Source of the DNA: Allochromatium tepidum
GTDB taxonomy: Bacteria > Pseudomonadota > Gammaproteobacteria > Chromatiales > Chromatiaceae
Length of the DNA: 64,000 nt
Direction: 5' to 3'
Assembly (NCBI RefSeq): GCF_018409545.1
Contig: NZ_AP024563.1
Coordinates: 3,030,001-3,094,000, forward strand
Part shown: one piece after another, positions 1 to 64,000 of the stretch
How the letters are laid out: the number at the start of each line of letters is the position of its first letter
Position numbering within the stretch: position 1 is the first letter of the stretch
The notes under the pieces: generated by a model
The model's database searches: none
Told to the model about the DNA's origin: nothing
Seen by the model: only the letters and a program-made list of their open reading frames with translations
Program-made: the position numbers and the translations under genes

Positions 1-1540
1 CCCCAGGTGCGACCTGGATGCCGATCGGCTTGAGCACCGCCTGGAGGTAGCCGGCCGGATCGAGCAATTGTCCAGCGGTCGCCTCGGCCAGATCCAGCAC
101 CGGACCCGAGCCGATCAGCAACGCCAGACAGAGCGCGAGCAGTCCCAGGGTCGGCCGTGAGGCACTGAGCAGACCTTCCGCCGGCGGCGGATGGGTGGGT
201 TCGCCCGAACCGGCGCCCCGGATATGGAGGAACAGCAGACTGCCCGAGCGCGCCAGGGCGACGATGCCCAGCAGACTGCCGATCAGAACCACGCCCAGCA
301 TCCAGGGCCAGACCGGTTCATCGAGCGCCGCGCGCAGAACGAGAAACTTGCCGACGAAGCCTGAGAGCGGCGGCAGTCCCGCGACCAGCATGGCCGTGAC
401 GAAGAACAACCCGCCGAGCAGAGCGGCATTCGGCAGCGCCGGTCCGGGTGCCAGCCGATCGGCGGCCCAGCCGCGCTCGCGCGTGATGAGATCGGCCAGC
501 AGGAAGAAGGCCGCCGTCGCGAAGGTGGTGTGGACCAGATAATAGAGTCCGGCCGCGATTCCATCCGCCGTCCCGAGTCCGAATGCCGCCAGCAGCAACC
601 CGACCGAGACCACGACCAGATAGGCGACCTGCCGGCGCAGTTCGTTCGCCGCCAGCGCGCCCAGTGCTCCAAGCGCCAGGGTCAGCAGACCCAGCGGCAG
701 CAGCCAGGCGGCATAGAATCCGGTCAGGATTCCGGCGTGCTCGCCGAACATCAGGGTCTCGACGCGAAGCAGTGAATAGGCACCGACCTTGGTCATGATG
801 GCGAACAGCGCCGCCACCGGCGCCGAGGTCGAGGCATAGGCCGAAGGCAGCCACAGATGCAGCGGCGCCAGCGCGGCCTTGAGCGCGAACACCGCCAGCA
901 GCAACAGCGCCGCCACCCGTGCCGGTCCCAGATCCTCGGGCGGCAGTCGGGCGATCTTCAGCGACAGATCGGCCAGATTGAGCGTACCGACCAGGCCATA
1001 GAGGGCACCGGCCGCGAACAGGAACAGCGTCGAGCCGACCAGATTGATGACGACGAAATGCAGTCCGGCCCGCACCCGCGCCGCCCCGCCGCCATGCACC
1101 AGCAGGCCGTAGGAGGCCAGCAGCAGGATCTCGAAGAAGACGAACAGGTTGAACAGATCCCCGGTCAGGAAGGCGCCGTTGAGACCGAACAACTGGAGCT
1201 GGAACAGCGGATGGAAATGGCGGCTGCATCTGTCGGTGCCCTGCATGGCGTGCAGCAGGGCGAAGAAGGCCAGCAGCGATGTGACCAGCAGCATCCACAC
1301 CGCCAGCCGGTCGGCCACCAGCACGATGCCCCAGGGCGCGGGCCAGTGGCCGAGATGATAGGTGAGGATGGTGCCGTCCCCGACCAGGATCAGCAGCTCG
1401 ACCGCCAGCAGGATCTGGCCGAGGATCGCGGCCAGATTCAGCCTGCGGCGTGCGGCGAGCGACAGCGTCCGCCGCGACAGCAGCAACAGGGTGCCGACCA
1501 GCAGCGGCAGGAGCAGCGGGGCGATGACGAGATGGTTCAT
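1..1540 (-). CDS. mrpD: Mrp antiporter subunit D (partial, C-terminus off the left edge)
   Basis: Polytopic membrane protein of the NuoN/MrpD family, part of a multisubunit Na+(K+)/H+ antiporter in the inner membrane. The frame is open from ATG at 1540 to base 2, giving about 513 codons with no stop, so the gene runs off the window. It reads MNHLVIAPLLLP at the start and contains the proton-translocating-family segment PLHLWLPSAYAS with many hydrophobic helices. Its ATG overlaps the stop of mrpC (ATGA), which fixes the start and implies translational coupling. Family length is roughly 490-550 residues, so little is missing. mrpE/F/G would be expected beyond the edge. Family assignment is secure; ion specificity cannot be read from sequence. 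Confidence 0.9.
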   Translation of the reverse strand, partial: MNHLVIAPLLLPLLVGTLLLLSRRTLSLAARRRLNLAAILGQILLAVELLILVGDGTILTYHLGHWPAPWGIVLVADRLAVWMLLVTSLLAFFALLHAMQGTDRCSRHFHPLFQLQLFGLNGAFLTGDLFNLFVFFEILLLASYGLLVHGGGAARVRAGLHFVVINLVGSTLFLFAAGALYGLVGTLNLADLSLKIARLPPEDLGPARVAALLLLAVFALKAALAPLHLWLPSAYASTSAPVAALFAIMTKVGAYSLLRVETLMFGEHAGILTGFYAAWLLPLGLLTLALGALGALAANELRRQVAYLVVVSVGLLLAAFGLGTADGIAAGLYYLVHTTFATAAFFLLADLITRERGWAADRLAPGPALPNAALLGGLFFVTAMLVAGLPPLSGFVGKFLVLRAALDEPVWPWMLGVVLIGSLLGIVALARSGSLLFLHIRGAGSGEPTHPPPAEGLLSASRPTLGLLALCLALLIGSGPVLDLAEATAGQLLDPAGYLQAVLKPIGIQVAPG

Positions 1541-1899
1541 GCCTCCGGCTCCTTCTTGCGGCTCGCAACGCCGGCATTGTCACGCCCGTCGACATGATCG
1601 TTGCCCAGTTCGGCGCGCGCCCGCAGCGCCAGCATGATGACGAAGGCGGTCATGGCGAAGCTGATGACGATGGCCGTGAGTACCAGCGCCTGGGGCAACG
1701 GATCTGTATAGCGACTCAGCTCGGGAGCGAGGATCGGCGGCGCGCCGATGGTCAGACGCCCGCTCGCGAACAGGAACAGATTGACCCCATAGGTCAGCAG
1801 GGTCAGACCCAGCACCACCGAGAAGGTGCGCGCGCGCAGCAGCAGATAGACGCCGCCCGCCGTCAGCACGCCGACGATCAGACTCATCAGGGCTTCCAT
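1537..1899 (-). CDS. mrpC: Mrp antiporter subunit C (NuoK-like)
   Basis: A 120-residue NuoK/MrpC-family protein with three predicted transmembrane helices (about residues 3-22, 28-48 and 70-92), the usual size for MrpC. It carries the family pattern LTLLTYGVNL and ALVLTAIVISFA. MrpC is a small membrane subunit of the Mrp cation/proton antiporter and works only within the complex. It lies one base after the mrpA stop and overlaps the mrpD start by four bases, so the three genes are one operon. Confidence 0.93.
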   Translation of the reverse strand: MEALMSLIVGVLTAGGVYLLLRARTFSVVLGLTLLTYGVNLFLFASGRLTIGAPPILAPELSRYTDPLPQALVLTAIVISFAMTAFVIMLALRARAELGNDHVDGRDNAGVASRKKEPEA

Positions 1900-1900
1900 G

Positions 1901-4732
1901 TCAGGCCGGCTCCCGGTTCGGGTTCGGGTTCGCGCTCGAAGCGTCCGCTCCGGGATGGGTGGCGCGATGCATCAACCCCAGATGGATCAGGATCAGGAGC
2001 GTCGCGCCGACCACCACCAGATAGACGCCCAGATCGAACAGCATGGCCGTGGCCAGCTCGAAGTCGCCGACGATCGGCCAGTGCACATGGGTGAAACTGG
2101 AGGTCAGGAAGGGATAGCCGAACACCAGACTCCCAAGCCCGGTCAGGGTCGCGATCAGCAGACCCGCGCCGATCGGCGGCAGCATGTTGCTCGACAGGCG
2201 CCGGTGGGTCCAGGCCACGCCATTGGTCAGATACTGCATGATGAGCGCCACCGCCGTGATCAGCCCGGCGATGAAACCGCCGCCCGGCTCGTTGTGTCCG
2301 CGCAGAAAGATGAAGACCGACACCAGGAGCGCCAGCGGCAACAGCAGCCGTGCCAGTGCCGCCATGATCGCCGGATGGGTGTCCCAGTTCCAGGGGCGGC
2401 CATCGGCGTCGTGCGTCAGCCCCGGCAGCCGCAGGCCATAGAGCATGGCATGGATGCCGAGTCCGGCGAGCGCCAGCACCGTGATCTCACCCAGGGTATC
2501 GAAGCCGCGAAAATCGACCAGGATGACGTTGACCACGTTCGAGCCGCCGCCGCCCGGCAGGCTGTTGGCGATGAAGTAGTCCGAGATCGACGCCAAGGGC
2601 CGAGTGAGCACAGTCCAGGTCAGGGCGCCGGCGCCGAGTCCGGCCAGCCCCGCCAGCACGCCATCACGCCAGCGCCGCCCGATGCTCGACTCGTCCGGCC
2701 CGCGCTGCGGCAGGAAATAGAGCGCGAGCAGCAGCAGCACGATGGTGACGATTTCGACTGAAAGCTGAGTCAGGGCCAGATCGGGCGCGGAGAACTTGAC
2801 GAAGATCAGCGCCACCAGCAGCCCGAGCGCACCGACCACGACCAGCGCCGTGAACCGGCGTCGATGCAGGGCGACCGTCACCAGTGTAACCAGGATCAGC
2901 CCGGCCGTCATGACCAGACTGACGCCATCGACCGGCAGGATGGCGCGCGTCCCGGTCAGCGGCGAGCCGGAGCCGACGGACCCGAGCACGCCGAACGCCA
3001 GCACCGTCAGCAGCAACATCAGCACCAGCCGTTGCAGCGAGCCGTTGTCCAGCCGACGGGTGAGCCAGCCCGAAAACAGCATGAGTTCGGCCAGCAGCCG
3101 GTCATACATGGCCCGCGCGTCGATCCGGCCCTCCATCCGCGCGGCGAGCCGGAACAGCGGCCGGCGCGCGGCATAGATCAGCACGCCCCCGACCAGCGCC
3201 GCCAGACTCATGACCACCGGCAGCCCGAACCCATGCCAGATGGCCAGATCGAACGCGGGCGGCGGGGCTTGCAGCACGCTGGCGACCGTCATGCGCAGAA
3301 TCGGATCGACCGTGAGCGCCGGCAGGATGCCGACCAGCAGACAGATAGCCACCAGGATCGCCGCCGGCGCCTTCATCCAGAACGGCGGCTCGTGCGGGGT
3401 GCGCGGCAGATCGATCGGCTCGCCGTTGAAGAAGACGTCGTGGATGAAACGCAGCGAATAGGCCACCGCCATCGCGCCCGAGGCCACCACCAGCGTCGGC
3501 AGCAGCCAGCCGTATTCGAAGCCGGTCGAGAAATCGGCGGTCTCGGCGAAGAACATCTCTTTCGACAGGAAGCCGTTGAACAGCGGCACGCCCGCCATCG
3601 AGGCCGCCGCCACCATCGCCAGGGTCGCGGTATAGGGCATGAAGCGCCACAGACCATTGATGCGGCGCATGTCGCGCGTGCCGCATTCGTGGTCGATGAT
3701 CCCGGCGGCCATGAACAGCGATGCCTTGAAGGTCGCGTGATTGAAGATGTGGAAGACGCCCGCGACCGCCGCCAGCGGGGTGCCGAGTCCGAACAGGAGC
3801 GTGATCAGTCCCAGATGGCTGACGGTCGAATAGGCCAGCAGTCCCTTGAGATCATGCTTGAACAGCGCCACGCCGGCGCCGATCAGGAGTGTCGCCAGCC
3901 CGGCACCGATCACCAGCCAGGTCCATTCCGGCGTGCCCGAGAGCACCGGGAACAGCCGTGCCAGCAGAAAGATCCCGGCCTTGACCATGGTCGCCGAGTG
4001 CAGATAGGCCGAGACCGGCGTCGGTGCGGCCATCGCGTGCGGCAACCAGAAATGGAAGGGGAACTGGGCCGACTTGGTGAAGGCCCCGAGCAGGATCAGG
4101 ACCAGCATCGGGGTATAGAGCGGATCGGCGCGCACCGCCTCGCCCTGGGTCAGGATCACCGAGAGATCATAGCTGCCGGCCATCTCGCCGAGCAGCAGCA
4201 GTCCGCCGAGCAGCGCCAGTCCGCCCATGCCCGTGACCGCGAGCGCCATGCGCGCCCCGCGCCGGCTCTCCGACTTGCGGTAGGAATAGCTGATGAGCAG
4301 GAAGGACGACAGACTCGTCAGCTCCCAGAAGATCAGCATCAGGATCACGTTCTCCGACAGCACGATGCCGAGCATCGAGCCCATGAAGAACAGCAGATAG
4401 GCATAGAAGCGTCCCAGCCCGTCGTGCTCGGGCAGGTAATAGCGGGCATAGAGGATGACCGGCAGCCCGATGCCCAGGATCATGGACGCAAACAGCAGCC
4501 CCAGCCCGTCGAGCCGGAAGGCCAGATCGAGTCCGGCCGCCGGGATCCAGTCCAGACGCCACAGCACCGTCTCGCCGGCGAAGGGCGTCGGTGCAAACGG
4601 TGCCAGACAGAGCACGGCCAGCAGGGTCACGGCGCCGGCCGTCCAGGCGGATTTCATGCGCCCGAAGCGGGACACCCAGCCCGTCAGGACTGCTCCGAAG
4701 AAGGGTAGGAGTACGACGAAGGACAGATTCAT
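1901..4732 (-). CDS. mrpA: Mrp antiporter subunit A fused to subunit B
   Basis: A 943-residue fused MrpA-MrpB protein (PhaAB type). Residues about 60-430 are the NuoL/MrpA proton-antiporter core: conserved Glu137 in FWELTS, Lys220 in [15 protein letters not shown] and Lys251 after HSATMV, all positions tied to proton transfer in complex I-like antiporters. The segment near residues 600-690 resembles the MrpA-specific C-terminal extension, and about 790-930 is MrpB-like ([14 protein letters not shown]). It is the largest inner-membrane subunit and uses the proton gradient to expel Na+ or K+. First gene of the visible operon (mrpA-mrpC-mrpD). Separate mrpB genes are common elsewhere; here B is fused, as in group 2 Mrp systems. 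Confidence 0.93.
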
Positions 4733-4815
4733 AGTGTCGCGACTCTGCCAGCGGAACGGCGCGATGGCAAGTCGAGATCTGAGCCGCGATCACTCGAGAC
4801 CCGAGACGCGTTCAC

Positions 4816-5046
4816 TCAGTTCATCGGCTCCACCCATTCATAGATCTCGATCGTCGCCGGATCGCACTGGCAGCAGCCCCCGGCGCAGGGCGTACCGGCC
4901 GGGAGCTTACGCACCCGCCCCTTGCGCTCCAGCGTTTCCAGCATCCCACGCAGGGCGTCCGGCTCGGCGTCGAAGCGATAGGCCAGATCGCGCACGGCGG
5001 CGCGGCGGTTGTCGCGCAGATAGCGCGAGAGTTCGCTGACGATCAT
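4816..5046 (-). CDS. feoC: FeoC-like winged-helix Fe-S protein
   Basis: A 76-residue protein whose N-terminal half is a small winged helix (ILSELxxYL-type start, DLAYRFDAEPDALRGML) and whose C-terminal half has a cysteine cluster: Cys54, Cys58, Cys59 and Cys61. This is the FeoC pattern, proposed to bind an Fe-S cluster and to stabilise or regulate FeoB. The ATG overlaps the feoB stop (ATGA), so it is the last gene of the feo operon. Size and context agree with FeoC; its molecular role is still debated in the family. Confidence 0.88.
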   Translation of the reverse strand: MIVSELSRYLRDNRRAAVRDLAYRFDAEPDALRGMLETLERKGRVRKLPAGTPCAGGCCQCDPATIEIYEWVEPMN

Positions 5047-7421
5047 GACGCTGCCCCCTCAGCCGCTAGTTTGACGGGTGCCGGCTCGCGCCTTGCCCAG
5101 AGACGCATCCCGATGACAACGGTGAGCAGCAGCCCAAGCATCACACCGATCCAGATCGAGGCGCTGACCGGATCGCGGCCAAAGATCGCCGCCTGATAGA
5201 ACACAGTCGCCGTGACATACCCCAGACCCGTGGTCCAGAACACCGCGAAGGCCGCCCAGCCGGTGCTGATCTCGCGCTGGATGGCGCCGATCGCGGCGAC
5301 ACAGGGCGAATAGAGCAGGATGAACAGCAGATAGGCGAAGGCTCCAGCCGCGCCGTCGAAGCGTGCGGCCATGGCGCCGAAGGTACCGCTGCCGACCTCC
5401 AGTTCCTCTGCCGCTGCCTCGGGTGTGGTCGTCTCAGCGACACGGCCCAGGCCCAGCGGATCGGCCCAACGGCCCAAGGCATCGATCAGATTGACCGGAA
5501 TGGTCGCCACCGCTTCGTTCAAGCCGGCACTCAAGCTGTAGGGCGCGTCCTCCTCGGCGCCCGACTCCTCACCGGCATCGGCGGCGGCCAGACTCGAATA
5601 GGTCGCATCCAGCGTACCGACCACGGCTTCCTTGGCCAGGATGCCGGTGAAGATGCCGACCGTCGCCGGCCAGTTCTCCGCGTTCAGACCCATGGGCGCG
5701 AAGGCCGGAGCGATGGTGCGCCCGATGGCGGCGAGCACCGACTCTTCGCTGTCCTCGTGGCCGAAGCTGCCGTCGGTGCCCGTGGTGTTGAGTACGTTGA
5801 GCACCAGCACCATGGGCACGATCACGGCGCCGGCGCGCACGACGAAGCCCTTGGTGCGGTCCCAGGTGCGGATCAGCACACCCTTGAGCGTGGGCAGGTG
5901 ATAGGGCGGCAGTTCCATCACGAAGGGCATAATCTGACCTTGGAGCAGGGTGCGCTTGAGGATGAAGCCGGTCAGCACGGCGGCGAGAATGCCGATCAGA
6001 TAGAGTGCGAACACCACGTTCTGCCCGCCGGCGGTGAAGAAGGCGGCGGCAAAGAGTGCATACACCGGCAGCCGCGCTCCGCACGACATGAAGGGCGCCA
6101 TCAGCACCGTCAAAATACGGTCGCGCGGATTCTCCAGGGTACGCGCCGCCATCACCGCCGGCACGTTGCAGCCGAAACCGACCAGCAACGGTACGAACGA
6201 CTTGCCCGGCAGGCCGACGGCGCGCATGAAACGATCCATGACGAAGGCGGCGCGTGCCATGTAGCCCGAGTCTTCCAGCACCGACATGAACAGATACAGG
6301 AAGGCGATGATGGGGATGAAGGTCGCCACCACCTGCACGCCGCCGCCAAGTCCGTCGGCGATGCCGATGATCAGCCATTCGGGCGTGCCGATCCGACCCA
6401 ACAGCTCAGCCGTACCATCGACGAAGATGGCCCCGGCGGCGATGTCGAAGAAGTCGATGAAGGCTCCGCCGATGTTGATGGTGAACATGAACATCAGGTA
6501 CATGACGGCGAGGAAGATCGGGAGGCCGAGCGCGCGATTGAGCACCACTCGGTCGATCCGGTCGGAGAGCGAACGCGAGGCTTGACCGGACTGCTTGATG
6601 GTCGCCTGGGTGACGGCGTGCGCGAAGCCGTAGCGTGCGTCGGAGAACAGGATATCGACGTCGTCTGCCTCGTCGCCGAGCAGGGCTCGGACTTCGTCCG
6701 CCGTCACCGCCGCGCCTGCCAACTGGCGCGCCAGATCGTCGCCCTCGATGAGCCGTGCCGCCAGCCAGCGCGGCGGATCGCCTTGAGCGGCAGCAATTGC
6801 GTTCAGACGCGGTTCGAGCGCGCTGATCGCCGCTTCCAGCGTCGGACCGAACGGAATCCGGACCGGCGGCGCGATGGCGCGGCCTGGGACGCATCTGGCC
6901 TGTTCCAGCAGGGCCTGCTTGAGTTCCGGCAGTCCCTGACCATTGGCCGCCACCAGCGGCACCACCGGACAGCCGAGCCGTTTGGAGAGCGCCGCGATGT
7001 CGATCTGGAGGCCGCGCGACTCGGCCACATCCATCATGTTGAGCGCCAGCACCAGCGGGCGGCCCATCTCGATGAGCTGAGTGGTCAGATAGAGGTTGCG
7101 CTCGAGGCTGGAGGCATCGAGGATGTTGAGGATGACGTCGGCCTCGCGCGCATGGACGAAATCGCGCGCGATGCGCTCGTCGAGCGAGACCGAGGGGTCG
7201 GAGACGTCGAGCGAATAGGTGCCGGGCAGATCGACCAGGGTGAACTCGGCCTCGCCGAGCCGATAGCGTCCGGTCTTGCGCTCGACCGTCACGCCCGACC
7301 AGTTGCCGACCTGCTGACGCGAGCCGGTCAGGGCGTTGAAAAGCGTCGTCTTGCCGCAGTTGGGGTTGCCGACGACGCCGATGCAGTAATGCGGCCTGGA
7401 TTGGGGTTGGACCTGACTCAT
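5043..7421 (-). CDS. feoB: Ferrous iron transporter FeoB
   Basis: A 792-residue inner-membrane Fe2+ transporter. The N-terminal G domain has a P-loop at residues 18-26 (GNPNCGKTT), the switch motif DLPG at 64-67 and the guanine motif NMMD near 132-135. The membrane part from about residue 290 has two Gate domains and the C-terminal FeoB region. Length is usual for FeoB (about 770 residues). Transcribed after two feoA genes and before feoC with one- to four-base overlaps, so the whole set is one transcriptional unit. Fur-like sites upstream of the operon suggest repression when iron is replete. Confidence 0.97.
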   Translation of the reverse strand: MSQVQPQSRPHYCIGVVGNPNCGKTTLFNALTGSRQQVGNWSGVTVERKTGRYRLGEAEFTLVDLPGTYSLDVSDPSVSLDERIARDFVHAREADVILNILDASSLERNLYLTTQLIEMGRPLVLALNMMDVAESRGLQIDIAALSKRLGCPVVPLVAANGQGLPELKQALLEQARCVPGRAIAPPVRIPFGPTLEAAISALEPRLNAIAAAQGDPPRWLAARLIEGDDLARQLAGAAVTADEVRALLGDEADDVDILFSDARYGFAHAVTQATIKQSGQASRSLSDRIDRVVLNRALGLPIFLAVMYLMFMFTINIGGAFIDFFDIAAGAIFVDGTAELLGRIGTPEWLIIGIADGLGGGVQVVATFIPIIAFLYLFMSVLEDSGYMARAAFVMDRFMRAVGLPGKSFVPLLVGFGCNVPAVMAARTLENPRDRILTVLMAPFMSCGARLPVYALFAAAFFTAGGQNVVFALYLIGILAAVLTGFILKRTLLQGQIMPFVMELPPYHLPTLKGVLIRTWDRTKGFVVRAGAVIVPMVLVLNVLNTTGTDGSFGHEDSEESVLAAIGRTIAPAFAPMGLNAENWPATVGIFTGILAKEAVVGTLDATYSSLAAADAGEESGAEEDAPYSLSAGLNEAVATIPVNLIDALGRWADPLGLGRVAETTTPEAAAEELEVGSGTFGAMAARFDGAAGAFAYLLFILLYSPCVAAIGAIQREISTGWAAFAVFWTTGLGYVTATVFYQAAIFGRDPVSASIWIGVMLGLLLTVVIGMRLWARREPAPVKLAAEGAAS

Positions 7422-7654
7422 CAGGCACGCTCCATTTCGAGTACCGCCGCCTCGTCGCGGCGCAGACTGACCGAGGTGCCGCGCACCCGGATCTCGACCG
7501 GATCACCCAGCGGGGCGACCCGGATCACTTCCAGCGCGGCGCCGGGCGTCAGCCCCATCGCCAATAACTTGCGTCGATAGGCTCCGCCGCCGGCCTGAAA
7601 ACCGAGCACGCGCCCTTGGTCCCCCGCCTTGAAGTCCTTGAGTGTCGTGTTCAT
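7421..7654 (-). CDS. feoA: FeoA protein (second copy in operon)
   Basis: A 77-residue SH3-like FeoA domain protein, with GDQGRVLGF at the start, LLAMGLTPGAALEVIRVAPLGDP in the centre and the family ending SLRRDEAAVLEM. FeoA is a small cytoplasmic partner needed for FeoB-mediated Fe2+ uptake. The ATG at 7654 overlaps the stop of the upstream feoA-like gene, and its own stop overlaps the feoB start by one base. It matches E. coli FeoA in length and is the more canonical of the two copies. Confidence 0.93.
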   Translation of the reverse strand: MNTTLKDFKAGDQGRVLGFQAGGGAYRRKLLAMGLTPGAALEVIRVAPLGDPVEIRVRGTSVSLRRDEAAVLEMERA

Positions 7655-7974
7655 CCGTCGATCGCCTCTACCAGGATCTTGACCGCCATGCCGCACCCGA
7701 GCGCCAGACGCGTCTCGCCTCGCGCCACCACCAGACCGCCGCCCTGACGCGCTACGATGCGCACCTCGGTGCCTGGATTCAGACCCAGCTCGGTCAGACG
7801 CCTGGCCAACCCCTTGCCGCCTTGCAGGGTCCGGATGCGCACCCGCTCGCCCTCGCCGGCCATGGCGAGCGGGAAGGTCTTGACCGCCGGTTGATCTTTG
7901 CAACGATCGACCCGTGCCGCCGGGGGGAAGGAGTCACCGATATCGCCTGGATGCAGTGAGAGAGCAAGATTCAT
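7651..7974 (-). CDS. FeoA-domain protein (first copy in operon)
   Basis: A 107-residue protein with a FeoA (SH3-like) domain in its C-terminal 70 residues (GERVRIRTLQGG, LGLNPGTEVRIV, ALGCGMAVKILVEAI) after a roughly 38-residue N-terminal extension. Start choice is uncertain: ATG at 7974 is chosen, TTG at 8001 gives nine more residues but overlaps a Fur-like operator, and ATG at 7863 would give the bare domain. It heads the feoAAB-C operon. Two FeoA domains encoded separately suggest distinct roles or a heteromeric partner set for FeoB; this is inference. Confidence 0.82.
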   Translation of the reverse strand: MNLALSLHPGDIGDSFPPAARVDRCKDQPAVKTFPLAMAGEGERVRIRTLQGGKGLARRLTELGLNPGTEVRIVARQGGGLVVARGETRLALGCGMAVKILVEAIDG

Positions 7975-7999
7975 CTGGGATGCACCAATGAATAGCAAC

Positions 8000-8055
8000 A
8001 AGAATGATTCTTATCTTATGTGAATATCCATGCTAATGCAATAAATTCTCATTCT
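8000..8055 (-). promoter_or_regulatory. Fur-like operators and promoter of the feo operon
   Basis: Just upstream of the feo operon lies a perfect 6-1-6 inverted repeat AAGAATGATTCTT (8000-8012), and a second AT-rich AGAATGAGAAT-type element at 8040-8055. Both resemble Fur boxes built of GATAAT/ATTATC-like half-sites. On the minus strand TTGCAT and TAAGAT are 17 bases apart between them and could be the -35 and -10. The AT content contrasts sharply with the surrounding GC-rich DNA. Fur repression of feo is well known; the exact boxes here are a prediction. Confidence 0.6.
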
Positions 8056-8115
8056 GTCTTCAGGTCTGAGCGATGGGAGGCATGGCGGATCATGCAGCGA
8101 CGCCCAGCGCTGGGC

Positions 8116-8157
8116 TTGACGCGGATCAAGGACTGTCATCACGGATCGGCCAAGATT
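8116..8157 (+). promoter_or_regulatory. FNR/DNR-type box and promoter of the YgbA-like gene
   Basis: TTGACGCGGATCAA at 8116-8129 matches the FNR-family consensus TTGAT-N4-ATCAA at nine of ten specified bases. A possible -10 (AAGATT, 8152-8157) would put a transcription start near 8164, so the box would be centred at about -41.5, the class II activation position. The gene downstream belongs to a family named for its nitrous-oxide-stimulated promoter. The match and spacing are visible; use by a particular regulator is inferred. Confidence 0.5.
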
Positions 8158-8206
8158 CGCCCCGGCGATCTATGTTGGACTGCATGACACACAGCGAGGA
8201 ATTCCG

Positions 8207-8569
8207 ATGCCGTCCGGACAACGACTCGAACGCGAGCAGAAGACCATCGCCGCCATGCTGGCGATCTATTGCCGAGACCATCATGGCGGACGACGGGAGC
8301 TGTGCGAGGACTGTGCCGGACTGCTCGACTACGCCCGGCGTCGGCTGGAGCGCTGTCCTTTCCAGGAAGAGAAACCGGCCTGCAATCGCTGCGAGGTACA
8401 CTGCTACTCGGCCGGTCGGCGCGAACGGGTGCGCGCCGTGATGCGTTACGCCGGCCCGCGCATGATCCTGCCGCATCCCATCCTGAGCCTGTGGCACCTG
8501 ATCGACACCAGGCGACCGGTGCCCAGGCTCAAGAGACGTTCGGATACCAAGAAAGACCGGCGCGATTGA
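8207..8569 (+). CDS. YgbA-like protein, nitrous oxide-stimulated promoter family
   Basis: A 120-residue cysteine-rich cytoplasmic protein of the YgbA/NosP-promoter family (PF11756). Cysteines sit at 22, 33, 36, 50, 59, 62 and 66, including the pairs CxxC (33/36) and CxxCxxxC (59/62/66), and the family features LCEDCAGLLDYA and the KPACNRCEVHCY segment are clear. The C-terminus is basic. E. coli ygbA is induced by nitric oxide and its product is implicated in growth under nitrosative stress. A cysteine-rich fold suggests metal or cluster binding. Preceded by an FNR-like box; faces away from feo. Confidence 0.85.
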   Translation: MPSGQRLEREQKTIAAMLAIYCRDHHGGRRELCEDCAGLLDYARRRLERCPFQEEKPACNRCEVHCYSAGRRERVRAVMRYAGPRMILPHPILSLWHLIDTRRPVPRLKRRSDTKKDRRD

Positions 8570-8581
8570 AACCGCGCCGGT
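8556..8581. terminator. Hairpin between convergent genes
   Basis: A perfect nine-base stem ACCGGCGCG (8556-8564) / CGCGCCGGT (8573-8581) with an eight-base loop lies between the convergent YgbA-like and SLAC1-like genes. It includes the end of the YgbA-like coding sequence. Read on the minus strand it is followed by CTTTCTT, so it may terminate the SLAC1-side transcript more efficiently than the other. Confidence 0.5.
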
Positions 8582-8600
8582 GGTCAGTCTCGGCTATGCC

Positions 8601-9716
8601 TCAATGCATGGCTGCCGGAGCATAGTACATCGCCAGCCACACCCCGGCCGCGAACGTCAGCACCAGTGCGACGACGATCAGCCAACGGACGACGCGGCCC
8701 GTCGGCGGGTTCACGGGCGGATGCGCCGCCGGTGTCGTGACTGGCGCGTGCTCGGCGACACAGATCGCCCGACGCCCGATCGCCATGGCCGTCTGCGTCA
8801 ACAGAACCACCACGACCCCGCTCAACAGCATGATCAGACCCGTACCGAGCTGGAGATAGAACGCCTGCCCGGTCTCGGCGAACAGGGTCAGGCCGGCGAT
8901 CCCGATGGCGGCCAACGGAAACGAATAGGCCCACCAGGACAGAAAGAAGCGCAGCCCCAGAAAGCGCCGGATCTGGGTGAACAGCAGGAGTGTCAAAAAG
9001 AGCCCGGCGAAATAGAGGATGCGCCCGAAGCTGTCCAACTCCCCGACCAGCTTCAGATAGGCGATGAAGCCGACGGCCGGCGGCGCGATCAGGATGAAGA
9101 GCGTCGGCATCAGGTGCGACTCGATCGGGTGATGGAAGAGCACCCGGTTGAAGACGATCACCACCAGGATCAGCCAGAACAGGATGCCGATGCTGAAGAA
9201 GAACCAGGACAGGTCGACATAGCCCAGGGACACACCGGCGATGGGCACCAGCAGGTTACCGACCGCCGGGATGAACCAGGCCGGGTTCATGTGGTGGATC
9301 TGGAAATGCTCGTGATGGATCCAGACACTGACGATGTAGAGCGTGAACAGCAGATGCAGTCCGGCGCCGATCATCCACAGCGGCGCACTGACGGCCGACG
9401 AGACCGGCAGGAAGGCGATGGCCAGCAGCAGCAGGCTCATCGAGATGGTCGGGAAGAAGTTGATCTTGACCGGATGGCGCAGCTCGCGGACCACCGACTG
9501 GCGATGGAGCAGCAGCTTGAACGTATAGAGCAGCACGAGCAGGCCGAAGATGGCGCTCGTGGCGCCCAGCAGCCAGGGCGTGAGTCCGAGATCGAGGTTC
9601 AGGAGCGACTGGACCTTCTCCCAGCCGATGGTCAATCCCGACAGCCCCATGATCATCGAGAAGAAGGAGACGGGAAAATTGGCCAGACGATGTTCAGTGT
9701 GAGACATGTTCTCCAT
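8601..9716 (-). CDS. SLAC1/TDT-family anion channel or transporter
   Basis: A 371-residue membrane protein with about ten hydrophobic helices. It opens with the family pattern ANFPVSFFSMIMGLSGLTIGWEK and has conserved blocks HHMNPAWFIPAVGNLLVP and LRFFLSWWAYSFPLAA. These mark the voltage-dependent anion channel/TDT family (TehA, SLAC1, fungal Ssu1). Substrates in the family include tellurite, malate and sulfite; in a sulfur oxidiser sulfite export is an attractive guess, not shown. ATG at 9716 has a GGAG five bases upstream; ATG at 9707 is an alternative. The C-terminal 60 residues after the tenth helix add one more hydrophobic segment. Confidence 0.85.
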   Translation of the reverse strand: MENMSHTEHRLANFPVSFFSMIMGLSGLTIGWEKVQSLLNLDLGLTPWLLGATSAIFGLLVLLYTFKLLLHRQSVVRELRHPVKINFFPTISMSLLLLAIAFLPVSSAVSAPLWMIGAGLHLLFTLYIVSVWIHHEHFQIHHMNPAWFIPAVGNLLVPIAGVSLGYVDLSWFFFSIGILFWLILVVIVFNRVLFHHPIESHLMPTLFILIAPPAVGFIAYLKLVGELDSFGRILYFAGLFLTLLLFTQIRRFLGLRFFLSWWAYSFPLAAIGIAGLTLFAETGQAFYLQLGTGLIMLLSGVVVVLLTQTAMAIGRRAICVAEHAPVTTPAAHPPVNPPTGRVVRWLIVVALVLTFAAGVWLAMYYAPAAMH

Positions 9717-9764
9717 GATGACTCCGAGAGCGCCCGCTCCGAGCGGAACGGGCATGAGAATGGA

Positions 9765-9950
9765 TCAGGCCCGCTTGGTATTGAGCTTCAGGGGCAGATA
9801 GAGCGGGCACCAGCCGATCAGGGCGGTGCCGAATGGGATCAGGGCCAGGGCGCCGAACAACCAGTTCTGGGTGTTCAGTGCCCAGAAGGCCAGGGCCAGG
9901 CCGATGAGGACACGGACGACGCGATCGAGTGTGCCGAGGTTCTGGGTCAT
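9765..9950 (-). CDS. Small inner-membrane DUF2892 protein
   Basis: A 61-residue protein with the YgaP-type DUF2892 fold: LGTLDRVVRVLIGLAL, a helix through residues about 11-29, and the second helix ending FGTALIGWCPLYLPLKL. The WCPLY cysteine is conserved in the family. DUF2892 proteins are often fused to or encoded beside rhodanese and sulfur-transfer proteins. It lies between a Crp/Fnr regulator gene and the SLAC1-like gene in the same direction, with a palindromic operator candidate upstream, and is probably controlled by that regulator. Confidence 0.85.
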   Translation of the reverse strand: MTQNLGTLDRVVRVLIGLALAFWALNTQNWLFGALALIPFGTALIGWCPLYLPLKLNTKRA

Positions 9951-10005
9951 GTGAGGATCTCCGTTCGAGTGCGGGCGGCTGGAGGCCGCTTGGACGTTGA
10001 CTGTG

Positions 10006-10052
10006 GAACGCACTCTAATGGTCGCCGCCGACCCTGTCGGTGACTTTGTCAC
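10006..10052 (-). promoter_or_regulatory. Crp/Fnr-type palindrome and promoter of the DUF2892 gene
   Basis: GTGACTTTGTCAC at 10040-10052 is a perfect 5-3-5 inverted repeat (GTGAC/GTCAC). On the minus strand a candidate -10 TTAGAG lies at 10018-10013, giving a start near 10006, so the palindrome centre falls at about -40, the class II activator position. It sits in the 128-base gap between the Crp/Fnr gene and the DUF2892 gene. Function is predicted from spacing and neighbour only. Confidence 0.45.
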
Positions 10053-10078
10053 ACTGAAGCTTCGCGTCATACCTGACT

Positions 10079-10765
10079 TCAATCGTCCTGCGTGCGGCGT
10101 CGCAATTCCGCGCGATCGAGCAGTTCGATCCAGCCGCGCCGTGCCCGCAGTAGCCCCTGCTCCTCCAGCCCCTTGAGCACCCGGCTGATGACCTCGCGCG
10201 AGGAGCCCAGTTCGGCGGCCAGTATCTGGTGGGTCGCCTGGATCTCGGACGAATCCGTGCGCTCGGCCTGGCGTAGCAGATGGTCGATCAGCCGCTGGTC
10301 GAGGCGCTGGAACAGCACCGCGTCGAGCACGCCGAAGACCTCGACCAGCCGGCCGGCGATGAGGCCGAAGAGATATTCGCGCCACGGCTCGCTGCTCCCC
10401 AACCATCGGCGCACGCTCGCCGGCTGCACGACCACCGCCTCGACCTCCGTCTCGCATACGGCGAAGGCCGGAAAGGGACGCGCGCTGAGCAGACAGGAGG
10501 CGGTTAGCACGCAGCTCTCGCCCGAATGCACGCGGTAGAGCGTAATCTCGCGGCCGTTCTCACCGAGCTGATAGACCCGCGCCGTGCCGTCGAGCACCAG
10601 CGGCAGATGCGCGCACTGAGCGCCCGCCTGACAGACGGCCTGTCCGGCGGGCAGGCGCACACGCATGACCTGATCGAAGAATTCGCGCTGGAACTCGGCC
10701 GAAGCGGTGTGCAGAAAGGCGAAGGTTTCCAGCAGACGTCGATGTTGATCAGGATCGGAAATCAT
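10079..10765 (-). CDS. Crp/Fnr-family transcriptional regulator
   Basis: A 228-residue regulator: cyclic-nucleotide-like sensory barrel (about 15-130), long dimer helix (about 131-160) and winged helix (165-215). The recognition helix reads SSREVISRVLKGL (188-200), giving the R-E-x-x-S-R arrangement that combines CRP-like Arg/Glu with the FNR-like E-x-x-S-R. It lacks the FNR N-terminal [4Fe-4S] cysteines, but has Cys45, 51, 85, 91 and 104, of which 85 and 91 lie in the GESCVLTASCLL segment and might be redox-active. ATG at 10765 is chosen because the fold starts directly after it. Ligand unknown. Confidence 0.88.
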   Translation of the reverse strand: MISDPDQHRRLLETFAFLHTASAEFQREFFDQVMRVRLPAGQAVCQAGAQCAHLPLVLDGTARVYQLGENGREITLYRVHSGESCVLTASCLLSARPFPAFAVCETEVEAVVVQPASVRRWLGSSEPWREYLFGLIAGRLVEVFGVLDAVLFQRLDQRLIDHLLRQAERTDSSEIQATHQILAAELGSSREVISRVLKGLEEQGLLRARRGWIELLDRAELRRRTQDD

Positions 10766-10787
10766 GACGAATCGTCCCGAGGCGGCG

Positions 10788-11303
10788 CTAACGGGCCGGC
10801 GTGATGATGGCGTACAGCATGTCCGGCATGTACTGGGTGTCGGTGGAGGCATCGAACGGCCAGAGCGGTTCGGGAACCTTGCTGAACCGATCCTTGGTAT
10901 AGATGACTTCGACCGCGTGCGTCATGCGTGCATTCGGAGCCGCGCCGTCGGAATGCTCCGGGATCAAAATCGTGCAGGAATCGACCGACCGGCAGCCGCT
11001 TGGTCGCAGATCGGTCCGCCGGCCGGGCATGGCCTGGATGGACGGATTGGCGGCGAGCAGCGCCTGGGCGACCGCGCGCGCCAGCGGCCCGTATCCGCTG
11101 AGTTCGGCCGGATAGACGGCATTGAAGGCGCCGTCCCGGAAGCCGACGTCGTACAGTCGGCCCTGGATGTCCAGCCCGGACACGCCCGCGATCTCGCCGT
11201 CCTCGACGACGAGCGAGAGGGCTTGGGCCGAACCGGCGACCCCAAGATAGAGGGCGGCGAAGATGGAAGCGCGTCGACGCGAAACACGAGGTTTGATGCT
11301 CAT
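10788..11303 (-). CDS. Hypothetical exported protein
   Basis: A 171-residue protein not recognised. The N-terminus has basic residues followed by a hydrophobic stretch ending in GSAQA (about residues 10-28), a plausible Sec signal peptide with cleavage after Ala. The mature part begins LSLVVEDGEIAGVSGLDIQG and holds two cysteines about seven residues apart (CRSVDSC), which could form a disulfide. The ATG overlaps the stop of the thioredoxin gene (ATGA), so the two are co-translated, while the Crp/Fnr gene follows 22 bases later. A role outside the cytoplasm is inferred. Confidence 0.65.
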   Translation of the reverse strand: MSIKPRVSRRRASIFAALYLGVAGSAQALSLVVEDGEIAGVSGLDIQGRLYDVGFRDGAFNAVYPAELSGYGPLARAVAQALLAANPSIQAMPGRRTDLRPSGCRSVDSCTILIPEHSDGAAPNARMTHAVEVIYTKDRFSKVPEPLWPFDASTDTQYMPDMLYAIITPAR

Positions 11304-11662
11304 TCCGGCAGATGCTCCCGGAGCCAGTGGTTGATCTGGATACGCGAACGTGCGCCGCTGAACCGGCCGTGTTCCTCGCCGTGCCGGAACAGGATCACGG
11401 TCGGGAAGCCGCGCACCCGATAGTGTCCGGCCAGACGCATGTTCTCGCCCTCGTCGACCTCGACCTTGGCCAGTTGCAGACGCCCTTCGTGCTCCTCGAC
11501 GACGCGCTTCAGATGCGGCGTGAGCGCGTGACAGGGACCGCACCAGTCGGCCCAGAAATCGACCAGGATCGGCTGCTCGGACGAGGCCGCGATGACCTGG
11601 GTTTGAAAGTCCTCGTAGTGGACATCGAAGATGTGCGGATGGGGCGGCGCGGACGACGACAT
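11300..11662 (-). CDS. Thioredoxin-family protein
   Basis: A 120-residue thioredoxin-fold protein with the WCGPC active site at residues 40-44, the following HLKRVVEEHEG helix, and the cis-proline loop RGFPTVILF near residues 83-91. No signal peptide, so a cytoplasmic dithiol reductant. It is somewhat longer at the N-terminus than E. coli TrxA (109 residues). Its stop overlaps the start of an exported protein gene and it follows hypA by 36 bases in the same direction. Whether it is a general thioredoxin or serves its neighbours is unknown. Confidence 0.9.
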   Translation of the reverse strand: MSSSAPPHPHIFDVHYEDFQTQVIAASSEQPILVDFWADWCGPCHALTPHLKRVVEEHEGRLQLAKVEVDEGENMRLAGHYRVRGFPTVILFRHGEEHGRFSGARSRIQINHWLREHLPE

Positions 11663-11698
11663 GAGATTGTTACCAATGAGTGGGCAAAAAGCCTGAAA

Positions 11699-12049
11699 TC
11701 AATCGGGGATCGTGAGTTCGAGGTTTTCGAGCAGCAGTTCGTCGCCGCTGACCAGTCGGGTCTGGAAGGCGCCGCAGGCTCCGCACAGCAACCGGTTCGC
11801 CCGTGCCTCGGTCTCGGCGCCGCAGAGGTTGCACTGCACCCGGATCTCGGCCGGCTCGATGACGAGTTCGGCGTCTTCGGCCATGGTGCCGGCGGCGACG
11901 AGCGGATAGGCCTGCCGGAGCAGCATCGGCTCGACCCCGGCGAGCGGGCCGACCTTGAGCCGGATGCGATCGATACGGCTCGCCCCGTGCTCGCGGGCGA
12001 TGCCCGTCACCTGATCGATGAGCGCCTGACAGAGTGAGAGTTCGTGCAT
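11699..12049 (-). CDS. hypA: Hydrogenase nickel-insertion protein HypA
   Basis: A 116-residue HypA: N-terminal MHELS supplies the nickel ligand His2 (with Glu3), and two CxxC pairs (Cys73/76, Cys89/92) form the structural zinc site. HypA, with HypB, delivers Ni2+ to the large subunit of [NiFe] hydrogenase. Purple sulfur bacteria carry several [NiFe] hydrogenases, but no structural or other hyp gene is seen here, so this copy is detached from a hydrogenase locus. Confidence 0.94.
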   Translation of the reverse strand: MHELSLCQALIDQVTGIAREHGASRIDRIRLKVGPLAGVEPMLLRQAYPLVAAGTMAEDAELVIEPAEIRVQCNLCGAETEARANRLLCGACGAFQTRLVSGDELLLENLELTIPD

Positions 12050-12096
12050 GTTTCGCTCGCTATCATCCTGGTTGCGGGCAGTCTAGACTGATGTGA

Positions 12097-12300
12097 CCCG
12101 GACGCCAACGTCTCGCCGTCAAGCTCGCCCGCTTGCGGCTGGCCGACAAACAGCGTCTGCTCGGCGCCATGACCACCACGGTGCTCGCCGACGGTCGGGT
12201 CGCCGTGGCCGAGTTGGAACTTTTGCGTGCCGTCTGTGCCGTACTGCGGACACCGCTACCGGTTCTCGACTTGAATCGGCCGGGTGTCGCCCCGATCTAG
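12097..12300 (+). pseudogene. Remnant of a TerB-like C-terminus, probably an M48 peptidase tail
   Basis: An open stretch of 67 codons without a suitable start reads like the end of a larger protein: RLRLADKQRLLGAM, VLADGRVAVAELELLRAVCAVL, then RTPLPVL and a stop at 12298-12300. This DGR-x-x-x-x-E-x-x-L-L-R pattern resembles the TerB-like domain at the C-terminus of some membrane-bound M48 metallopeptidases. An in-frame stop (TGA at 12094) and the hypA promoter region directly upstream show that the rest is gone. The family link is from memory and moderate. Confidence 0.5.
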
Positions 12301-12387
12301 GGGCCTCGCGTGCTGCTTCGGAAGAAGGGCGCCAGACTCAAGCTTTATCAACCCACATCCATCGACCAACACATGGAGATTGTCCCG

Positions 12388-12852
12388 ATGAAACACCTGC
12401 TAGCCAGCACCGCCGCCGGTCTCATGGCCCTCGGCCTCGCCGGCGCCGCCTTCGCCGCTGATCTGACGCCCGAGGAGCAGATCGAGACCCGTCAGGCCGG
12501 CTACGAATTCATGGGCTGGAACATGGGTAAGATCAAGGCGAACCTGGAAGGCGAATACAACGCCGCTCAGGTCGAGGCCGCCGCCAACGTCATCGCCGCC
12601 ATCGCCAACTCCGGCATGGGCGCGCTCTATGGTCCGGGTACCGACAAGGACGTCGGCGACGTAAAGACCCGCGTGAAGCCCGAGTTCTTCCAGAACATGG
12701 AAGACGTCGGCAAGATCGCGCGTGACTTCGTCGGTGCGGCCAATACACTGGCCGAAGTGGCGGCCACCGGTGAGGCCGAGGCCGTCAAGACCGCCTTCGC
12801 CGATGTCGGAACCGCCTGCAAGGCGTGCCACGATAAGTATCGGGCCAAGTGA
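12388..12852 (+). CDS. Cytochrome c'
   Basis: A 154-residue precursor with a signal peptide (hydrophobic core to Ala23, AFA/AD cleavage) and a mature four-helix-bundle cytochrome. The haem site CKACH is at residues 144-148 near the C-terminus, typical of class II cytochromes c. The mature sequence agrees almost residue for residue with the known Allochromatium vinosum cytochrome c'. It is a periplasmic high-spin haem protein that binds NO and CO. GGAG nine bases upstream supports ATG 12388; an in-frame ATG at 12373 is possible. A strong terminator follows and a cytochrome b561 gene converges. Confidence 0.96.
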   Translation: MKHLLASTAAGLMALGLAGAAFAADLTPEEQIETRQAGYEFMGWNMGKIKANLEGEYNAAQVEAAANVIAAIANSGMGALYGPGTDKDVGDVKTRVKPEFFQNMEDVGKIARDFVGAANTLAEVAATGEAEAVKTAFADVGTACKACHDKYRAK

Positions 12853-12877
12853 TCCTTGAATCTCGCCTGATCGCTCG

Positions 12878-12911
12878 AAAAAGGCCGCCCAGTGAATCGG
12901 GCGGCCTTTTT
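12878..12911. terminator. Bidirectional rho-independent terminator
   Basis: AAAAAGGCCGCCC (12878-12890), an eight-base loop, then GGGCGGCCTTTTT (12899-12911): a perfect 13-base stem with A and T tracts on both sides. It serves the convergent cytochrome c' and cytochrome b561 genes. Confidence 0.93.
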
Positions 12912-12917
12912 CGTTCC

Positions 12918-13616
12918 TCACCAATCCGGTACGCTTCCCGCCGGCGGTGGGGGAGGCGGTGGCGGCAGCAGTCCGCCATCGGCGATCCAGACCGCGCCGG
13001 CCGCGATCGCCAGTGCCAGAACGAAGGCGATCGGCCCGCCGCCCCTGGCCGAGTGCGCCATCGGCTCGCGCGTCATCTTGTAGCCGGTGATCATGGGCCG
13101 GATCAGGTTGTCACCGCGCACCCAGGTATGGAAGAGTGTCGCCAGCACATGCAGGGCGACGAAACCGCCGATGATCCAGATCGCCTGACGGTGCAGACGG
13201 CTGAGCCAGACGCTCGTCTCGCTGGAGACCAGGGATTTCAGCGGTCCTGAGAAGGCGATGTCGTCGGTGGCGAAGAGTCCGGTCAGGCTCTGGAACAGCA
13301 TCAGCGCCAGCAGCACCAGCACCGAGATGCCCCCCAATGGATTGTGCCCCATGCCGTGCCAGCGTCCGCGCAGATAGGTCAGAATCGTGCGTGGGCCGGT
13401 CACGAACTGGCTGAAGCGGGCATAGGTCGAACCGACGAAGCCCCAGACGAGGCGAAAGACGATCAATCCGAAGATGGCCAGTCCGATCAAGCCGTGCCAG
13501 TCGATCCAGGGTCCGCCCGTCAGTCCGGTCACGAAGGCCAGTGCGACCAGTAACACCAGCAACCAATGAAAGAGACGGGTCGGAAGATCCCAGAGTTTGA
13601 TTCGATGTTCCTGCAT
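12918..13616 (-). CDS. Cytochrome b561-type dihaem membrane protein
   Basis: A 232-residue bacterial cytochrome b561 with four main transmembrane helices. Histidines in suitable helices include LPTRLFHWLL, IDWHGLIGL, RLHRQAIW and ALHVLATLFHTW, giving two bis-His haem sites. Conserved YKMTREPMAHSA lies after the fourth helix; a fifth hydrophobic segment and a proline run (eight prolines) end the protein. Two adjacent ATGs (13619, 13616) are possible. Such proteins pass electrons from quinol to periplasmic cytochromes, and genes of this type commonly neighbour cytochrome c', so partnership with the convergent gene is likely. Confidence 0.88.
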   Translation of the reverse strand: MQEHRIKLWDLPTRLFHWLLVLLVALAFVTGLTGGPWIDWHGLIGLAIFGLIVFRLVWGFVGSTYARFSQFVTGPRTILTYLRGRWHGMGHNPLGGISVLVLLALMLFQSLTGLFATDDIAFSGPLKSLVSSETSVWLSRLHRQAIWIIGGFVALHVLATLFHTWVRGDNLIRPMITGYKMTREPMAHSARGGGPIAFVLALAIAAGAVWIADGGLLPPPPPPPPAGSVPDW

Positions 13617-13711
13617 CATTCCTGTACCAGAGAGGGATGGGTGGCTAAAGTGTCGCCCAATCCGGCGGTCGACGCCAAGTGCGCGCGTGCTCCGGGGCGC
13701 GAGGTCGGGCG

Positions 13712-14410
13712 ATGAAGCCTGCTGTCGTCCTGTTGAGCGGCGGTCTGGATTCAACCACGGCGCTCGCCATCGCCCGCGCCCAAGGCTTCGCCCCCTATGC
13801 GCTGTCCTTCCGCTATGGTCAGCGTCATGCCGTCGAGCTGGAAGCGGCCGCGCGCGTGGCCGAATCCCAGGGCGTGGTCGAGCATGTGATCGCCGAGATC
13901 GATCTGCGCCGCTTCGGCGGCTCGGCCCTGACGGCGGATCTCGCCGTACCCAAGGGGCGCGATCCGGGCGCGATGGATTCCGACATCCCCGTGACCTATG
14001 TACCTGCGCGCAATACGGTTTTCCTGTCGTTCGCGCTCGCCTGGGCCGAGGTGCTGGAGGCGGGCGACATCTTCATCGGGGTCAATGCGCTCGACTATTC
14101 CGGCTATCCGGACTGCCGACCCGAGTACATCGCCGCCTTCGAGACGCTGGCCAATCTGGCCACGGCCGCCGGTGTCGAGGGACGTCAGCATTATCGTATC
14201 CATGCCCCATTGATCGAGATGAGCAAGGCCGAGATCATCCGCGCCGGGCTGGCGCTCGGGGTCGACTATGGTCTGACCGGCAGTTGCTATGACCCCGGCC
14301 CCGATGGTCGACCCTGTGGGGCCTGCGATTCCTGCCGACTGCGTGCCAAGGGCTTCGCCGAGGCCGGGGTCGCCGATCCGCTCCTGGCCCGTTTCGAGGT
14401 GGGTGCATGA
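13712..14410 (+). CDS. queC: 7-cyano-7-deazaguanine synthase QueC
   Basis: A 232-residue ATP-dependent enzyme converting 7-carboxy-7-deazaguanine and ammonia to preQ0 in queuosine synthesis. The PP-loop SGGLDSTT is at residues 9-16, the substrate-region motif [10 protein letters not shown] is near 105, and the C-terminal zinc site uses Cys192, Cys202, Cys205 and Cys208. ATG at 13712 begins the fold directly. Its stop overlaps the start of the queD-like gene (ATGA), so queC, queD and queE form one coupled operon. Cytoplasmic. Confidence 0.96.
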
Positions 14411-15501
14411 ATACGCGCCTCTTTCATCTCGCCGCCGTCCCCTTCGAGGCCGCGTGTCGGATCGACATCCTGCCCGAGGGACATCGCTGCCGGCGTCTGC
14501 ATGGTCATAGCTTCCTGGCGCGGGTGCGCGCCGAGCCGCCGTCGGGCTGGGCCGGCTTTCCGGGCGCGGAGAGCGACGACCTCCAGGCCGCGCTCGCGCG
14601 CTGTGTCGAGCCGCTCGACTATCGCGATCTCAACACCATCCTGCCGATCCCGACCGACGAGAACCTGGCGCGCTGGGTGCGCGACCGGCTCGACGTGCCC
14701 GGCCTCGCCTCCGTCGGCATCCAGAGCACGCGCGATCAGGGCGCGGATCTCGACGGCGCCGATCACGCCCATCTCTGGCACCGCTTCCGGTTCGAGTCGG
14801 CGCATCGGCTACCGAACGTGCCCGAGGGCCATCCCTGCGGGCGGATGCACGGCCACGGCTTCGAGGTCATCCTCCATGCCGATCAGGATCTCGACGGCGA
14901 AGACATGGGCATCGATCTCGACCGGCTCGCCGCGCTCTGGGCGCCGCTGCATGAGGAGCTGCATCAGGTCTGTCTCAACGACATCCCCGGCCTGGAGAAT
15001 CCGACCAGCGAGCGGCTGGCGAGCTGGATCTGGGCACGGCTCAAACCCGAACTGCCGGCGCTGTCCTGGGTCACGGTCTACGAGACCGCGACCGCCGGCT
15101 GTCACTTCGACGGCACCCATTATCGGATCTGGAAGGAGCAGCGCTTCGAGGCCGCGCTGCGTCTGGAGCAGGCGCCCGAGGGCGACGCACGGCGGCGTCT
15201 GCACGGACACAGCTATCTGTTGCGACTGCATCTGACCGCGCCGCTGGATCAGGTGCTCGGCTGGACGGTCGACTATGGCGACGTCAAGCGCCTGTTCAAA
15301 CCGCTCTACGACCGGCTCGACCATCACCGGCTCGATGCGCTCGACGGGCTGGAGGCCGCTGATCCGGGGAGTCTGACCCGCTGGATTCGCGAGCGCATCC
15401 GCGACGATCTGCCGGAACTCGACCGGATCGATCTGCAACCGACGCCCGGCTGCGGCGCTTCGCTGTGCTGGGGCGAGTTGGGTCCGGCACTGCCGACATG
15501 A
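14407..15501 (+). CDS. queD: Triple-domain 6-carboxytetrahydropterin synthase (QueD) fusion
   Basis: A 364-residue protein made of three consecutive QueD/PTPS domains (about 1-122, 123-243, 244-364), three times the usual size of about 120. QueD makes 6-carboxytetrahydropterin from dihydroneopterin triphosphate. Domain 2 keeps the zinc histidines (133, 148, 150), the catalytic Cys144 and Glu226, but has LHQV in place of LDHH. Domain 3 keeps the Asp-His pair (Asp305-His306) and HGH (266-268), but Leu251 replaces a zinc histidine and Ala261 the catalytic cysteine. Domain 1 has Cys17 for the zinc histidine, keeps Cys28 and HGH, and has lost Asp-His. Four-base overlaps with queC and queE fix both ends. 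Confidence 0.93.
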
Positions 15502-16139
15502 GCTACTGGGTCAAGGAAAGTTTCTACAGCCTGCAAGGGGAGGGCGCTCAGACCGGGCGCGCGGCTGTGTTCTGCCGCTTCGCCGGCTGCAACCTCTGGT
15601 CGGGCCGCGAGCAGGACCGCGACCGGGCCATCTGCCGCTTCTGCGACACCGACTTTCGCGGCACGGACGGAGAAGGCGGCGGACGCTATGCAAGCGCCGA
15701 CGCGCTGGCCGAACACCTCCACGCCCTCTGGTCGGTCGAAGCGGACGCAAGCGGACGCCCCTATGTCGTCTGCACCGGCGGCGAGCCGCTGCTGCAACTC
15801 GACGCGCCCCTGATCGACGCCCTGCACAGGCGCGGCTTCGAGGTCGCGGTCGAGACCAACGGCACCCGCCCGGCGCCGCCCGGTCTCGATTGGATCTGCG
15901 TCAGTCCCAAGGCGGGCACGACCACGGTATTGATGCTGGGTGACGAGCTCAAGCTGATCTACCCCCAGCCCGGACTGGAACCCGAGCACTTCACGGGCCT
16001 GGGTTTCCGCCATTTCTTCCTGCAACCCATGGACGGCCCGCACCGCGTCGCCAACACCCGTCTGGCCGTCGACTACTGCAAGGCTCATCCGCGCTGGCGC
16101 CTGAGTCTCCAGACACACAAATGGCTCGGGATTCACTGA
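15498..16139 (+). CDS. queE: 7-carboxy-7-deazaguanine synthase QueE
   Basis: A 213-residue radical SAM enzyme that rearranges 6-carboxytetrahydropterin to 7-carboxy-7-deazaguanine, between QueD and QueC in the pathway. The cluster motif is the longer Gram-negative form CX14CX2C (Cys31, Cys46, Cys49) instead of CX3CX2C. The SAM-binding segment TGGEPLLQ lies near residues 95-102, followed by [21 protein letters not shown] at the start is typical. The ATG overlaps the queD stop. Last gene of the operon; a strong puc promoter begins 35 bases later. Confidence 0.96.
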   Translation: MSYWVKESFYSLQGEGAQTGRAAVFCRFAGCNLWSGREQDRDRAICRFCDTDFRGTDGEGGGRYASADALAEHLHALWSVEADASGRPYVVCTGGEPLLQLDAPLIDALHRRGFEVAVETNGTRPAPPGLDWICVSPKAGTTTVLMLGDELKLIYPQPGLEPEHFTGLGFRHFFLQPMDGPHRVANTRLAVDYCKAHPRWRLSLQTHKWLGIH

Positions 16140-16161
16140 GCGCGACCCGCGAACAATTTTT

Positions 16162-16201
16162 TGTAAATCCCTGTTGACATTGTTCGGTGTCAAGCTAAGA
16201 T
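16162..16201 (+). promoter_or_regulatory. puc promoter with PpsR/CrtJ-type motif and inverted repeat
   Basis: TTGACA (16174-16179) and TAAGAT (16196-16201) are 16 bases apart, a strong sigma-70-like promoter for the antenna genes. TGTAAATCCCTGTTGACA (16162-16179) is an exact TGT-N12-ACA, the consensus of the photosynthesis repressor PpsR/CrtJ, and it covers the -35. TTGACA-N8-TGTCAA (16174-16193) is also a perfect six-base inverted repeat that fills the spacer. Sequences are seen; repression under oxygen or light is inferred from the motif. Confidence 0.65.
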
Positions 16202-16406
16202 GACACCTGCCGCACAGCGGAACATCTCGAACCGAGCAGCAGCGATTCGAGTGAGGCAGCGTCAGACGGTATCCGCGCCTCCATCCGCGCGTCACGAAGG
16301 CGGTAGTATTCGATTTCCTTCGGAGTCATCAGTGGCTGAACAGAAGAAACCAGCCGCCCAAACCAAGGGCGGCGGCAGCGCCAAACCCACAATGGAGACT
16401 AAGTCC

Positions 16407-16541
16407 ATGGCAAGTCTTTCCGGTCTGACCGATCAGCAAGCCAAAGAATTCCACGAGCAGTTCAAAGTGACCTACACCGCATTCGTCGGTCTGGCCGCTC
16501 TGGCTCACCTGTTCGTGATCGCCGCCCATCCTTGGTGGTAA
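16407..16541 (+). CDS. pucB: Light-harvesting LH2-type antenna beta polypeptide
   Basis: A 44-residue single-helix antenna beta subunit: N-terminal SLSGLTDQQAKEFHEQF with the conserved His16, a membrane helix about 23-39 with the bacteriochlorophyll-ligand His34 in ALAHLF, and the aromatic end HPWW. It binds bacteriochlorophyll and carotenoid in the peripheral ring. GGAG lies nine bases before ATG 16407. A GTG at 16332 with GGAG six bases upstream would add 25 residues (Lys/Ala/Gly-rich) and ATG 16392 would add five, so the N-terminus is not settled. Followed at once by pucA. Confidence 0.92.
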   Translation: MASLSGLTDQQAKEFHEQFKVTYTAFVGLAALAHLFVIAAHPWW

Positions 16542-16577
16542 ACCGGTTTTAACTCTCTCTCCATAGAGGAACATACA

Positions 16578-16736
16578 ATGAGCGACGTCGCAAAGCCGCG
16601 TAATCCTGAAGACGATTGGAAGATCTGGCTGGTCGTGAACCCGGCTACTTGGCTGATGCCCATCTTCTACGCCCTGCTGGTCCTGGCCATCGCCGTCCAC
16701 GCGGTCGTTTTCTCGGTCGGCCTCGGCTGGCAGTAA
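16578..16736 (+). CDS. pucA: Light-harvesting LH2-type antenna alpha polypeptide
   Basis: A 52-residue antenna alpha subunit: charged N-terminus (MSDVAKPRNPEDD), the family motif KIWLVVNPATWLMPIFYALL, and a helix with the bacteriochlorophyll-ligand His in AIAVHAVVFS (about His41). AGAGGA eight bases before the ATG is a good ribosome site. It pairs with the beta subunit 36 bases upstream. The alpha sequence with WLVVNP is LH2/LH1-family; LH2 is favoured by the beta partner's short C-terminus (HPWW). Only one pair is present and a terminator follows. Confidence 0.93.
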   Translation: MSDVAKPRNPEDDWKIWLVVNPATWLMPIFYALLVLAIAVHAVVFSVGLGWQ

Positions 16737-16796
16737 GACCTTCCGCGTCTCGATCGCCATTCGCTCCGGCGGATTCGCCGGTCGAGAGCAGGTTCG

Positions 16797-16836
16797 AACG
16801 GCACTGATAGCTTCGGCTGTCGGTGCCGTTTTCGTT
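16797..16836 (+). terminator. Terminator of pucBA
   Basis: AACGGCAC ... GTGCCGTT pair across 16797-16830, with an inner stem GATAGC/GCTGTC closed by a TTCG tetraloop (16812-16815), then TTCGTTT. A long stable hairpin with a T-rich tail just downstream of pucA. Confidence 0.85.
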
Positions 16837-16843
16837 TGGGCTC

Positions 16844-16978
16844 ATGCCGAGACTCGACAAAAAACGAACGGATCAGGTGTATTGGACTTTGGACAAAGTG
16901 TCCTACCAGCCGGCAAAAATCGTTCGCTCACGTACAGTTGGAGTAGACAGATCCTCTGCAGAGGAGAGCGAAAGATGA
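16844..16978 (+). CDS. Possible 44-codon ORF upstream of the transposase remnant
   Basis: ATG 16844 opens a 44-residue basic frame (MPRLDKKRTDQVYWTLDK...) that ends in TGA overlapping the ATG of the next small ORF (ATGA). No ribosome site is evident at its start and no family is recognised. The shared WTLDK peptide with the next ORF suggests a partial duplication more than two genes. Weak call. Confidence 0.2.
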   Translation: MPRLDKKRTDQVYWTLDKVSYQPAKIVRSRTVGVDRSSAEESER

Positions 16979-17010
16979 CCACCTTCCCTGTTAACTGGAC
17001 TTTGGACAAA
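16883..17010 (+). repeat. 15-base direct repeat, two copies 113 bases apart
   Basis: TGGACTTTGGACAAA occurs at 16883-16897 (preceded by T in place of C) and 16996-17010. In one reading frame each encodes WTLDK. The first copy continues into GTGTCC, forming an imperfect GGACTTTG/CAAAGTGTCC palindrome. The copies lie in and before the small ORFs beside the transposase remnant. Possible recombination scar or duplicated element; function unknown. Confidence 0.6.
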
Positions 17011-17070
17011 AACACGCTCCTCCCCGACGCCCAGCAGGCTTTCTTGAAACGTTTCGTGGTATATATCTGA
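16975..17070 (+). pseudogene. Truncated 5' end of an unknown gene
   Basis: ATG 16975 has a strong ribosome site (GAGGAG eight bases upstream) but the frame closes after 31 codons at 17068-17070, right where the transposase remnant begins. It reads MTTFPVNWTLDKNTLLPDAQ and continues with QAFLKRF. The strong start and abrupt end at a mobile-element boundary suggest a gene cut by the insertion. Product not recognised. Confidence 0.35.
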
Positions 17071-17766
17071 TCAAGCCGTCGCGGTGAGCCTCGGTTGGCG
17101 CTTGAAGACGATCGGGGGCCGTGGCCGTCTCTGGCCTGGCGTGCCTTTGATCCGGGCTGGGGAGATACCCCGGCGTTTGGGAGGGCGGGCCGGTGTGCCG
17201 ATCTGACGAATAAGGCGTGCGAAGTCGCGCTGCGCACGGGCCGGTGAGAGGGGGGTGTCGGCGAGCGGTTTGGGGAGGAAACGCTCCCACGGTCTGGGCC
17301 GATCGCCGGCCGGCGGGGCGGCGAGCCATAACTGGACGTAGGCCAGGCAGACGCGCGGCCACCCGTGCTCTTCGTGGGTGAGGTCGGGGGTTTGAAAGCG
17401 GTCGAGGAGCAGGTGATTTGTGCCGAAGCGGAAGAAGTGCTCCCGATCGAAGCGTTGGCGGTAGGCCGGTTCAATCTGTTGCCGGGACAGTTCGGCGCGG
17501 CGTTGGCCCATCACGCTCAGCCGGAGTGGGCGCTTGAAAAGCGCGCGCCCGGTCTGGGCGTCGAAGACACGGCAACGGACCCCATCGAAGGGGTGGTCCT
17601 GCATGGGGCTGTCGCGATGTCCGCGCATCAACCGGGCATTCCGGCGCTCCAGCGTAAGGCGAATCGCCCGTCCGGAGGCGGTCTGATCAGACCATTCGGC
17701 GCTCTGGGAGGGACTGCCCCAGGTCTCGGGGGCGGCGAGGCGAAAGGCCTCACCATACCGGATCAT
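17071..17766 (-). pseudogene. Transposase remnant (C-terminal part of a DDE-type transposase)
   Basis: A 231-codon frame that reads as the C-terminal part of a transposase: FKRPLRLSVMGQRRAELS, AYRQRFDREHFFRFGTNHLLLDRF, DLTHEEHGWPRVCLAYVQLWLA, WERFLPKPLA and the basic tail GTPARPPKRRGISPARIKG. The YRxRFDxEHFFRFGK type segment holds the likely catalytic Glu. The N-terminal half that should carry the first Asp residues is missing upstream of 17766, and no terminal inverted repeats were found, so the element is dead. GATCA occurs at both edges (near 17068 and 17761) but is too short to prove a target duplication. Confidence 0.75.
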
Positions 17767-17914
17767 GGCATTGACGGAGTTCGTCGGTTCCGATGACGCC
17801 GCCCATGTGCTGCGCCTGCCCGACCTCCAGGGCGAGCACGACTATTATGGCGCCGTACTCGCGCTGCTGTTGGAGGTCGCGCTCGATACCTGGTGTCGAG
17901 CCTCCGAATCCTGA
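17765..17914 (+). pseudogene. C-terminal gene fragment upstream of bcsC
   Basis: A 49-codon frame abutting the transposase remnant, MALTEFVGSDDAAHVLRLPDL then GEHDYYGAVLALLLEVALDTW, ending in TGA 17912-17914, 27 bases before the bcsC-like gene. It looks like the tail of a protein whose front was lost. The DYxG...LLE...W pattern is faintly like the C-terminus of the cellulose synthase subunit BcsD, which would fit the context, but this is weak. Confidence 0.35.
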
Positions 17915-17941
17915 TCCTCGCCGAATGAGCGATTCGATCCC

Positions 17942-20284
17942 ATGCCAAACGCCGTCTCACCGATTCGCCTGATCCCACTGGGCTGGCTGTTGCTGGGGAT
18001 CGCCTCGGTCCAGGCCGCTCAGGAAACGCTGCTGGAGGATCAGCGTCAGACTCAGCAGGGTCTCATCGAGAGCCGGAAACGTCCGGCGCCGGTGGTCCAT
18101 GAAACCTCGGATCAATCAACGACATCGCCACCCCAGCTCACTGATGTCCCAAAACCATCGGACTCCGATTCGCCGTCCATCGTCCGGCCGGATGCCGAGG
18201 GGATTCCACGAGAGCGTTTCTATTCGGCGGGCCGACGTGCGGAACCGTCGCTATGGGCGCTACTCAATGGAGCTCGCTACGCTGAACTGGATCGCGAGAT
18301 CGAGCGCTTGCGCCGCGAAGATCCCGCCTGGGAGCCGCCGGCCGAGTTGCTGCACTGGCTGCGACATCATTTACAACTCGCGGCCCGGCCACAACCGTCA
18401 CAGCGCACAGCGGTGCCCGCCTCCAAGCCTGCACCGACACCGCAACAAAGCCGGACACTGGCCTATGAACGAGACGTCGCCGCGGCAGCTCGACTACAAC
18501 GCCAAGGCCGCAGTGAGTCCGCGCTGGAACGACTGGCGCCTTGGGAAACGCGCATCCGGAAAACGCGCGATGTCGATCGCTCGATGCTACTGGCGTGGAT
18601 CAGGCTCGGGGCCGGCCAAGTCGAGCAAGCACTCGCCGACTTCCGCCGATCCTCGACCTGGCGCCCAAATGCCGAGGCAGCGCGAGGAGAATTATTGGCC
18701 CTGCGCCGGCTGGGGCGTGACGCTGAACTGATGGCGATCGCCGAACCCCTGGTCGCGCGCTGGCCGAATCTCCGCCAAACGGCGATGGATACTCTGCGAG
18801 CGGCCGCCACGGATCGGCGTGAACAGGGTGACTATGAAACCGCCGGGCGTCTCCTGGACGTCGCGCTCGCGCTCGATGCGACCGATCGAGCCACCCGACA
18901 GCTGATGGCGTGGAACGACTTCAAGCGCGAGCAGTGGCGCGAGGCGGCCGGTCGTTTCCAATCCCTGTATCGAGAGCAACGGGATGAAGACAGCGCGCGC
19001 GGCCTGACCTTGAGTCTGGGACGATTGGGTGCCCAGTCTGAGTTGGCGGACCTGGCCAAGCCGGACGACGGGCCTTTGAATCGGCTCTGGCGTCAAGAGC
19101 GCGCGCGCGAAGACTATGACACCAAGCGCTTCGTCAATGCCCGGCATCGAGACCCGGAATCCTTCACCGACCTGGCTGGGATCGACAGTCACAGCCTACT
19201 GACCGGCCTGAGCCTAAGCTGGCGTTCGGGCGAATCCGGCATGGCGCGGCTGAGAGACTGGCGCTTGCCGATCCTGATCCAGGAGTATCGCCATGGAGCG
19301 GTCAGTGTTCAGGCTCGGATCGAGCGTGTGGATCTGGACGCCGGCACGCCGGCCCCCGGACGCCTCGTCGGTTCACCCACGGCTGATCCGGCAGCGCCCT
19401 ATCCGTTCGCACCCACGACGACGCTGGATGACGGATTGAGACCGGAACTCCAGATAGGCCGCGAAGACCGACTGAGCTGGAAGGCCGTACTGGGATTGAC
19501 GCCGACTCAAGGCGAGCTGTCGCCTAGCCCCCATGGATCACTGACCCTATCCCAGGCCGGCCGAGCCGGTGCCTGGTCGGCCAAGCTCGAACAGAGTCCC
19601 GTGCGTGAAAGTCTGCTGTCCTACACCGGATTGCGCGATCCCTACACTGGAGACACCTGGGGCCAGGTCCATCGTCGCGGCGTCTCGCTCCAAGGCTGGC
19701 GTACCCTGACTCCGACCTGGACGATTGCCGGTTCGTTGCAAGCCCACGCCTACACTGGCCATGAAGTCGCCGACAACCACGGCTTTGCGAGCCGTGTTTC
19801 GCTCGGATACGACCTGGCTCAATCAGGCTTCGACTACATCGGCCTGGGCCCTTTCATCGACTATCGCCACTTCGATCGCAACCTCAGCCACTTCACCTAT
19901 GGCCATGGCGGTTACTACAGCCCACAGCAAGATGTGGGGATTGGATTGTCGCTGAACTTCCAGACCGAGGAAGGACGTCCCTGGCTAGTCAGAGGCACCT
20001 TTCATACGGGTTGGAGACGTCAAGTGCAGGACTCCAGCCCTTGGTTTCCGCTCTCTCCGGATGGACGACATCACCCGAGCCAAGAGGACAGCGGGCTGGC
20101 CGCCGGATTCGTACTCGAAGGTGTTTGGCGCTTGAGTCCACACTGGCAGCTGAGCGGGAGCGCCTTCATCGATCATAGCCCTGATTTCGAACAAGGTGGG
20201 GTCATGTTCTTGTTGCGTTATCAGTTCGAGCCACGCCGGGCCTTGTTCAGCGACGACCTGCGTGCGTCCGTGTCCTTCGATTGA
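17942..20284 (+). CDS. bcsC: BcsC-like cellulose/exopolysaccharide export protein
   Basis: A 780-residue outer-membrane protein: signal peptide (about 1-25), a proline- and serine-rich stretch, a TPR-like helical region (about 165-400) and a C-terminal beta-barrel of the BCSC_C type (about 430-780) with signature blocks YTGLRDPYTGDTWGQVHRRG, FTYGHGGYYSPQ and a terminal aromatic FD. BcsC forms the periplasmic scaffold and outer-membrane channel for secreted cellulose. E. coli BcsC is about 1,150 residues, so this one has fewer TPRs. bcsA/B/Z are not beside it; upstream is a transposase remnant, so the gene is an orphan in this window. Confidence 0.85.
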   Translation: MPNAVSPIRLIPLGWLLLGIASVQAAQETLLEDQRQTQQGLIESRKRPAPVVHETSDQSTTSPPQLTDVPKPSDSDSPSIVRPDAEGIPRERFYSAGRRAEPSLWALLNGARYAELDREIERLRREDPAWEPPAELLHWLRHHLQLAARPQPSQRTAVPASKPAPTPQQSRTLAYERDVAAAARLQRQGRSESALERLAPWETRIRKTRDVDRSMLLAWIRLGAGQVEQALADFRRSSTWRPNAEAARGELLALRRLGRDAELMAIAEPLVARWPNLRQTAMDTLRAAATDRREQGDYETAGRLLDVALALDATDRATRQLMAWNDFKREQWREAAGRFQSLYREQRDEDSARGLTLSLGRLGAQSELADLAKPDDGPLNRLWRQERAREDYDTKRFVNARHRDPESFTDLAGIDSHSLLTGLSLSWRSGESGMARLRDWRLPILIQEYRHGAVSVQARIERVDLDAGTPAPGRLVGSPTADPAAPYPFAPTTTLDDGLRPELQIGREDRLSWKAVLGLTPTQGELSPSPHGSLTLSQAGRAGAWSAKLEQSPVRESLLSYTGLRDPYTGDTWGQVHRRGVSLQGWRTLTPTWTIAGSLQAHAYTGHEVADNHGFASRVSLGYDLAQSGFDYIGLGPFIDYRHFDRNLSHFTYGHGGYYSPQQDVGIGLSLNFQTEEGRPWLVRGTFHTGWRRQVQDSSPWFPLSPDGRHHPSQEDSGLAAGFVLEGVWRLSPHWQLSGSAFIDHSPDFEQGGVMFLLRYQFEPRRALFSDDLRASVSFD

Positions 20285-20377
20285 TCCTGCTCGACCAAGG
20301 CGGATCCGACAGCGATCCAGGGGGCGATCTGGTAGCATTACCGTTCCCGATCACCCTCAATCGCGAAAACCTGCCTT

Positions 20378-21643
20378 ATGTTCGGTTTCGGAAAGAAACA
20401 CCAGCCCACCGCCCCTTCCGAACCTCGTTCGATCGACAACCGCGAACCGTCGATGCCGCCGGTTGCCCCAAGCGAAAGCACGGCACAACCGCCGGCTTCC
20501 AGTAGCGCAGAAGCACCCAAGAAGCCCTGGTTCGGCAAGCTCTTCCGCTCGAACAAGCCGGCGGTCGCCGAGTCCGAGCCGGCATCGGTCCCTGCCGCCG
20601 CCGAGCCGGCGCGCGAACCGTCGCCGCCGAAGACTCGACCCGTGTCGTCCAAGGCCCCCGAACCCTCGACCGTCGTCACTGCCCTGCCCCAGGCCGAGCT
20701 CGGCACCGAGATGGAGACGGCCCCCAAACGCAGCGCACTGGCACGTCTGCGCGAACGCCTCTCCAAGTCACGCACCCAGCTCGGCGGCGGACTCGGCAGC
20801 CTACTGCGCGGACGCCGGAAGATCGACGACGAGCTGCTCGAAGAGCTCGAGACCCTGCTCATCACCGCCGATGTCGGCATCGAGACCAGCACACGCCTCA
20901 TCGCCGATCTCACCGCGCGGGTGAAGCGCAAGAAGATCACCGATCCCGAGGCACTGCTCGCGGCGCTCAAGGAGGATCTGCGCGCCATCCTGCGCGCCGT
21001 CGACGGTCCGGTCAAGCAGCCCGCGCCCGGCAAGCCGCAGGTCGTCCTCATGGTCGGCGTCAACGGCGCCGGCAAGACCACCACCATCGGCAAGCTCGCC
21101 AAGCGGCTGCAAGAGGACGGCAACAGCGTCATCCTCGCCGCCGGCGACACCTTCCGCGCCGCCGCCGTCGAGCAGTTGGAGACCTGGGGCGAGCGCAACG
21201 GCGTGCCGGTCGTCGCCCAGCACACGGGCGCCGACTCGGCCTCGGTGATCTTCGACGCCCTCCAGGCCGCCACCGCGCGTGGTGCCGACGTGCTGATCGC
21301 CGACACGGCCGGGCGCCTGCACACCAAGACCAATCTGATGGACGAGCTGTCCAAGGTCGCGCGCGTGCTCAAGAAGCTCGACCCCGAAGCCCCGCACGAG
21401 GTGATGCTGGTGGTCGACGCCACCACCGGCCAGAACGCGCTCAACCAGGCCGAGCACTTCCATCGCGCCGTGGGGCTGACCGGCATCACGCTCACCAAGC
21501 TCGACGGCACAGCCAAGGGCGGGATCCTGTTCGCCATCGCCGAGCGACTGCGGGTGCCGATCCGCTTCATCGGCGTGGGCGAGTCGATCGAGGATCTGCG
21601 TCCCTTCGACCCCGACGAGTTCGTCGAGGCCCTGCTCGGCTAG
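20378..21643 (+). CDS. ftsY: Signal recognition particle receptor FtsY
   Basis: A 421-residue SRP receptor. A Pro/Ala/Glu-rich acidic N-terminal region (about 1-120) is followed by the NG domain: N helices 120-210, G1 GVNGAGKTT at 227-235, DTAGR near 309 and TKLDG near 371. It docks ribosome-SRP complexes at the inner membrane by a paired GTPase with Ffh. Starts the classical ftsY-ftsE-ftsX cluster; the start MFGFGKK is typical. Confidence 0.97.
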   Translation: MFGFGKKHQPTAPSEPRSIDNREPSMPPVAPSESTAQPPASSSAEAPKKPWFGKLFRSNKPAVAESEPASVPAAAEPAREPSPPKTRPVSSKAPEPSTVVTALPQAELGTEMETAPKRSALARLRERLSKSRTQLGGGLGSLLRGRRKIDDELLEELETLLITADVGIETSTRLIADLTARVKRKKITDPEALLAALKEDLRAILRAVDGPVKQPAPGKPQVVLMVGVNGAGKTTTIGKLAKRLQEDGNSVILAAGDTFRAAAVEQLETWGERNGVPVVAQHTGADSASVIFDALQAATARGADVLIADTAGRLHTKTNLMDELSKVARVLKKLDPEAPHEVMLVVDATTGQNALNQAEHFHRAVGLTGITLTKLDGTAKGGILFAIAERLRVPIRFIGVGESIEDLRPFDPDEFVEALLG

Positions 21644-21715
21644 CGTGCTGGTACGTTAGCCTGAACCGCTCCAGCCGAGCACGCCCGGAAACCCTGCGAC
21701 GAGGTGTGAGCGACC

Positions 21716-22384
21716 GTGATCCGCTTTCAGAACGTCTTCAAACGTTATCCCGAACGCGGCGAGGCCCTGTCGGCCATCGACTTCGAGATCCAGACCGGCG
21801 AGATGGTCTTCCTGACCGGACATTCGGGCGCCGGCAAGAGTACCCTGCTGCGTCTGATCGGTCTGCTCGAACGTCCCTCGCGCGGACAGGTACTGGTCAA
21901 CGGACGCAATCTCGGCACCCTGCCGCGCCGCGAGATCCCCTACCATCGCCGTCAGGTCGGCATGATCTTCCAGGACCATCGTCTGCTGCCGGACCGCACC
22001 ATCTTCGACAACGTCGCCCTGCCGCTGGTGGTCACGGGCGTCCATCCGCGCGAGATCGGGCGGCGGGTGCGCGCGGCGCTCGATCAGGTGGGACTGCTCA
22101 AGCGCGAACAGTCCACGCCGATGGCCCTCTCGGGCGGCGAGCAACAGCGCGTCGGCATCGCGCGCGCCCTGGTCGGGCGTCCGCCGGTACTGCTGGCCGA
22201 CGAGCCGACCGGCAATCTCGACCCGGACCTCTCGCGCGAGATCTTCGAACTCTTCGAGCGCTTCAAATACGTCGGCGTGACCCTGCTGATCGCGACCCAT
22301 GATTTCGGTCTGGTCAGCGATATGCGCCACCGCACCCTGACCCTGGACGCGGGCCGGCTCGTCGGCGACACAGGAGCCTGGTGA
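21716..22384 (+). CDS. ftsE: Cell-division ABC ATPase FtsE
   Basis: A 222-residue ABC ATPase. Walker A GHSGAGKST is at residues 35-43, the Q-loop at IFQDHR, the signature LSGGEQQR near 137-144 and Walker B VLLADEPT near 158-165. With FtsX it forms the divisome complex that activates septal peptidoglycan hydrolases through EnvC-type partners. Starts at GTG 21716 with GAGG about ten bases upstream. Overlaps nothing; ftsX begins four bases after the stop. Confidence 0.96.
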   Translation: MIRFQNVFKRYPERGEALSAIDFEIQTGEMVFLTGHSGAGKSTLLRLIGLLERPSRGQVLVNGRNLGTLPRREIPYHRRQVGMIFQDHRLLPDRTIFDNVALPLVVTGVHPREIGRRVRAALDQVGLLKREQSTPMALSGGEQQRVGIARALVGRPPVLLADEPTGNLDPDLSREIFELFERFKYVGVTLLIATHDFGLVSDMRHRTLTLDAGRLVGDTGAW

Positions 22385-22387
22385 ATC

Positions 22388-23380
22388 ATGGGTAGACGAC
22401 GCCTTCCCCGCCCTCCGCGCAAGCCGCCCGCACCCCGCACCCGTGGCCCCAGGTTCCTGGAGCGTCCGGGGATCTGGTTCAACCAGCACCTGAAGACCGT
22501 CATCGAGACCCTGGGCCGACTGCGCGCCAATCCATTGCCCTCGATCATGACCGTGGCCGTGATCGGCATCTCGCTCGCCCTGCCCTCGGCACTCTATGTG
22601 TTGAGCGAGAATCTGCGCGCCATGGCGGGCGGCTGGGACCAGACGGCGGCCATCTCGCTCTTTCTCGATCTGAACGTCGACGACCGGAAGGCGGCCACTC
22701 TGGCCGATCAGCTCAGGAACTGGGAGGAGATCGCGCGCATCCAGATCATCACACGCGATCAGGCCCTGGCCGAGTTCCGCGATCTGGGCGGCTTCGAGGA
22801 CGCACTCGACAAGATCACCAAGAACCCGCTGCCGACCGTGCTGGCCATCTATCCGGTGCCCGAGCACGCCAGCCCGGAACGACTGGAGATCCTGCAGGAA
22901 CGCCTGTTGGATCTGCCCGAGGCGGATTTCGCGCGCATGGATACGCTCTGGCTGCAACGCCTGCAGGCGATCCTGGATCTGGTGCAGGTCGTCGCCCTGC
23001 TGCTCGGCGGTCTGCTCGGCATCGGCGTGCTGCTGATCGTGGGCAACACCATCCGGCTGGAGATCCTCAACCGGCGCATCGAGATCGAGATCATGGAACT
23101 GGTCGGCGCCACGGCGGCCTTCATCCGTCGCCCCTTCCTCTATACGGGCGCCTGGTACGGACTCCTGGGCGGGCTGACGGCCTGGCTGCTGGTGACGCTG
23201 GCGATCCTGATCCTGCAAGGCTCGGTCTCGCGACTGGCCTCGCTCTACCACAGCGAATTCAGGCTCACCGGCCTGGGATTCGTCGATACCCTCAATATGC
23301 TCAGCGCCGGCATCCTGCTGAGCTTCACCGGCAGCTGGCTGGCGGTCAACCATCATCTGCAAGGTGCCAAGCCCACTTGA
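22388..23380 (+). CDS. ftsX: Cell-division membrane protein FtsX
   Basis: A 330-residue four-helix permease-like protein: basic proline-rich cytoplasmic N-terminus (about 1-50), TM1 near 55-78, a periplasmic domain about 79-195 with LRNWEEIARIQIITRDQALAEF, then three helices with VGATAAFIRRPFLYTGAWYGLLGG between them. It pairs with FtsE and passes ATPase-driven changes to murein hydrolase activators. Directly follows ftsE. rpoH, often next in this cluster, is absent; a gene on the other strand ends six bases away. Confidence 0.95.
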   Translation: MGRRRLPRPPRKPPAPRTRGPRFLERPGIWFNQHLKTVIETLGRLRANPLPSIMTVAVIGISLALPSALYVLSENLRAMAGGWDQTAAISLFLDLNVDDRKAATLADQLRNWEEIARIQIITRDQALAEFRDLGGFEDALDKITKNPLPTVLAIYPVPEHASPERLEILQERLLDLPEADFARMDTLWLQRLQAILDLVQVVALLLGGLLGIGVLLIVGNTIRLEILNRRIEIEIMELVGATAAFIRRPFLYTGAWYGLLGGLTAWLLVTLAILILQGSVSRLASLYHSEFRLTGLGFVDTLNMLSAGILLSFTGSWLAVNHHLQGAKPT

Positions 23381-23385
23381 ATGTT

Positions 23386-24156
23386 CTATGGGACGGGCGA
23401 CTCGGCCAGTCGCACGTTCGCCGGCAATTCGATCCGCATACTGATGGGCAGATGGTCCGAGAGCGCATAGTCGACCACGCGCGCCGCGACGACCTCGATC
23501 GGGCGTGAGACCAGGATGTGGTCGAGATTGTGACGCGGACGCCAGCTCGGGAAGGTCTTGAGTTCGCAGTCCAGGCCGCGCATTCCGGAGCGGCGAACCA
23601 TGTTGCGCAGTTCCTTGGAGCTACAGCCGCAGTTGAAGTCGCCCATCAGCACCAGATAGGGATACGTATGGGCGAGCCGGCTCAGATACTCCAGTTGGAG
23701 CCGGCGCGCGTTCCAGCCGAGCGCCAGATGCACGATACCGATGGCCAGCACCCCGCCGTCGTCGAGCGCGAACTCGGCCACCACCACGCCGCGCCCCGGC
23801 AGACCCGGCAGGCGATGCTCGGTGATGCAGGCCGGGCGCGGACGGGCGAGCAGTCCGTTGCTGTGCTGGGCAAAGGGCGCCAGATTGCGGTTGACCTGAC
23901 GGTACCAGTGCGGAAAGGCGCCCTGCGTGGCCAGATACTGGGTCTGGTCGACATAGGAACTGCGCAGACTGCCGGCGTCGACCTCTTGCAGTCCGACGAC
24001 GTCGAACTGACGCAGTAACTGGGCGATGCGCGCCAGATTGGTCAGACGCTCCGGATGGGGCAGCAGATGCTTCCAGCTATTGACCAGATAGTCGCTGTAC
24101 TGACGCGACTCGATGCCGGCCTGGACGTTGTAGCTGAGCAGATTCAGTTGGCGCAT
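23386..24156 (-). CDS. Endonuclease/exonuclease/phosphatase family protein
   Basis: A 256-residue EEP-superfamily hydrolase without a signal peptide. Active-site motifs are visible: Asn10 in LLSYNVQAG, Glu58 in GLQEVD, GDFNCG near 172-177, LDHILVSR near 220 and SDHLPI near 237-242 with the general-base Asp-His pair. The family includes DNA repair nucleases, phosphodiesterases and lipid phosphatases. The specific substrate cannot be told. Its start overlaps the end of the yggU gene by 13 bases, so it is the last member of that operon. Confidence 0.9.
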   Translation of the reverse strand: MRQLNLLSYNVQAGIESRQYSDYLVNSWKHLLPHPERLTNLARIAQLLRQFDVVGLQEVDAGSLRSSYVDQTQYLATQGAFPHWYRQVNRNLAPFAQHSNGLLARPRPACITEHRLPGLPGRGVVVAEFALDDGGVLAIGIVHLALGWNARRLQLEYLSRLAHTYPYLVLMGDFNCGCSSKELRNMVRRSGMRGLDCELKTFPSWRPRHNLDHILVSRPIEVVAARVVDYALSDHLPISMRIELPANVRLAESPVP

Positions 24157-24446
24157 GTCGGGGTTCCGACCGGCAGCGGCAGTTGGCGCGGAGACTGGAT
24201 GCGCAGTCGCTTGTAGCGCGCCTGCTCGCCGCTGAGGATCTCGACCTGGGACAGCGTCACCTCGAAGGCATCGGCGATGAAGCGGCGCAGCGCCTGATTG
24301 GCCTTGCCCTCGACCGGCGGCGCCTTGAGCCGTACCCGGTAGTAGTCGCCGCTGGGGTCCGGCTCGACGAAGGCGTCCTTGGGTGCACGCGGCTGCACCC
24401 GCACGCGCAGCTCCAGATCCTCGCCGTCCCAGCGATACCAGCTCAT
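24144..24446 (-). CDS. yggU: DUF167 (YggU) family protein
   Basis: A 100-residue UPF0235/DUF167 protein with the conserved segments LRVRVQPRAPKDAF, YYRVRLKAPPVEGKANQALRRFIAD and VEILSGEQARYKRLRI. Function of the family is unknown. It follows yggT by 16 bases, which is the standard proC-yggT-yggU arrangement in gammaproteobacteria. Confidence 0.93.
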   Translation of the reverse strand: MSWYRWDGEDLELRVRVQPRAPKDAFVEPDPSGDYYRVRLKAPPVEGKANQALRRFIADAFEVTLSQVEILSGEQARYKRLRIQSPRQLPLPVGTPTCAN

Positions 24447-24462
24447 CGCGACCGCCGACCCG

Positions 24463-25038
24463 TCAGAAGGGGCTGGCGACCAGCCATTTGAGCGGCGGGA
24501 TCAGCAGCATGTTGAGCAGCACCAGACCGATCATGACCAGCATCGGCGCGAGATCGATGCCGCCGATCGGTCGGATCACGCGCTGGGCCGGACGCATCAC
24601 GGGCGCGGTCAGCCGGTCCAGCAGCGCGGTCGCCGGATTATAGGGATCGGGATTGACCCAGCTCAGGATGACCCGGATCAGGATCGCGAACAGGAAGATG
24701 TTGATGAAGAGTTCGGCCATGCTCGGGATCGCCCAGCCGAAGGCGCCGAACAGCGAGCGGTCCAGTCCGACGACCAGCGCCATCAGACCCAGCTCGACCG
24801 CCGACAGCAGCCAGATCAGCACCAGCGCCGCCAGATCCAGGCCGCCATAGCCGGGCACGATCCGGCGCAGCGGACGCAGGACCGGTGTAGTCACGCGCAC
24901 CACGAACTGCGAGATGGGATTGTAGAAATCGGCCCGCACCCATTGCAGCAGGAAGCGCAGCGCCACCACCGCGATATAGAGTCCGAACAGGGTCCGGATC
25001 AGGAAGACGAGCGGATCGAGCAGATAGGAACCTGTCAT
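24463..25038 (-). CDS. yggT: YggT family integral membrane protein
   Basis: A 191-residue inner-membrane protein with two YGGT repeats, each a pair of helices followed by a conserved N/D-P...LL..L/V..P..P..R motif: FYNPISQFVVRVTTPVLRPLR and YNPATALLDRLTAPVMRPAQR. The family is linked with osmotic shock resistance and with membrane organisation, but its mechanism is unknown. The ATG overlaps the proC stop (ATGA). Confidence 0.94.
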   Translation of the reverse strand: MTGSYLLDPLVFLIRTLFGLYIAVVALRFLLQWVRADFYNPISQFVVRVTTPVLRPLRRIVPGYGGLDLAALVLIWLLSAVELGLMALVVGLDRSLFGAFGWAIPSMAELFINIFLFAILIRVILSWVNPDPYNPATALLDRLTAPVMRPAQRVIRPIGGIDLAPMLVMIGLVLLNMLLIPPLKWLVASPF

Positions 25039-25865
25039 GGCGCCTCCGAGAGTGTTTTCGACAGCTCGACGGCGCGATCACGCGCCGCGCGCGCGGCGCG
25101 CTCGACCAGGGCGCGCAGGTCGGCCTCGTCGAAGACCGCGAGCGCGCGCTCGGTGGTGCCGCCGGGCGAAGTCACCTGTTCGCGCAGACGTGCCGGCGGG
25201 TCGGCGCTCTCCATGGCCATCTTGGCCGCGCCGAGTGCGGTCTGGATGGTCAGCAGACGGGCCGTCTCGCCGTCCAGACCCAGGTCGATCGCGGCCTGCT
25301 CCAGGGCTTCCATGAAGAGGAAGAAATAGGCCGGTCCGCTGCCCGAGATGGCCGTGACCGCGTCGATGTGCGACTCCTCCTCGACCCAGCGCACCAGACC
25401 CACGGCGCGCAGGATGGTCTCGGCGCGGTTGCGACCCTCGGCGTCGACCTCGGGGCCGGCGTGCAGTCCGATGGCGCCGGTCTGCACCATGGCCGGGGTG
25501 TTGGGCATGGCGCGCACGATCGGCAGGGGCGCGCCGAGCCAGCGCTGGATGGTCCGTTCGGGCACCCCGGCCATCACCGAGACGATCAGCGGGCGCCGGT
25601 CGGACAGCAGCGGCGCGAGTTCGGCGCAGACCGAAGCGGCCAGCTGCGGCTTGACGCAGAGCACTAGGGTCTCGGCCTCGGCGAGCGCCTCGACGTTGTC
25701 CGCAAGCGCCCGCACGCCGAAGCCGGCCTGCAGGGCCTGACGTCGTTCGGGACTCGGGTCCGAGACCTGGATGGCGTGCGGCGCATAGCCATCGGCGATC
25801 AGACCGGCGATCAGACTGGTGGCCATGTTGCCGCCACCGATGAAGCGAATGTTGGCTGTACTCAT
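25035..25865 (-). CDS. proC: Pyrroline-5-carboxylate reductase ProC
   Basis: A 276-residue enzyme for the last step of proline synthesis, reducing pyrroline-5-carboxylate with NAD(P)H. The Rossmann motif FIGGGNMA is at residues 8-15, VKPQ is near 94, RAMPNTPA near 141, and the C-terminal signature GSGPAYFF...EQV TSPGGTTE (interrupted here) is present. ATG 25865 starts the fold. Member of the rph-rdgB-yggS-proC-yggT-yggU operon. Confidence 0.96.
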   Translation of the reverse strand: MSTANIRFIGGGNMATSLIAGLIADGYAPHAIQVSDPSPERRQALQAGFGVRALADNVEALAEAETLVLCVKPQLAASVCAELAPLLSDRRPLIVSVMAGVPERTIQRWLGAPLPIVRAMPNTPAMVQTGAIGLHAGPEVDAEGRNRAETILRAVGLVRWVEEESHIDAVTAISGSGPAYFFLFMEALEQAAIDLGLDGETARLLTIQTALGAAKMAMESADPPARLREQVTSPGGTTERALAVFDEADLRALVERAARAARDRAVELSKTLSEAP

Positions 25866-25929
25866 TGCAATCGCGACAGATTCAGTGTGACGAGCGATGG
25901 GGCATTGTACGGCAATTTTTGCGCCCTCA

Positions 25930-26628
25930 TCAGTCGGTGGAGCGCGCGCCGAAGACCGCCGTGCCGATGCGCACCTGGGTCGCCCCCTCCAGGATCGCGG
26001 CCTCCAGATCGTCGGACATGCCCATCGAGAGCACGTCGAGCGGGCAGTCGGGTGTGGCGAGCCGGTCGCGCAGTTCGCGTAGGGCGCGGAACGGGCGACG
26101 CTGCTCGGTCTCATCCTCGGACGGCGCGGGCAGGGTCATGAGTCCGCGCACGCGCAAGCCGGGAAGTTCGCGGCACTGCTCCAGGAGCGCGCCGACCGCA
26201 TCGGGCGCGACACCGCCCTTGCTCGTCTCGCCGCTCAGATTGACCTGGAGACAGACGTTGAGGGGCTGACGGCTCGCCGGACGCTGTTCGCTCAGACGCC
26301 GCGCATGGGCCGCATCGGCCACACCATGCACCCAGTCGAAGTGAGCGGCGATCCGGCGCGTCTTGTTGGATTGGATACGGCCGATGAAATGCCACTCGAT
26401 GTCGCCGAGATCGGCAAGCCGCACCTGTTTGTCGAGCGCCTCTTGCAGGTAGCTCTCACCGAAGGCGCGCTGACCGGCGGCATGGGCGGCGCGGATGGCC
26501 GCAGCCGATTGTTTCTTGCTCACCGCGATCAGAACGACCGAGCCGGCCGGACGACCGGCGCGCTCGGTCGCTGCTCGGATGCGTGCGAGTACCTGATTGC
26601 GATGCTGGGCGATGTCGTCGAGTGTCAT
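25930..26628 (-). CDS. yggS: PLP-homeostasis protein YggS/PLPBP
   Basis: A 232-residue single-domain PLP protein of the alanine-racemase-like barrel fold. The PLP lysine is Lys38 in VLIAVSKK; further motifs are [34 protein letters not shown] and [13 protein letters not shown] with the phosphate-binding RIGTAVFG end. It buffers and delivers pyridoxal phosphate and affects amino-acid pools. Its ATG overlaps the rdgB stop by four bases. Confidence 0.95.
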
Positions 26629-27229
26629 GCCAGAAGCTGCTCCTGCAAGCGTCGCAACGCCTGGCCGCGATGGCTGAGCCGGTTCTTGGTGTCGGGGTCG
26701 AGCTCGGCGGAGCTAAGGTCGAGGCTCGGAACCAGGAAGATCGGGTCATAGCCGAAGCCGTTGGTTCCGCGCGGCTCGAACAGGATGCACCCCTCCCAAG
26801 CGCCCCGGCAGATCAGCGGCGTCGGATCCTCGGCGTGGCGCAGGTAGACCAGCACGCACTGGAAGCGCGCCGTGCGTTCGGTCTCGGGCACGTCCTTGAG
26901 ATCGGCCAGCAGTTTGCGCAGATTGGCCTCGTCCGTGGCGCCCGGACCGGCATAGCGGGCCGAATAGATACCGGGCGCGCCGCGCAGTGCGTCGACCTCC
27001 AGCCCCGAGTCGTCGGCGATGGCCGGCAGGCCGCTGTGACGCGCGGCGTTGCGTGCCTTGAGGATGGCGTTCTCGACGAAGGTCAGGCCGGTCTCCTCGG
27101 CTTCGGGGACGCCGTACTCGCCCTGAGGGCGGATATGGATATGGCATTCGGCCAGCAGACGTTCGATCTCGCGAACCTTGCCGGCGTTGTTGCTGGCCAG
27201 AACGATGGTCTCGCCGCTGTGCGATCGGG

Positions 27230-27233
<4 letters not shown>
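26625..27233 (-). CDS. rdgB: XTP/dITP pyrophosphatase RdgB
   Basis: A 202-residue Ham1/RdgB nucleotide-sanitising enzyme that hydrolyses dITP, XTP and related non-canonical purine nucleotides. Motifs: [16 protein letters not shown] near 12, [14 protein letters not shown] with the metal-site Glu, [11 protein letters not shown] and [12 protein letters not shown], then [14 protein letters not shown] and SHRGQAL at the end. ATG overlaps the rph stop. Confidence 0.96.
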
Positions 27234-27955
<722 letters not shown>

Positions 27956-28274
27956 GTTGCTTGGCGGCTCCGGCATTGGGATAGACCGGCACAGTGTACT
28001 TCGACCGTGGCGCGAAGGGCCAATGTCGATGCCCTGGACTCATTCGAGCACAGACATGGACTGCTCCTTGTGGCATCCCGAACGCCTTGCCGCTAAGATG
28101 CGCGTGATTCGACATAGGATCCCGCCACAGGGCGCCGAAGCCCAGTTGCGGATACGGATCAAATGGATGTGAGAGTCTTCGAACGGATTCGAAACGTCCT
28201 CGACTCGACCAAGACCGAAGGGTGCTGCAAAAAAGATACATTTGTTGTCGGTGTGTCTTTTTTCGCCCAATCTG
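27956..28274. other. Divergent intergenic region between rph and the porin gene
   Basis: About 420 bases separate rph and the porin start. No convincing coding frame or tRNA is seen. It should hold the rph operon promoter on the minus strand. The right part is much richer in AT and carries an A/T-rich inverted repeat (28231-28265) and then the porin promoter. Confidence 0.5.
28231..28265. repeat. A/T-rich inverted repeat upstream of the porin promoter
   Basis: AAAAAAGATACA (28231-28242) and TGTGTCTTTTTT (28254-28265) pair at 11 of 12 positions (one G-T) around an 11-base loop. It lies ten bases before the porin -35. It could be a bidirectional terminator for upstream transcripts or an operator/UP-like element for the porin; sequence alone does not decide. 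Confidence 0.5.
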
Positions 28275-28303
28275 TTGCAAAACGCCATTTCGTACTCTAT
28301 AGT
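28275..28303 (+). promoter_or_regulatory. Promoter of the porin gene
   Basis: TTGCAA (28275-28280) and TATAGT (28298-28303) with the optimal 17-base spacer. The transcript would start near 28310 and carry a leader of about 65 bases, with GGAG seven bases before the porin ATG. A strong sigma-70-type promoter fits an abundant outer-membrane protein. Confidence 0.7.
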
Positions 28304-28374
28304 TCACAGCGCAAAGCATGATTGCGCTCGGTTTCTGCAGTCAAACTGACAAATTCACAACAGCGGAGAACAGC

Positions 28375-29499
28375 ATGAACAAGAAACTTCTGAGCATGGC
28401 GGTCGCCGCCGCGATGGTTGCTCCGACCGCCGCGATGGCTGAGGCTGTCCTGTACGGCAAGCTGCACATGTCGATCGACTGGGCCGACGTCGAGAACGGC
28501 TTCGAGGGCTGGGGTCTGAACGGTCGCGCCGCCATTCCCGGCGAAGGTCGCGCCAACCGTATCGGCGTCAAGGGTTCCGAGGATCTGGGCAATGGCATGC
28601 AGGCCATCTACCAGGTCGAGTTCGGCATCAAGATGACCGAGGAGAGCACCACGGGCAACGCCGCTTCCGGCTCCAACGACAGCATCAGCATGCGTAACAG
28701 CTTCGTCGGTCTGACCGGCGGCTGGGGTACCTTCGTCGTCGGCCGCAACGACACCCCGTTCAAGACCTCGACCGGTAAGCTCGATCTGTTCTCCGACACC
28801 ATGGCCGACTACAACGGCACCGTCGGCTTCGACGATGTCCGCGCCGACAACGCCATCGCCTATGTCAGCCCGAGCCTGGCCGGCTTCCAGCTCGCCGCCG
28901 CCGTTCACGCCGGTGGCGCCTCCACTGCCGGCTATGGCGAGAACCTGAACTCCGACAGCCTGGCCGAGGCCTACTCCATTGCGGGTATCTACAGCAACGG
29001 TCCGTTCTACGCCTCGCTGGCCTATGAGTCCCTCGGCAGCGAGCTGTACATGAACACGGCCGCCAGCGACAACAAGTTCTCGCCGAACTATGTCGACGAC
29101 GACTACACCAAGTGGCGTCTCGGCCTGGGCCTGATGGACTGGAACGGCTTCACCCTGACCGGTATCTACGAAGAGCAGTCCAATCTGCCCAAGGGTCAGA
29201 TCAACCCCGCCGCCAACAACGAGAAGCTGAAGATCTGGCAGGTCCAGGCCGGCTACTCCTTCGGCAACAACATGGTCAAGGCCATGTACGGTAGCGGCAA
29301 TCGTGATGGCCGCATCAATGTTGGCGCGCCCAAGGACATCAAGGACACCGTCGAGGGTGATTACTACACTTGGGCCATCGCCTTCGATCACAACCTGAGC
29401 AAGCGCACCAAGGCCTATGTGCTCTACACCCAGGTCGACGACGACAAGGCCAACACCGATTGGGACGGCTTCTCGGTCGGTATGATCCACAACTTCTAA
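28375..29499 (+). CDS. Gram-negative outer-membrane porin
   Basis: A 374-residue porin of the general trimeric type (Porin_4-like). Signal peptide MNKKLLSMAVAAAMVAPTAA then MAEA gives cleavage near residue 21-22. The mature protein starts with the typical strand VLYGKLHMSID and has RIGVKGSEDLGNGMQAIYQVEFG, NSFVGLTGGWGTFVVGRNDTPF and ends in SVGMIHNF with the terminal Phe needed for Bam insertion. Many alternating beta strands and acidic loops. Codon use is strongly biased (few rare codons), fitting high expression. Strong promoter and terminator flank it. Confidence 0.94.
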   Translation: MNKKLLSMAVAAAMVAPTAAMAEAVLYGKLHMSIDWADVENGFEGWGLNGRAAIPGEGRANRIGVKGSEDLGNGMQAIYQVEFGIKMTEESTTGNAASGSNDSISMRNSFVGLTGGWGTFVVGRNDTPFKTSTGKLDLFSDTMADYNGTVGFDDVRADNAIAYVSPSLAGFQLAAAVHAGGASTAGYGENLNSDSLAEAYSIAGIYSNGPFYASLAYESLGSELYMNTAASDNKFSPNYVDDDYTKWRLGLGLMDWNGFTLTGIYEEQSNLPKGQINPAANNEKLKIWQVQAGYSFGNNMVKAMYGSGNRDGRINVGAPKDIKDTVEGDYYTWAIAFDHNLSKRTKAYVLYTQVDDDKANTDWDGFSVGMIHNF

Positions 29500-29525
29500 G
29501 CCTCGGCTCGAAGTCATGTGAATCG

Positions 29526-29558
29526 AAAACGGGATCCTTCGGGATCCCGTTTTCTTTT
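29526..29558 (+). terminator. Terminator of the porin gene
   Basis: AAAACGGGATCC (29526-29537), TTCG tetraloop, GGATCCCGTTTT (29542-29553), then CTTTTT. A perfect 12-base stem with T tail, also readable from the minus strand for rpiA. Confidence 0.95.
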
Positions 29559-29637
29559 TGGCCTTATCGAGACCCAGACGCCATCGGGTCGGCCACGATG
29601 ACCGGATGACGGCCCGACTTCCGCCGGATCGATTCGG

Positions 29638-30294
29638 TCAGGGCGCGATCGTCCTCGGCCCCTGAGCCGAGCCCAGGATCAGCACATCGGCCGGACGCAG
29701 CGCGAAGATACCGACCGTGACCACACCGGCGATCGCGTTGATCTGCTGCTCCAACCCCTTGGGATCCGTGATCTCCAGGTTCTGGACATCCAGGATCAGA
29801 TTGCCGTTGTCGGTCACGAAGCCCTCGCGCCAGACCGGTGTGCCGCCGAGCCGGACCAGTTCCCGCGCCACATAGCTGCGCGCCATCGGGATGACCTCGA
29901 CCGGCAGCGGAAAACGCCCCAGCACCTCGACCAGCTTGCTCTCGTCGGCGATGCAGACGAACTTGCGGCTGGCCGCCGCGACGATCTTCTCGCGCGTGAG
30001 CGCCCCGCCGCCGCCCTTGATGAGTTCGAGCCGTCCGTTGGACTCATCCGCCCCATCGACATAGAGCGCCAGCTCGCCGACCGCATTGAGGTCGAACACC
30101 GGGATACCATAACGCTTGAGCCGTTCGGTCGAGACCTCGGAGCTGGAGACGGCGCCCTCGATGCGTCCCTTGATGCCCGCCAGGGCGTCGATGAAGTGAT
30201 TCACGGTCGAGCCGGTGCCGACACCGATCACGCCGCCCTCGACATAGGCGAGCGCGGCCTCGGCGGCCTGTTTCTTCAGATCGTCTTGGTTCAT
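29638..30294 (-). CDS. rpiA: Ribose-5-phosphate isomerase A
   Basis: A 218-residue RpiA interconverting ribose-5-phosphate and ribulose-5-phosphate, needed for the pentose phosphate pathway and for the Calvin cycle expected in this autotroph. Motifs: [16 protein letters not shown] near 21-36, [21 protein letters not shown] with catalytic Asp residues, [15 protein letters not shown] and [12 protein letters not shown] 30294 overlaps the fau stop (ATGA). Confidence 0.96.
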
Positions 30295-30908
30295 GGATTG
30301 TCCTCCGGTCTTGTGTTGTAGAGATGGGATTCGGTCAGGATGGCATCGAGCGGAACGTCCCAGGGGCGCGAATCGATACGTTCGAGACGCTGGCATTCAT
30401 GCGCGACACCGATCAACCGCGGTCGGCGCCGGCGCGGGTGACGCTGCCGAAAGGCGAGCGTGCGATCGTAGAAACCACCGCCCATGCCGATGCGGTTCCC
30501 CAGCGCATCGAACCCGACCAGCGGCAAGATCACGAGATCGAGCCGGCGGGCTTTGAGCAGATGGGGGCCGCGTCCGACCGGCTCGGGGATACCGAAGCGA
30601 TTGGGCCTCAGTCGCTCGCCCGGACGATAGCGCGCGAACCAGAGGAGGCCGCGCCCGGCGTGTCGTGTCAGCGGGCTGAGGACCGGCAGATAGAAGCGCT
30701 TGTCACGCGCCGAGGCGAGCTGCATCAGCGGGCGCGGATCGATCTCGCCATCGGCTGGCCAATAGAGGGCGATACGCCGAGCGCGCTGGAAGACGACCAG
30801 ATGCGCCAGACGTCGCGCCAAGGCATCGGCGTGCTCGCGTTGCGCGCGCGCACCGAGCGCCCGGCGAGCCGCTCGCAGCCGCTTTCTGAGTGGATCGGGG
30901 GAAGGCAT
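30291..30908 (-). CDS. fau: 5-formyltetrahydrofolate cyclo-ligase
   Basis: A 205-residue ATP-dependent enzyme (YgfA/Fau) converting 5-formyl-THF to 5,10-methenyl-THF. Typical blocks: [12 protein letters not shown] at the start, [53 protein letters not shown] and GVAHECQ. ATG 30908 matches the family start. It lies right after 6S RNA on the same strand, the conserved ssrS-fau arrangement, so it is probably expressed partly by readthrough from the 6S promoter. Confidence 0.94.
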
Positions 30909-30924
30909 CCGGTCGGAAGATGGA

Positions 30925-31118
30925 GGGACACCCCCCATTGGTGCCGTTGCAGGCCCTCGTTCTTGAACCATAGGGTTCAAGTGGGGACGGCCGGCGCCGC
31001 TTCAGGCTTTCCGCTCGGAGGCGGACATGCGCAACCGCTTTGCCGTGCCATCCCCGGGGTAGCGATTAGGCTCAAGAAAATACCCAGGCCGCTATCGAAC
31101 ACTACAGGGGGTGTCTTG
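30925..31118 (-). ncRNA. ssrS: 6S RNA
   Basis: The gap between zapA and fau holds a transcript of about 190 bases that folds like 6S RNA. The ends pair (GACACCCCC near 31116-31107 with GGGGGGTGTC near 30936-30927), and the conserved 3' hairpin CTTGAACCCTATGGTTCAAG matches the CUUGAACCAAGGGUUCAAG element of E. coli 6S. 6S RNA binds sigma-70 holoenzyme in stationary phase. A promoter-like CTGGAC-16-TATAGC lies in the 3' end of zapA, and the zapA stop codon TAG is inside the -10. Ends are estimates. Confidence 0.9.
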
Positions 31119-31127
31119 GGTTACAGG

Positions 31128-31505
31128 CTATACCCTTTCGCGCGGGGCGTCCAGACTTGACTGTGCCGGGGTTTCCGGTTCGGCCTGATCGGCCGGCCCG
31201 TCGTCCGTGTCTCCGGCCAGCGCGTGATTGACACGCTCCTGGAGCTGTTGCAGACGCCGGGTCAGGTCGCCCTCGGGGACGGAGCGGGCGCGCTGGACCT
31301 GAATGAGATCATAGGCGATGTTCAAGGCCGCCATGACCGCGATGCGGTCGGTGCCGATCACCCGCCCGGTCTGGCGGATCTCGCGCATACGCCCATCGAG
31401 CAGCCGCGCCGAGGCCTTCAGGTCGTCCTGCTCATGGAAATCGCAGGCGATCCGGTATTCCTTGTCCAGGATCTTGATAGTCAGTTGCAACGGCTCTTCG
31501 ATCAC
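31128..31505 (-). CDS. zapA: Cell-division protein ZapA
   Basis: A 125-residue ZapA: TIKILDKEYRIACDFHEQDDLKASARLLDGRMREIR, given in adjacent blocks, then DRIAVMAALNIAYDLI and a C-terminal coiled-coil. It stabilises FtsZ filaments at midcell. The tail past residue 105 is acidic and longer than in E. coli ZapA (109 residues). The ATG overlaps the stop of the upstream coiled-coil gene, and the zapA-ssrS-fau order is conserved in gammaproteobacteria. Confidence 0.94.
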   Translation of the reverse strand: MIEEPLQLTIKILDKEYRIACDFHEQDDLKASARLLDGRMREIRQTGRVIGTDRIAVMAALNIAYDLIQVQRARSVPEGDLTRRLQQLQERVNHALAGDTDDGPADQAEPETPAQSSLDAPRERV

Positions 31506-31726
31506 AGATTCTCCTCCATCGCACGCAGTCGGGATAACATGGCCTCGACGCGGCTTCGTGCCTGCTCGGTCTTTTCGATCAATTCACTGCGCTCGGCGAC
31601 GAGCAGCTCTTGACGCGCGCGCAGCGAAGCGTTCTCCTCCCTGAGCCTTTCGTTCAGGCGGATCAAGGCCGTCAACCGAAGTTCAAATTGATCAAGGTCA
31701 AACTTGGCCAAAGTCCGCGACTCCAT
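31502..31726 (-). CDS. Small coiled-coil protein, ZapB-like (TIGR02449 family)
   Basis: A 74-residue protein that is almost wholly coiled coil (FELRLTALIRLNERLREEN, SLRARQELLVAERSELIEKTEQ). The family TIGR02449 is regularly encoded just before zapA and is thought to be a ZapB-type division factor. ATG 31726 is preferred; an upstream frame would add 14 unlikely residues. Stop overlaps the zapA start by four bases. Confidence 0.85.
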   Translation of the reverse strand: MESRTLAKFDLDQFELRLTALIRLNERLREENASLRARQELLVAERSELIEKTEQARSRVEAMLSRLRAMEENL

Positions 31727-31841
31727 TGGAATTCCGCGCACTATAGAAGGGGCTTCGCGGACGGTCAATCGGGCGGGGTGCGTGCTATGATCTTTGGATC
31801 TTCCAAACAGCCAATCATACCCCTAACGGCGGGAGGTCGCC

Positions 31842-32426
31842 ACGGACATCATCGACTCTGACATCGGCCCCTATCTCGACGCCGGGCCTTTGAATCCCTC
31901 GCCCAGCGAGGCGCACGGCATCCTATGCGGCCTGATCTGCGGCGGGGACGCGCACGCCCTGGAGTCCTGGCTCGGCCAGGTCGCGCCCACGCCAGACGCG
32001 GGTGAGACGCTGGTCGCCGAGGGACGCGCGGCCCTGCGCGAATGCGGGCTGGCCATCGAGCGCGAGTTCCAGGGGCCGGAGCCGCTGGTCCGACTCCCCT
32101 CCTCCGGCGACTCGGCCCCGCTCGGCGAGCGCGCGCTCCGGCTCTACGACTGGATACGCGGTTTTCTCTATGCGCTCGGCCTGGTGTCGCTGTCGGAATC
32201 CGATCTCTCCGAGCAGGGACGCGAGATCCTGCGCGATCTCACGGCCATCACCCGGATGGACCTCGACGACCTGGAGGAGACCGAGGACAACGAGCAGGCA
32301 CTCGCCGAGGTGATCGAGTTCGTCCGGGTGGCGGCCATGCTGATCCATCACGAGCGGACCATCGCGCGCTCGCCGACCAACAGCGGCCCGGCGACTTCCG
32401 CCGGCCAAGAGACGAACCCCGAATGA
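31842..32426 (+). CDS. ygfB: UPF0149/YgfB family protein, probable non-AUG start
   Basis: A UPF0149 protein (about 194 residues) with EAHGILCGLICGG near the start, LRLYDWIRGFLYALGL in the middle and LAEVIEFVRVAAMLIHHE near the end. The frame upstream of TTG 31890 keeps family-like sequence (IGPYLDAGPLNPSPSE) back to a stop just before a strong ribosome site GGGAGG (31831-31836), but contains no ATG, GTG or TTG. ACG 31842 (five bases from the site) or ATC 31848 is therefore the likely start. Its stop overlaps the pepP start. E. coli and Pseudomonas homologues are linked with envelope stress and beta-lactam tolerance. Confidence 0.85.
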   Translation, partial: TDIIDSDIGPYLDAGPLNPSPSEAHGILCGLICGGDAHALESWLGQVAPTPDAGETLVAEGRAALRECGLAIEREFQGPEPLVRLPSSGDSAPLGERALRLYDWIRGFLYALGLVSLSESDLSEQGREILRDLTAITRMDLDDLEETEDNEQALAEVIEFVRVAAMLIHHERTIARSPTNSGPATSAGQETNPE

Positions 32427-33730
32427 CCCGTTCCGAATACAGACGCCGCCGCCGGACACTGGCTAAGACCATCGGCCCGGAGGCACTCGCCATCCTGCCG
32501 GCGGCGCGCGAGGTGACGCGCAATCGCGACGTCCACTACCCTTTCCGTCAGAGCAGCGACTTCAGCTATCTGACCGGCTTCCCCGAACCGGATGCCTGGC
32601 TGGTGATCGCCCCCAGGCGCAAGGAGGGCGAATTCGTCCTCTTCTGCCGTCCGCGCGATCCGGAGCGCGAGCAGTGGGATGGAGCGCGTCTCGGGGTCGA
32701 GGGCGCGGTCGATGACTTCGGCGCCGACGAGGCCCATCCGCTGAGTGAACTCGATACGGTGATGCCGACGCTCATCGACGGGCGTCGACGGCTCTACTAT
32801 CCGATCGGCACGGACTCGATGCTGGACGCCCAGGTCATGGGCTGGGTCAGGCAGGTGCGCGCCAAGGCGCGGACAGGTGCCGTCGCGCCCGAGACCTTCG
32901 TCACCCTCGAATCCGTGCTGCATGAGCAGCGTCTCATCAAGAGTCCGGCCGAAATCGCCGTCATGCGCCGTGCGGCTAAGATCTCAGCGCGCGCACACAG
33001 CGAACTGATGCGTCTGTGCCGCCCCGGTCTGAACGAATCACGGCTGGAGGCCGAGTTCCAGCACCGATGCGCGCTGGCCGGCGCACGGCATCCGGCCTAT
33101 CCGAGCATCGTCGCCGGCGGCGAGCACGCCTGTGTGCTGCACTATATCGAGAACTCCGCCCCATTGCGCGAAGGCGATCTGGTGCTGATCGACGCCGGAT
33201 GCGAGCTGGACGGCTATGCCTCGGACATCACCCGCACCTTTCCGGTCAATGGCCGTTTCACGCCGGCCCAGCGTACCATCTACGATCTGGTGCTGAAGGC
33301 ACAGCGGGCCGCGATCGAGCGTGCGCGTCCGGGGCGACACTGGAACGAACCGCACGAAGCGGCGGTCAAGGTGTTGACCAAGGGCCTGGTGGAATTGGGT
33401 ATCCTGAACGGCAAGACCAAGGATCTGATCAAGGACGAGGCGCACAAGCCCTACTATATGCACCGCACCGGCCACTGGCTGGGCATGGACGTGCACGACG
33501 TCGGCGCCTACAAGCGCGACGGCGACTGGCGCGAACTGGAGCCGGGCATGGTGCTGACCGTGGAGCCTGGGCTCTATCTGTCGCACGACGAGGCCGTGCC
33601 CCAACCCTATCGCGGCATCGGTGTGCGGATCGAGGACGACGTGCTCATCACCGAGCAGGGCCACGAGATCCTGTCGGACGCGGTGCCCAAGGAGCCCGAG
33701 GCGATCGAGTCACTGATGCAGCGAGGTTGA
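32423..33730 (+). CDS. pepP: Xaa-Pro aminopeptidase PepP
   Basis: A 435-residue M24B metallopeptidase removing N-terminal residues before proline. The N-terminal domain (about 1-170) carries FRQSSDFSYLTGFPEPDA; the pita-bread domain holds the dinuclear metal ligands in LIDAGCELDGYASDITRTF, HRTGHWLGMDVHD, LTVEPGLY and GVRIEDDVL. Starts at ATG 32423 in a four-base overlap with ygfB, in the conserved ygfB-pepP-ubiH-ubiI order. Confidence 0.96.
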   Translation: MTRSEYRRRRRTLAKTIGPEALAILPAAREVTRNRDVHYPFRQSSDFSYLTGFPEPDAWLVIAPRRKEGEFVLFCRPRDPEREQWDGARLGVEGAVDDFGADEAHPLSELDTVMPTLIDGRRRLYYPIGTDSMLDAQVMGWVRQVRAKARTGAVAPETFVTLESVLHEQRLIKSPAEIAVMRRAAKISARAHSELMRLCRPGLNESRLEAEFQHRCALAGARHPAYPSIVAGGEHACVLHYIENSAPLREGDLVLIDAGCELDGYASDITRTFPVNGRFTPAQRTIYDLVLKAQRAAIERARPGRHWNEPHEAAVKVLTKGLVELGILNGKTKDLIKDEAHKPYYMHRTGHWLGMDVHDVGAYKRDGDWRELEPGMVLTVEPGLYLSHDEAVPQPYRGIGVRIEDDVLITEQGHEILSDAVPKEPEAIESLMQRG

Positions 33731-33732
33731 GG

Positions 33733-34965
33733 ATGGCCGAATTCGACGTGGTGATCGTGGGCGGTGGTCTGGTCGGCGGCAGTCTGGCCAATGCGCTGCG
33801 CGACCTGCCGTTGCGGGTGGCGCTGGTCGAATCGGCCCCCGTGCATGCCTCGAACAAACCGAGTCCGGACGAGCGCGTGATTGCGCTGTCGCTCGGCAGT
33901 CGGCGGATCTTCGGCGGACTCGGCGTCTGGCCGGCCATCGCGCCCGTGGCCGAACCCATCCTGAGCGTGCATATCTCGGATCGCGGTCACTGCGGCTTCA
34001 CCCGGCTCGAACGCCATGAGGCCGGCGTCGAGGCGTTCGGCTATGTGACGCCGGCGCGCGTCATGGATCTGGCGCTCCAGGAAGCGCTCGAACCGGCGTC
34101 CAACATCCGGACCCTGCGCCCGGCCCGGTTGCTCGATCATCAGGTCGGTCCTACAGGCGTCGCGCTGGACATCCAGGTCGGGGACGAACGCCGGCGCATC
34201 ACGACCCGGTTGCTGGTGGCCGCCGACGGCGGTGACTCCGGCGTGCGCGAACGGCTCGGACTCCAGGTCGACGGACATGACTACGGACAGGACGCGGTCG
34301 TCACCACCGTGCTGGCGGATCGACCCCGCCCCGGTCAGGCCTTCGAGCGCTTCACCGACACCGGCCCCCTGGCCATGCTGCCGATGCCCGGCGGACGCTA
34401 TTCGGTGGTCTGGACCTGTCGACCGACCGAGACGGCCGACCTGCTCTCGCTCACCGAGGCCGATTTCATCGCCCGTCTGCAAGCGCGTTTCGGCTGGCGT
34501 CTCGGACGGTTGAGCGCGCCCTCGCCGCGTCAAGCCTATCCGCTCAAGCTCAAGCTGGTGCGCGAGACCATCCACGAGCGTCTGGTGCTGATCGGCAATG
34601 CCGCCCACACCCTGCATCCGGTCGCCGGTCAGGGCTTCAATCTGGGTCTACGCGATGTCGCCGCGCTCGCCGAGGCGCTGGGCGAGGCGGCTCGACAGGG
34701 TAACGACCCAGGTTCGGCCAACACGCTCGCCGACTACGCCCACTGGCGCGGACGCGATCAGGCCGACACCGCGCGGTTGACCGATACCCTGGCGCGGCTG
34801 TTCGTGGTGCCCTGGCGTCCGGTGCGCATCGCGCGCAATCTGGGACTGCTGGGCGTCGATCTGCTGCCCGCCGCGCGCCGACGGCTGGCGCGACGCTTCA
34901 TGGGACTCGACGGCTCGCTGCCGCGTCTGGCCCGTGGTCTGCCGTTGGAGACGCCTCATGTCTGA
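33733..34965 (+). CDS. ubiH: 2-octaprenyl-6-methoxyphenol hydroxylase UbiH
   Basis: A 410-residue FAD monooxygenase of ubiquinone synthesis. Dinucleotide motif VIVGGGLVGGS near 6-16, the DG motif VAADGGDSGVRERL, and the second FAD motif LIGNAAHTLHPVAGQGFNLGL, where Asn replaces the more usual Asp (GD). GGTTGAGG gives a ribosome site across the end of pepP. Overlaps the start of the next ubi gene by eight bases. Confidence 0.93.
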   Translation: MAEFDVVIVGGGLVGGSLANALRDLPLRVALVESAPVHASNKPSPDERVIALSLGSRRIFGGLGVWPAIAPVAEPILSVHISDRGHCGFTRLERHEAGVEAFGYVTPARVMDLALQEALEPASNIRTLRPARLLDHQVGPTGVALDIQVGDERRRITTRLLVAADGGDSGVRERLGLQVDGHDYGQDAVVTTVLADRPRPGQAFERFTDTGPLAMLPMPGGRYSVVWTCRPTETADLLSLTEADFIARLQARFGWRLGRLSAPSPRQAYPLKLKLVRETIHERLVLIGNAAHTLHPVAGQGFNLGLRDVAALAEALGEAARQGNDPGSANTLADYAHWRGRDQADTARLTDTLARLFVVPWRPVRIARNLGLLGVDLLPAARRRLARRFMGLDGSLPRLARGLPLETPHV

Positions 34966-36241
34966 CACTCGAACCGACTTCGATGTGGTCGTGGTCGGCG
35001 GCGGCATGGTCGGCGCCGCCTTTGCCGCCGCCTTCTCGGGTCACGGATGCTCGATCGCCGTCGTCGAATCCTTTGAGCCCGTCCGTAGCTGGCCGCTCGG
35101 CGAGATCGATGCACGGGTCTCGGCCTTGAATCGGGCCAGTCAGTATCTCCTGGAGCGACTCGAAGTCTGGGACGGCATCCGGGAACTCGGGGTGAGTCCC
35201 TATCGCGAGATGCATGTCTGGGACGCGCTCAGCGGCGCCCAGATCCACTTTGACAGTCAGGCGCTCGGCGAGCCGGATCTGGGGCACATCGTCGAGAATC
35301 GCGTCATCCAGCGTGTGCTGTGGGAGCATCTCGAAAACGCCGATGATGTCCGGCTCTTCTGTCCGACGGGGATCGTCGACCTGGAGATCGACGCCGAGGG
35401 TTCGCGCCTGATCCTCAGCGACGGTCGCGCGATCACCGCCCGGTTACTGGTCGGCGCTGACGGGCGCGATTCGCCGGTACGCACCCTGGCCGGCATCGAG
35501 ACCGAGGGCTGGGACTATGGCCAGCGCGCCATCGTCGCCCATGTTCGCCCCGCCGAACGGCATCGCGAAACGGCCTGGCAGCGCTTCCTGCCGACCGGCC
35601 CGCTGGCGCTGCTGCCGCTGGCCGACGGGCGCTGTTCGATCGTGTGGTCGGCCGATGACGCGCGCGCGGCAGAACTCATGGCGCTCGACGATGCCGCCTT
35701 CTCGTCCGCGCTGAGCGAAGCCTCCGAACTGAAGCTCGGCCCCCTGACGCTCGACAGCCGGCGCGTCGCCATCCCGCTGCGGCTGCAACACGCCAAGACC
35801 TATGTGCGTCCGGGCGTCGCGCTCATCGGCGATGCCGCCCATGCCATTCATCCGCTCGCCGGTCAGGGCGTCAATCTCGGCTTCATGGATGCCGCCGCCC
35901 TGATCTCGGCCCTGGAGACCGGACTGGCGCATGGGCGCGACCTCGCCGGACTCTGGACCCTACGCCGTTACGAGCGGGCGCGGCGCGGTGAGAACCAGCG
36001 CATGCTCCAGGTGATGGATCTCTTCAAGCGCTTCTTCGGTCACGAGGAACCGGCCGTGGTGCGCCTGCGCGGACTGGGCCTGAGCGCGACCGATCGCCTG
36101 GAGCCGCTCAAACGGCTGATCATGCGGCAGGCGCTTGGGCTCGGACGCGAGCCCGGCGCCGGCGGCGGGTATGAACTCTGTACGCCGCGACCCGAGGTCG
36201 CCGGCACCGTACCGCCGAACCGTCATGGGCGATCGGTATAA
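34958..36241 (+). CDS. ubiI: Ubiquinone FAD hydroxylase, UbiI/VisC type
   Basis: A 427-residue class A flavin monooxygenase, paralogous to the preceding UbiH. N-terminal VVVGGGMVGAAFAAAF, central VGADGRDSPVRTLAG and WDYGQRAIVAHV, and LIGDAAHAIHPLAGQGVNLGF. By position and best match in memory it is the C5-hydroxylase UbiI (VisC), though UbiL/UbiM-type specificity cannot be excluded. The last 30 residues are rich in Pro/Gly and extend past the family's usual end. Confidence 0.9.
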   Translation: MSDTRTDFDVVVVGGGMVGAAFAAAFSGHGCSIAVVESFEPVRSWPLGEIDARVSALNRASQYLLERLEVWDGIRELGVSPYREMHVWDALSGAQIHFDSQALGEPDLGHIVENRVIQRVLWEHLENADDVRLFCPTGIVDLEIDAEGSRLILSDGRAITARLLVGADGRDSPVRTLAGIETEGWDYGQRAIVAHVRPAERHRETAWQRFLPTGPLALLPLADGRCSIVWSADDARAAELMALDDAAFSSALSEASELKLGPLTLDSRRVAIPLRLQHAKTYVRPGVALIGDAAHAIHPLAGQGVNLGFMDAAALISALETGLAHGRDLAGLWTLRRYERARRGENQRMLQVMDLFKRFFGHEEPAVVRLRGLGLSATDRLEPLKRLIMRQALGLGREPGAGGGYELCTPRPEVAGTVPPNRHGRSV

Positions 36242-36303
36242 GATTGGGTTTTCAGCTTTCAGCCGCTCGACATCTACTGCAACGCAACGAGGGGGAATCA
36301 ATC

Positions 36304-37557
36304 GTGCCAGCCAAGAATGCCTTCTATGCCCAATCCGGCGGCGTGACCGCCGTCATCAATGCCTCGGCCTGCGGTGTGATCGAGACCGCGCGCCGCCACA
36401 CGGACAAGATCGCCAATGTCTACGCCGGACGCAACGGCATCATCGGCGCGCTCACCGAGGATCTGATCGATACCAGCCTGGAGTCCGATGAGGCCATTGC
36501 GGCACTGCGCTACACGCCCTCCGGTGCCTTCGGTTCCTGCCGCTACAAGTTGAAGAGCCTGGAGGCCAACCGGCGCGAATACGAGCGGTTGATCGAGGTC
36601 TTCAAGGCCCACGACATCGGTTACTTCTTCTACAACGGCGGCGGCGACTCGGCCGACACCTGCTACAAGGTCTCGCAGCTCTCCGAGAGCCTGGGCTATC
36701 CGGTACAGGCCATCCATGTGCCCAAGACGGTCGACAACGATCTGCCGATCACCGACAACTGCCCCGGCTTCGGCTCGGCGGCCAAGTACATCGCGACCTC
36801 GGCGCTGGAGGCGTCTTACGACGTGCGCTCCATGGCCAAGACCTCGACCAAGGTCTTCGTACTCGAAGTCATGGGCCGTCACGCCGGCTGGATCGCCGCC
36901 GCCGCCGGCCTGATCGAGGATCACGGCATCCCGGTGCTCATCCTCTTCCCCGAGATCGAGTTCGATCAGGAACGCTTCCTGGCCGCCGTCAAGGCCAAGG
37001 TCGAGCAGTACGGCTATTGCACCGTGGTGGTCTCGGAAGGCGCCAAGTATCCGGACGGACGCTTCCTGGCCGAACAGGGCACGCGCGATGCCTTCGGACA
37101 CGCCCAGCTCGGCGGCGCGGCACCGGTCGTGGCCAACATGGTCAAGGAGGCCACGGGCTACAAGTTCCACTGGGCGGTGGCCGACTATCTCCAGCGCGCG
37201 GCGCGTCATCTGGCGTCCAAGACCGATGTCGAGCAGGCCTATGCCATGGGCCGCGCGGCGGTCGAGTTCGCGCTCGCCGGTCACAATGCCGTGATGCCCA
37301 CGGTCAAGCGTCTGAGCAACGATCCCTATGCCTGGGAGGTCGGCGAGGCGCCGCTGTCGGAAGTGGCCAACGTCGAGAAGTTCATGCCGCGCGACTTCAT
37401 CTCCGAGGACGGCTTCGGCATCACGCCGGTCTGCAAGCAGTATCTGACCCCGCTCATCCAGGGCGAGGACTATCCGCCCTTCGAGCACGGTCTGCCCAAG
37501 TACGTCACGCTCAAGAACGCCCCGGTCGAGCGCAAGCTCGGGGTGTTCGAGCTTTAA
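36304..37557 (+). CDS. pfp: Pyrophosphate-dependent 6-phosphofructokinase
   Basis: A 417-residue PfkA-family enzyme using pyrophosphate (EC 2.7.1.90). The GGGDS segment in FYNGGGDSADTCYK carries Asp where ATP enzymes have Gly, and PKTVDNDLPITDN has the Lys typical of PPi enzymes; EVMGRHAGWIAAAAGL follows. The reaction is reversible and works in glycolysis, gluconeogenesis and possibly sedoheptulose steps of the Calvin cycle. GTG 36304 has GAGGGGG eight bases upstream. A soluble pyrophosphatase gene follows at once. Confidence 0.94.
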   Translation: MPAKNAFYAQSGGVTAVINASACGVIETARRHTDKIANVYAGRNGIIGALTEDLIDTSLESDEAIAALRYTPSGAFGSCRYKLKSLEANRREYERLIEVFKAHDIGYFFYNGGGDSADTCYKVSQLSESLGYPVQAIHVPKTVDNDLPITDNCPGFGSAAKYIATSALEASYDVRSMAKTSTKVFVLEVMGRHAGWIAAAAGLIEDHGIPVLILFPEIEFDQERFLAAVKAKVEQYGYCTVVVSEGAKYPDGRFLAEQGTRDAFGHAQLGGAAPVVANMVKEATGYKFHWAVADYLQRAARHLASKTDVEQAYAMGRAAVEFALAGHNAVMPTVKRLSNDPYAWEVGEAPLSEVANVEKFMPRDFISEDGFGITPVCKQYLTPLIQGEDYPPFEHGLPKYVTLKNAPVERKLGVFEL

Positions 37558-37652
37558 GGATTGAGATCATCAAGACTCGTTTGGACTATAATTGACGTTT
37601 CTGCCGCCTCGGCGGCGAAACGTCGCAGTCCGACTCACTCAAAGGCCCTTTC

Positions 37653-38201
37653 ATGGATCTGTCCAAGGTTTCGCGCGGGGACAACGTCCCCTATATCCTC
37701 AACGTCATCATCGAGATCCCGGCCCATTCGGAGCCGGTGAAGTACGAGATGGACAAGTCGACCGGCGCCATGTTCGTCGATCGCTTCATGTCCACGGCCA
37801 TGCACTATCCCTGCAACTATGGCTATGTCCCGCACACCCTGTCCTCCGACGGCGACCCGGTCGACGTGCTGGTGGTCACGCCCTATCCGCTGATTCCGGG
37901 CTCGGTCATCAAGTGCCGTCCGATCGGCGTGCTCAAGATGACCGACGAGTCGGGCGACGACGCCAAGATCCTGGCGCTGCCGGTCGACAAGCTCTACAAG
38001 GGCTATCGTCAGGTCGAGAGCTTCCGCGACATGCCGCAGCATCTGCTCGACCAGATCGCGCACTTCTTCGAGCACTACAAGGATCTCGACGAAGGCAAGT
38101 GGGTGCGGATCGCCGGTTGGGGTGATCGTGAGGAGGCCTGTCAGGAGATCCTGGCCAGCGTCAAGATGTTCGAGGACGCCCCCGAGAAGCCGGCCTTCTG
38201 A
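37653..38201 (+). CDS. ppa: Soluble inorganic pyrophosphatase
   Basis: A 182-residue family I pyrophosphatase hydrolysing PPi to phosphate with Mg2+. Signatures: [20 protein letters not shown] near 22-41, the metal-binding [11 protein letters not shown] near 67-77 and [14 protein letters not shown] near 148. Length usual for bacterial enzymes (about 175). Lies 95 bases after the PPi-dependent phosphofructokinase and three bases before moaC, so it is partly co-transcribed with both. Confidence 0.96.
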
Positions 38202-38204
38202 TCG

Positions 38205-38689
38205 ATGCTGACGCACTTTACCCCGAGCGGCGAGGCCCACATGGTCGACGTCGGCTCCAAGCCCGAGACGGTGCGGCGCGCCCTGGCCGAGGGGTGGATC
38301 CGGATGCGGTCCGCGACCCTGGCCCTGATCGAACAGGGCGCACACGCCAAGGGCGATGTGCTCGGGGTCGCGCGGCTGGCCGGTATCATGGGCGCCAAAC
38401 GCACGGCTGATTTGATCCCGCTCTGCCATCCGTTGAGTCTCACCCGCGTCGAGATCGAACTGACGCCCGTCGCCGATGCGTCCGCCGTCCGCTGCCGCGC
38501 TACGGTCGAGACCCTTGACCGCACCGGCGTCGAGATGGAGGCGCTCTGCGCGGTGCAGATCAGCCTGCTGACGATCTATGATATGTGCAAGGCCGTCGAT
38601 CGCGGCATGCGGATCACGGACGTCCGGCTCGTCGAGAAGGCGGGGGGACGCTCCGGGCACTGGAGGTGCGACGACCAAGACTCGACTCG

Positions 38690-38693
<4 letters not shown>
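38205..38693 (+). CDS. moaC: Cyclic pyranopterin monophosphate synthase MoaC
   Basis: A 162-residue MoaC completing cPMP formation in molybdenum cofactor synthesis. Motifs: [33 protein letters not shown] near 65-83, [29 protein letters not shown] (two blocks, with catalytic Asp and Lys). Three bases after ppa; its stop overlaps the engB start. Confidence 0.96.
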
Positions 38694-39370
<677 letters not shown>

Positions 39371-39379
39371 CCGCATCCA

Positions 39380-40075
39380 ATGGCCACGAGCGACCATCCG
39401 GCGACGATCGAATACGGCTCATTGGATGAAGCGCCCGCCTCGGGCGAACGGCCGCCCCCTGCCCGCCCCAGACGTCGGGCACGGCGGCTCGACGCCGAGA
39501 CGCTCGCCTGGGAGCGCGATCTGTTCGTCGGCGGCCCGGTCGCGGTGCTCGTCTGGCGTCCCGAGTCGCGCCGGCCGGTGTGCCATGTCTCACCGAACGT
39601 CGTGCGTATCTTCGGCTATCCGGCCGAGTCGATGATGGACGAGGACTTCCACTACATGGCGCTGATCCACAGCGACGACGTCGATCGGGTCGCCGGCGAG
39701 GTGGTGCGCTATCTCAACGAGGGACGCGACGCCTGGGAGCAACGCTACCGGATCGTCCGCCCGGATGGCCAGGTGCGCCGGCTGTACGACTTCACGGTCG
39801 TGGATCGCGACGATCTGGGTGAACCGCGTCTGCTGCGCGGTTACGTCATGGACGAGACCGAGATGCTCCAGCGCAAGCGCGACTTCCGGACGCTCGCCGA
39901 TGCCATCGCGGACGCGGTCTGGATCAGTGCGGCCGACACCGGACTGCTGTACGCCAATCCGGATCTCCATCGCGCCATCGTCGATCAGGCCGCCGACGGC
40001 ATCGTCCTGATCGATGCCGGGACACTGCGTTCTGAGGTGAGGCCGGATCAGACCGAATCGACCAGTTCCAGATAA
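39380..40075 (+). CDS. PAS-domain protein, apparently a truncated sensor
   Basis: A 231-residue protein: basic Pro/Arg-rich N-terminus, then a complete PAS/PAC unit (about 48-165, VCHVSPNVVRIFGYPAESMM, LIHSDDVDRV, EQRYRIVRPDGQVRRLYDF). After that a second PAS starts (FRTLADAIADAVWISAADTG) but jumps after YANP into the opening of another (DLHRAIVDQAADGIVLIDAGTLR) and stops within 14 residues. No kinase, GGDEF or EAL output domain remains. The last 28 bases overlap the end of the convergent glycosyltransferase gene. It reads as the front of a longer multi-PAS signalling protein that has been cut. Confidence 0.75.
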   Translation: MATSDHPATIEYGSLDEAPASGERPPPARPRRRARRLDAETLAWERDLFVGGPVAVLVWRPESRRPVCHVSPNVVRIFGYPAESMMDEDFHYMALIHSDDVDRVAGEVVRYLNEGRDAWEQRYRIVRPDGQVRRLYDFTVVDRDDLGEPRLLRGYVMDETEMLQRKRDFRTLADAIADAVWISAADTGLLYANPDLHRAIVDQAADGIVLIDAGTLRSEVRPDQTESTSSR

Positions 40076-42612
40076 CGCGCCGCGATGGCACGCCAGTCCA
40101 GCGGTGCGACGAAGGCGCGTGCAGCCGCGCCCAACCGCGCACGGCGTTCGGGATCGGCCAGCAGATCGGCTACGGCCTGGGCGAAGGCGTCGTGGTCGTC
40201 GACGATCAAAGCCTCGACGCCCGAGGTGATCGGGATGCCCTCGGCACCCTTGGCGGTGCTCACCACCGCCAGCCCGGCGGCGAAATAATCCAGGATCTTC
40301 ATGCGCGTGCCGCCGCCCTTCTGCAGGGGCACCACAGCCAGATCCGCCCCCTTCAGATAGGGCGCGACCGACTCGACCGAGCCTGTGAAGCGCAGATGCG
40401 GATGGAGTTCGCGCGCCGGCGGATGCGCACCGATCGCCAGCACCGTCACCGCCACGCCCAAACGTTCGAGTCGCGGCAGGATCTCGCGTGCCATGACCTC
40501 CATCGCCTCCAGGTTCGGCGGATAGAGATAGATGCCGTGATAGACCAGGACGGCATGATCCGCCGGGATGCCGTGGAGCGCGTGGATATTCAGAGGCGCG
40601 GCGCGCTCGAAGCCGTCGAGATCGACCCCGTGCGGGATGTGATGCAGTCGCTCGGGCGCCACGCCGGCGGCCAGCAGACGTTGGCGGTCGGCCTCGGAGA
40701 CGACGACGACGGCATCCGAGCGGTTGCACCAGCCCAGTTCGATCTTGCGCAGCATCTCATAGCCGTGCCGGGACAGATCCGGCACCTGATCGGCCAGACG
40801 CTGATACTCGACATTGTGCTCGACCAGGAGCGCGCGTCCGCCAAGCAGATCGCGCGCCCAGCAGGTCGCGCGCCCATAGGCGGGGAACTCGGCCTGATAG
40901 ACGCGCGCACCGCTACGCAGGGCCAGATAGAGGGTGCGCGCGATGAAACTCCAGTCGGCCGCCGGGTGATAGAGGAAGGCGTCGTCGGCCGGGATGCCCG
41001 AGTCGAGCAGGAAGGCGCGCACCCGCTCCGGGTCCGGCCCGAGCGCACTCAGCCAACGCGGAAAGGTGCGCTCGACGAACCGGCCCTGGCGCACCTCGTG
41101 ATAGCGGACGCGATCCTCGCTGATCAGATAGACGGCCTCGACCGCAAACGACAGGCCCCAGGCGGTGCGCTCGATTTTGACCGCCGCACCATGGTTGGTC
41201 GGACGGATGTCGGAGCGCGAGACCAGGATCACGGCACGGCGCCGACCGAGACGCCCGAGACCGCGCGTCAGGGTCGTCACCGGTGGTTTGAGCCGGGGCC
41301 GCGCCCGACCGAGTGCGGCGCGTGCCAGGGTCTTGAGCCGCGCGGAACCTCGGGGCGGAACCCTGGCCTCTGGGGTCCGGACGGACGGCTCGTGAGGCGC
41401 GGCGGCAGGTTCCTCGACGCTCGGCGGAACGGGAGGCGCGGGCGGTTCCGGATCGATCAGCGGTGCCCCAGGACGGGCGCGGACCGGCGCGGCCAGGAAA
41501 TCCAGGACGGGTCGAAGGGTTCGGCCATAGTGGAAGCGTTCCTCGACCAGTCGCAGCGCATTGGCCGACTTGCGTCCGACCGACTCGGGATGCTCCAGGA
41601 TCGCGGCGATCAGCCCGTCGACGTCCTCGACCCGGTCGACGATCCAGCCGGCGTCATAGTCGCGCACCAGTTCGGCCAGCTCGGTATAGCCGTTGCAGAT
41701 CAGCGGCAGTCCCAGACTCAGGAACTCCATGGCGCGGAACGACTGGCTGTGCCGGCGTTCCGGATTCTCATCGGCCAGTTCCAGCCCGATGTGACACTCA
41801 CGGCGCAAATAGGCGCGCATGGCCCCATAGGGCAGGAGTCCATGACGCTCGACGATCGACTCGGGCCAGGCGCGCTCACGCTCACTGAGTTCCAGCGGCG
41901 GCTGATCGGCGGCATAGACATAGTGACCGGCGAACATCACCAGCCCCGCGCGTCCCTGACCGTGACGCTCCAGCGCCCACACCAGGGGATCGAGCCAGTC
42001 CTCGGTGCGACGCCAGGGCCAGGAGACCCCGCCGGCGACCAGACGCAGGCGCGTGTCCGGCGAATACGTCAGGGGTTCGACGCGCTCGAAGCCCGCCGAG
42101 ATGGGCAGCACATCGATCGGGGCGTCGGCGCGGCAGTCGAATCCGGCCAGGAGCAGCCAGGGCAGCAGAAAGCTCGCCTGGCGCCGGTTGCCGACCAGGA
42201 AGCGGTCGGCGCGCCGATAGCAGGCCAGTGTGCGCCGGACCTCGTCGGCCAGATCCAGATGCTCCTGATACATGGCCTCCAGGATCCGGGGCGCCACCAC
42301 GTCGAGGACGATGGGAATATCGAGCGACTCGGGCAGGCGCTCGATCAGCTCCCAATAGCCCAGGATCAGCGCGTCCGGTGCCTCCTCCGCGATCAGAGCG
42401 GCCAGCGTCTCGCGATCGGCATAGCGACGCGCACGCAGACCGCGTTCGACGATCAGCGGCGTCGGCTCGCCCAGGGCCTCGGGATAGACCTGCACGACGG
42501 CATGACCGGCGGCGATGAGTCCGAGCGCCAGCCCGTGGGCACGCACACTGTTGCCGGAAGCGATGCGCTCGGGGTCGAGCGGCTCGCCGTGGGTGATGAG
42601 CAGGATCTTCAT
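40048..42612 (-). CDS. Two-domain glycosyltransferase (GT4-GT4)
   Basis: An 854-residue cytoplasmic protein with two glycosyltransferase modules. Residues 1-390 are GT-B/GT4-like (MKILLITHGEPLDPE, then MEFLSLGLPLICNG near the donor site). A Pro-rich linker of about 60 residues follows, then a second GT4 unit (about 470-854) with LLVEHNVEYQRLA, VVVSEADRQRLL, HIPHGVDLDGF, LVYHGIYLYPPNLEAM and the donor-site MKILDYFAAGLAVVSTAKGAEGI. ATG 42612 overlaps the stop of the next upstream glycosyltransferase gene, so the two are co-translated. Likely surface-polysaccharide or flagellin glycosylation; the acceptor is unknown. Confidence 0.85.
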   Translation of the reverse strand: MKILLITHGEPLDPERIASGNSVRAHGLALGLIAAGHAVVQVYPEALGEPTPLIVERGLRARRYADRETLAALIAEEAPDALILGYWELIERLPESLDIPIVLDVVAPRILEAMYQEHLDLADEVRRTLACYRRADRFLVGNRRQASFLLPWLLLAGFDCRADAPIDVLPISAGFERVEPLTYSPDTRLRLVAGGVSWPWRRTEDWLDPLVWALERHGQGRAGLVMFAGHYVYAADQPPLELSERERAWPESIVERHGLLPYGAMRAYLRRECHIGLELADENPERRHSQSFRAMEFLSLGLPLICNGYTELAELVRDYDAGWIVDRVEDVDGLIAAILEHPESVGRKSANALRLVEERFHYGRTLRPVLDFLAAPVRARPGAPLIDPEPPAPPVPPSVEEPAAAPHEPSVRTPEARVPPRGSARLKTLARAALGRARPRLKPPVTTLTRGLGRLGRRRAVILVSRSDIRPTNHGAAVKIERTAWGLSFAVEAVYLISEDRVRYHEVRQGRFVERTFPRWLSALGPDPERVRAFLLDSGIPADDAFLYHPAADWSFIARTLYLALRSGARVYQAEFPAYGRATCWARDLLGGRALLVEHNVEYQRLADQVPDLSRHGYEMLRKIELGWCNRSDAVVVVSEADRQRLLAAGVAPERLHHIPHGVDLDGFERAAPLNIHALHGIPADHAVLVYHGIYLYPPNLEAMEVMAREILPRLERLGVAVTVLAIGAHPPARELHPHLRFTGSVESVAPYLKGADLAVVPLQKGGGTRMKILDYFAAGLAVVSTAKGAEGIPITSGVEALIVDDHDAFAQAVADLLADPERRARLGAAARAFVAPLDWRAIAARYLELVDSV

Positions 42613-45600
42613 GCCGCACGCTCCGCGAGTAGCCGTTCCAGGGTGGTGCGCGCGACACGGCGCGAGAAATGCCGTTCGATGTTGTCGAGTCCCGCGTGCG
42701 CCAGCCGCTGCCACAGCGACGGCTCGCGATAGAGCCTGACCACGGCGGCGGCGAAGGCGGCGGCGTCCTCGCCGATCAGGATGTCGGTCCCGTCGGTCAG
42801 GGACATGCCCTCGGCCGCGCAGGGCGTGGCCACGACCGGCACGCCATAGGCCATGCTCATGTTGATCTTGCCCTTGACCCCGGCCCCGTAGCGCAGGGGC
42901 GCGATCGACAGCCGGGCACGCTCGAAATAGGGCGTCACGTCCTCGACATAGCCGGTGACGTGCAGTCCACGCCCGGCGTCCTCGAGTGCGCGGATCGTCT
43001 GCGGCGGGCGGCTACCGATGACGAAGGTCGGCACCGGGCCGAGTTCGGCCTCGACCAGGGGCAGGATCTCCTCGACGTAGTAGCGCACGGCATCGACGTT
43101 GGGATCATGGTTGAAACCGCCGATGAAGAGGATGGCATCGCGTTCATCGAAAGCGGCCGGCGTCGGATGGAGGTCGTGGATGTTGCTCAGGATCTCCAGC
43201 CGCGCCTCAGGGGCCTCGCGCGCCAGCAGCTCGCGCTCGACGGAGCTGACCACCAGGGTCAGGTCGGTGCGCGCGATCAGGTCGAGTTCCTGGCGGCGGC
43301 GCTGGGCGGCGCGCTTGAGTGCGGCCGGATCGTTCTTGAGTTCGGCCTCGCGCTGCTCGCGCAGGAAGTGCAGATCCACGGTGTCGAACCAGACCTCGGC
43401 CTGGGGCGCATACTGCCGGACAGCGTCGAGGAACTGGGCGGCGACATTGGCCCGGCTCAGGATCACCAGGTCGTATTCATCGCCGCGCGACTGCAGATGG
43501 GCATGGATGGACTCGATGCCGGGCGCTGTGAGCACCTCGATACCCCGTCGCTGGAGTCGAGGACCATAGGGCTCGACGTATTCGAGGTTGGAGGGCGCGA
43601 AGGCCGTGTGCCAGCCCAGTGCCAGGAAGGTCTCCAGCAGATTGAACATGCGCAGCGAGCCCGAGTCCTGGTCCGGGGTCAGCATCACGGCGTCGATCAC
43701 CAGGACGCGGCCCTGATCGCGGTTCGCGGCGCCGGTCGTGTCCGCCCCCTGATCGGGACGCACCAGCGTCACCTCGGGCTGATAGAGGATGGTCCGCCCC
43801 TGGGCGCGCAAGCATTCGAGGAGTTCAGGCATGTCGGCGGGGCGGGCATCCATGCTCAACACAGACTCCAGAGCACTGCGGCTCAGCAGCAACCCGACCT
43901 CTGAGGCCGAATCGAGCGTGCGCGGATAGTTGTACTCCGGTGCCTGGGGATCGCCGCCGGCGCCGATCGGCCAGAGCGTACCGTCCAGGGCGCGGCGCCG
44001 TCCGGCCTCGATCAGCCGACCGTCGACACCGACCAGCTTGGGGCTGATCGCACCGATCATGGACGTCTCCTGATCCTCCTCAGACGCCCCGTGCAGAAGA
44101 CGCCACAGCCAGTCGTGCGGCCGGGCCTCCAGGCAATCGAGACTCAGGATCCAGTCGGCCGCGGAGACTTCGAGCACGGACGCGAGCCGATCCGCGACGG
44201 ATGCGCCCGGTTCGAGCGCCAGACGACGCGCCTCGGGCGCCCGGCGATCGAGCAGTTCGGCGATCGGGTGTCCGGGCGGATGCAGGAAGATCGGCTCGAA
44301 CGGCGGCGTATAGCGGCTCCGGATCAGCTCCTCCAGCAGCCGGAAGGTATGGATACAGATCCGTTCGAGATCGACCAGCAGGGCGACCTGGGGATGCGGC
44401 TCGGGCCGGATCTCGAGCGCGGCGATACGCGCGACCTGCCAGAGCGCGCCCAACCCCGCCGACCTCGGCCCGCCCGTGCGGCTCAGTTTGGCCGCGAACG
44501 CGCGCACCACAGGAACGGCCCCATGGAAGCGCAGGATCTCGACCAGATGCTCCGCGTGCGACCCGAGTCGGGAGGCCGGACCCGAGAGCGGAGCCAGCGC
44601 CTTCCGCAGCCCACGATAGGGCGCACGCACGGGCCGGCTCAGCAGATCGGTCAACCACAGGACCGACCCCAGCCACGAGCGATGACGCTCCAGATCGTCA
44701 CGACACCGGACGGCGTCGCTCAGCGACCGGATACCGAGCAGGTCGAGCAGTTCGCGATCGGCGCGCTGGGCGGATTCGAGCGCGCGCGCACGCGACTCGG
44801 CGCCCAGGATACGCTCGTGCAGCCCCTGGATCCGGGCCTCCAGCACCCGATTCTCGGCCGCCAGCAAGGCATGACGGATCTTCCAGTCCTCGCGCTCCTG
44901 CCGCAGTTCATGGGTCTGTTCGAGCAGGGTGCGATTCTCGGCCGCGCACCGCTCGCGCAGCTCCAGATACATGGGCTGATGTTTGGCATAATCGACCAGT
45001 CCCAGCACCTGCTCGGTCGTCCAGCGCGTGCGCCACTTGTCGAAGAAGGTCGCCAGCCCGCGCGTCAGCCGTTCGTCGTCCTGATGCAGACCGAAACCGC
45101 TCGCGCCCTGGATGCGATAGACGCCCGTCACGCGCTCGACGTGGATCAGCGGCGTGAGCGCGCTCAGCCGGACCCAGAAGTCCCAGTCTTCGTAGACCTC
45201 CAGCGACTCGTCGAAGCGCAACGACTCACCGACCAGTGAGCGCGCGAAGAGCACGGCATGGATCGGCAGATAGTTCTCGAACAGGAGCCGCTGCGGATCA
45301 TGGGGCTGGTTGAAGACGTGCACGACCTCCCAGCCGCCCTCGGGCGTCGGACGCCGGCACTCGATCCCGGCATAGGCCGCTTGGGCGCCCTCGCGCGACT
45401 GGATCGCCTCGACCAGACCGGCGACGTGTTCCGGCAGCAGCCAGTCGTCGTCGTCGAGGAAGAGCAGGAACTCACCCTGGGCCGAGTCCAGGCCCAGGTT
45501 GGCCGCCGCGCCGCGCCCCAGACGTCGCCCGCCGGAGACCGGACGAACCGGACGGTCGCCACAGTGCGGCGTGTCGAGTTCACGGGTTCCCCGGACGTCG

Positions 45601-45746
45601 ATCAGCACGACCTCGATGTGGGGATAGGTCTGGGCCGCGACCGAATCGAGCGTCTCGGCCAGGGTCGCTCGCCCCATGGTGCGGATCAGGATCGAGACGA
45701 GAGGATGGGCTGTGGGATCGAATCGTTCCTGATTGGGGCGGCTCAT
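42609..45746 (-). CDS. Giant multidomain glycosyltransferase (GT2 - coiled coil - GT2-like - GT4)
   Basis: A 1,045-residue protein. Residues about 15-240 form a GT2 domain (LVSILIRTMGRATLAETLDS, FLLFLDDDDWLLPEHV with the DxD site, EVYEDWDFWVRL). About 265-340 is a coiled coil (ERCAAENRTLLEQTHEL, LLAAENRVLEARIQGL). About 430-665 resembles a second GT-A domain lacking a clear DxD. About 690-1045 is a GT4 unit (TPDQDSGSLRMFNLLE, FIGGFNHDPNVDA, IAPLRYGAGVKGKI, AYGVPVVATPCAAEGM). ATG 45746 is chosen over a TTG 33 bases upstream. It is coupled to the GT4-GT4 gene by a four-base overlap. Confidence 0.85.
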   Translation of the reverse strand: MSRPNQERFDPTAHPLVSILIRTMGRATLAETLDSVAAQTYPHIEVVLIDVRGTRELDTPHCGDRPVRPVSGGRRLGRGAAANLGLDSAQGEFLLFLDDDDWLLPEHVAGLVEAIQSREGAQAAYAGIECRRPTPEGGWEVVHVFNQPHDPQRLLFENYLPIHAVLFARSLVGESLRFDESLEVYEDWDFWVRLSALTPLIHVERVTGVYRIQGASGFGLHQDDERLTRGLATFFDKWRTRWTTEQVLGLVDYAKHQPMYLELRERCAAENRTLLEQTHELRQEREDWKIRHALLAAENRVLEARIQGLHERILGAESRARALESAQRADRELLDLLGIRSLSDAVRCRDDLERHRSWLGSVLWLTDLLSRPVRAPYRGLRKALAPLSGPASRLGSHAEHLVEILRFHGAVPVVRAFAAKLSRTGGPRSAGLGALWQVARIAALEIRPEPHPQVALLVDLERICIHTFRLLEELIRSRYTPPFEPIFLHPPGHPIAELLDRRAPEARRLALEPGASVADRLASVLEVSAADWILSLDCLEARPHDWLWRLLHGASEEDQETSMIGAISPKLVGVDGRLIEAGRRRALDGTLWPIGAGGDPQAPEYNYPRTLDSASEVGLLLSRSALESVLSMDARPADMPELLECLRAQGRTILYQPEVTLVRPDQGADTTGAANRDQGRVLVIDAVMLTPDQDSGSLRMFNLLETFLALGWHTAFAPSNLEYVEPYGPRLQRRGIEVLTAPGIESIHAHLQSRGDEYDLVILSRANVAAQFLDAVRQYAPQAEVWFDTVDLHFLREQREAELKNDPAALKRAAQRRRQELDLIARTDLTLVVSSVERELLAREAPEARLEILSNIHDLHPTPAAFDERDAILFIGGFNHDPNVDAVRYYVEEILPLVEAELGPVPTFVIGSRPPQTIRALEDAGRGLHVTGYVEDVTPYFERARLSIAPLRYGAGVKGKINMSMAYGVPVVATPCAAEGMSLTDGTDILIGEDAAAFAAAVVRLYREPSLWQRLAHAGLDNIERHFSRRVARTTLERLLAERAA

Positions 45747-45826
45747 CACTCGGGATCGTCGCTCGTTGGAATGGGTCAATGGAGAATCATCGGGTCATCG
45801 ATGATACACCATGCCCACGACTGGAT

Positions 45827-46297
45827 TCAGCGCGAGACGGATGAATGCTCGCGCGCCACGCTCGCGCCGTGCAGACTGAAGAGCAGATCGACCTCGGCCT
45901 GCGTCAGGCCGCAGAGCTTGCGGACCTCACCGCGTCCGCGACCGAGCCGGATCAGCTCGATGGCCTGGACATAGAGTCCCTCGTCGACGGCGCGCAGGCG
46001 CAACTCGCTCTGCTGATCGGCGAGCCGGTCGAGCGCACGCCGGACGCTCGACTGGTGCTGCCCCTGATCGATGACGTCCTCGGCCACGGCCTTGATGGCG
46101 CCATGCAGGGCCAGGATCGCGGTATCCAGACCACGCTGATCGTGCCGCAACTCGGCCAAACGCGCCTCCAGGGCGCGCTGCCGTGTTCCGGTGCGCACGA
46201 CCAACAGCAGGGCCACCAGGGCGACGAGCAGCGCCGGCACCGCGACCCAGAGCGGATCGAGCCGAATGGCCTGTATCAGAGCCTGAACATCCATCAC
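45827..46297 (-). CDS. DUF2802 membrane-anchored protein
   Basis: A 156-residue protein with one N-terminal membrane helix (about 17-35), a coiled-coil stretch (ALEARLAELRHDQRGLDTAI, VRRALDRLADQQSELRL) and a C-terminal helix-turn-helix-like segment GRGRGEVRKLCGLTQAEVDLL. DUF2802 proteins are regularly encoded just after cheW in polar-flagellate gammaproteobacteria; function unknown. It is the last gene of the flagellar-chemotaxis cluster here, and the glycosyltransferase genes follow in the same direction after 80 bases. Confidence 0.85.
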   Translation of the reverse strand: MMDVQALIQAIRLDPLWVAVPALLVALVALLLVVRTGTRQRALEARLAELRHDQRGLDTAILALHGAIKAVAEDVIDQGQHQSSVRRALDRLADQQSELRLRAVDEGLYVQAIELIRLGRGRGEVRKLCGLTQAEVDLLFSLHGASVAREHSSVSR

Positions 46298-46303
46298 GAT
46301 CCT

Positions 46304-46735
46304 TCAGGCATAGTCGTCGATGCGGCCCCGGCGTTGCCCCTGGATCCGGGGCGAGGAACCGCCCGTTTGTCCCGGCGGCCGTGCATCGGCACTGCGTGAC
46401 CTCGAACGCCGATCCTCCAGCCGCCGATCGGCCGACCGCCGGTCGTACTGGCGCCGATCGGCCTGCCGGCGATCGCGCACGCGCCGATCCCCGCCCGGAC
46501 GATCGTCCAGACGCCGATCCTCCGAGCGGCGCTCATGGGTCCGCCGCTCTTCGAGCCGACGTTCGTCGATCCGACGCTCACCACCACGACGCTCCTCGCG
46601 CTGTCCGCGCCGGTCGGTCCGGCGGCGCAACAGCCAGGTGCGCTGCTGTTCCAGTCGGCGCTCGCGATCATCGCCCAGCGCCCGTGAGGGCGTCTGGGAC
46701 CGGACCGGTCCCACATCTCTGGTAGGTTCGCTCAT
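46304..46735 (-). CDS. Arg-rich pentapeptide-repeat protein of the chemotaxis cluster
   Basis: A 143-residue, extremely basic and acidic low-complexity protein. Residues 48-112 are 13 tandem pentads of the form (E/D)RRxx, with Glu in the first five and Asp in the last eight. ATG 46735 has GGGAG eight bases upstream, the direction fits the operon, and it sits neatly between cheW and DUF2802, so it is probably a real gene. No family recognised. Alternating charge every five residues predicts a highly charged helix or a disordered polyampholyte that could bind nucleic acid, membrane or partner proteins. Frames on the other strand here are reflections of the repeat. Confidence 0.6.
   Translation of the reverse strand: MSEPTRDVGPVRSQTPSRALGDDRERRLEQQRTWLLRRRTDRRGQREERRGGERRIDERRLEERRTHERRSEDRRLDDRPGGDRRVRDRRQADRRQYDRRSADRRLEDRRSRSRSADARPPGQTGGSSPRIQGQRRGRIDDYA
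46400..46594 (-). repeat. 13 tandem 15-base units coding (E/D)RRxx
   Basis: Within the Arg-rich gene, 195 bases consist of 13 degenerate 15-base units, each coding Glu or Asp, Arg-Arg, then two variable residues (one unit has Arg-Pro). GATCGGCG/CGACGC-like words recur. The units differ in sequence, so the array is old or under selection for the protein pattern. Confidence 0.8.
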
Positions 46736-46839
46736 GGCTTCGCTCCCTTGAAACTGGAGTACATCCCGTTGGGCCGTCACCGGATTCATCGGCCGGCGGG
46801 GCCGAAACATGAACCGCGACGGGCTTGGTCACTCCGTCC

Positions 46840-47322
46840 TCACAGCTCGCGCAGGCTCGCCCATTCCTCGTCCGAGAGCAGTTTGTTGAGGTCGATCAGG
46901 ATGGTCAGACCGTCATTGGAACTGGTGACGCCCAGGATGAAGCGGCTGGTCTGATCGTTGCCCACGGCCGGCGCCGGATCGATCGACGCCGCCGGGATCT
47001 GGACCACCTCGGCCACCGAGTCGACCAGGATGCCGATGTTCTGGTTGTCGACGTCGATGATGACGATGCGCGAGGCCTCGTCCGGTTCGCGCACCGGCAG
47101 CGAGAGACGCCGCCGCGCGTCGATCACGGTGACGACGTCCCCGCGCAGGTTGATGATGCCCAGGATGTAGTCGGGCACGCCGGGGACGGGCGCGATCTCG
47201 GTGAGCTTGAGCACCTCCTGGACCTGGAGCACGTCGATGGCATAGGTCTCGTCGGCCAGGCTGAAGGTCACATAGGACGAGGAGCCGCCCGGCTGGCTCG
47301 CCCGCGAATCGGATGCGGTCAT
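46840..47322 (-). CDS. cheW: Chemotaxis adaptor CheW
   Basis: A 160-residue CheW: SH3-like double barrel with YVTFSLADETYAIDVLQVQEVL, VPGVPDYILGIINLRGDVVTVIDARRRL and GILVDSVAEVVQI. It couples chemoreceptors to CheA at the cell pole. Transcribed after motD with a 51-base gap; the genes parC and parP that commonly lie in between in Pseudomonas and Vibrio are not there. Start ATG 47322 gives a short disordered N-terminus before the fold. Confidence 0.95.
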   Translation of the reverse strand: MTASDSRASQPGGSSSYVTFSLADETYAIDVLQVQEVLKLTEIAPVPGVPDYILGIINLRGDVVTVIDARRRLSLPVREPDEASRIVIIDVDNQNIGILVDSVAEVVQIPAASIDPAPAVGNDQTSRFILGVTSSNDGLTILIDLNKLLSDEEWASLREL

Positions 47323-47373
47323 GGTGTCGGTTCTCGGTTCGTCGTTGAATGCTTGCCTGGAGTCGACCGGACG

Positions 47374-48291
47374 TCACTGGAGGCGTCCGATGCCGGCCTC
47401 CAGATCCGTTTTCAGATGCTCGGGGTCGGCGCGCTCGCTCGATCGCGCGGCCTGGAGACCGGGCAGCACGATCACGGCGACGCGCCGGTTGCGCGCCCGC
47501 CCGGCCTCGGTCGCGTTGCTGTCGACGGGCTGGAACTGGCCGTAGCCGATGGCGACCATGCGTTCGGGATCGACGCCGTTCTGGGCGAACAGGTTGACCA
47601 CGGTCGCCGCGCGCCCGGAGGACAGCTCCCAGTTGGACGGATAGATGGTGTTGTTGATCGGCAGGTTATCGGTGTGCCCCTCGACATGGATACGCACGTC
47701 GCGCCGTCCGAGCAACCGGGCGACCCGGATCAGGGCCGGACGCGCCGCCGGTTCCAGTGTCGCCGAGCCGCTCGAAAAGAGCAGATTGCTGTTGATGGCG
47801 ACCTCGATCCAGTAGGGCTGACGCTTGATCTCGATGTTGCCGGCCTCGATCAGCGAGCCCATCGCTTCCTCCAGCTCGGTCGACATCTCCCGGATCTCGC
47901 CGAGTATCCGCCCGCGCTCTTCCTCGGAGGCCGAACCGATGAGGGCGGCGAGCGCGACATCGGTCGGCGAGAAGGGTTCGAAGCCCGGCTCGGGCGCCTC
48001 CTCGGCCGGACGCGGAGCGATGATCTCGACCGGGGCGAGCGAGCGGCGCACGTCCTCGCTGATCGGATTCATCTCCAGGGTCGGGTCGCCGATCTGGATC
48101 GGATCCATGGCCGCCTGTGCGCCGAACGCCTCGATCAGGGACTCGGAGAGCACGCTGTACTTGCCGGCATCCACCACGGAGACGGCATACATGACCACGA
48201 AGAAGGCCATCAGCAGCGTCACCAGGTCGCCATAGGGAATGGCCCAGGCCTCGTGATTGACGTGCTCCTCGTGCCGCTTGCGCCGCGCCAT
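47374..48291 (-). CDS. motD: Flagellar motor stator protein MotD (MotB family)
   Basis: A 305-residue MotB-type stator subunit. Single membrane helix about 22-42 with the proton-binding Asp22 in IPYGDLVTLLMAFFVVMY, a periplasmic linker, and an OmpA-like peptidoglycan-binding domain (about 160-285) with HVEGHTDNLPINN and NWELSSGRAATVVNLF. Pairs with MotC encoded just upstream. The position after cheB identifies it as MotD, not MotB. Confidence 0.94.
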   Translation of the reverse strand: MARRKRHEEHVNHEAWAIPYGDLVTLLMAFFVVMYAVSVVDAGKYSVLSESLIEAFGAQAAMDPIQIGDPTLEMNPISEDVRRSLAPVEIIAPRPAEEAPEPGFEPFSPTDVALAALIGSASEEERGRILGEIREMSTELEEAMGSLIEAGNIEIKRQPYWIEVAINSNLLFSSGSATLEPAARPALIRVARLLGRRDVRIHVEGHTDNLPINNTIYPSNWELSSGRAATVVNLFAQNGVDPERMVAIGYGQFQPVDSNATEAGRARNRRVAVIVLPGLQAARSSERADPEHLKTDLEAGIGRLQ

Positions 48292-48300
48292 GGTCTCGAC

Positions 48301-49044
48301 TCACCCCTGAATGAAGCCGTTGAGCTTGTTCTCGATGTTACGCGGATTCTCGCCCTCGGCGATGGCGACCAACCCTTCGAGCAGCATGGTCTGATGGGTG
48401 ATGCGCGCCTGGACGACGGATTTCAGCTTGTTGGACACCGGTAGGAAGAAGAGGTTGGCCAGGCCCACGCCATAGATGGTGGCGACGAAGGCCGCCGCGA
48501 TGCCCTGCCCGAGCTTGCTCGGCTCGGCGAGGTTCTGCATCACGGCCATCAGTCCCATGACCGCGCCGATGATGCCGAGCGTGGGCGAGTAGATCCCCAT
48601 GCTCTCGAAGACGCGCGCCCCCTGGAGATCGAAGGACTCGCTGTTGTCGAGATCGAACTCCAGGATCTGGCGCAGCGTCTGGGGTTCGGCGCCGTCGACC
48701 AGCAATTGCAGTCCCTTGCGCACAAAGGGATCCGGCTCCCGGTTCGAGCGATCCTCCAGCCCCAGCAGCCCTTCCTTGCGCGAAATCTGCGACCAGTCGA
48801 CGATGCGCTTGATCATGCCGCGCGGGTCCAGGCGCGGCGGCTTGAAGACCCAGGGGAACATCCTGAAGGCGTGCAGGAAGACCGGAACCCGTGTCTGCAC
48901 CAGGGTCGCGCCCAGGGTGCCGATCACCACGATCAGGAAGGCCGCCAGATTCCACAGCGCCTCCACCGAGCTGCCCTTGGCGACGACGCCGCCGAGGATG
49001 GCCACCAGCCCGAACAAGAGCCCGACCAGGCTCAGGACGTCCAT
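48301..49044 (-). CDS. motC: Flagellar motor stator protein MotC (MotA family)
   Basis: A 247-residue MotA/ExbB-family proton-channel subunit with four helices (about 3-20, 30-48, 150-172, 180-205). Conserved features: PTLGIIGAVMGLMAVM, and GIAAAFVATIYGVGLANLFFLPV in the channel helices, and the cytoplasmic loop with RKEGLLGLEDRS. It drives rotation with MotD. Directly follows cheB (stop at 49045) without overlap. Confidence 0.94.
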   Translation of the reverse strand: MDVLSLVGLLFGLVAILGGVVAKGSSVEALWNLAAFLIVVIGTLGATLVQTRVPVFLHAFRMFPWVFKPPRLDPRGMIKRIVDWSQISRKEGLLGLEDRSNREPDPFVRKGLQLLVDGAEPQTLRQILEFDLDNSESFDLQGARVFESMGIYSPTLGIIGAVMGLMAVMQNLAEPSKLGQGIAAAFVATIYGVGLANLFFLPVSNKLKSVVQARITHQTMLLEGLVAIAEGENPRNIENKLNGFIQG

Positions 49045-50133
49045 TCAGCAGAAACCCTTGACCAAGGCCGGCCCGACCTCCTTGAGCGGTAGGATCTGAT
49101 CGGCCAGGCCCGCGTCGATCACGGCCGCCGGCATCCCGAACACCACACAACTGGCCGCGTCCTGCGCCCAGACATGAGCACCGTTGGCCTTGAGCTCGCG
49201 CGCGCCCTCGCGCCCGTCGGCGCCCATGCCGGTCAGCACCACGGCCAGCACCTGCGAGCGCAGGGCGGCGGCCGCCGACCTGAAGGTGATGTCGACGCTC
49301 GGCTTGTAGATGGTGCCGGGCGGACTCTCCTCGATGCGCACCCTGGGCTGGGCGCCGCCCTCCAGGATGAGCTGCACCCCGCCGGGCGCGAGCAGCGCGC
49401 TGCCGGGCTTGAGCACGTCACCCGAGGCTGCCTCCTTGACGTCGATCTGGCACAGGTTGTTCAGACGCTCGGCAAAGGCCGGCGTGAAGCTCGCCGGCAT
49501 GTGCTGGACCAGGATGATCGGTAGCGGGAAGCTCTTGGGCAGCCCCTTGAGCACCTCTTGCAGTGCCACCGGCCCGCCGGTGGAGGTGCCGATCAGGACC
49601 GCGCGCAGGCTGTTGAGCGGTGTGGCGCTCGGCGAGAGGCGCGGGGCCACGGCCGCGCGCGCCGGCGCCGTCGGAGGCGTCGCCCCGGTCGGCGCGGGAC
49701 GATCGAGCGGTGCCGGCGCCGTCGGGCGCGTGAAACGGGTTCGCCCCAGGGCGCGCACCCGTCGGCGCAGCAGGATCTTGGCCGAGTCCTCGTCCTTGGC
49801 CATCTCGCTGAAGCGCTTGGGCAGGAAGTCCATGGCCCCGGCGTCGAGTGCGTCGAGCGTCGCCTTGGCGCCCTCGGTGGTCAGGGTCGAGAACATCAGG
49901 ATCGGACGCGGCGACTCGGCCATGATCCGGCGCACCGCCGTGATGCCGTCCATGACCGGCATCTCGATGTCCATGGTGACGACGTCCGGGTTGAGATGCT
50001 TGACGACCTCGATGGCCTCTTGGCCATTGGCGGCGGTCCCGACGACCTCGATCCCGACGTCGGCGTTGAGGATCTCGACGATGCGCCGGCGGAAGAAGCC
50101 GGAATCGTCGACGACGACGACACGTAGACTCAT
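49045..50133 (-). CDS. cheB: Chemotaxis methylesterase CheB
   Basis: A 362-residue response-regulator methylesterase. Receiver domain 1-120 with phospho-acceptor Asp55 (VVTMDIEMP); an Ala/Pro-rich linker about 140-175; catalytic domain with Ser in IGTSTGGPVAL, His in LVQHMPASF and Asp in GMGADGREGA. It demethylates and deamidates chemoreceptors when phosphorylated by CheA. Three bases after cheA. Confidence 0.96.
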   Translation of the reverse strand: MSLRVVVVDDSGFFRRRIVEILNADVGIEVVGTAANGQEAIEVVKHLNPDVVTMDIEMPVMDGITAVRRIMAESPRPILMFSTLTTEGAKATLDALDAGAMDFLPKRFSEMAKDEDSAKILLRRRVRALGRTRFTRPTAPAPLDRPAPTGATPPTAPARAAVAPRLSPSATPLNSLRAVLIGTSTGGPVALQEVLKGLPKSFPLPIILVQHMPASFTPAFAERLNNLCQIDVKEAASGDVLKPGSALLAPGGVQLILEGGAQPRVRIEESPPGTIYKPSVDITFRSAAAALRSQVLAVVLTGMGADGREGARELKANGAHVWAQDAASCVVFGMPAAVIDAGLADQILPLKEVGPALVKGFC

Positions 50134-50136
50134 GCT

Positions 50137-52269
50137 TCAGATCCCCGCCTCGTCCGGTCGCGGTTGAGCACGCGAGGCCCGTCCGCCATAGCCCGGCCGG
50201 CTCATGAGCCGCACCAGGGCCGGAATGTCGATGATGAGCGCGATGCCGCCGTCGCCCGTGATGGTCGCGCCGGCCAGTCCCGGCACACCGTGCAGCCCCT
50301 TGCCGAGCGGCTTGATCACGACCTCCTCCTGACCGACCAGATCGTCGACGACCAGGCCGACCTTGCGCTGGGCGACATGGACGACCACGACGTGCGCGTC
50401 GGACCTGGGCTCGGTCAGGCGATAGGGATGCAGCCAGCGCGAGGCGTAATAGAGCGGCAGGGCGTGGTTGCGCACCATGATGGCCTCCTGGTCGTCGACG
50501 AAATGGGTGCGCGTGAGATCCAGATCCAGGATCTCCGAGACCGAGGCCAGCGGAATGGCGAAGCGCCGTCCGTCGAGGATGACCATGAGCGCCGGCAGGA
50601 TGGCCAGCGTCAGGGGCAGCTTGACGTTGAGCTTGGTGCCGACACCGAGTTTGGAGTCGATCTCGACCGTGCCGTTGAGCTGGGCGATGCGGGTCTTGAC
50701 CACGTCCATGCCGACGCCGCGCCCGGAGACGTCCGAGATCTCCTCCTTGGTCGAGAAACCGGCCATGAAGATCAGATCGAAGCACTCGCGCGTCGACAGC
50801 CGCTCGGCCTGACCGGGGTCGAGCAGCCCCTTTTCGACGGCCTTGGCGCGCAGCTTCTCGGGATCCATGCCGCGACCGTCGTCCTGGATGAGCAGCGAGA
50901 TGTGATCGCCCTCCTGGGCCGCGCCCAGCACCACGGTGCCCCGGCGCGGCTTGCCGGCGGCCTCGCGCACCTCGGGCAGCTCGATGCCGTGGTCGACCGC
51001 GTTGCGGATCAGATGCACCAGCGGATCGGCGAGGGCCTCGACCAGATTCTTGTCGAGATCGGTCTCTTCGCCGAAGGTCTCCAGCTCGATCTCCTTGCCG
51101 AGATTGCGCGCCAGATCGCGCACCACGCGCGGGAAGCGGCTGAAGACCTTCTTGACCGGCTGCATCCGGGTCTTCATGACCGCCGCCTGCAAGTCCGAGG
51201 TGACGAGCGCCAGCGAGGCGATCGCCTTGCCGATCTCCTCGTCGCCGGTACGCACGCGCAGCATGCTCAGGCGATTGCGCACCAGCACCAACTCGCCGAC
51301 CAGATTCATGATCTCGTCGAGCCGCTGGGTGTCGACACGCACCGAGGTCTCGCCGGCGGGCGCGGCGGCCGCGCGCTGGGCCTTGGCCGTATCGAACGGA
51401 TCGGCGGCAGGCGCCGGACTCGCCGGCGCGGCGCGTGCCGCCGCCGGGACGCTCGGGGCGGCGGGCGGCGGCGGACTCGCTTTGGGCGCCTCGACCTGGG
51501 CGACCGGCTCGACGGGCTTCGCCGCACCCGAGCCATGCAGCTGGTCGAGCAATGAATCGAATTCGTCGTCAGTGATCAGGTCGCCGGAGCCGGACGACTC
51601 CTCGGACGCGGACGTCGCCTTGGTCGATTCGGGTTCCGAGGGCGGGGCCGGCGTCGGTTCTGAGACGGCGGACGCCGGCGCGGCTGGCTGACCCGAGAGC
51701 GCATCGAGCAGCGCCTCGAACTCGGCATCCGTGATCTCGTCGACCGCCTCCGCACCGGACTCGGCCTCACCGGCAGACGCGGGCGCGGACGCCGGAGCAC
51801 TGGGCGGCTCGGGTACGGCGACGGGCTGTGGTTGGGGTACCGGCTCAGACACGGGTTCGGGTGCGCTCGCTCCAGCCGCATCCGGAACGGCGAGCGCCGC
51901 CAGATCCGTGATCAGCGCGGGCGGGGCCGGCTCGGGTTCGCGCCCCGACTTGAGATCGCCGAACATGACGTTGAGCACGTCGAGCACGCGCAGCACCACG
52001 TCCATGAGGACCGGATCGATGCGGCGCTCGCCATTGCGCAGCAGATTGAAGACGTCCTCGGCATGATGACAGACCACGACCAGGGCATTGAGATTGAGGA
52101 AGCCCGCGCCGCCCTTGATGGTGTGGAAGCTGCGGAAGACCGCGTTGAGCAGATTGCGATCGTCGGGGTTCTGTTCCAGATCGATCAACTGCTCGTTGAG
52201 CGCTTCCAGTAGCTCACCGGCCTCGACCAGAAAGTCCTGGAGGATTTCGTCGTTCGGATCGATTGCCAT
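50137..52269 (-). CDS. cheA: Chemotaxis histidine kinase CheA
   Basis: A 710-residue CheA. P1 histidine-phosphotransfer domain about 1-110 with phospho-His49 in SFHTIKGGAGF; a disordered Pro/Ala/Glu linker about 111-300 in place of a recognisable P2; P3 dimer helices about 305-370 (LDEIMNLVGELVLVRNRL); P4 ATPase with HLIRNAVDHGIE, DDGRGMD and GRGVGMDVV; P5 CheW-like domain to the end. The linker has two copies of an acidic motif, ITDAEFEALLDAL (179-191) and ITDDEFDSLLDQL (232-244), which resemble CheY-docking peptides. Located at the pole with CheW and receptors. Confidence 0.96.
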   Translation of the reverse strand: MAIDPNDEILQDFLVEAGELLEALNEQLIDLEQNPDDRNLLNAVFRSFHTIKGGAGFLNLNALVVVCHHAEDVFNLLRNGERRIDPVLMDVVLRVLDVLNVMFGDLKSGREPEPAPPALITDLAALAVPDAAGASAPEPVSEPVPQPQPVAVPEPPSAPASAPASAGEAESGAEAVDEITDAEFEALLDALSGQPAAPASAVSEPTPAPPSEPESTKATSASEESSGSGDLITDDEFDSLLDQLHGSGAAKPVEPVAQVEAPKASPPPPAAPSVPAAARAAPASPAPAADPFDTAKAQRAAAAPAGETSVRVDTQRLDEIMNLVGELVLVRNRLSMLRVRTGDEEIGKAIASLALVTSDLQAAVMKTRMQPVKKVFSRFPRVVRDLARNLGKEIELETFGEETDLDKNLVEALADPLVHLIRNAVDHGIELPEVREAAGKPRRGTVVLGAAQEGDHISLLIQDDGRGMDPEKLRAKAVEKGLLDPGQAERLSTRECFDLIFMAGFSTKEEISDVSGRGVGMDVVKTRIAQLNGTVEIDSKLGVGTKLNVKLPLTLAILPALMVILDGRRFAIPLASVSEILDLDLTRTHFVDDQEAIMVRNHALPLYYASRWLHPYRLTEPRSDAHVVVVHVAQRKVGLVVDDLVGQEEVVIKPLGKGLHGVPGLAGATITGDGGIALIIDIPALVRLMSRPGYGGRASRAQPRPDEAGI

Positions 52270-52295
52270 GCATGATCACCCTGGGTTTCTGTGGG

Positions 52296-53060
52296 CTAGA
52301 AGCCCAGGCTGGAGAGCAACGCATCCACGTCGTCCTGACTGCTGACGACATCGGCGACCGCGTCCTGGGTATTGGGCACGATCGGACCATGGCCGCGCGT
52401 ATCGGTCGAGTCGGGCTCCTCGACGACGGGCTTGCCCACCCTGGGCAGATCCATGCGGGCGCTCGACAGCCGGATGAGTCCGACCAGGTTCTCCTCGACC
52501 TCCTGCACCAGCCGGATGACGCGGCGGATGATCTGACCGGTGAGATCCTGGTAGTCCTGGGCCATCAGGATCTCGGACATCAGCGACTTGAGCCGCTCGG
52601 TCTCCTGTCCGCTCCGGGTCAGGAAGTCGTCGAGTTCACGCGCCAGCTCGCGGAACTCGTCGACCGACAGCTCGCGATTGCGAAAACGGCTCCATTGCTC
52701 GTGCAGCGTCGCCGATCGCTCATGGAGCGACTCGGCGATGGGCATGGATTCGTCGAGCGCGTTGAGCGTGCGATGCGTCGCCTGTTCCGTCATGGAGACG
52801 ACGTAGTTCAGACGCTCCTTGGCGTCCGGGATCTTGTCGCGCGTCAGATCGATCAGGCGCGAGTCGCCGCGGAAGCTGTTGAGCGCCTCGTGCAGGTCGC
52901 GCGTGAGCTTGCCGAGTTCCTCGAAGAGTTCGCGCTCGTAGGGCAGACGCAATTGGCGGATGCTCTCGTCGGCTCCCGCCCGATCCCCGGCCTCCAGCCG
53001 CCCGACCAGACGACGCGCCAACTCCAACTGGAGACTCAGGCGTTCTTCATCGGTGTCCAT
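52296..53060 (-). CDS. cheZ: CheY-P phosphatase CheZ
   Basis: A 254-residue CheZ: long helical hairpin with the catalytic region MAQDYQDLTGQIIRRV, where Asp172 and Gln176 correspond to E. coli Asp143 and Gln147. The C-terminal tail QDDVDALLSSLGF is the conserved CheY-binding helix. It removes the phosphate from CheY to end the signal. Four bases after cheY, 26 before cheA. Confidence 0.95.
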   Translation of the reverse strand: MDTDEERLSLQLELARRLVGRLEAGDRAGADESIRQLRLPYERELFEELGKLTRDLHEALNSFRGDSRLIDLTRDKIPDAKERLNYVVSMTEQATHRTLNALDESMPIAESLHERSATLHEQWSRFRNRELSVDEFRELARELDDFLTRSGQETERLKSLMSEILMAQDYQDLTGQIIRRVIRLVQEVEENLVGLIRLSSARMDLPRVGKPVVEEPDSTDTRGHGPIVPNTQDAVADVVSSQDDVDALLSSLGF

Positions 53061-53063
53061 TGC

Positions 53064-53444
53064 TCATCCCTGCGCGTCGAGGCGCTCGAAGATCTTGTCG
53101 ATCTTTTCCTTCAGGGTCTCGGCGGTGAAGGGTTTGACGATATAGCCGTTGACGCCGGCCTGGGCGGCCTCGACGATCTGGTCGCGCTTGGCCTCGGCGG
53201 TGACCATGAGCACGGGCAGCGACTTGAGCATGGGATCGGCACGCACGGCCTTGAGCAACGCGATACCCTCCATGTTGGGCATGTTCCAGTCGGTGATCAG
53301 GAAGTCGAAGCCGCCGCCCTTGAGCATCGGCAACGCGGTGCTGCCGTCGTCGGCTTCCATGGTGTTGTTGAAACCCAGCTCACGCAGCAGGTTCTTGATG
53401 ATGCGTCTCATGGTGGAGAAGTCGTCCACGATGAGGATTTTCAT
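53064..53444 (-). CDS. cheY: Chemotaxis response regulator CheY
   Basis: A 126-residue single receiver domain: acidic pair Asp7-Asp8, phospho-acceptor Asp52 in [12 protein letters not shown], Thr82, and Lys104 in IVKPF. Phosphorylated by CheA, it binds FliM at the switch to reverse rotation. ATG 53444 begins MKILIVDD as in Pseudomonas; a GTG 24 bases upstream is less likely. Between fliA and cheZ. Confidence 0.97.
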
Positions 53445-53490
53445 GCCTTTGTCCACGCAATGCTCCACATGGAATCTGTTGGTTTGAGAA

Positions 53491-54237
53491 TCAGGCGTCC
53501 GGCCCCGCTTGGGTCCAGTCGCTCAAACGGCCCCGCAGACGATGCAGGGCCTGACTGCGAATCTGGCTCACGCGCGACTCGGTGACGTCGAGGACGGCGC
53601 CGATCTCGCGCAGATTGAGTTCCTCATCATAATAGAGCGCGAGTACCAGGCGCTCGCGTTCCGGCAGGCCGGCCAGCGCCTCGGCCAGGGCGGCCGCGAA
53701 CTGCTCGCGCTCGACCTGCTCGGTCGGCGTGGCGCTCGTTCCCGGCAGCAACCGGTTGCTGTCGGCATCCTCGCCGAACAGATCCTCCAACCCAAGGATC
53801 CGGCAACCGGCGCTATCCTGCAACATGCCATGATAGTCGTCGAGTGTGACGCCCAGTGTCTCGGCGATCTCGCGATCATTGGCCGCGCGCCCCTCGCGCG
53901 CCTCGACCTGGCGGATCGCCTCGGCGATGCGCCGGCTGTTGCGATGCACCGAGCGCGGCGTCCAGTCGGCGCGCCTCAGTTCGTCGATCATGGCCCCGCG
54001 CACCCGGATGCCGGCATAGGTGGCGAAGGTCGCACCCTGCCCCGGCTGGAACTGGCGCGCGGCCTCGATCAGACCGACCATGCCGGACTGTATCAGATCC
54101 TCGACCTGCACCGAGGCCGGCAGTCGTGCCGCCAGATGATGTGCGATGCGCCGCACCAGGTCGACATGCTCGGACACCAGCCGCGCCGCCTCGTCGCCGG
54201 CGCTCGTATAGCCCATCCGAGACCGGGCGCGGACCAT
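53491..54237 (-). CDS. fliA: Flagellar sigma factor FliA (sigma-28)
   Basis: A 248-residue sigma-28: region 2 ([33 protein letters not shown], in two parts), region 3 ([16 protein letters not shown]) and region 4 helix-turn-helix ([29 protein letters not shown]). It directs late flagellar and chemotaxis promoters. Its ATG directly follows the stop of fleN (TAGATG), so the two are coupled. Confidence 0.96.
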
Positions 54238-55065
54238 CTAGGCGCCTTGCAGCAGACGCTCGACGAAGAAGCCGATGCCGCCGATATCGGTGGCGCCGCC
54301 GCGCGCGGCGTCGATCCGGCGCGCCAGATCGTTGAAGACGCGCCCGGCCGGACTGCCCGGATAGAGGCTGACCACCGGCTGGCGCTTCTGCACCGCCAGA
54401 CGCAGCTTTTCATCCGTCGGGATCATGGCCGCCGTCTCCAGCACCACGTCCGGCAGATAGCTGGCGCAGACGGCCGAGAGTTTGCGCATCAGACGCTGAC
54501 CGGATTCGATGTCGCGTAGCATGTTGCAGATTATCCGAAAACGACGCACCCCGTGCTCCTGATGTAGAACCTTGATCAGTGCGTAGGCATCTGTCAAGGA
54601 GGCAGGCTCATCGCAGACGACCACGAACACCTGCTGGACGGCCTTGCAGAAGCTCGTGACCGAATCATGGATACCGGCCGCCGTGTCGACGACCAGGATG
54701 TCGAGCGGCTTGTCGTAACTGCTGAAGGCACGGATCAGGCCCAGATGCTCGGCCGGCGTCAGGTTGGCCATGGAGCCGATCCCCGAGGCCGAGGGCACCA
54801 GCAGCAACCCGTCCGGCCCCGGCAGCAGGACGTCCTCCAGACGCTCGACGCGCCCGGCGACCAGATCGTGCAGGGTCTTGGTCGGACGCAGTCCGAGCAT
54901 CAGGTCGGCATTGGCCAGACCCAGATCGGCGTCGAAGAGCATGACGTTGCGACCCAGCCGCGCCAGGGCCACGGACAGATTGACCGCGACATTGGTCTTG
55001 CCGACGCCGCCCTTGCCGCTGGCGATGGCGATACTCTGAAAGGGCCGGTTCCTAGTAGGCTGCAT
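54238..55065 (-). CDS. fleN: Flagellar number regulator FleN/FlhG
   Basis: A 275-residue MinD/ParA-type ATPase with deviant Walker A GKGGVGKT at residues 17-24, LFDADLGLANADLMLGL and VVDTAAGIHDSV. It limits the number of polar flagella by acting on FleQ-type activators and on FlhF. Its start lies 14 bases inside the end of flhF, the classical flhF-fleN-fliA order of polar-flagellate bacteria. Confidence 0.95.
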   Translation of the reverse strand: MQPTRNRPFQSIAIASGKGGVGKTNVAVNLSVALARLGRNVMLFDADLGLANADLMLGLRPTKTLHDLVAGRVERLEDVLLPGPDGLLLVPSASGIGSMANLTPAEHLGLIRAFSSYDKPLDILVVDTAAGIHDSVTSFCKAVQQVFVVVCDEPASLTDAYALIKVLHQEHGVRRFRIICNMLRDIESGQRLMRKLSAVCASYLPDVVLETAAMIPTDEKLRLAVQKRQPVVSLYPGSPAGRVFNDLARRIDAARGGATDIGGIGFFVERLLQGA

Positions 55066-56350
55066 GCACGGATTTCCTGAAGGGGATCACGGACTCCAAC
55101 ACCAGGCTGTCGCGCGTCATGGCGCTGGGCGCAGGCGCCATCTGCGCGCTCGGGTTCGGCGTCCTGGGTGTCGATAGTCTAGGCAATGGCTCGCACCGGG
55201 CAAGTACGGCGGCATCGCGCGGCGTGAACCGGGGGTTTTCGATCGTGGCACTGGGGGGGGAGTTCTCCGCACGTGACTGGAGCCGCGGAATCGACTCACC
55301 GAGCGCCAGGCGCGTCAGATGCGCCGTGTCGGCCTTGTGGAAGTCTTCCTCGATGCGCTGTCCGTCGCTCTGGAAGACCAGCCCCAGATGCTGTTCCAGC
55401 AGCACCGAGAGGATCTCGCCGAGGCGTTCGGATTCGTCGATCTTGGTCAGCACCAGGGCTGAGGGTTCGCAGCTCTGGAAGGCCTTGAGCACCTGACGCA
55501 GCACGCCGGCCTGATGGGTCGCCGGGATCACCAGCCAGGTCTCGATCTCGACCAGATGGCGGATCTGGGCGAAGAGTTTGCGCTCGGCGGCATCGCGCGC
55601 GGAGCGTCCCTCGGTGTCGACGAGGATGAGATGATCCGGGGCACTGCGATTGGCCAGACTGAGCAGATCGCGTTCGTTCTCCAGCAGGATGACGGGAACT
55701 CCGGCCATCTGACCAAAGGCCTGGAGCTGCTTGTGCGCGCCGATGCGCTGACGGTCGAGCGTAACCAGCGTCACCGAGTCCGCTCCCAGACGCCGGATGC
55801 GATGCAGGGCGAGCCGGCTCAGGGTGGTGGTCTTGCCCGCCCCGGTGGGACCGACGAGCGCCAGCACACCGCCGCGCTCCAGCACACTGGGTTGCACGGT
55901 CGCGACCGAGGCGGCGAGACGGGTCCGCAGACGGCTCCAGGCTTCATCATGCGTCTGATCCTCCTGGAGACCGCCGATGAGCGAGCGTGCGAGTCCGTCG
56001 TCGAATCCGCACTCGACGAGCCGCTCGGCGATGCCGGCGGCCAGCGGATGACGCACGGCCCATTGATCGCGCTCGCTCAGCACCTGCTGTTGCGCCAGCA
56101 GCGAACGCAGATCGCGCAGTTCGCGGCGCATCGCGGCCAGGTCGGAATCGACAGCCGCCGGGCGTGTCGAGCGTGATGCACTGGGACGTGCCGGTGCGGC
56201 CTGCTCGGACGGTGCCTCAGTCGCGGCCACGACTTCCAGAACGCCATCGACGCGACGGCTCGACAGGATTACCGCGTCCGGTCCCTGCTGCTCACGTACC
56301 TGGCGCATGGCGTCCTGCATGTTCTTTGCCTGATAGCGCCGTACATTCAT
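55052..56350 (-). CDS. flhF: Flagellar placement GTPase FlhF
   Basis: A 432-residue SRP-type GTPase. N-terminal MNVRRYQAKNMQDAMRQVREQQGPDAVILSSRR (two blocks) is diagnostic; a Ser/Pro/Ala stretch precedes the N domain; G1 GPTGAGKTT is at 167-175, LVTLDRQRIGAHKQLQAFGQ follows, then VDTEGRSARD and LTKIDESERLG. It sets the polar site and assembly of the flagellum. The last 90 residues are a longer Pro/Ser tail than in most homologues. Confidence 0.95.
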   Translation of the reverse strand: MNVRRYQAKNMQDAMRQVREQQGPDAVILSSRRVDGVLEVVAATEAPSEQAAPARPSASRSTRPAAVDSDLAAMRRELRDLRSLLAQQQVLSERDQWAVRHPLAAGIAERLVECGFDDGLARSLIGGLQEDQTHDEAWSRLRTRLAASVATVQPSVLERGGVLALVGPTGAGKTTTLSRLALHRIRRLGADSVTLVTLDRQRIGAHKQLQAFGQMAGVPVILLENERDLLSLANRSAPDHLILVDTEGRSARDAAERKLFAQIRHLVEIETWLVIPATHQAGVLRQVLKAFQSCEPSALVLTKIDESERLGEILSVLLEQHLGLVFQSDGQRIEEDFHKADTAHLTRLALGESIPRLQSRAENSPPSATIENPRFTPRDAAVLARCEPLPRLSTPRTPNPSAQMAPAPSAMTRDSLVLESVIPFRKSVHAAY

Positions 56351-56372
56351 CGCTCACACTCCCGTTACTCGA

Positions 56373-58478
56373 TCAGGCCCGTGCCTGAGCATTGTCGCTC
56401 TTGCCTACAGTGGCCACGACCCGGATGCGTCGATTGTCCGGGATCTCGGTGAAGGCCAGCACGGTCAGGTTGCGCACCGCGCCTCTCAGCCAACCCGCAA
56501 TCCAGGACCGGATCTCCGGAGCCACCACCAAGACAGCCGGCGCACCCTCGGCCTCCTGCTTGCGAGCCGCCTCGATCACCGAGCGCTGGAGCCGTTCGGC
56601 CAGGCCGGGTTCGATGCCGACGGTTTCGCCCTGACTGCCTTGTAGCGATTTATGCAACAGTTGTTCCAAGGATGGATCGAGTGCGATCAAGGGTAACTCG
56701 TCGTCGGGGCCGACCAGATCCTGCACGATCGAGCGGGCGAGCGCCACGCGCACGGCGGCGGTCAAAGTGGCGGGATCTTGACTCTTGAGCGAGCGTTCCG
56801 CCAAGGTTTCGGCGATGGTGCGCAGATCGCGGATGGACACCTGCTCGGCCAGCAGGTTCTGGAGTACCTTGAGCACCACGCCCAGCGAGATCTTGGACGA
56901 CAGCAGGTTCTCGACCAGCTTGGGCGAGCGGCGTCCGAGCTGATCGAGCAGATGCTGCACCTCCTCGTGTCCGATGAGGCGGTGGGCATTCTCGCGGAAG
57001 ATCTGCGACAGATGGGTGGCGATCACGGTGGCCGCATCCACCACCGTATAGCCGGCGGCCTGGGCCACGTCGCGGTTGGCCGGATCGATCCAGAGCGCGT
57101 CCAGGTTGAAGGTCGGATCCTTGGTCGGCGTGCCCTCGACGGTGCCGAACACCTGGCCCGGATTGATCGCCAGATCGCGATCGGGGAAGACCTCGGCCTC
57201 GGCGGCCGTGACGCCCAGCAGCGAGATCCGGTACTGGTTCGGTCCCAGCTCCAGGTTGTCGCGGATGTGTACCGGCTGGATGAGAAAACCGAACTCCTGC
57301 GAGAGCTTGCGCCGGATGCCCTTGATGCGGGTCATGAGCTGGCCGTCCTGAGTGCGGTCGACCAGCGGGATGAGCCGGTAGCCCACTTCCAGCGACACCA
57401 GATCGACCGGCGGCACGTCTTCCCAGGACAGATCGCGATCCTCGGGCGCGGGCAGTTCCAGGCCGTCCGGCAGGCGTTCGATGACCTCGGGTACGGGCGC
57501 CGGCGGCTTGGCGGCGATCAGATAGCCCGCGCCGATCAGGCTGGATGAGATGCCGAGAAAGACCAGATGGGGCATCCCAGGAACGACGCCCAGGATGCCG
57601 ATGACACCGCCCGAGATATAGAGCACGCGCGGATTGGCGAACATCTGCGCAAACACCTGCTCGCCCATGTCCTGCGAGCTGGTGGTGCGGGTGACGATGA
57701 TGGCCGTGGCCGAGGACAGCAGCAGCGAGGGGATCTGGGCGACCAGACCGTCGCCGATGCTCAGCAGGATGAAGGTGTTGGAGGCGTCGGCGAAGGACAT
57801 CCCGGCCTGGGTGACGCCGATGACGATGCCGCCGATGACATTGATGAACAGGATCAGGATGCCGGCGATGGCGTCCCCGCGCACGAACTTGCTCGCACCA
57901 TCCATGGAGCCGTAGAAGTCGGCCTCCTGGGCCACGTCCTCGCGGCGCTTGCGTGCGTCCTCCTGCGAGATCAGGCCGGCGTTGAGATCGGCATCGATGG
58001 CCATCTGCTTGCCGGGCATGGCGTCCAGGGTGAAGCGGGCGCTGACCTCGGAGACGCGCCCGGCGCCCTTGGTGACGACCACGAAGTTGATGATGACCAG
58101 GATGGTGAACACCACCACGCCGATGACGAAGTTGCCGCCGAGCACGAACTGGCCGAAGGCCTCGATCACCTTGCCCGCCGCCTCGGTGCCCTCGCCGCCG
58201 TTGAGCAGGATCACGCGCGTCGAGGCGACGTTGAGCGCCAGACGCAGCAGGGTCGCCAGCAGGATCACGGTCGGGAAGGAGGCGAAATCGACCGGACGCG
58301 CGATATAGACCGCGACCATGACCACGATCAGCGACAGCGCGATGTTGAAGGTGAACAGCAGGTCGAGCAGGAAGGGCGGCAGCGGCAGCACCAGCATGCC
58401 GAGCAGCGCGATCAGCAGCAGGGGCGTGCCCAGCCCCATGCGCCCGACAGTACTCAGACGTTCGGCGAGCGTCGTCAT
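56373..58478 (-). CDS. flhA: Flagellar export gate protein FlhA
   Basis: A 701-residue export component. N-terminal half has eight membrane helices (LLIALLGMLVLPLPPFLLDLLF, then the FHIPEP-type cytoplasmic loop RFTLDAMPGKQMAIDADLNAGLI); the C-terminal half is the cytoplasmic substrate- and chaperone-binding ring. With FlhB, FliPQR it forms the proton-driven export gate. The ATG overlaps the flhB stop (ATGA). Confidence 0.97.
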   Translation of the reverse strand: MTTLAERLSTVGRMGLGTPLLLIALLGMLVLPLPPFLLDLLFTFNIALSLIVVMVAVYIARPVDFASFPTVILLATLLRLALNVASTRVILLNGGEGTEAAGKVIEAFGQFVLGGNFVIGVVVFTILVIINFVVVTKGAGRVSEVSARFTLDAMPGKQMAIDADLNAGLISQEDARKRREDVAQEADFYGSMDGASKFVRGDAIAGILILFINVIGGIVIGVTQAGMSFADASNTFILLSIGDGLVAQIPSLLLSSATAIIVTRTTSSQDMGEQVFAQMFANPRVLYISGGVIGILGVVPGMPHLVFLGISSSLIGAGYLIAAKPPAPVPEVIERLPDGLELPAPEDRDLSWEDVPPVDLVSLEVGYRLIPLVDRTQDGQLMTRIKGIRRKLSQEFGFLIQPVHIRDNLELGPNQYRISLLGVTAAEAEVFPDRDLAINPGQVFGTVEGTPTKDPTFNLDALWIDPANRDVAQAAGYTVVDAATVIATHLSQIFRENAHRLIGHEEVQHLLDQLGRRSPKLVENLLSSKISLGVVLKVLQNLLAEQVSIRDLRTIAETLAERSLKSQDPATLTAAVRVALARSIVQDLVGPDDELPLIALDPSLEQLLHKSLQGSQGETVGIEPGLAERLQRSVIEAARKQEAEGAPAVLVVAPEIRSWIAGWLRGAVRNLTVLAFTEIPDNRRIRVVATVGKSDNAQARA

Positions 58479-59629
58479 CGGCGGCCCTTGCGGCGACGCG
58501 GTGCTCTGAGAGGATCGAGATACTCCTCCGGCACCGGCAGGTCATCGGCCAGCTCGACGTCCGGATCCTCGCGCCGGATCTGATAGACATAAGCCAGGAT
58601 GCGCGCCACGGCGATGAACAGACCGCTCGGAATCTCCTGATCGAGGTCGGTCGTGAAATAGATGGCGCGCGCCACGCGCGGGGCCTCGATGATCATGATT
58701 CCGTGTTCATCGGCCAGCGCGCGAATCGCCTGGGCCACGGTGTCCTGGCCCTTGGCCAGAAGCCGGGGCGCGGCCATGGTCGCCGGTACATAGGCGATGG
58801 CCACCGCGTAGTGCGTCGGGTTGGTGATGACCACGTCGGCCTTGGGCACCTCGGACATCATGCGCCGCTGCGACATTTCGTGCTGTAACCGGCGGATACG
58901 GCTCTTGACCTCGGGCTTGCCCTCGGTCTCCTTGAACTCGTCCTTGATCTCCTGGAGCGTCATGCGCAGTTGTTTCCGGTGGTTCCAGACCTGGAAGGGC
59001 ACGTCGATGGCGGCCACCACCAGCAGTGCCGCCGCCGCGATGAGAAAGAGCCAGGCCTCCATATGCACGGTCCGGACGATCGCCTGCTCCACCGGCAGCT
59101 CGCCGAGTGTGAGCAGATTGCCCCAGATGCTCATGATGGCCAGGGTCGCCACGGTTCCGACCAGACCGAACTTGCCCAGTCCCTTGACCAGTTCCATCAG
59201 TCCCTGCACCGAGAACACGCGCTTGAGTCCGGTGATCGGGTTGAGCTTGGAGAACTTGGGCATGAGCGCCTGGGTCGAGAAGTTCGCGCCGCCGACCAGG
59301 ATCGGTCCCATGAGGGCGATGACCATGAGCAGGGCGAACATGGGCGCCAGGATCAGGAGCGCGCGTCCGAGCAGGTGCTGGAGATGGGGCACCAGCAGGC
59401 CCTCGTCGAAGATGAGCGCACGCTCCGGCGTCCAGCCCTCGATCATCAGCTGACTGATCCGTGCCGCCAGACCGCCGCCGAAGAAGAGCAAAAAGGACCC
59501 GCCCATGAGCAGGATGATGAAGGTGTTGAGCTCGCGTGAGCGCGCGACCTGCCCTTTCTCGCGCGATTCGCGCAGACGTTTGGCGGTGGGGGCCTCGGAG
59601 CGTTCCTGGCCGTTTTCGTTCTCGGCCAT
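58475..59629 (-). CDS. flhB: Flagellar export switch protein FlhB
   Basis: A 384-residue export-switch protein: four membrane helices in the N-terminal part (starting near 30), long linker helix, and the autocleavage site NPTH in VVITNPTHYAVAIAY (about 268-271) that controls substrate specificity. N-terminal ERSEAPTAKRLRESREKGQVARSREL is the family mark. Follows fliR by three bases. Confidence 0.96.
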   Translation of the reverse strand: MAENENGQERSEAPTAKRLRESREKGQVARSRELNTFIILLMGGSFLLFFGGGLAARISQLMIEGWTPERALIFDEGLLVPHLQHLLGRALLILAPMFALLMVIALMGPILVGGANFSTQALMPKFSKLNPITGLKRVFSVQGLMELVKGLGKFGLVGTVATLAIMSIWGNLLTLGELPVEQAIVRTVHMEAWLFLIAAAALLVVAAIDVPFQVWNHRKQLRMTLQEIKDEFKETEGKPEVKSRIRRLQHEMSQRRMMSEVPKADVVITNPTHYAVAIAYVPATMAAPRLLAKGQDTVAQAIRALADEHGIMIIEAPRVARAIYFTTDLDQEIPSGLFIAVARILAYVYQIRREDPDVELADDLPVPEEYLDPLRAPRRRKGRR

Positions 59630-59632
59630 GGC

Positions 59633-60415
59633 TCAGATCCTCGCCACCCGCTCGATCAGCGGCAGGGCCGTGAACAGGAAGTCGCCGATACGTGCCGTCA
59701 GACTCGGCAGCGTCAGCAGGATGATCAGAAAACCGGCGAGAATGGTGATCGGAAAACCGACGGCGAAGATGTTGAGCTGGGGCGCGGCGCGCGTCACCAC
59801 GCCCATGGCCAGATTGATCAGCAGCAGCGAGGCGACCGCCGGCAGCGCGATGAGCACGGCTCCGGCGAACATCTGACTGCCGAAGCTCGCGATGAACCAG
59901 AGATCCTCGTTGTCCGGACCGTCGAGTCCGATCGGAAAGGTCTCGAAGCTCCTGAGCAGCAGTTCGAACAGCACCAGATGCCCGTTCATCGCCAGGAAGA
60001 TCAGGGTGGCGATGATCGAGAGATACTGCGAGATCATCGGCACCTGCACCCCGCCGACCGGATCGACCGCCGAGGCGAAGCCCAGTCCCATCGAGAGCGC
60101 GATCGCCTCGCCGGCCTGATTGATCGCCGAGAACACCAGGGTCAGCACGAAGCCCATGCTGATGCCGATCAGCACCTGTTCGACCGCCACCACCAAGCCG
60201 CCGACACTGAGCGGATCGATCGCCGGCGGTGCGGGCAGTTGCGGCGCGATCATCCAGGCCAGCAGCAGCGCCAGCCCCAGACGCACGCGCGTATTGATCT
60301 GGCGCGCGCCGAAGACGGGCATCACCAGCAGCATGGCGCTGATGCGCACGAAGGGCCAGGCCAGCGAGACGGTCCAGCGCAGGATATCCGTGGCCTCGAG
60401 CGTGAGGGTCGACAT
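59633..60415 (-). CDS. fliR: Flagellar export gate protein FliR
   Basis: A 260-residue membrane protein of the FliPQR export gate with about six hydrophobic segments; conserved FVRISAMLLVMPVFGARQINTRVRLGLALLLAW at the start (two blocks) and LGFASAVDPVGGVQVPMISQYLSI in the middle. Three bases before flhB, 30 after fliQ. Confidence 0.95.
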   Translation of the reverse strand: MSTLTLEATDILRWTVSLAWPFVRISAMLLVMPVFGARQINTRVRLGLALLLAWMIAPQLPAPPAIDPLSVGGLVVAVEQVLIGISMGFVLTLVFSAINQAGEAIALSMGLGFASAVDPVGGVQVPMISQYLSIIATLIFLAMNGHLVLFELLLRSFETFPIGLDGPDNEDLWFIASFGSQMFAGAVLIALPAVASLLLINLAMGVVTRAAPQLNIFAVGFPITILAGFLIILLTLPSLTARIGDFLFTALPLIERVARI

Positions 60416-60445
60416 GGCGATGGCGGGCGAGCGGAACCGCGTGAC

Positions 60446-60715
60446 TCAACCGATCATGCCGGGGATGCTCTCGTAGAGCCGGGTGACATAGTCGGTGACG
60501 AGCGTGAGCATCCAGGGTCCGGCGATGATCAGCGCCGCCCCGACCCCGACCAGCTTGGGGATGAAGGTCAGCGTCATCTCCTGGATCTGGGTCGCGGCCT
60601 GGAACAGGCTGATGATCAGACCGATGATGAGACCTGCCAGCAGGGGCGGGGCGGACATCAGGATGATGACCTCGCCGGCCTCCTTGCCGACGTCCAGGAC
60701 CATTTCGGGTGTCAT
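60446..60715 (-). CDS. fliQ: Flagellar export gate protein FliQ
   Basis: An 89-residue two-helix protein (about 16-38 and 52-76) with the family blocks APPLLAGLIIGLIISLFQAATQIQE (two parts) and LTFIPKLVGVGAALIIAGPWML. Several copies join FliP and FliR in the export gate. ATG 60715 (MTPEMVLDVG) is the family-like start. A 126-base gap separates it from fliP. Confidence 0.95.
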   Translation of the reverse strand: MTPEMVLDVGKEAGEVIILMSAPPLLAGLIIGLIISLFQAATQIQEMTLTFIPKLVGVGAALIIAGPWMLTLVTDYVTRLYESIPGMIG

Positions 60716-60816
60716 CTCGGGTATTCCTCGTGTTGGGTGTGCGTTCGATGTGCGTCTTCTTTTTTCTCGGGTCACTCGTCATCGAACGGTTACTGACGAC
60801 CATGCAGGATCGGGGC

Positions 60817-60845
60817 CGAATAGCCCAGCCGTCGGTGACTGTCAA
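60817..60845 (-). promoter_or_regulatory. Possible internal promoter between fliP and fliQ
   Basis: On the minus strand TTGACA (60845-60840) and TATTCG (60822-60817) are 17 bases apart in the only sizeable gap of the fliM-flhB stretch. The fliP stop codon TGA lies inside the TTGACA. The -35 is perfect, the -10 is poor. A low-level promoter for fliQ-fliR-flhB is possible. Confidence 0.3.
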
Positions 60846-61591
60846 GTATAGAAGCTGCGCGCCAGGGTTCCGAGCAGCAGCGACCAGCCGTCGACCAGCA
60901 CGAACAGCATCAGCTTGAACGGCAGCGAGATGATCAGCGGCGAGAGCATCATCATACCCATGGACATCAGGACACTCGCGACCACCAGATCGATGATGAG
61001 AAAAGGGATCAGGATCAGGAACCCGATCTGGAAGGCCGTCTTCAGCTCGCTGACGACGAAAGACGGGATCAGCAGCGTCAGCGGAATGTCGTCCGGCGAC
61101 TCGAAGCCGTCGATCCCCCGGATGCCGGCGAAGAGCGCCAGATCCGACTCGCGCGTCTGGGCCAGCATGAAGGTTCGCAGCGGCTTGACGGCCTTGGCGA
61201 GCGCCTCCTCGGTGCCGAGCTGTTCTTCCATATAGGGCTGGATGGCGGTGTCGTAGATCTCCTGGAAGATCGGCGACATGACGAACAGGGTCAGGAACAG
61301 GGCCAGACCGAGCAGCACCTGGTTGGAGGGCGTCTGGGTCGTCCCCAGCCCCTGACGCAGGATGCCGAGCACGATGATGATGCGCGTGAAGGAGGTCATC
61401 ATGATCAGCGCCGACGGCAGCAGCGTCATCAGCGTCATGATGATCAGGATCTGGAGCGTGACCGAGTAGACCTGACCGCCGTCGGGCGCGGTCGTGACGG
61501 TCACGGCGTTCAGACCGCCGATCTGGGCCAGGACGAGGCCCGGCACGAGCAGTCCGGCCAGCACCAGTCCCCAGAGTGCGAGCCGTTTCAT
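60842..61591 (-). CDS. fliP: Flagellar export gate protein FliP
   Basis: A 249-residue FliP: cleavable signal peptide ([20 protein letters not shown] then LAQ), [39 protein letters not shown] (adjacent blocks) and the C-terminal [34 protein letters not shown] region. Core of the export gate pore. ATG 61591 overlaps the fliO stop (ATGA). Confidence 0.96.
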
Positions 61592-62022
61592 CCGGGCTTT
61601 CCGCCGCGCTTGAAGCGTTCGAGCAGGCCGGCGAAGTCCCCGCTCCAGGGTTCGTCCTCCGGCGGCTCGATGGGCTGGGCGAGCGTGTGCAGATGCGTCA
61701 CGCCCGCCGCCGTCACGGCGATCAGGATCTGCTCGGCGCCGACCTGGACCAGCATCAGACGCTCGCGCGCGCCGATCGCGCGCACGGCCAGGATGCGGAT
61801 GGCGCCCAGTCCGGGAGTCGCCACGCCCGGAACCCGGCGCAGGAACCAGGCCAGGACGACGATGGCCAGGAGCACCAGCACCAGTCCGCCGACCAGTTGG
61901 CTCAGATAGCCGGTCGCCGGCGCGATGACCGGTGCCGGCGACTCGGCCCAGACGAGACCGGGCGCGAGCAGTGCCCACCAGGCGATCGACACTCCCGGAC
62001 GGACGCGCCGATGCATCCTCAC
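61588..62022 (-). CDS. fliO: Flagellar export accessory protein FliO
   Basis: A 144-residue bitopic membrane protein: N-terminal hydrophobic signal-like stretch ending WAESPA, one transmembrane helix about 42-62, then a FliO domain ([33 protein letters not shown] in two parts). It helps assemble FliP. GTG 62022 overlaps the fliN stop (GTGA); ATG 62016 two codons later is equally possible. Confidence 0.9.
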
Positions 62023-62474
62023 CTCAGCTTACGCACCCGCTCGCTCGGGCTGATGACATCGGTCAGCCGAATGCCGAATTTCTCGTTGACCACCACCACC
62101 TCGCCATGCGCGATCAGGGTGCCGTTGACCAGCACGTCGAGCGGCTCGCCGGCCAGACGATCGAGCTCGACCACCGACCCCTGGTTGAGCTGCAGCAGAT
62201 TGCGGATCGGAATCCGGGTGCGTCCGATCTCCATGGCGATGGTCACGGGTACGTCCAGCACCATGTTGAGATTGATATCGGAGGCCGGTTCCGGACGGGT
62301 ACCGCTGAAATCCTCCGGACTCATGCGGCGGATGCCCTCCATGCCGGAATGCGTCTCTCCGCCCGGTTCGCGCTGTTCGCTCTCCTTCTGCTCCTCGAGT
62401 GCGGCGGCCCAGGCGTCGGCGATCGCCTCGTCCGGGTCGATCTCGCCCGGATTCGTAACGTTGTCGTTGCTCAT
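62019..62474 (-). CDS. fliN: Flagellar motor switch protein FliN
   Basis: A 151-residue C-ring protein: acidic N-terminal half and a SpoA domain at the C-terminus (about 70-151) with [30 protein letters not shown] and [27 protein letters not shown] 62474 has GGAGG eleven bases upstream; ATG 62492 would add six residues. Works with FliM and FliG to set the direction of rotation. Confidence 0.95.
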
Positions 62475-62546
62475 CTTGCGTAAAACCTCCATCTGTCCAA
62501 GAGCGTCGGCGCCTATCCGCTATCGGAGCGCCCGCTACCGGATGAC

Positions 62547-63524
62547 TCAATGCTTGATCTGCTCCAGGATCTTGATGGCGTTGATGCCGTTGGAGACCCC
62601 GAACTTACCACGAAAGAGCGGGATGTCCTCGACGTTGAGGATGACGGTCTCGGGCAGGTCGACCGGAATGATGTCGCCGGGCTTGACTTCGAGCAGTTGC
62701 TCGACGGTCAGCGTCGCCTCGGTCAGCACCGAGCTGATCTCGACCTTCGCCAGCGGGATCTCCTCTTCCAGCGCCCGCTGCCAGCGCTGATCGACGCCGC
62801 TGCGATCGGATTGCAGCCCCGTGTCCAGCACCTCGCGGATCGGCTCGATCATCGAATAGGGGAAGGTGACGTGCATGTTGCCGCCGCCGCCTTCCAGTTC
62901 GATGTGAAAGTCGTTGATGACCACGATCTCGGTCGGGCTGACGATGTTGGCGAATTGCGGATTGACTTCGGCATTGATGAATTCGAAATCCAGGCGCATC
63001 ACCGGCTCCCAGGCCTTCTGCATGTCGCTGAAGGAGGTATCGAGCAGGTTCTTGATGACGCGCATCTCCATGGGCGTGAAGTCGCGGCCCTCGATGCGCG
63101 AATAATAGCGCCCGTCGCCGCCGAAGAAGTTGTCGACCAGACCGAAGACGAGCTTGGGATCGAAGACGAACAGCGCCGTGCCGTGCAGCGGATAGACGCG
63201 CACCAGGTTCAGACTGGTCGGCACATAGAGCGAATGCAGATACTCCGAGAACTTGGTCACGCGCGCACCGATGACCGAGATCTCGGAGGAACGGCGCAGC
63301 AGATTGAACAGGTGCACGCGCAGATAGCGCGCGAAACGCTCGTTGATCATGTCGAGCGTCGGCATCCGGCCGCGGACGATGCGATCCTGGGTCGCGAAAT
63401 CGTAGGGGCGCACCTGACCGTCCGGGGGAAAGGGATTGGAATCGGTATCGACGTCGCCGCTATCGACGCCATGCAGCAGGGCGTCGATCTCGTCTTGGCT
63501 GAGGATGTCGGATTGCTGTGCCAT
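62547..63524 (-). CDS. fliM: Flagellar motor switch protein FliM
   Basis: A 325-residue FliM: N-terminal CheY-P-binding peptide ILSQDEIDALLHG (residues 7-19), middle CheC-like domain with GGDGR in VDNFFGGDGRYYSRIEGRDFTPME, and a C-terminal SpoA domain ending near IKILEQIKH. It receives phosphorylated CheY at the switch. Eight bases after fliL; 54 bases or more before fliN. Confidence 0.97.
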   Translation of the reverse strand: MAQQSDILSQDEIDALLHGVDSGDVDTDSNPFPPDGQVRPYDFATQDRIVRGRMPTLDMINERFARYLRVHLFNLLRRSSEISVIGARVTKFSEYLHSLYVPTSLNLVRVYPLHGTALFVFDPKLVFGLVDNFFGGDGRYYSRIEGRDFTPMEMRVIKNLLDTSFSDMQKAWEPVMRLDFEFINAEVNPQFANIVSPTEIVVINDFHIELEGGGGNMHVTFPYSMIEPIREVLDTGLQSDRSGVDQRWQRALEEEIPLAKVEISSVLTEATLTVEQLLEVKPGDIIPVDLPETVILNVEDIPLFRGKFGVSNGINAIKILEQIKH

Positions 63525-63532
63525 CGCGCGGC

Positions 63533-64000
63533 CTATTGCATGATGAGCTCGTTGAAGAGCACGTCGCGGATGTCGGACGGCTCTCCGGAGCGCGCCAGCA
63601 GCCGCACCAGGGTCTGGCGCAGGGACTCGCGCAAGGTGTCCTTGCCCTCGGGCGTGTTGAGCGTGGCGAACTCCTGGACGGCCAGCAGCGTCAGGATGTC
63701 GTTGCGCAGCATCGGCATGTGCTTGTCCACGGCGGCGATCACCGCCGGGTTCGGCGTGGCGATGGTCAGACTGACACGCAGGAAGCGGACCGGTCCGCCG
63801 GGCGAGAGGTTGACGGTGAAACTCTCGAGCTTGTGGTAGATGAGCGGCCCGGCCACGGGTATCGCGGCCGTGCCCTCCTCGGTCTGTCCCGCGGGCGCGG
63901 CCTCGCTCGACGTCTCGGCGGAAGCGTCCGGCTCGTCGGCGGATTTGCCGTACCAGAGGAAATAATAGGCGGCGCCTCCGCCACCCGCGAGCAGCAGCAA
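63533..64000 (-). CDS. fliL: Flagellar basal-body-associated protein FliL (partial, N-terminus off the right edge)
   Basis: At least 155 residues, open to the right edge. A membrane helix at the visible start (LLLAGGGGAAYYFLWYGK) is followed by an acidic linker and the FliL periplasmic domain (ESFTVNLSPGGPVRFLRVSLTIAT, LRNDILTLLAVQEFATLNTPEGKDTLR, VLFNELIMQ). FliL supports stator function. First visible gene of the cluster; fliK or other genes would lie beyond. Confidence 0.93.
   Translation of the reverse strand: MLLLAGGGGAAYYFLWYGKSADEPDASAETSSEAAPAGQTEEGTAAIPVAGPLIYHKLESFTVNLSPGGPVRFLRVSLTIATPNPAVIAAVDKHMPMLRNDILTLLAVQEFATLNTPEGKDTLRESLRQTLVRLLARSGEPSDIRDVLFNELIMQ

Follow-up and report, generated by a model that had tools for sequence, protein, structure and literature searches.

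PTPS/QueD enzymes are normally assembled from six identical copies, and a gene that joins three QueD domains in one chain raises the question of whether such a protein can be a working 6-carboxytetrahydropterin synthase and, if so, which of its domains supply the active site. A gene of this kind lies in a 64,000-nucleotide stretch of Allochromatium tepidum DNA (the window, to which the positions in Table 1 refer), in a host genome of 3.38 Mb on 2 contigs. An initial reading of the letters alone, hereafter the sequence-only reading, had placed three tandem QueD/PTPS domains at the queD position of a queC-queD-queE operon, and the profile searches agree: the Pfam PTPS profile matches the 364-aa protein in three stretches (188 bits against a cut-off of 22.4), as does the NCBIfam QueD equivalog model TIGR03367, which places the whole protein above its cut-off (148.1 bits against 89.25). 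The gene order queC-queD-queE is the operon setting of QueD / PTPS-I. For queE, the ATG at 15498 is a more likely start than the GTG at 15465 given by the mechanical list of open reading frames. The nearest proteins in named genomes belong to Allochromatium and are 96% and 92% identical.

Table 1. Positions in the window of the three-domain queD gene, its neighbours and the residues discussed in the text.
Feature	Position	Strand	Basis or remark
queC	13679..14410	+	NCBIfam score; stop overlaps queD start (ATGA)
Three-domain QueD, 364 aa	14407..15501, stop included	+	ORF and translation, Pfam and NCBIfam profiles
Domain 1, residues 1-118	14407..14760	+	Degenerate pocket: C17 replaces first zinc His, Cys28 unconserved, HGH kept; D71-Y72
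Domain 2, residues 119-238	14761..15120	+	Complete pocket half; H186-Q187 at Asp-His site
Domain 2 H133, C144 (14836-14838), H148, H150	14803..14856	+	Predicted zinc ligands and catalytic Cys; E. coli H16, C27, H31, H33 by homology
C189 codon, domain 2	14971..14973	+	At E. coli Y73; Cys in 118/118 triples, Tyr in 12/12 single QueDs examined
E202 codon	15010..15012	+	E. coli E86; 118/118
E226 codon	15082..15084	+	E. coli E110; 118/118
Domain 3, residues 239-364	15121..15498	+	Without pocket (L251, R262); W286, D289, D305, H306 retained
W286 ... D289, preceding helix 1 of domain 3	15262..15273	+	E. coli W51, D54; 118/118
D305-H306 Asp-His pair, domain 3	15319..15324	+	118/118
queE, Cx14CxxC type	15498..16139	+	NCBIfam score; likely ATG overlaps queD stop (ATGA)

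Residue equivalences were set by aligning each domain to E. coli QueD. The set expected of a QueD / PTPS-I enzyme, namely three zinc histidines, the cysteine, the glutamate and the Asp-His pair, is present in full in the chain, with a pocket that is complete in domain 2 only and an Asp-His pair that comes from domain 3; where the canonical arrangement has one domain with all catalytic residues, here there are three domains among which the residues are divided. CxxxHGH, given as the QueD / PTPS-I motif in PMC5041015, occurs in domain 2 as C144-GRM-HGH and in domain 1 of this protein as well. The mark of the folate-related PTPS-III, ExxHGH with its Glu three residues before HGH, is absent, the position being held by R29, G145 and R263 in domains 1, 2 and 3. 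For domain 2 the alignment confirms what had been read from the letters, H133, C144, H148, H150 and E226 being retained and LHQV standing at the Asp-His site. The outer domains needed some correction. Domain 3 has indeed lost a zinc histidine (L251) and the cysteine and kept D305-H306, but the residue at the cysteine site is R262, not A261, which aligns with E. coli K26. Domain 1 was said to have lost its Asp-His pair: the histidine is replaced by Tyr72 (in 113/118 homologues), but the aspartate is kept as D71 (106/118). Its Cys28, listed as retained, is present in this protein, but in only 9/118 homologues. The alignment also brought out residues that had gone unremarked, namely W286, D289, the invariant C189 and E202, which we take to be the pterin-anchoring glutamate through homology to rat PTPS E107.

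The division of residues extends well beyond this one protein. The homologue set consists of 118 distinct three-domain proteins including the query, falling into 97 clusters at 90% identity, with identities to the query as low as 39%. Of the 118, 74 derive from 80 loci retrieved by means of six peptide patterns, and one pattern (YDRLDHHR) itself contains the domain 3 Asp-His pair; 43 of the 117 non-query homologues come from pattern-free genome searches, all of them agreeing with the split. H133, C144, H148, H150, E202 and E226 of domain 2 are found in 118/118 sequences, as are W286, D289, H268, D305 and H306 of domain 3. None of the 118 has a complete pocket in domain 1 or 3: the first zinc histidine and the cysteine never occur together in domain 1, and the first zinc histidine never occurs in domain 3. 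Eleven further members, 52-72% identical and read singly, have an identical split. Being common to all 118 homologues, the split is more than chance. Two simpler ideas can be set aside: that a lone protein has decayed by chance, given the agreement of 118/118 homologues, and that domain 1 Cys28 is catalytic, given its presence in 9/118.

A single-QueD reference of 12 proteins, made up of E. coli QueD together with 11 taken from the 42 single-domain matches in the class sample described below, has 45 invariant positions, and these fall largely into two halves. In E. coli numbering, H16, H25, C27, H31, H33, P83, T84, S85, E86 and E110 are present in domain 2 in 119/119 rows; those that persist in domain 3 are W51, D54, D70 and H71, in 119/119, and G50, in 118/119. 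The split is incomplete, since domain 1 still has H25 in 111, E86 in 99 and D70 in 107 of the 119 rows and domain 3 keeps H31 and H33, with E110 in 73/119; positions Y73 and C112 are retained in neither the domain 2 nor the domain 3 half. The same comparison bears on the notion that domain 2 is the enzyme by itself, a canonical site being built from the domain 2 copies of several chains while the other two domains act as scaffold. Domain 2 is the one nearest to single QueDs (52-54% identity to the E. coli and P. aeruginosa proteins), and its Asp-His pair is still there in 27/118 homologues, so that a domain-2-only site is conceivable in those. The pair is, however, missing in 91/118, this protein (HQ) among them, whereas domain 3 has it in 118/118, and the W51 of single QueDs is found in domain 2 in 0/119 rows, which makes this account very unlikely. 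Because each half of the site is complete in one domain only, a single working site per chain would be expected instead of three, and we consider it quite probable that the protein is a working QueD in which three T-folds replace the homotrimer, with one site per chain drawn from domains 2 and 3. Domain 1 had been regarded as free for structure or another task, which is doubtful given the strong conservation of H32 and H34 (117/118 each), Y72 and S107 (114/118); one of the eleven members read singly, L123, is without H32, H34 and Y72.

Whether the protein serves as QueD also depends on what else the genome encodes. A separate canonical queD elsewhere, with this protein inactive, had been named as a finding that would overturn the proposal, and no such gene was found in the host genome: its four PTPS matches are the three within this reading frame and one 174-aa protein (L003), which carries ExxHGH, has no cysteine at the CxxxHGH position and Asp-Glu in place of Asp-His, lies beside two SDR genes and scores 44.1 against the QueD model cut-off of 89.25. 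The idea of a second canonical QueD in this genome was rejected, the Cys-less L003 being the only other match of the search. The genome also carries FolE2, QueC, QueE, QueF, TGT and QueA. With QueF, TGT, QueA and FolE2 present and no other canonical QueD found, the queuosine-pathway genes appear to need the three-domain protein, which, judged from gene content and residues, is very probably the organism's working QueD, that is, its 6-carboxytetrahydropterin synthase. The contrary possibility is an inactive pseudoenzyme or one of changed function, such as a regulator or scaffold for QueE and QueC, with CPH4 supplied by another enzyme. Two of the three sites do look dead, and L003 offers one more PTPS-like protein, but the absent cysteine, the Asp-Glu, the score below the QueD cut-off and the SDR neighbours of L003 all speak against it as a substitute, and the catalytic set of domains 2 and 3 is fully conserved; we regard this possibility as highly improbable.

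Zinc economy was considered as a possible motive for the architecture, one zinc site per chain taking the place of three. The GTP cyclohydrolase IB (FolE2) of this genome lies at G000:C1:516288-517034, and no match to FolE1, the type I GTP cyclohydrolase, was found in the genome. At L138 2864-8168 (G000:C1, about 1785860-1791170) there is a Cys-less ExxHGH PTPS-like gene upstream of two SDR genes; the genes upstream of it presumably encode a zinc ABC transporter and a Fur/Zur-type regulator. A remark in PMC9508795 on a Zur-controlled queD2 may be compared with this locus.

The architecture is widespread. Chromatiaceae had been proposed as the place to look for it, and counts made from reading the match rows place the gene in 60/146 genomes of the family. 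At a threshold of E<=1e-3, this query brought up no canonical single QueD in those 60; what it found in addition was a disrupted second copy in G122 plus weak hits in G102, G139, G071 and G018, of which the one read, that of G102, resembles L003. The second copy in G122 (L126) runs across different frames and is apparently a pseudogene or an assembly fault, and the triple gene of G137 is in two pieces within one open frame. Eight further family genomes have weak single matches only. Elsewhere in the family, genomes carry a CxxxHGH protein that has one domain but is longer (L005-L015) and is possibly their QueD; L005, the one scanned, scores just below the QueD model cut-off (84.2 against 89.25). 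A sample of 369 genomes of the class has the three-domain gene in 19, the host included, and a single-domain match in 42, with no genome carrying both forms at E<=1e-15, some genomes having only 5 candidates scored. In a phylum sample, 14/398 genomes match at E<=1e-45, every one of them three-domain, at a threshold that excludes single-domain genes by design. Named carriers include Thiocystis, Thiocapsa, Thiothrix, Methylolobus, Zeimonas, Magnetococcales MAGs and a Nitrospinaceae MAG. A triple QueD 70% identical to that of the window (L081) sits on a contig labelled as a cyanobacterial MAG and is probably mis-binned. At the 80 loci whose neighbours were recorded, some of them cut by contig ends, queE is adjacent in 71, queC in 60 and both in 53.

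In a wider search for the PTPS family, single-domain PTPS relatives are found alongside the triple gene in many genomes among the matches listed. Seven of the eight such relatives that were read (L130-L136, from seven triple-carrying genomes) lack the catalytic cysteine and show HGA where HGH is expected. The eighth, L137, from the triple-carrying genome G027, is a single-domain PTPS with CxxxxHGH, an Asp-His pair and a Glu near enough to take part, and might be an additional active enzyme of pterin chemistry; the co-occurrence in G027 of the triple gene and a single-domain protein with Cys, HGH and Asp-His is counted against the favoured explanation. In a domain tree of 18 triples and 13 singles, first domains, second domains, third domains and single QueDs each form one group with strong support, for which a triplication that arose once is the simplest reading; the fork uniting second domains with the singles is weak (81/45), and the tree has few columns.

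An AlphaFold2 monomer model from 69 aligned sequences contains three T-folds (mean pLDDT 95.2, pTM 0.91), and its domain 2 superposes on E. coli QueD at 1.2-1.3 Å (Z 12.2). On uricase, domains 1-2 of the full model superpose over 212 residues at 4.4 Å (Z 11.5) and domains 2-3 over, for example, 215 residues at 5.0 Å (Z 10.4), and a separately modelled domain 2-3 fragment (pLDDT 89.3) does so over 214 residues at 3.9 Å (Z 13.0). As both pairs fit the two-domain uricase chain, successive domains are predicted to pack as neighbours, as in a T-fold tunnel, and the earlier picture of the chain as a three-domain pseudo-trimer is upheld by the three modelled T-folds and the superposition of neighbouring pairs. 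QueF was not among the best 50 structure matches of the domain 2-3 fragment, and its matches to the full model, which span 1..363 and 1..364, were left out of account because such ranges give the first and last residue only. Once domain 1 is omitted, confidence at residues 277-296, before helix 1 of domain 3, is 64-75 as against 92-96 in the full model, a loss which suggests that domain 3 closes onto domain 1. Confidence in the pocket loop of domain 2 also falls in the fragment, to 84 from 91-94; with both halves of the supposed site present there, the two falls are mildly against a complete 2-3 site within one chain.

Coevolution was assessed with mean-field couplings (effective 75 sequences; 12 overlapping 60% subsamples). 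Couplings with Z>3 between the pocket of one domain and the helix of the next number 42/2159, against 20/2161 in the other direction, and the total is higher in 12/12 of the overlapping subsamples; for the 2-3 pair alone against 2-1, it is higher in 9/12, equal in 1 and lower in 2. The strongest inter-domain coupling joins V154 of domain 2 to T287 of domain 3. The n to n+1 direction is favoured neither by b2-b3 strand pairs (2.26 against 2.51) nor by pocket-loop to Asp-His-loop pairs (2.34 against 2.45). In a table of pocket by Asp-His couplings, rows 1, 2 and 3 all peak on the diagonal, that is, within the same domain, and Q187 of the domain 2 loop couples most with A261 of the domain 3 pocket loop, which fits a reciprocal facing of domain 2 and the domain 3 of another chain, as well as other readings. 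The couplings agree with a contact between domains 2 and 3, within-chain and between-chain contacts being indistinguishable by this measure.

Which chain supplies the Asp-His pair is judged here from a known structure. In rat PTPS, the site is made by three monomers near the trimer-trimer interface, the trimers being packed head-to-head; Cys42 comes from monomer A, Asp88 and His89 from monomer B, probably in the opposite trimer, and Glu107 is the anchor. On this precedent, D305-H306 of a partner chain is preferred. According to the explanation favoured here, three T-fold domains side by side would replace the canonical homotrimer, and after the triplication each active-site half would have stayed complete in only one domain, domain 2 giving the zinc site, the catalytic cysteine, the pterin-anchoring Glu and E226, and domain 3 the Asp-His pair together with W286/D289. 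In what we judge the likelier arrangement, the chain that gives domain 2 would also bring the W286/D289 edge of its own domain 3, and D305-H306 would belong to domain 3 of a second chain. The two chains would pack head-to-head, domain 2 facing domain 3 of the partner and domain 1 facing its counterpart on the two-fold axis. That W286/D289 and D305-H306 both come from the same chain is a less likely alternative that still carries appreciable weight. Catalysis, zinc binding, ring closure, dimerisation and the chain supplying the Asp-His pair are all matters that we infer from these comparisons.

The sequence-only reading had gone further in the same-chain direction, letting C144 and D305-H306 meet at the 2-3 interface. 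A single pseudo-trimer would then be a complete enzyme, which is a sub-case of the explanation favoured here and one we find doubtful. It is in keeping with the superposition of domains 2-3 on uricase as neighbours, with the enrichment of couplings from each pocket to the next domain's helix and with bimodular V. cholerae QueF, whose site is split between two domains of one chain according to PMC5372742. Against it stand the position of the PTPS histidine, in monomer B near the trimer-trimer interface, and the drop in confidence of the domain 2-3 fragment at parts of the supposed site. Of the original claim of one working site formed by domains 2 and 3, the partition stands, in 118/118 homologues, and the intrachain picture is supported only in part, the PTPS structures favouring a partner chain.

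C189 sits in the domain 2 loop that has given up its Asp-His pair. For QueF, PMC5372742 reports a thiol with a guarding role, and C189 is possibly a thiol of that kind, or else marks a new metal or ligand site. An extension that we put forward as speculative and unlikely is a two-chain pseudo-hexamer with two sites, each made by domain 2 and the other chain's domain 3, in which the four dead interfaces would have been rebuilt for a second task marked by C189: together with the HGH kept in a neighbouring degenerate pocket, this cysteine could act as a redox switch or create another site for a metal or ligand.

Taken on its sequence features, the protein appears to represent a QueD architecture that is widespread and in which the active site is divided among domains, and in the literature on fused, tandem or classified QueD, searched with few subscription papers included, no description of a three-domain QueD was found. 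It may be viewed as a natural experiment in which a symmetric homo-oligomer became asymmetric through triple fusion and then gave up two of its three sites, the loss following both faces of a single interface, leaving each active-site half mutable separately within one gene. It also carries a warning for annotation, since the chain clears the equivalog model like any other QueD, yet no single domain of this protein holds the whole catalytic set. With canonical QueD / PTPS-I (E. coli 4NTK/4NTM, P. aeruginosa 2OBA) it shares the domain fold, CxxxHGH, the catalytic set and the queC/queE neighbourhood; the canonical chain, in contrast, has one domain with all residues, whereas here three domains divide them and at most one site per chain results. 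Among tandem T-folds, uricase has four T-folds per ring and no metal. Its domains are packed like domains 1-2 and 2-3 of the predicted model and its site, as described in PMC7792999, is shared by two protomers, Thr57 and Lys10 being marked as contributions of the other protomer, but it has two domains per chain and an unrelated chemistry. GTP cyclohydrolase IB (FolE2, 3D2O) is a tandem T-fold alike, superposing over 199 residues of domains 1-2 at 5.7 Å, again with two domains and a different reaction. The neighbour packing of this tandem class (uricase, QueF-II, GCYH-IB) is thus seen in the predicted models, with three domains per chain in place of the two that are usual for it. A parallel is V. 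cholerae QueF (3S19), likewise a T-fold enzyme and from the same pathway. According to PMC5372742, its active-site residues were parted by a tandem duplication, so that one chain has the motif in one domain and the Cys/Glu in another; QueF, however, is a nitrile reductase of two domains with no central tunnel, whereas the protein described here has three domains and, by its residues, probably QueD chemistry.
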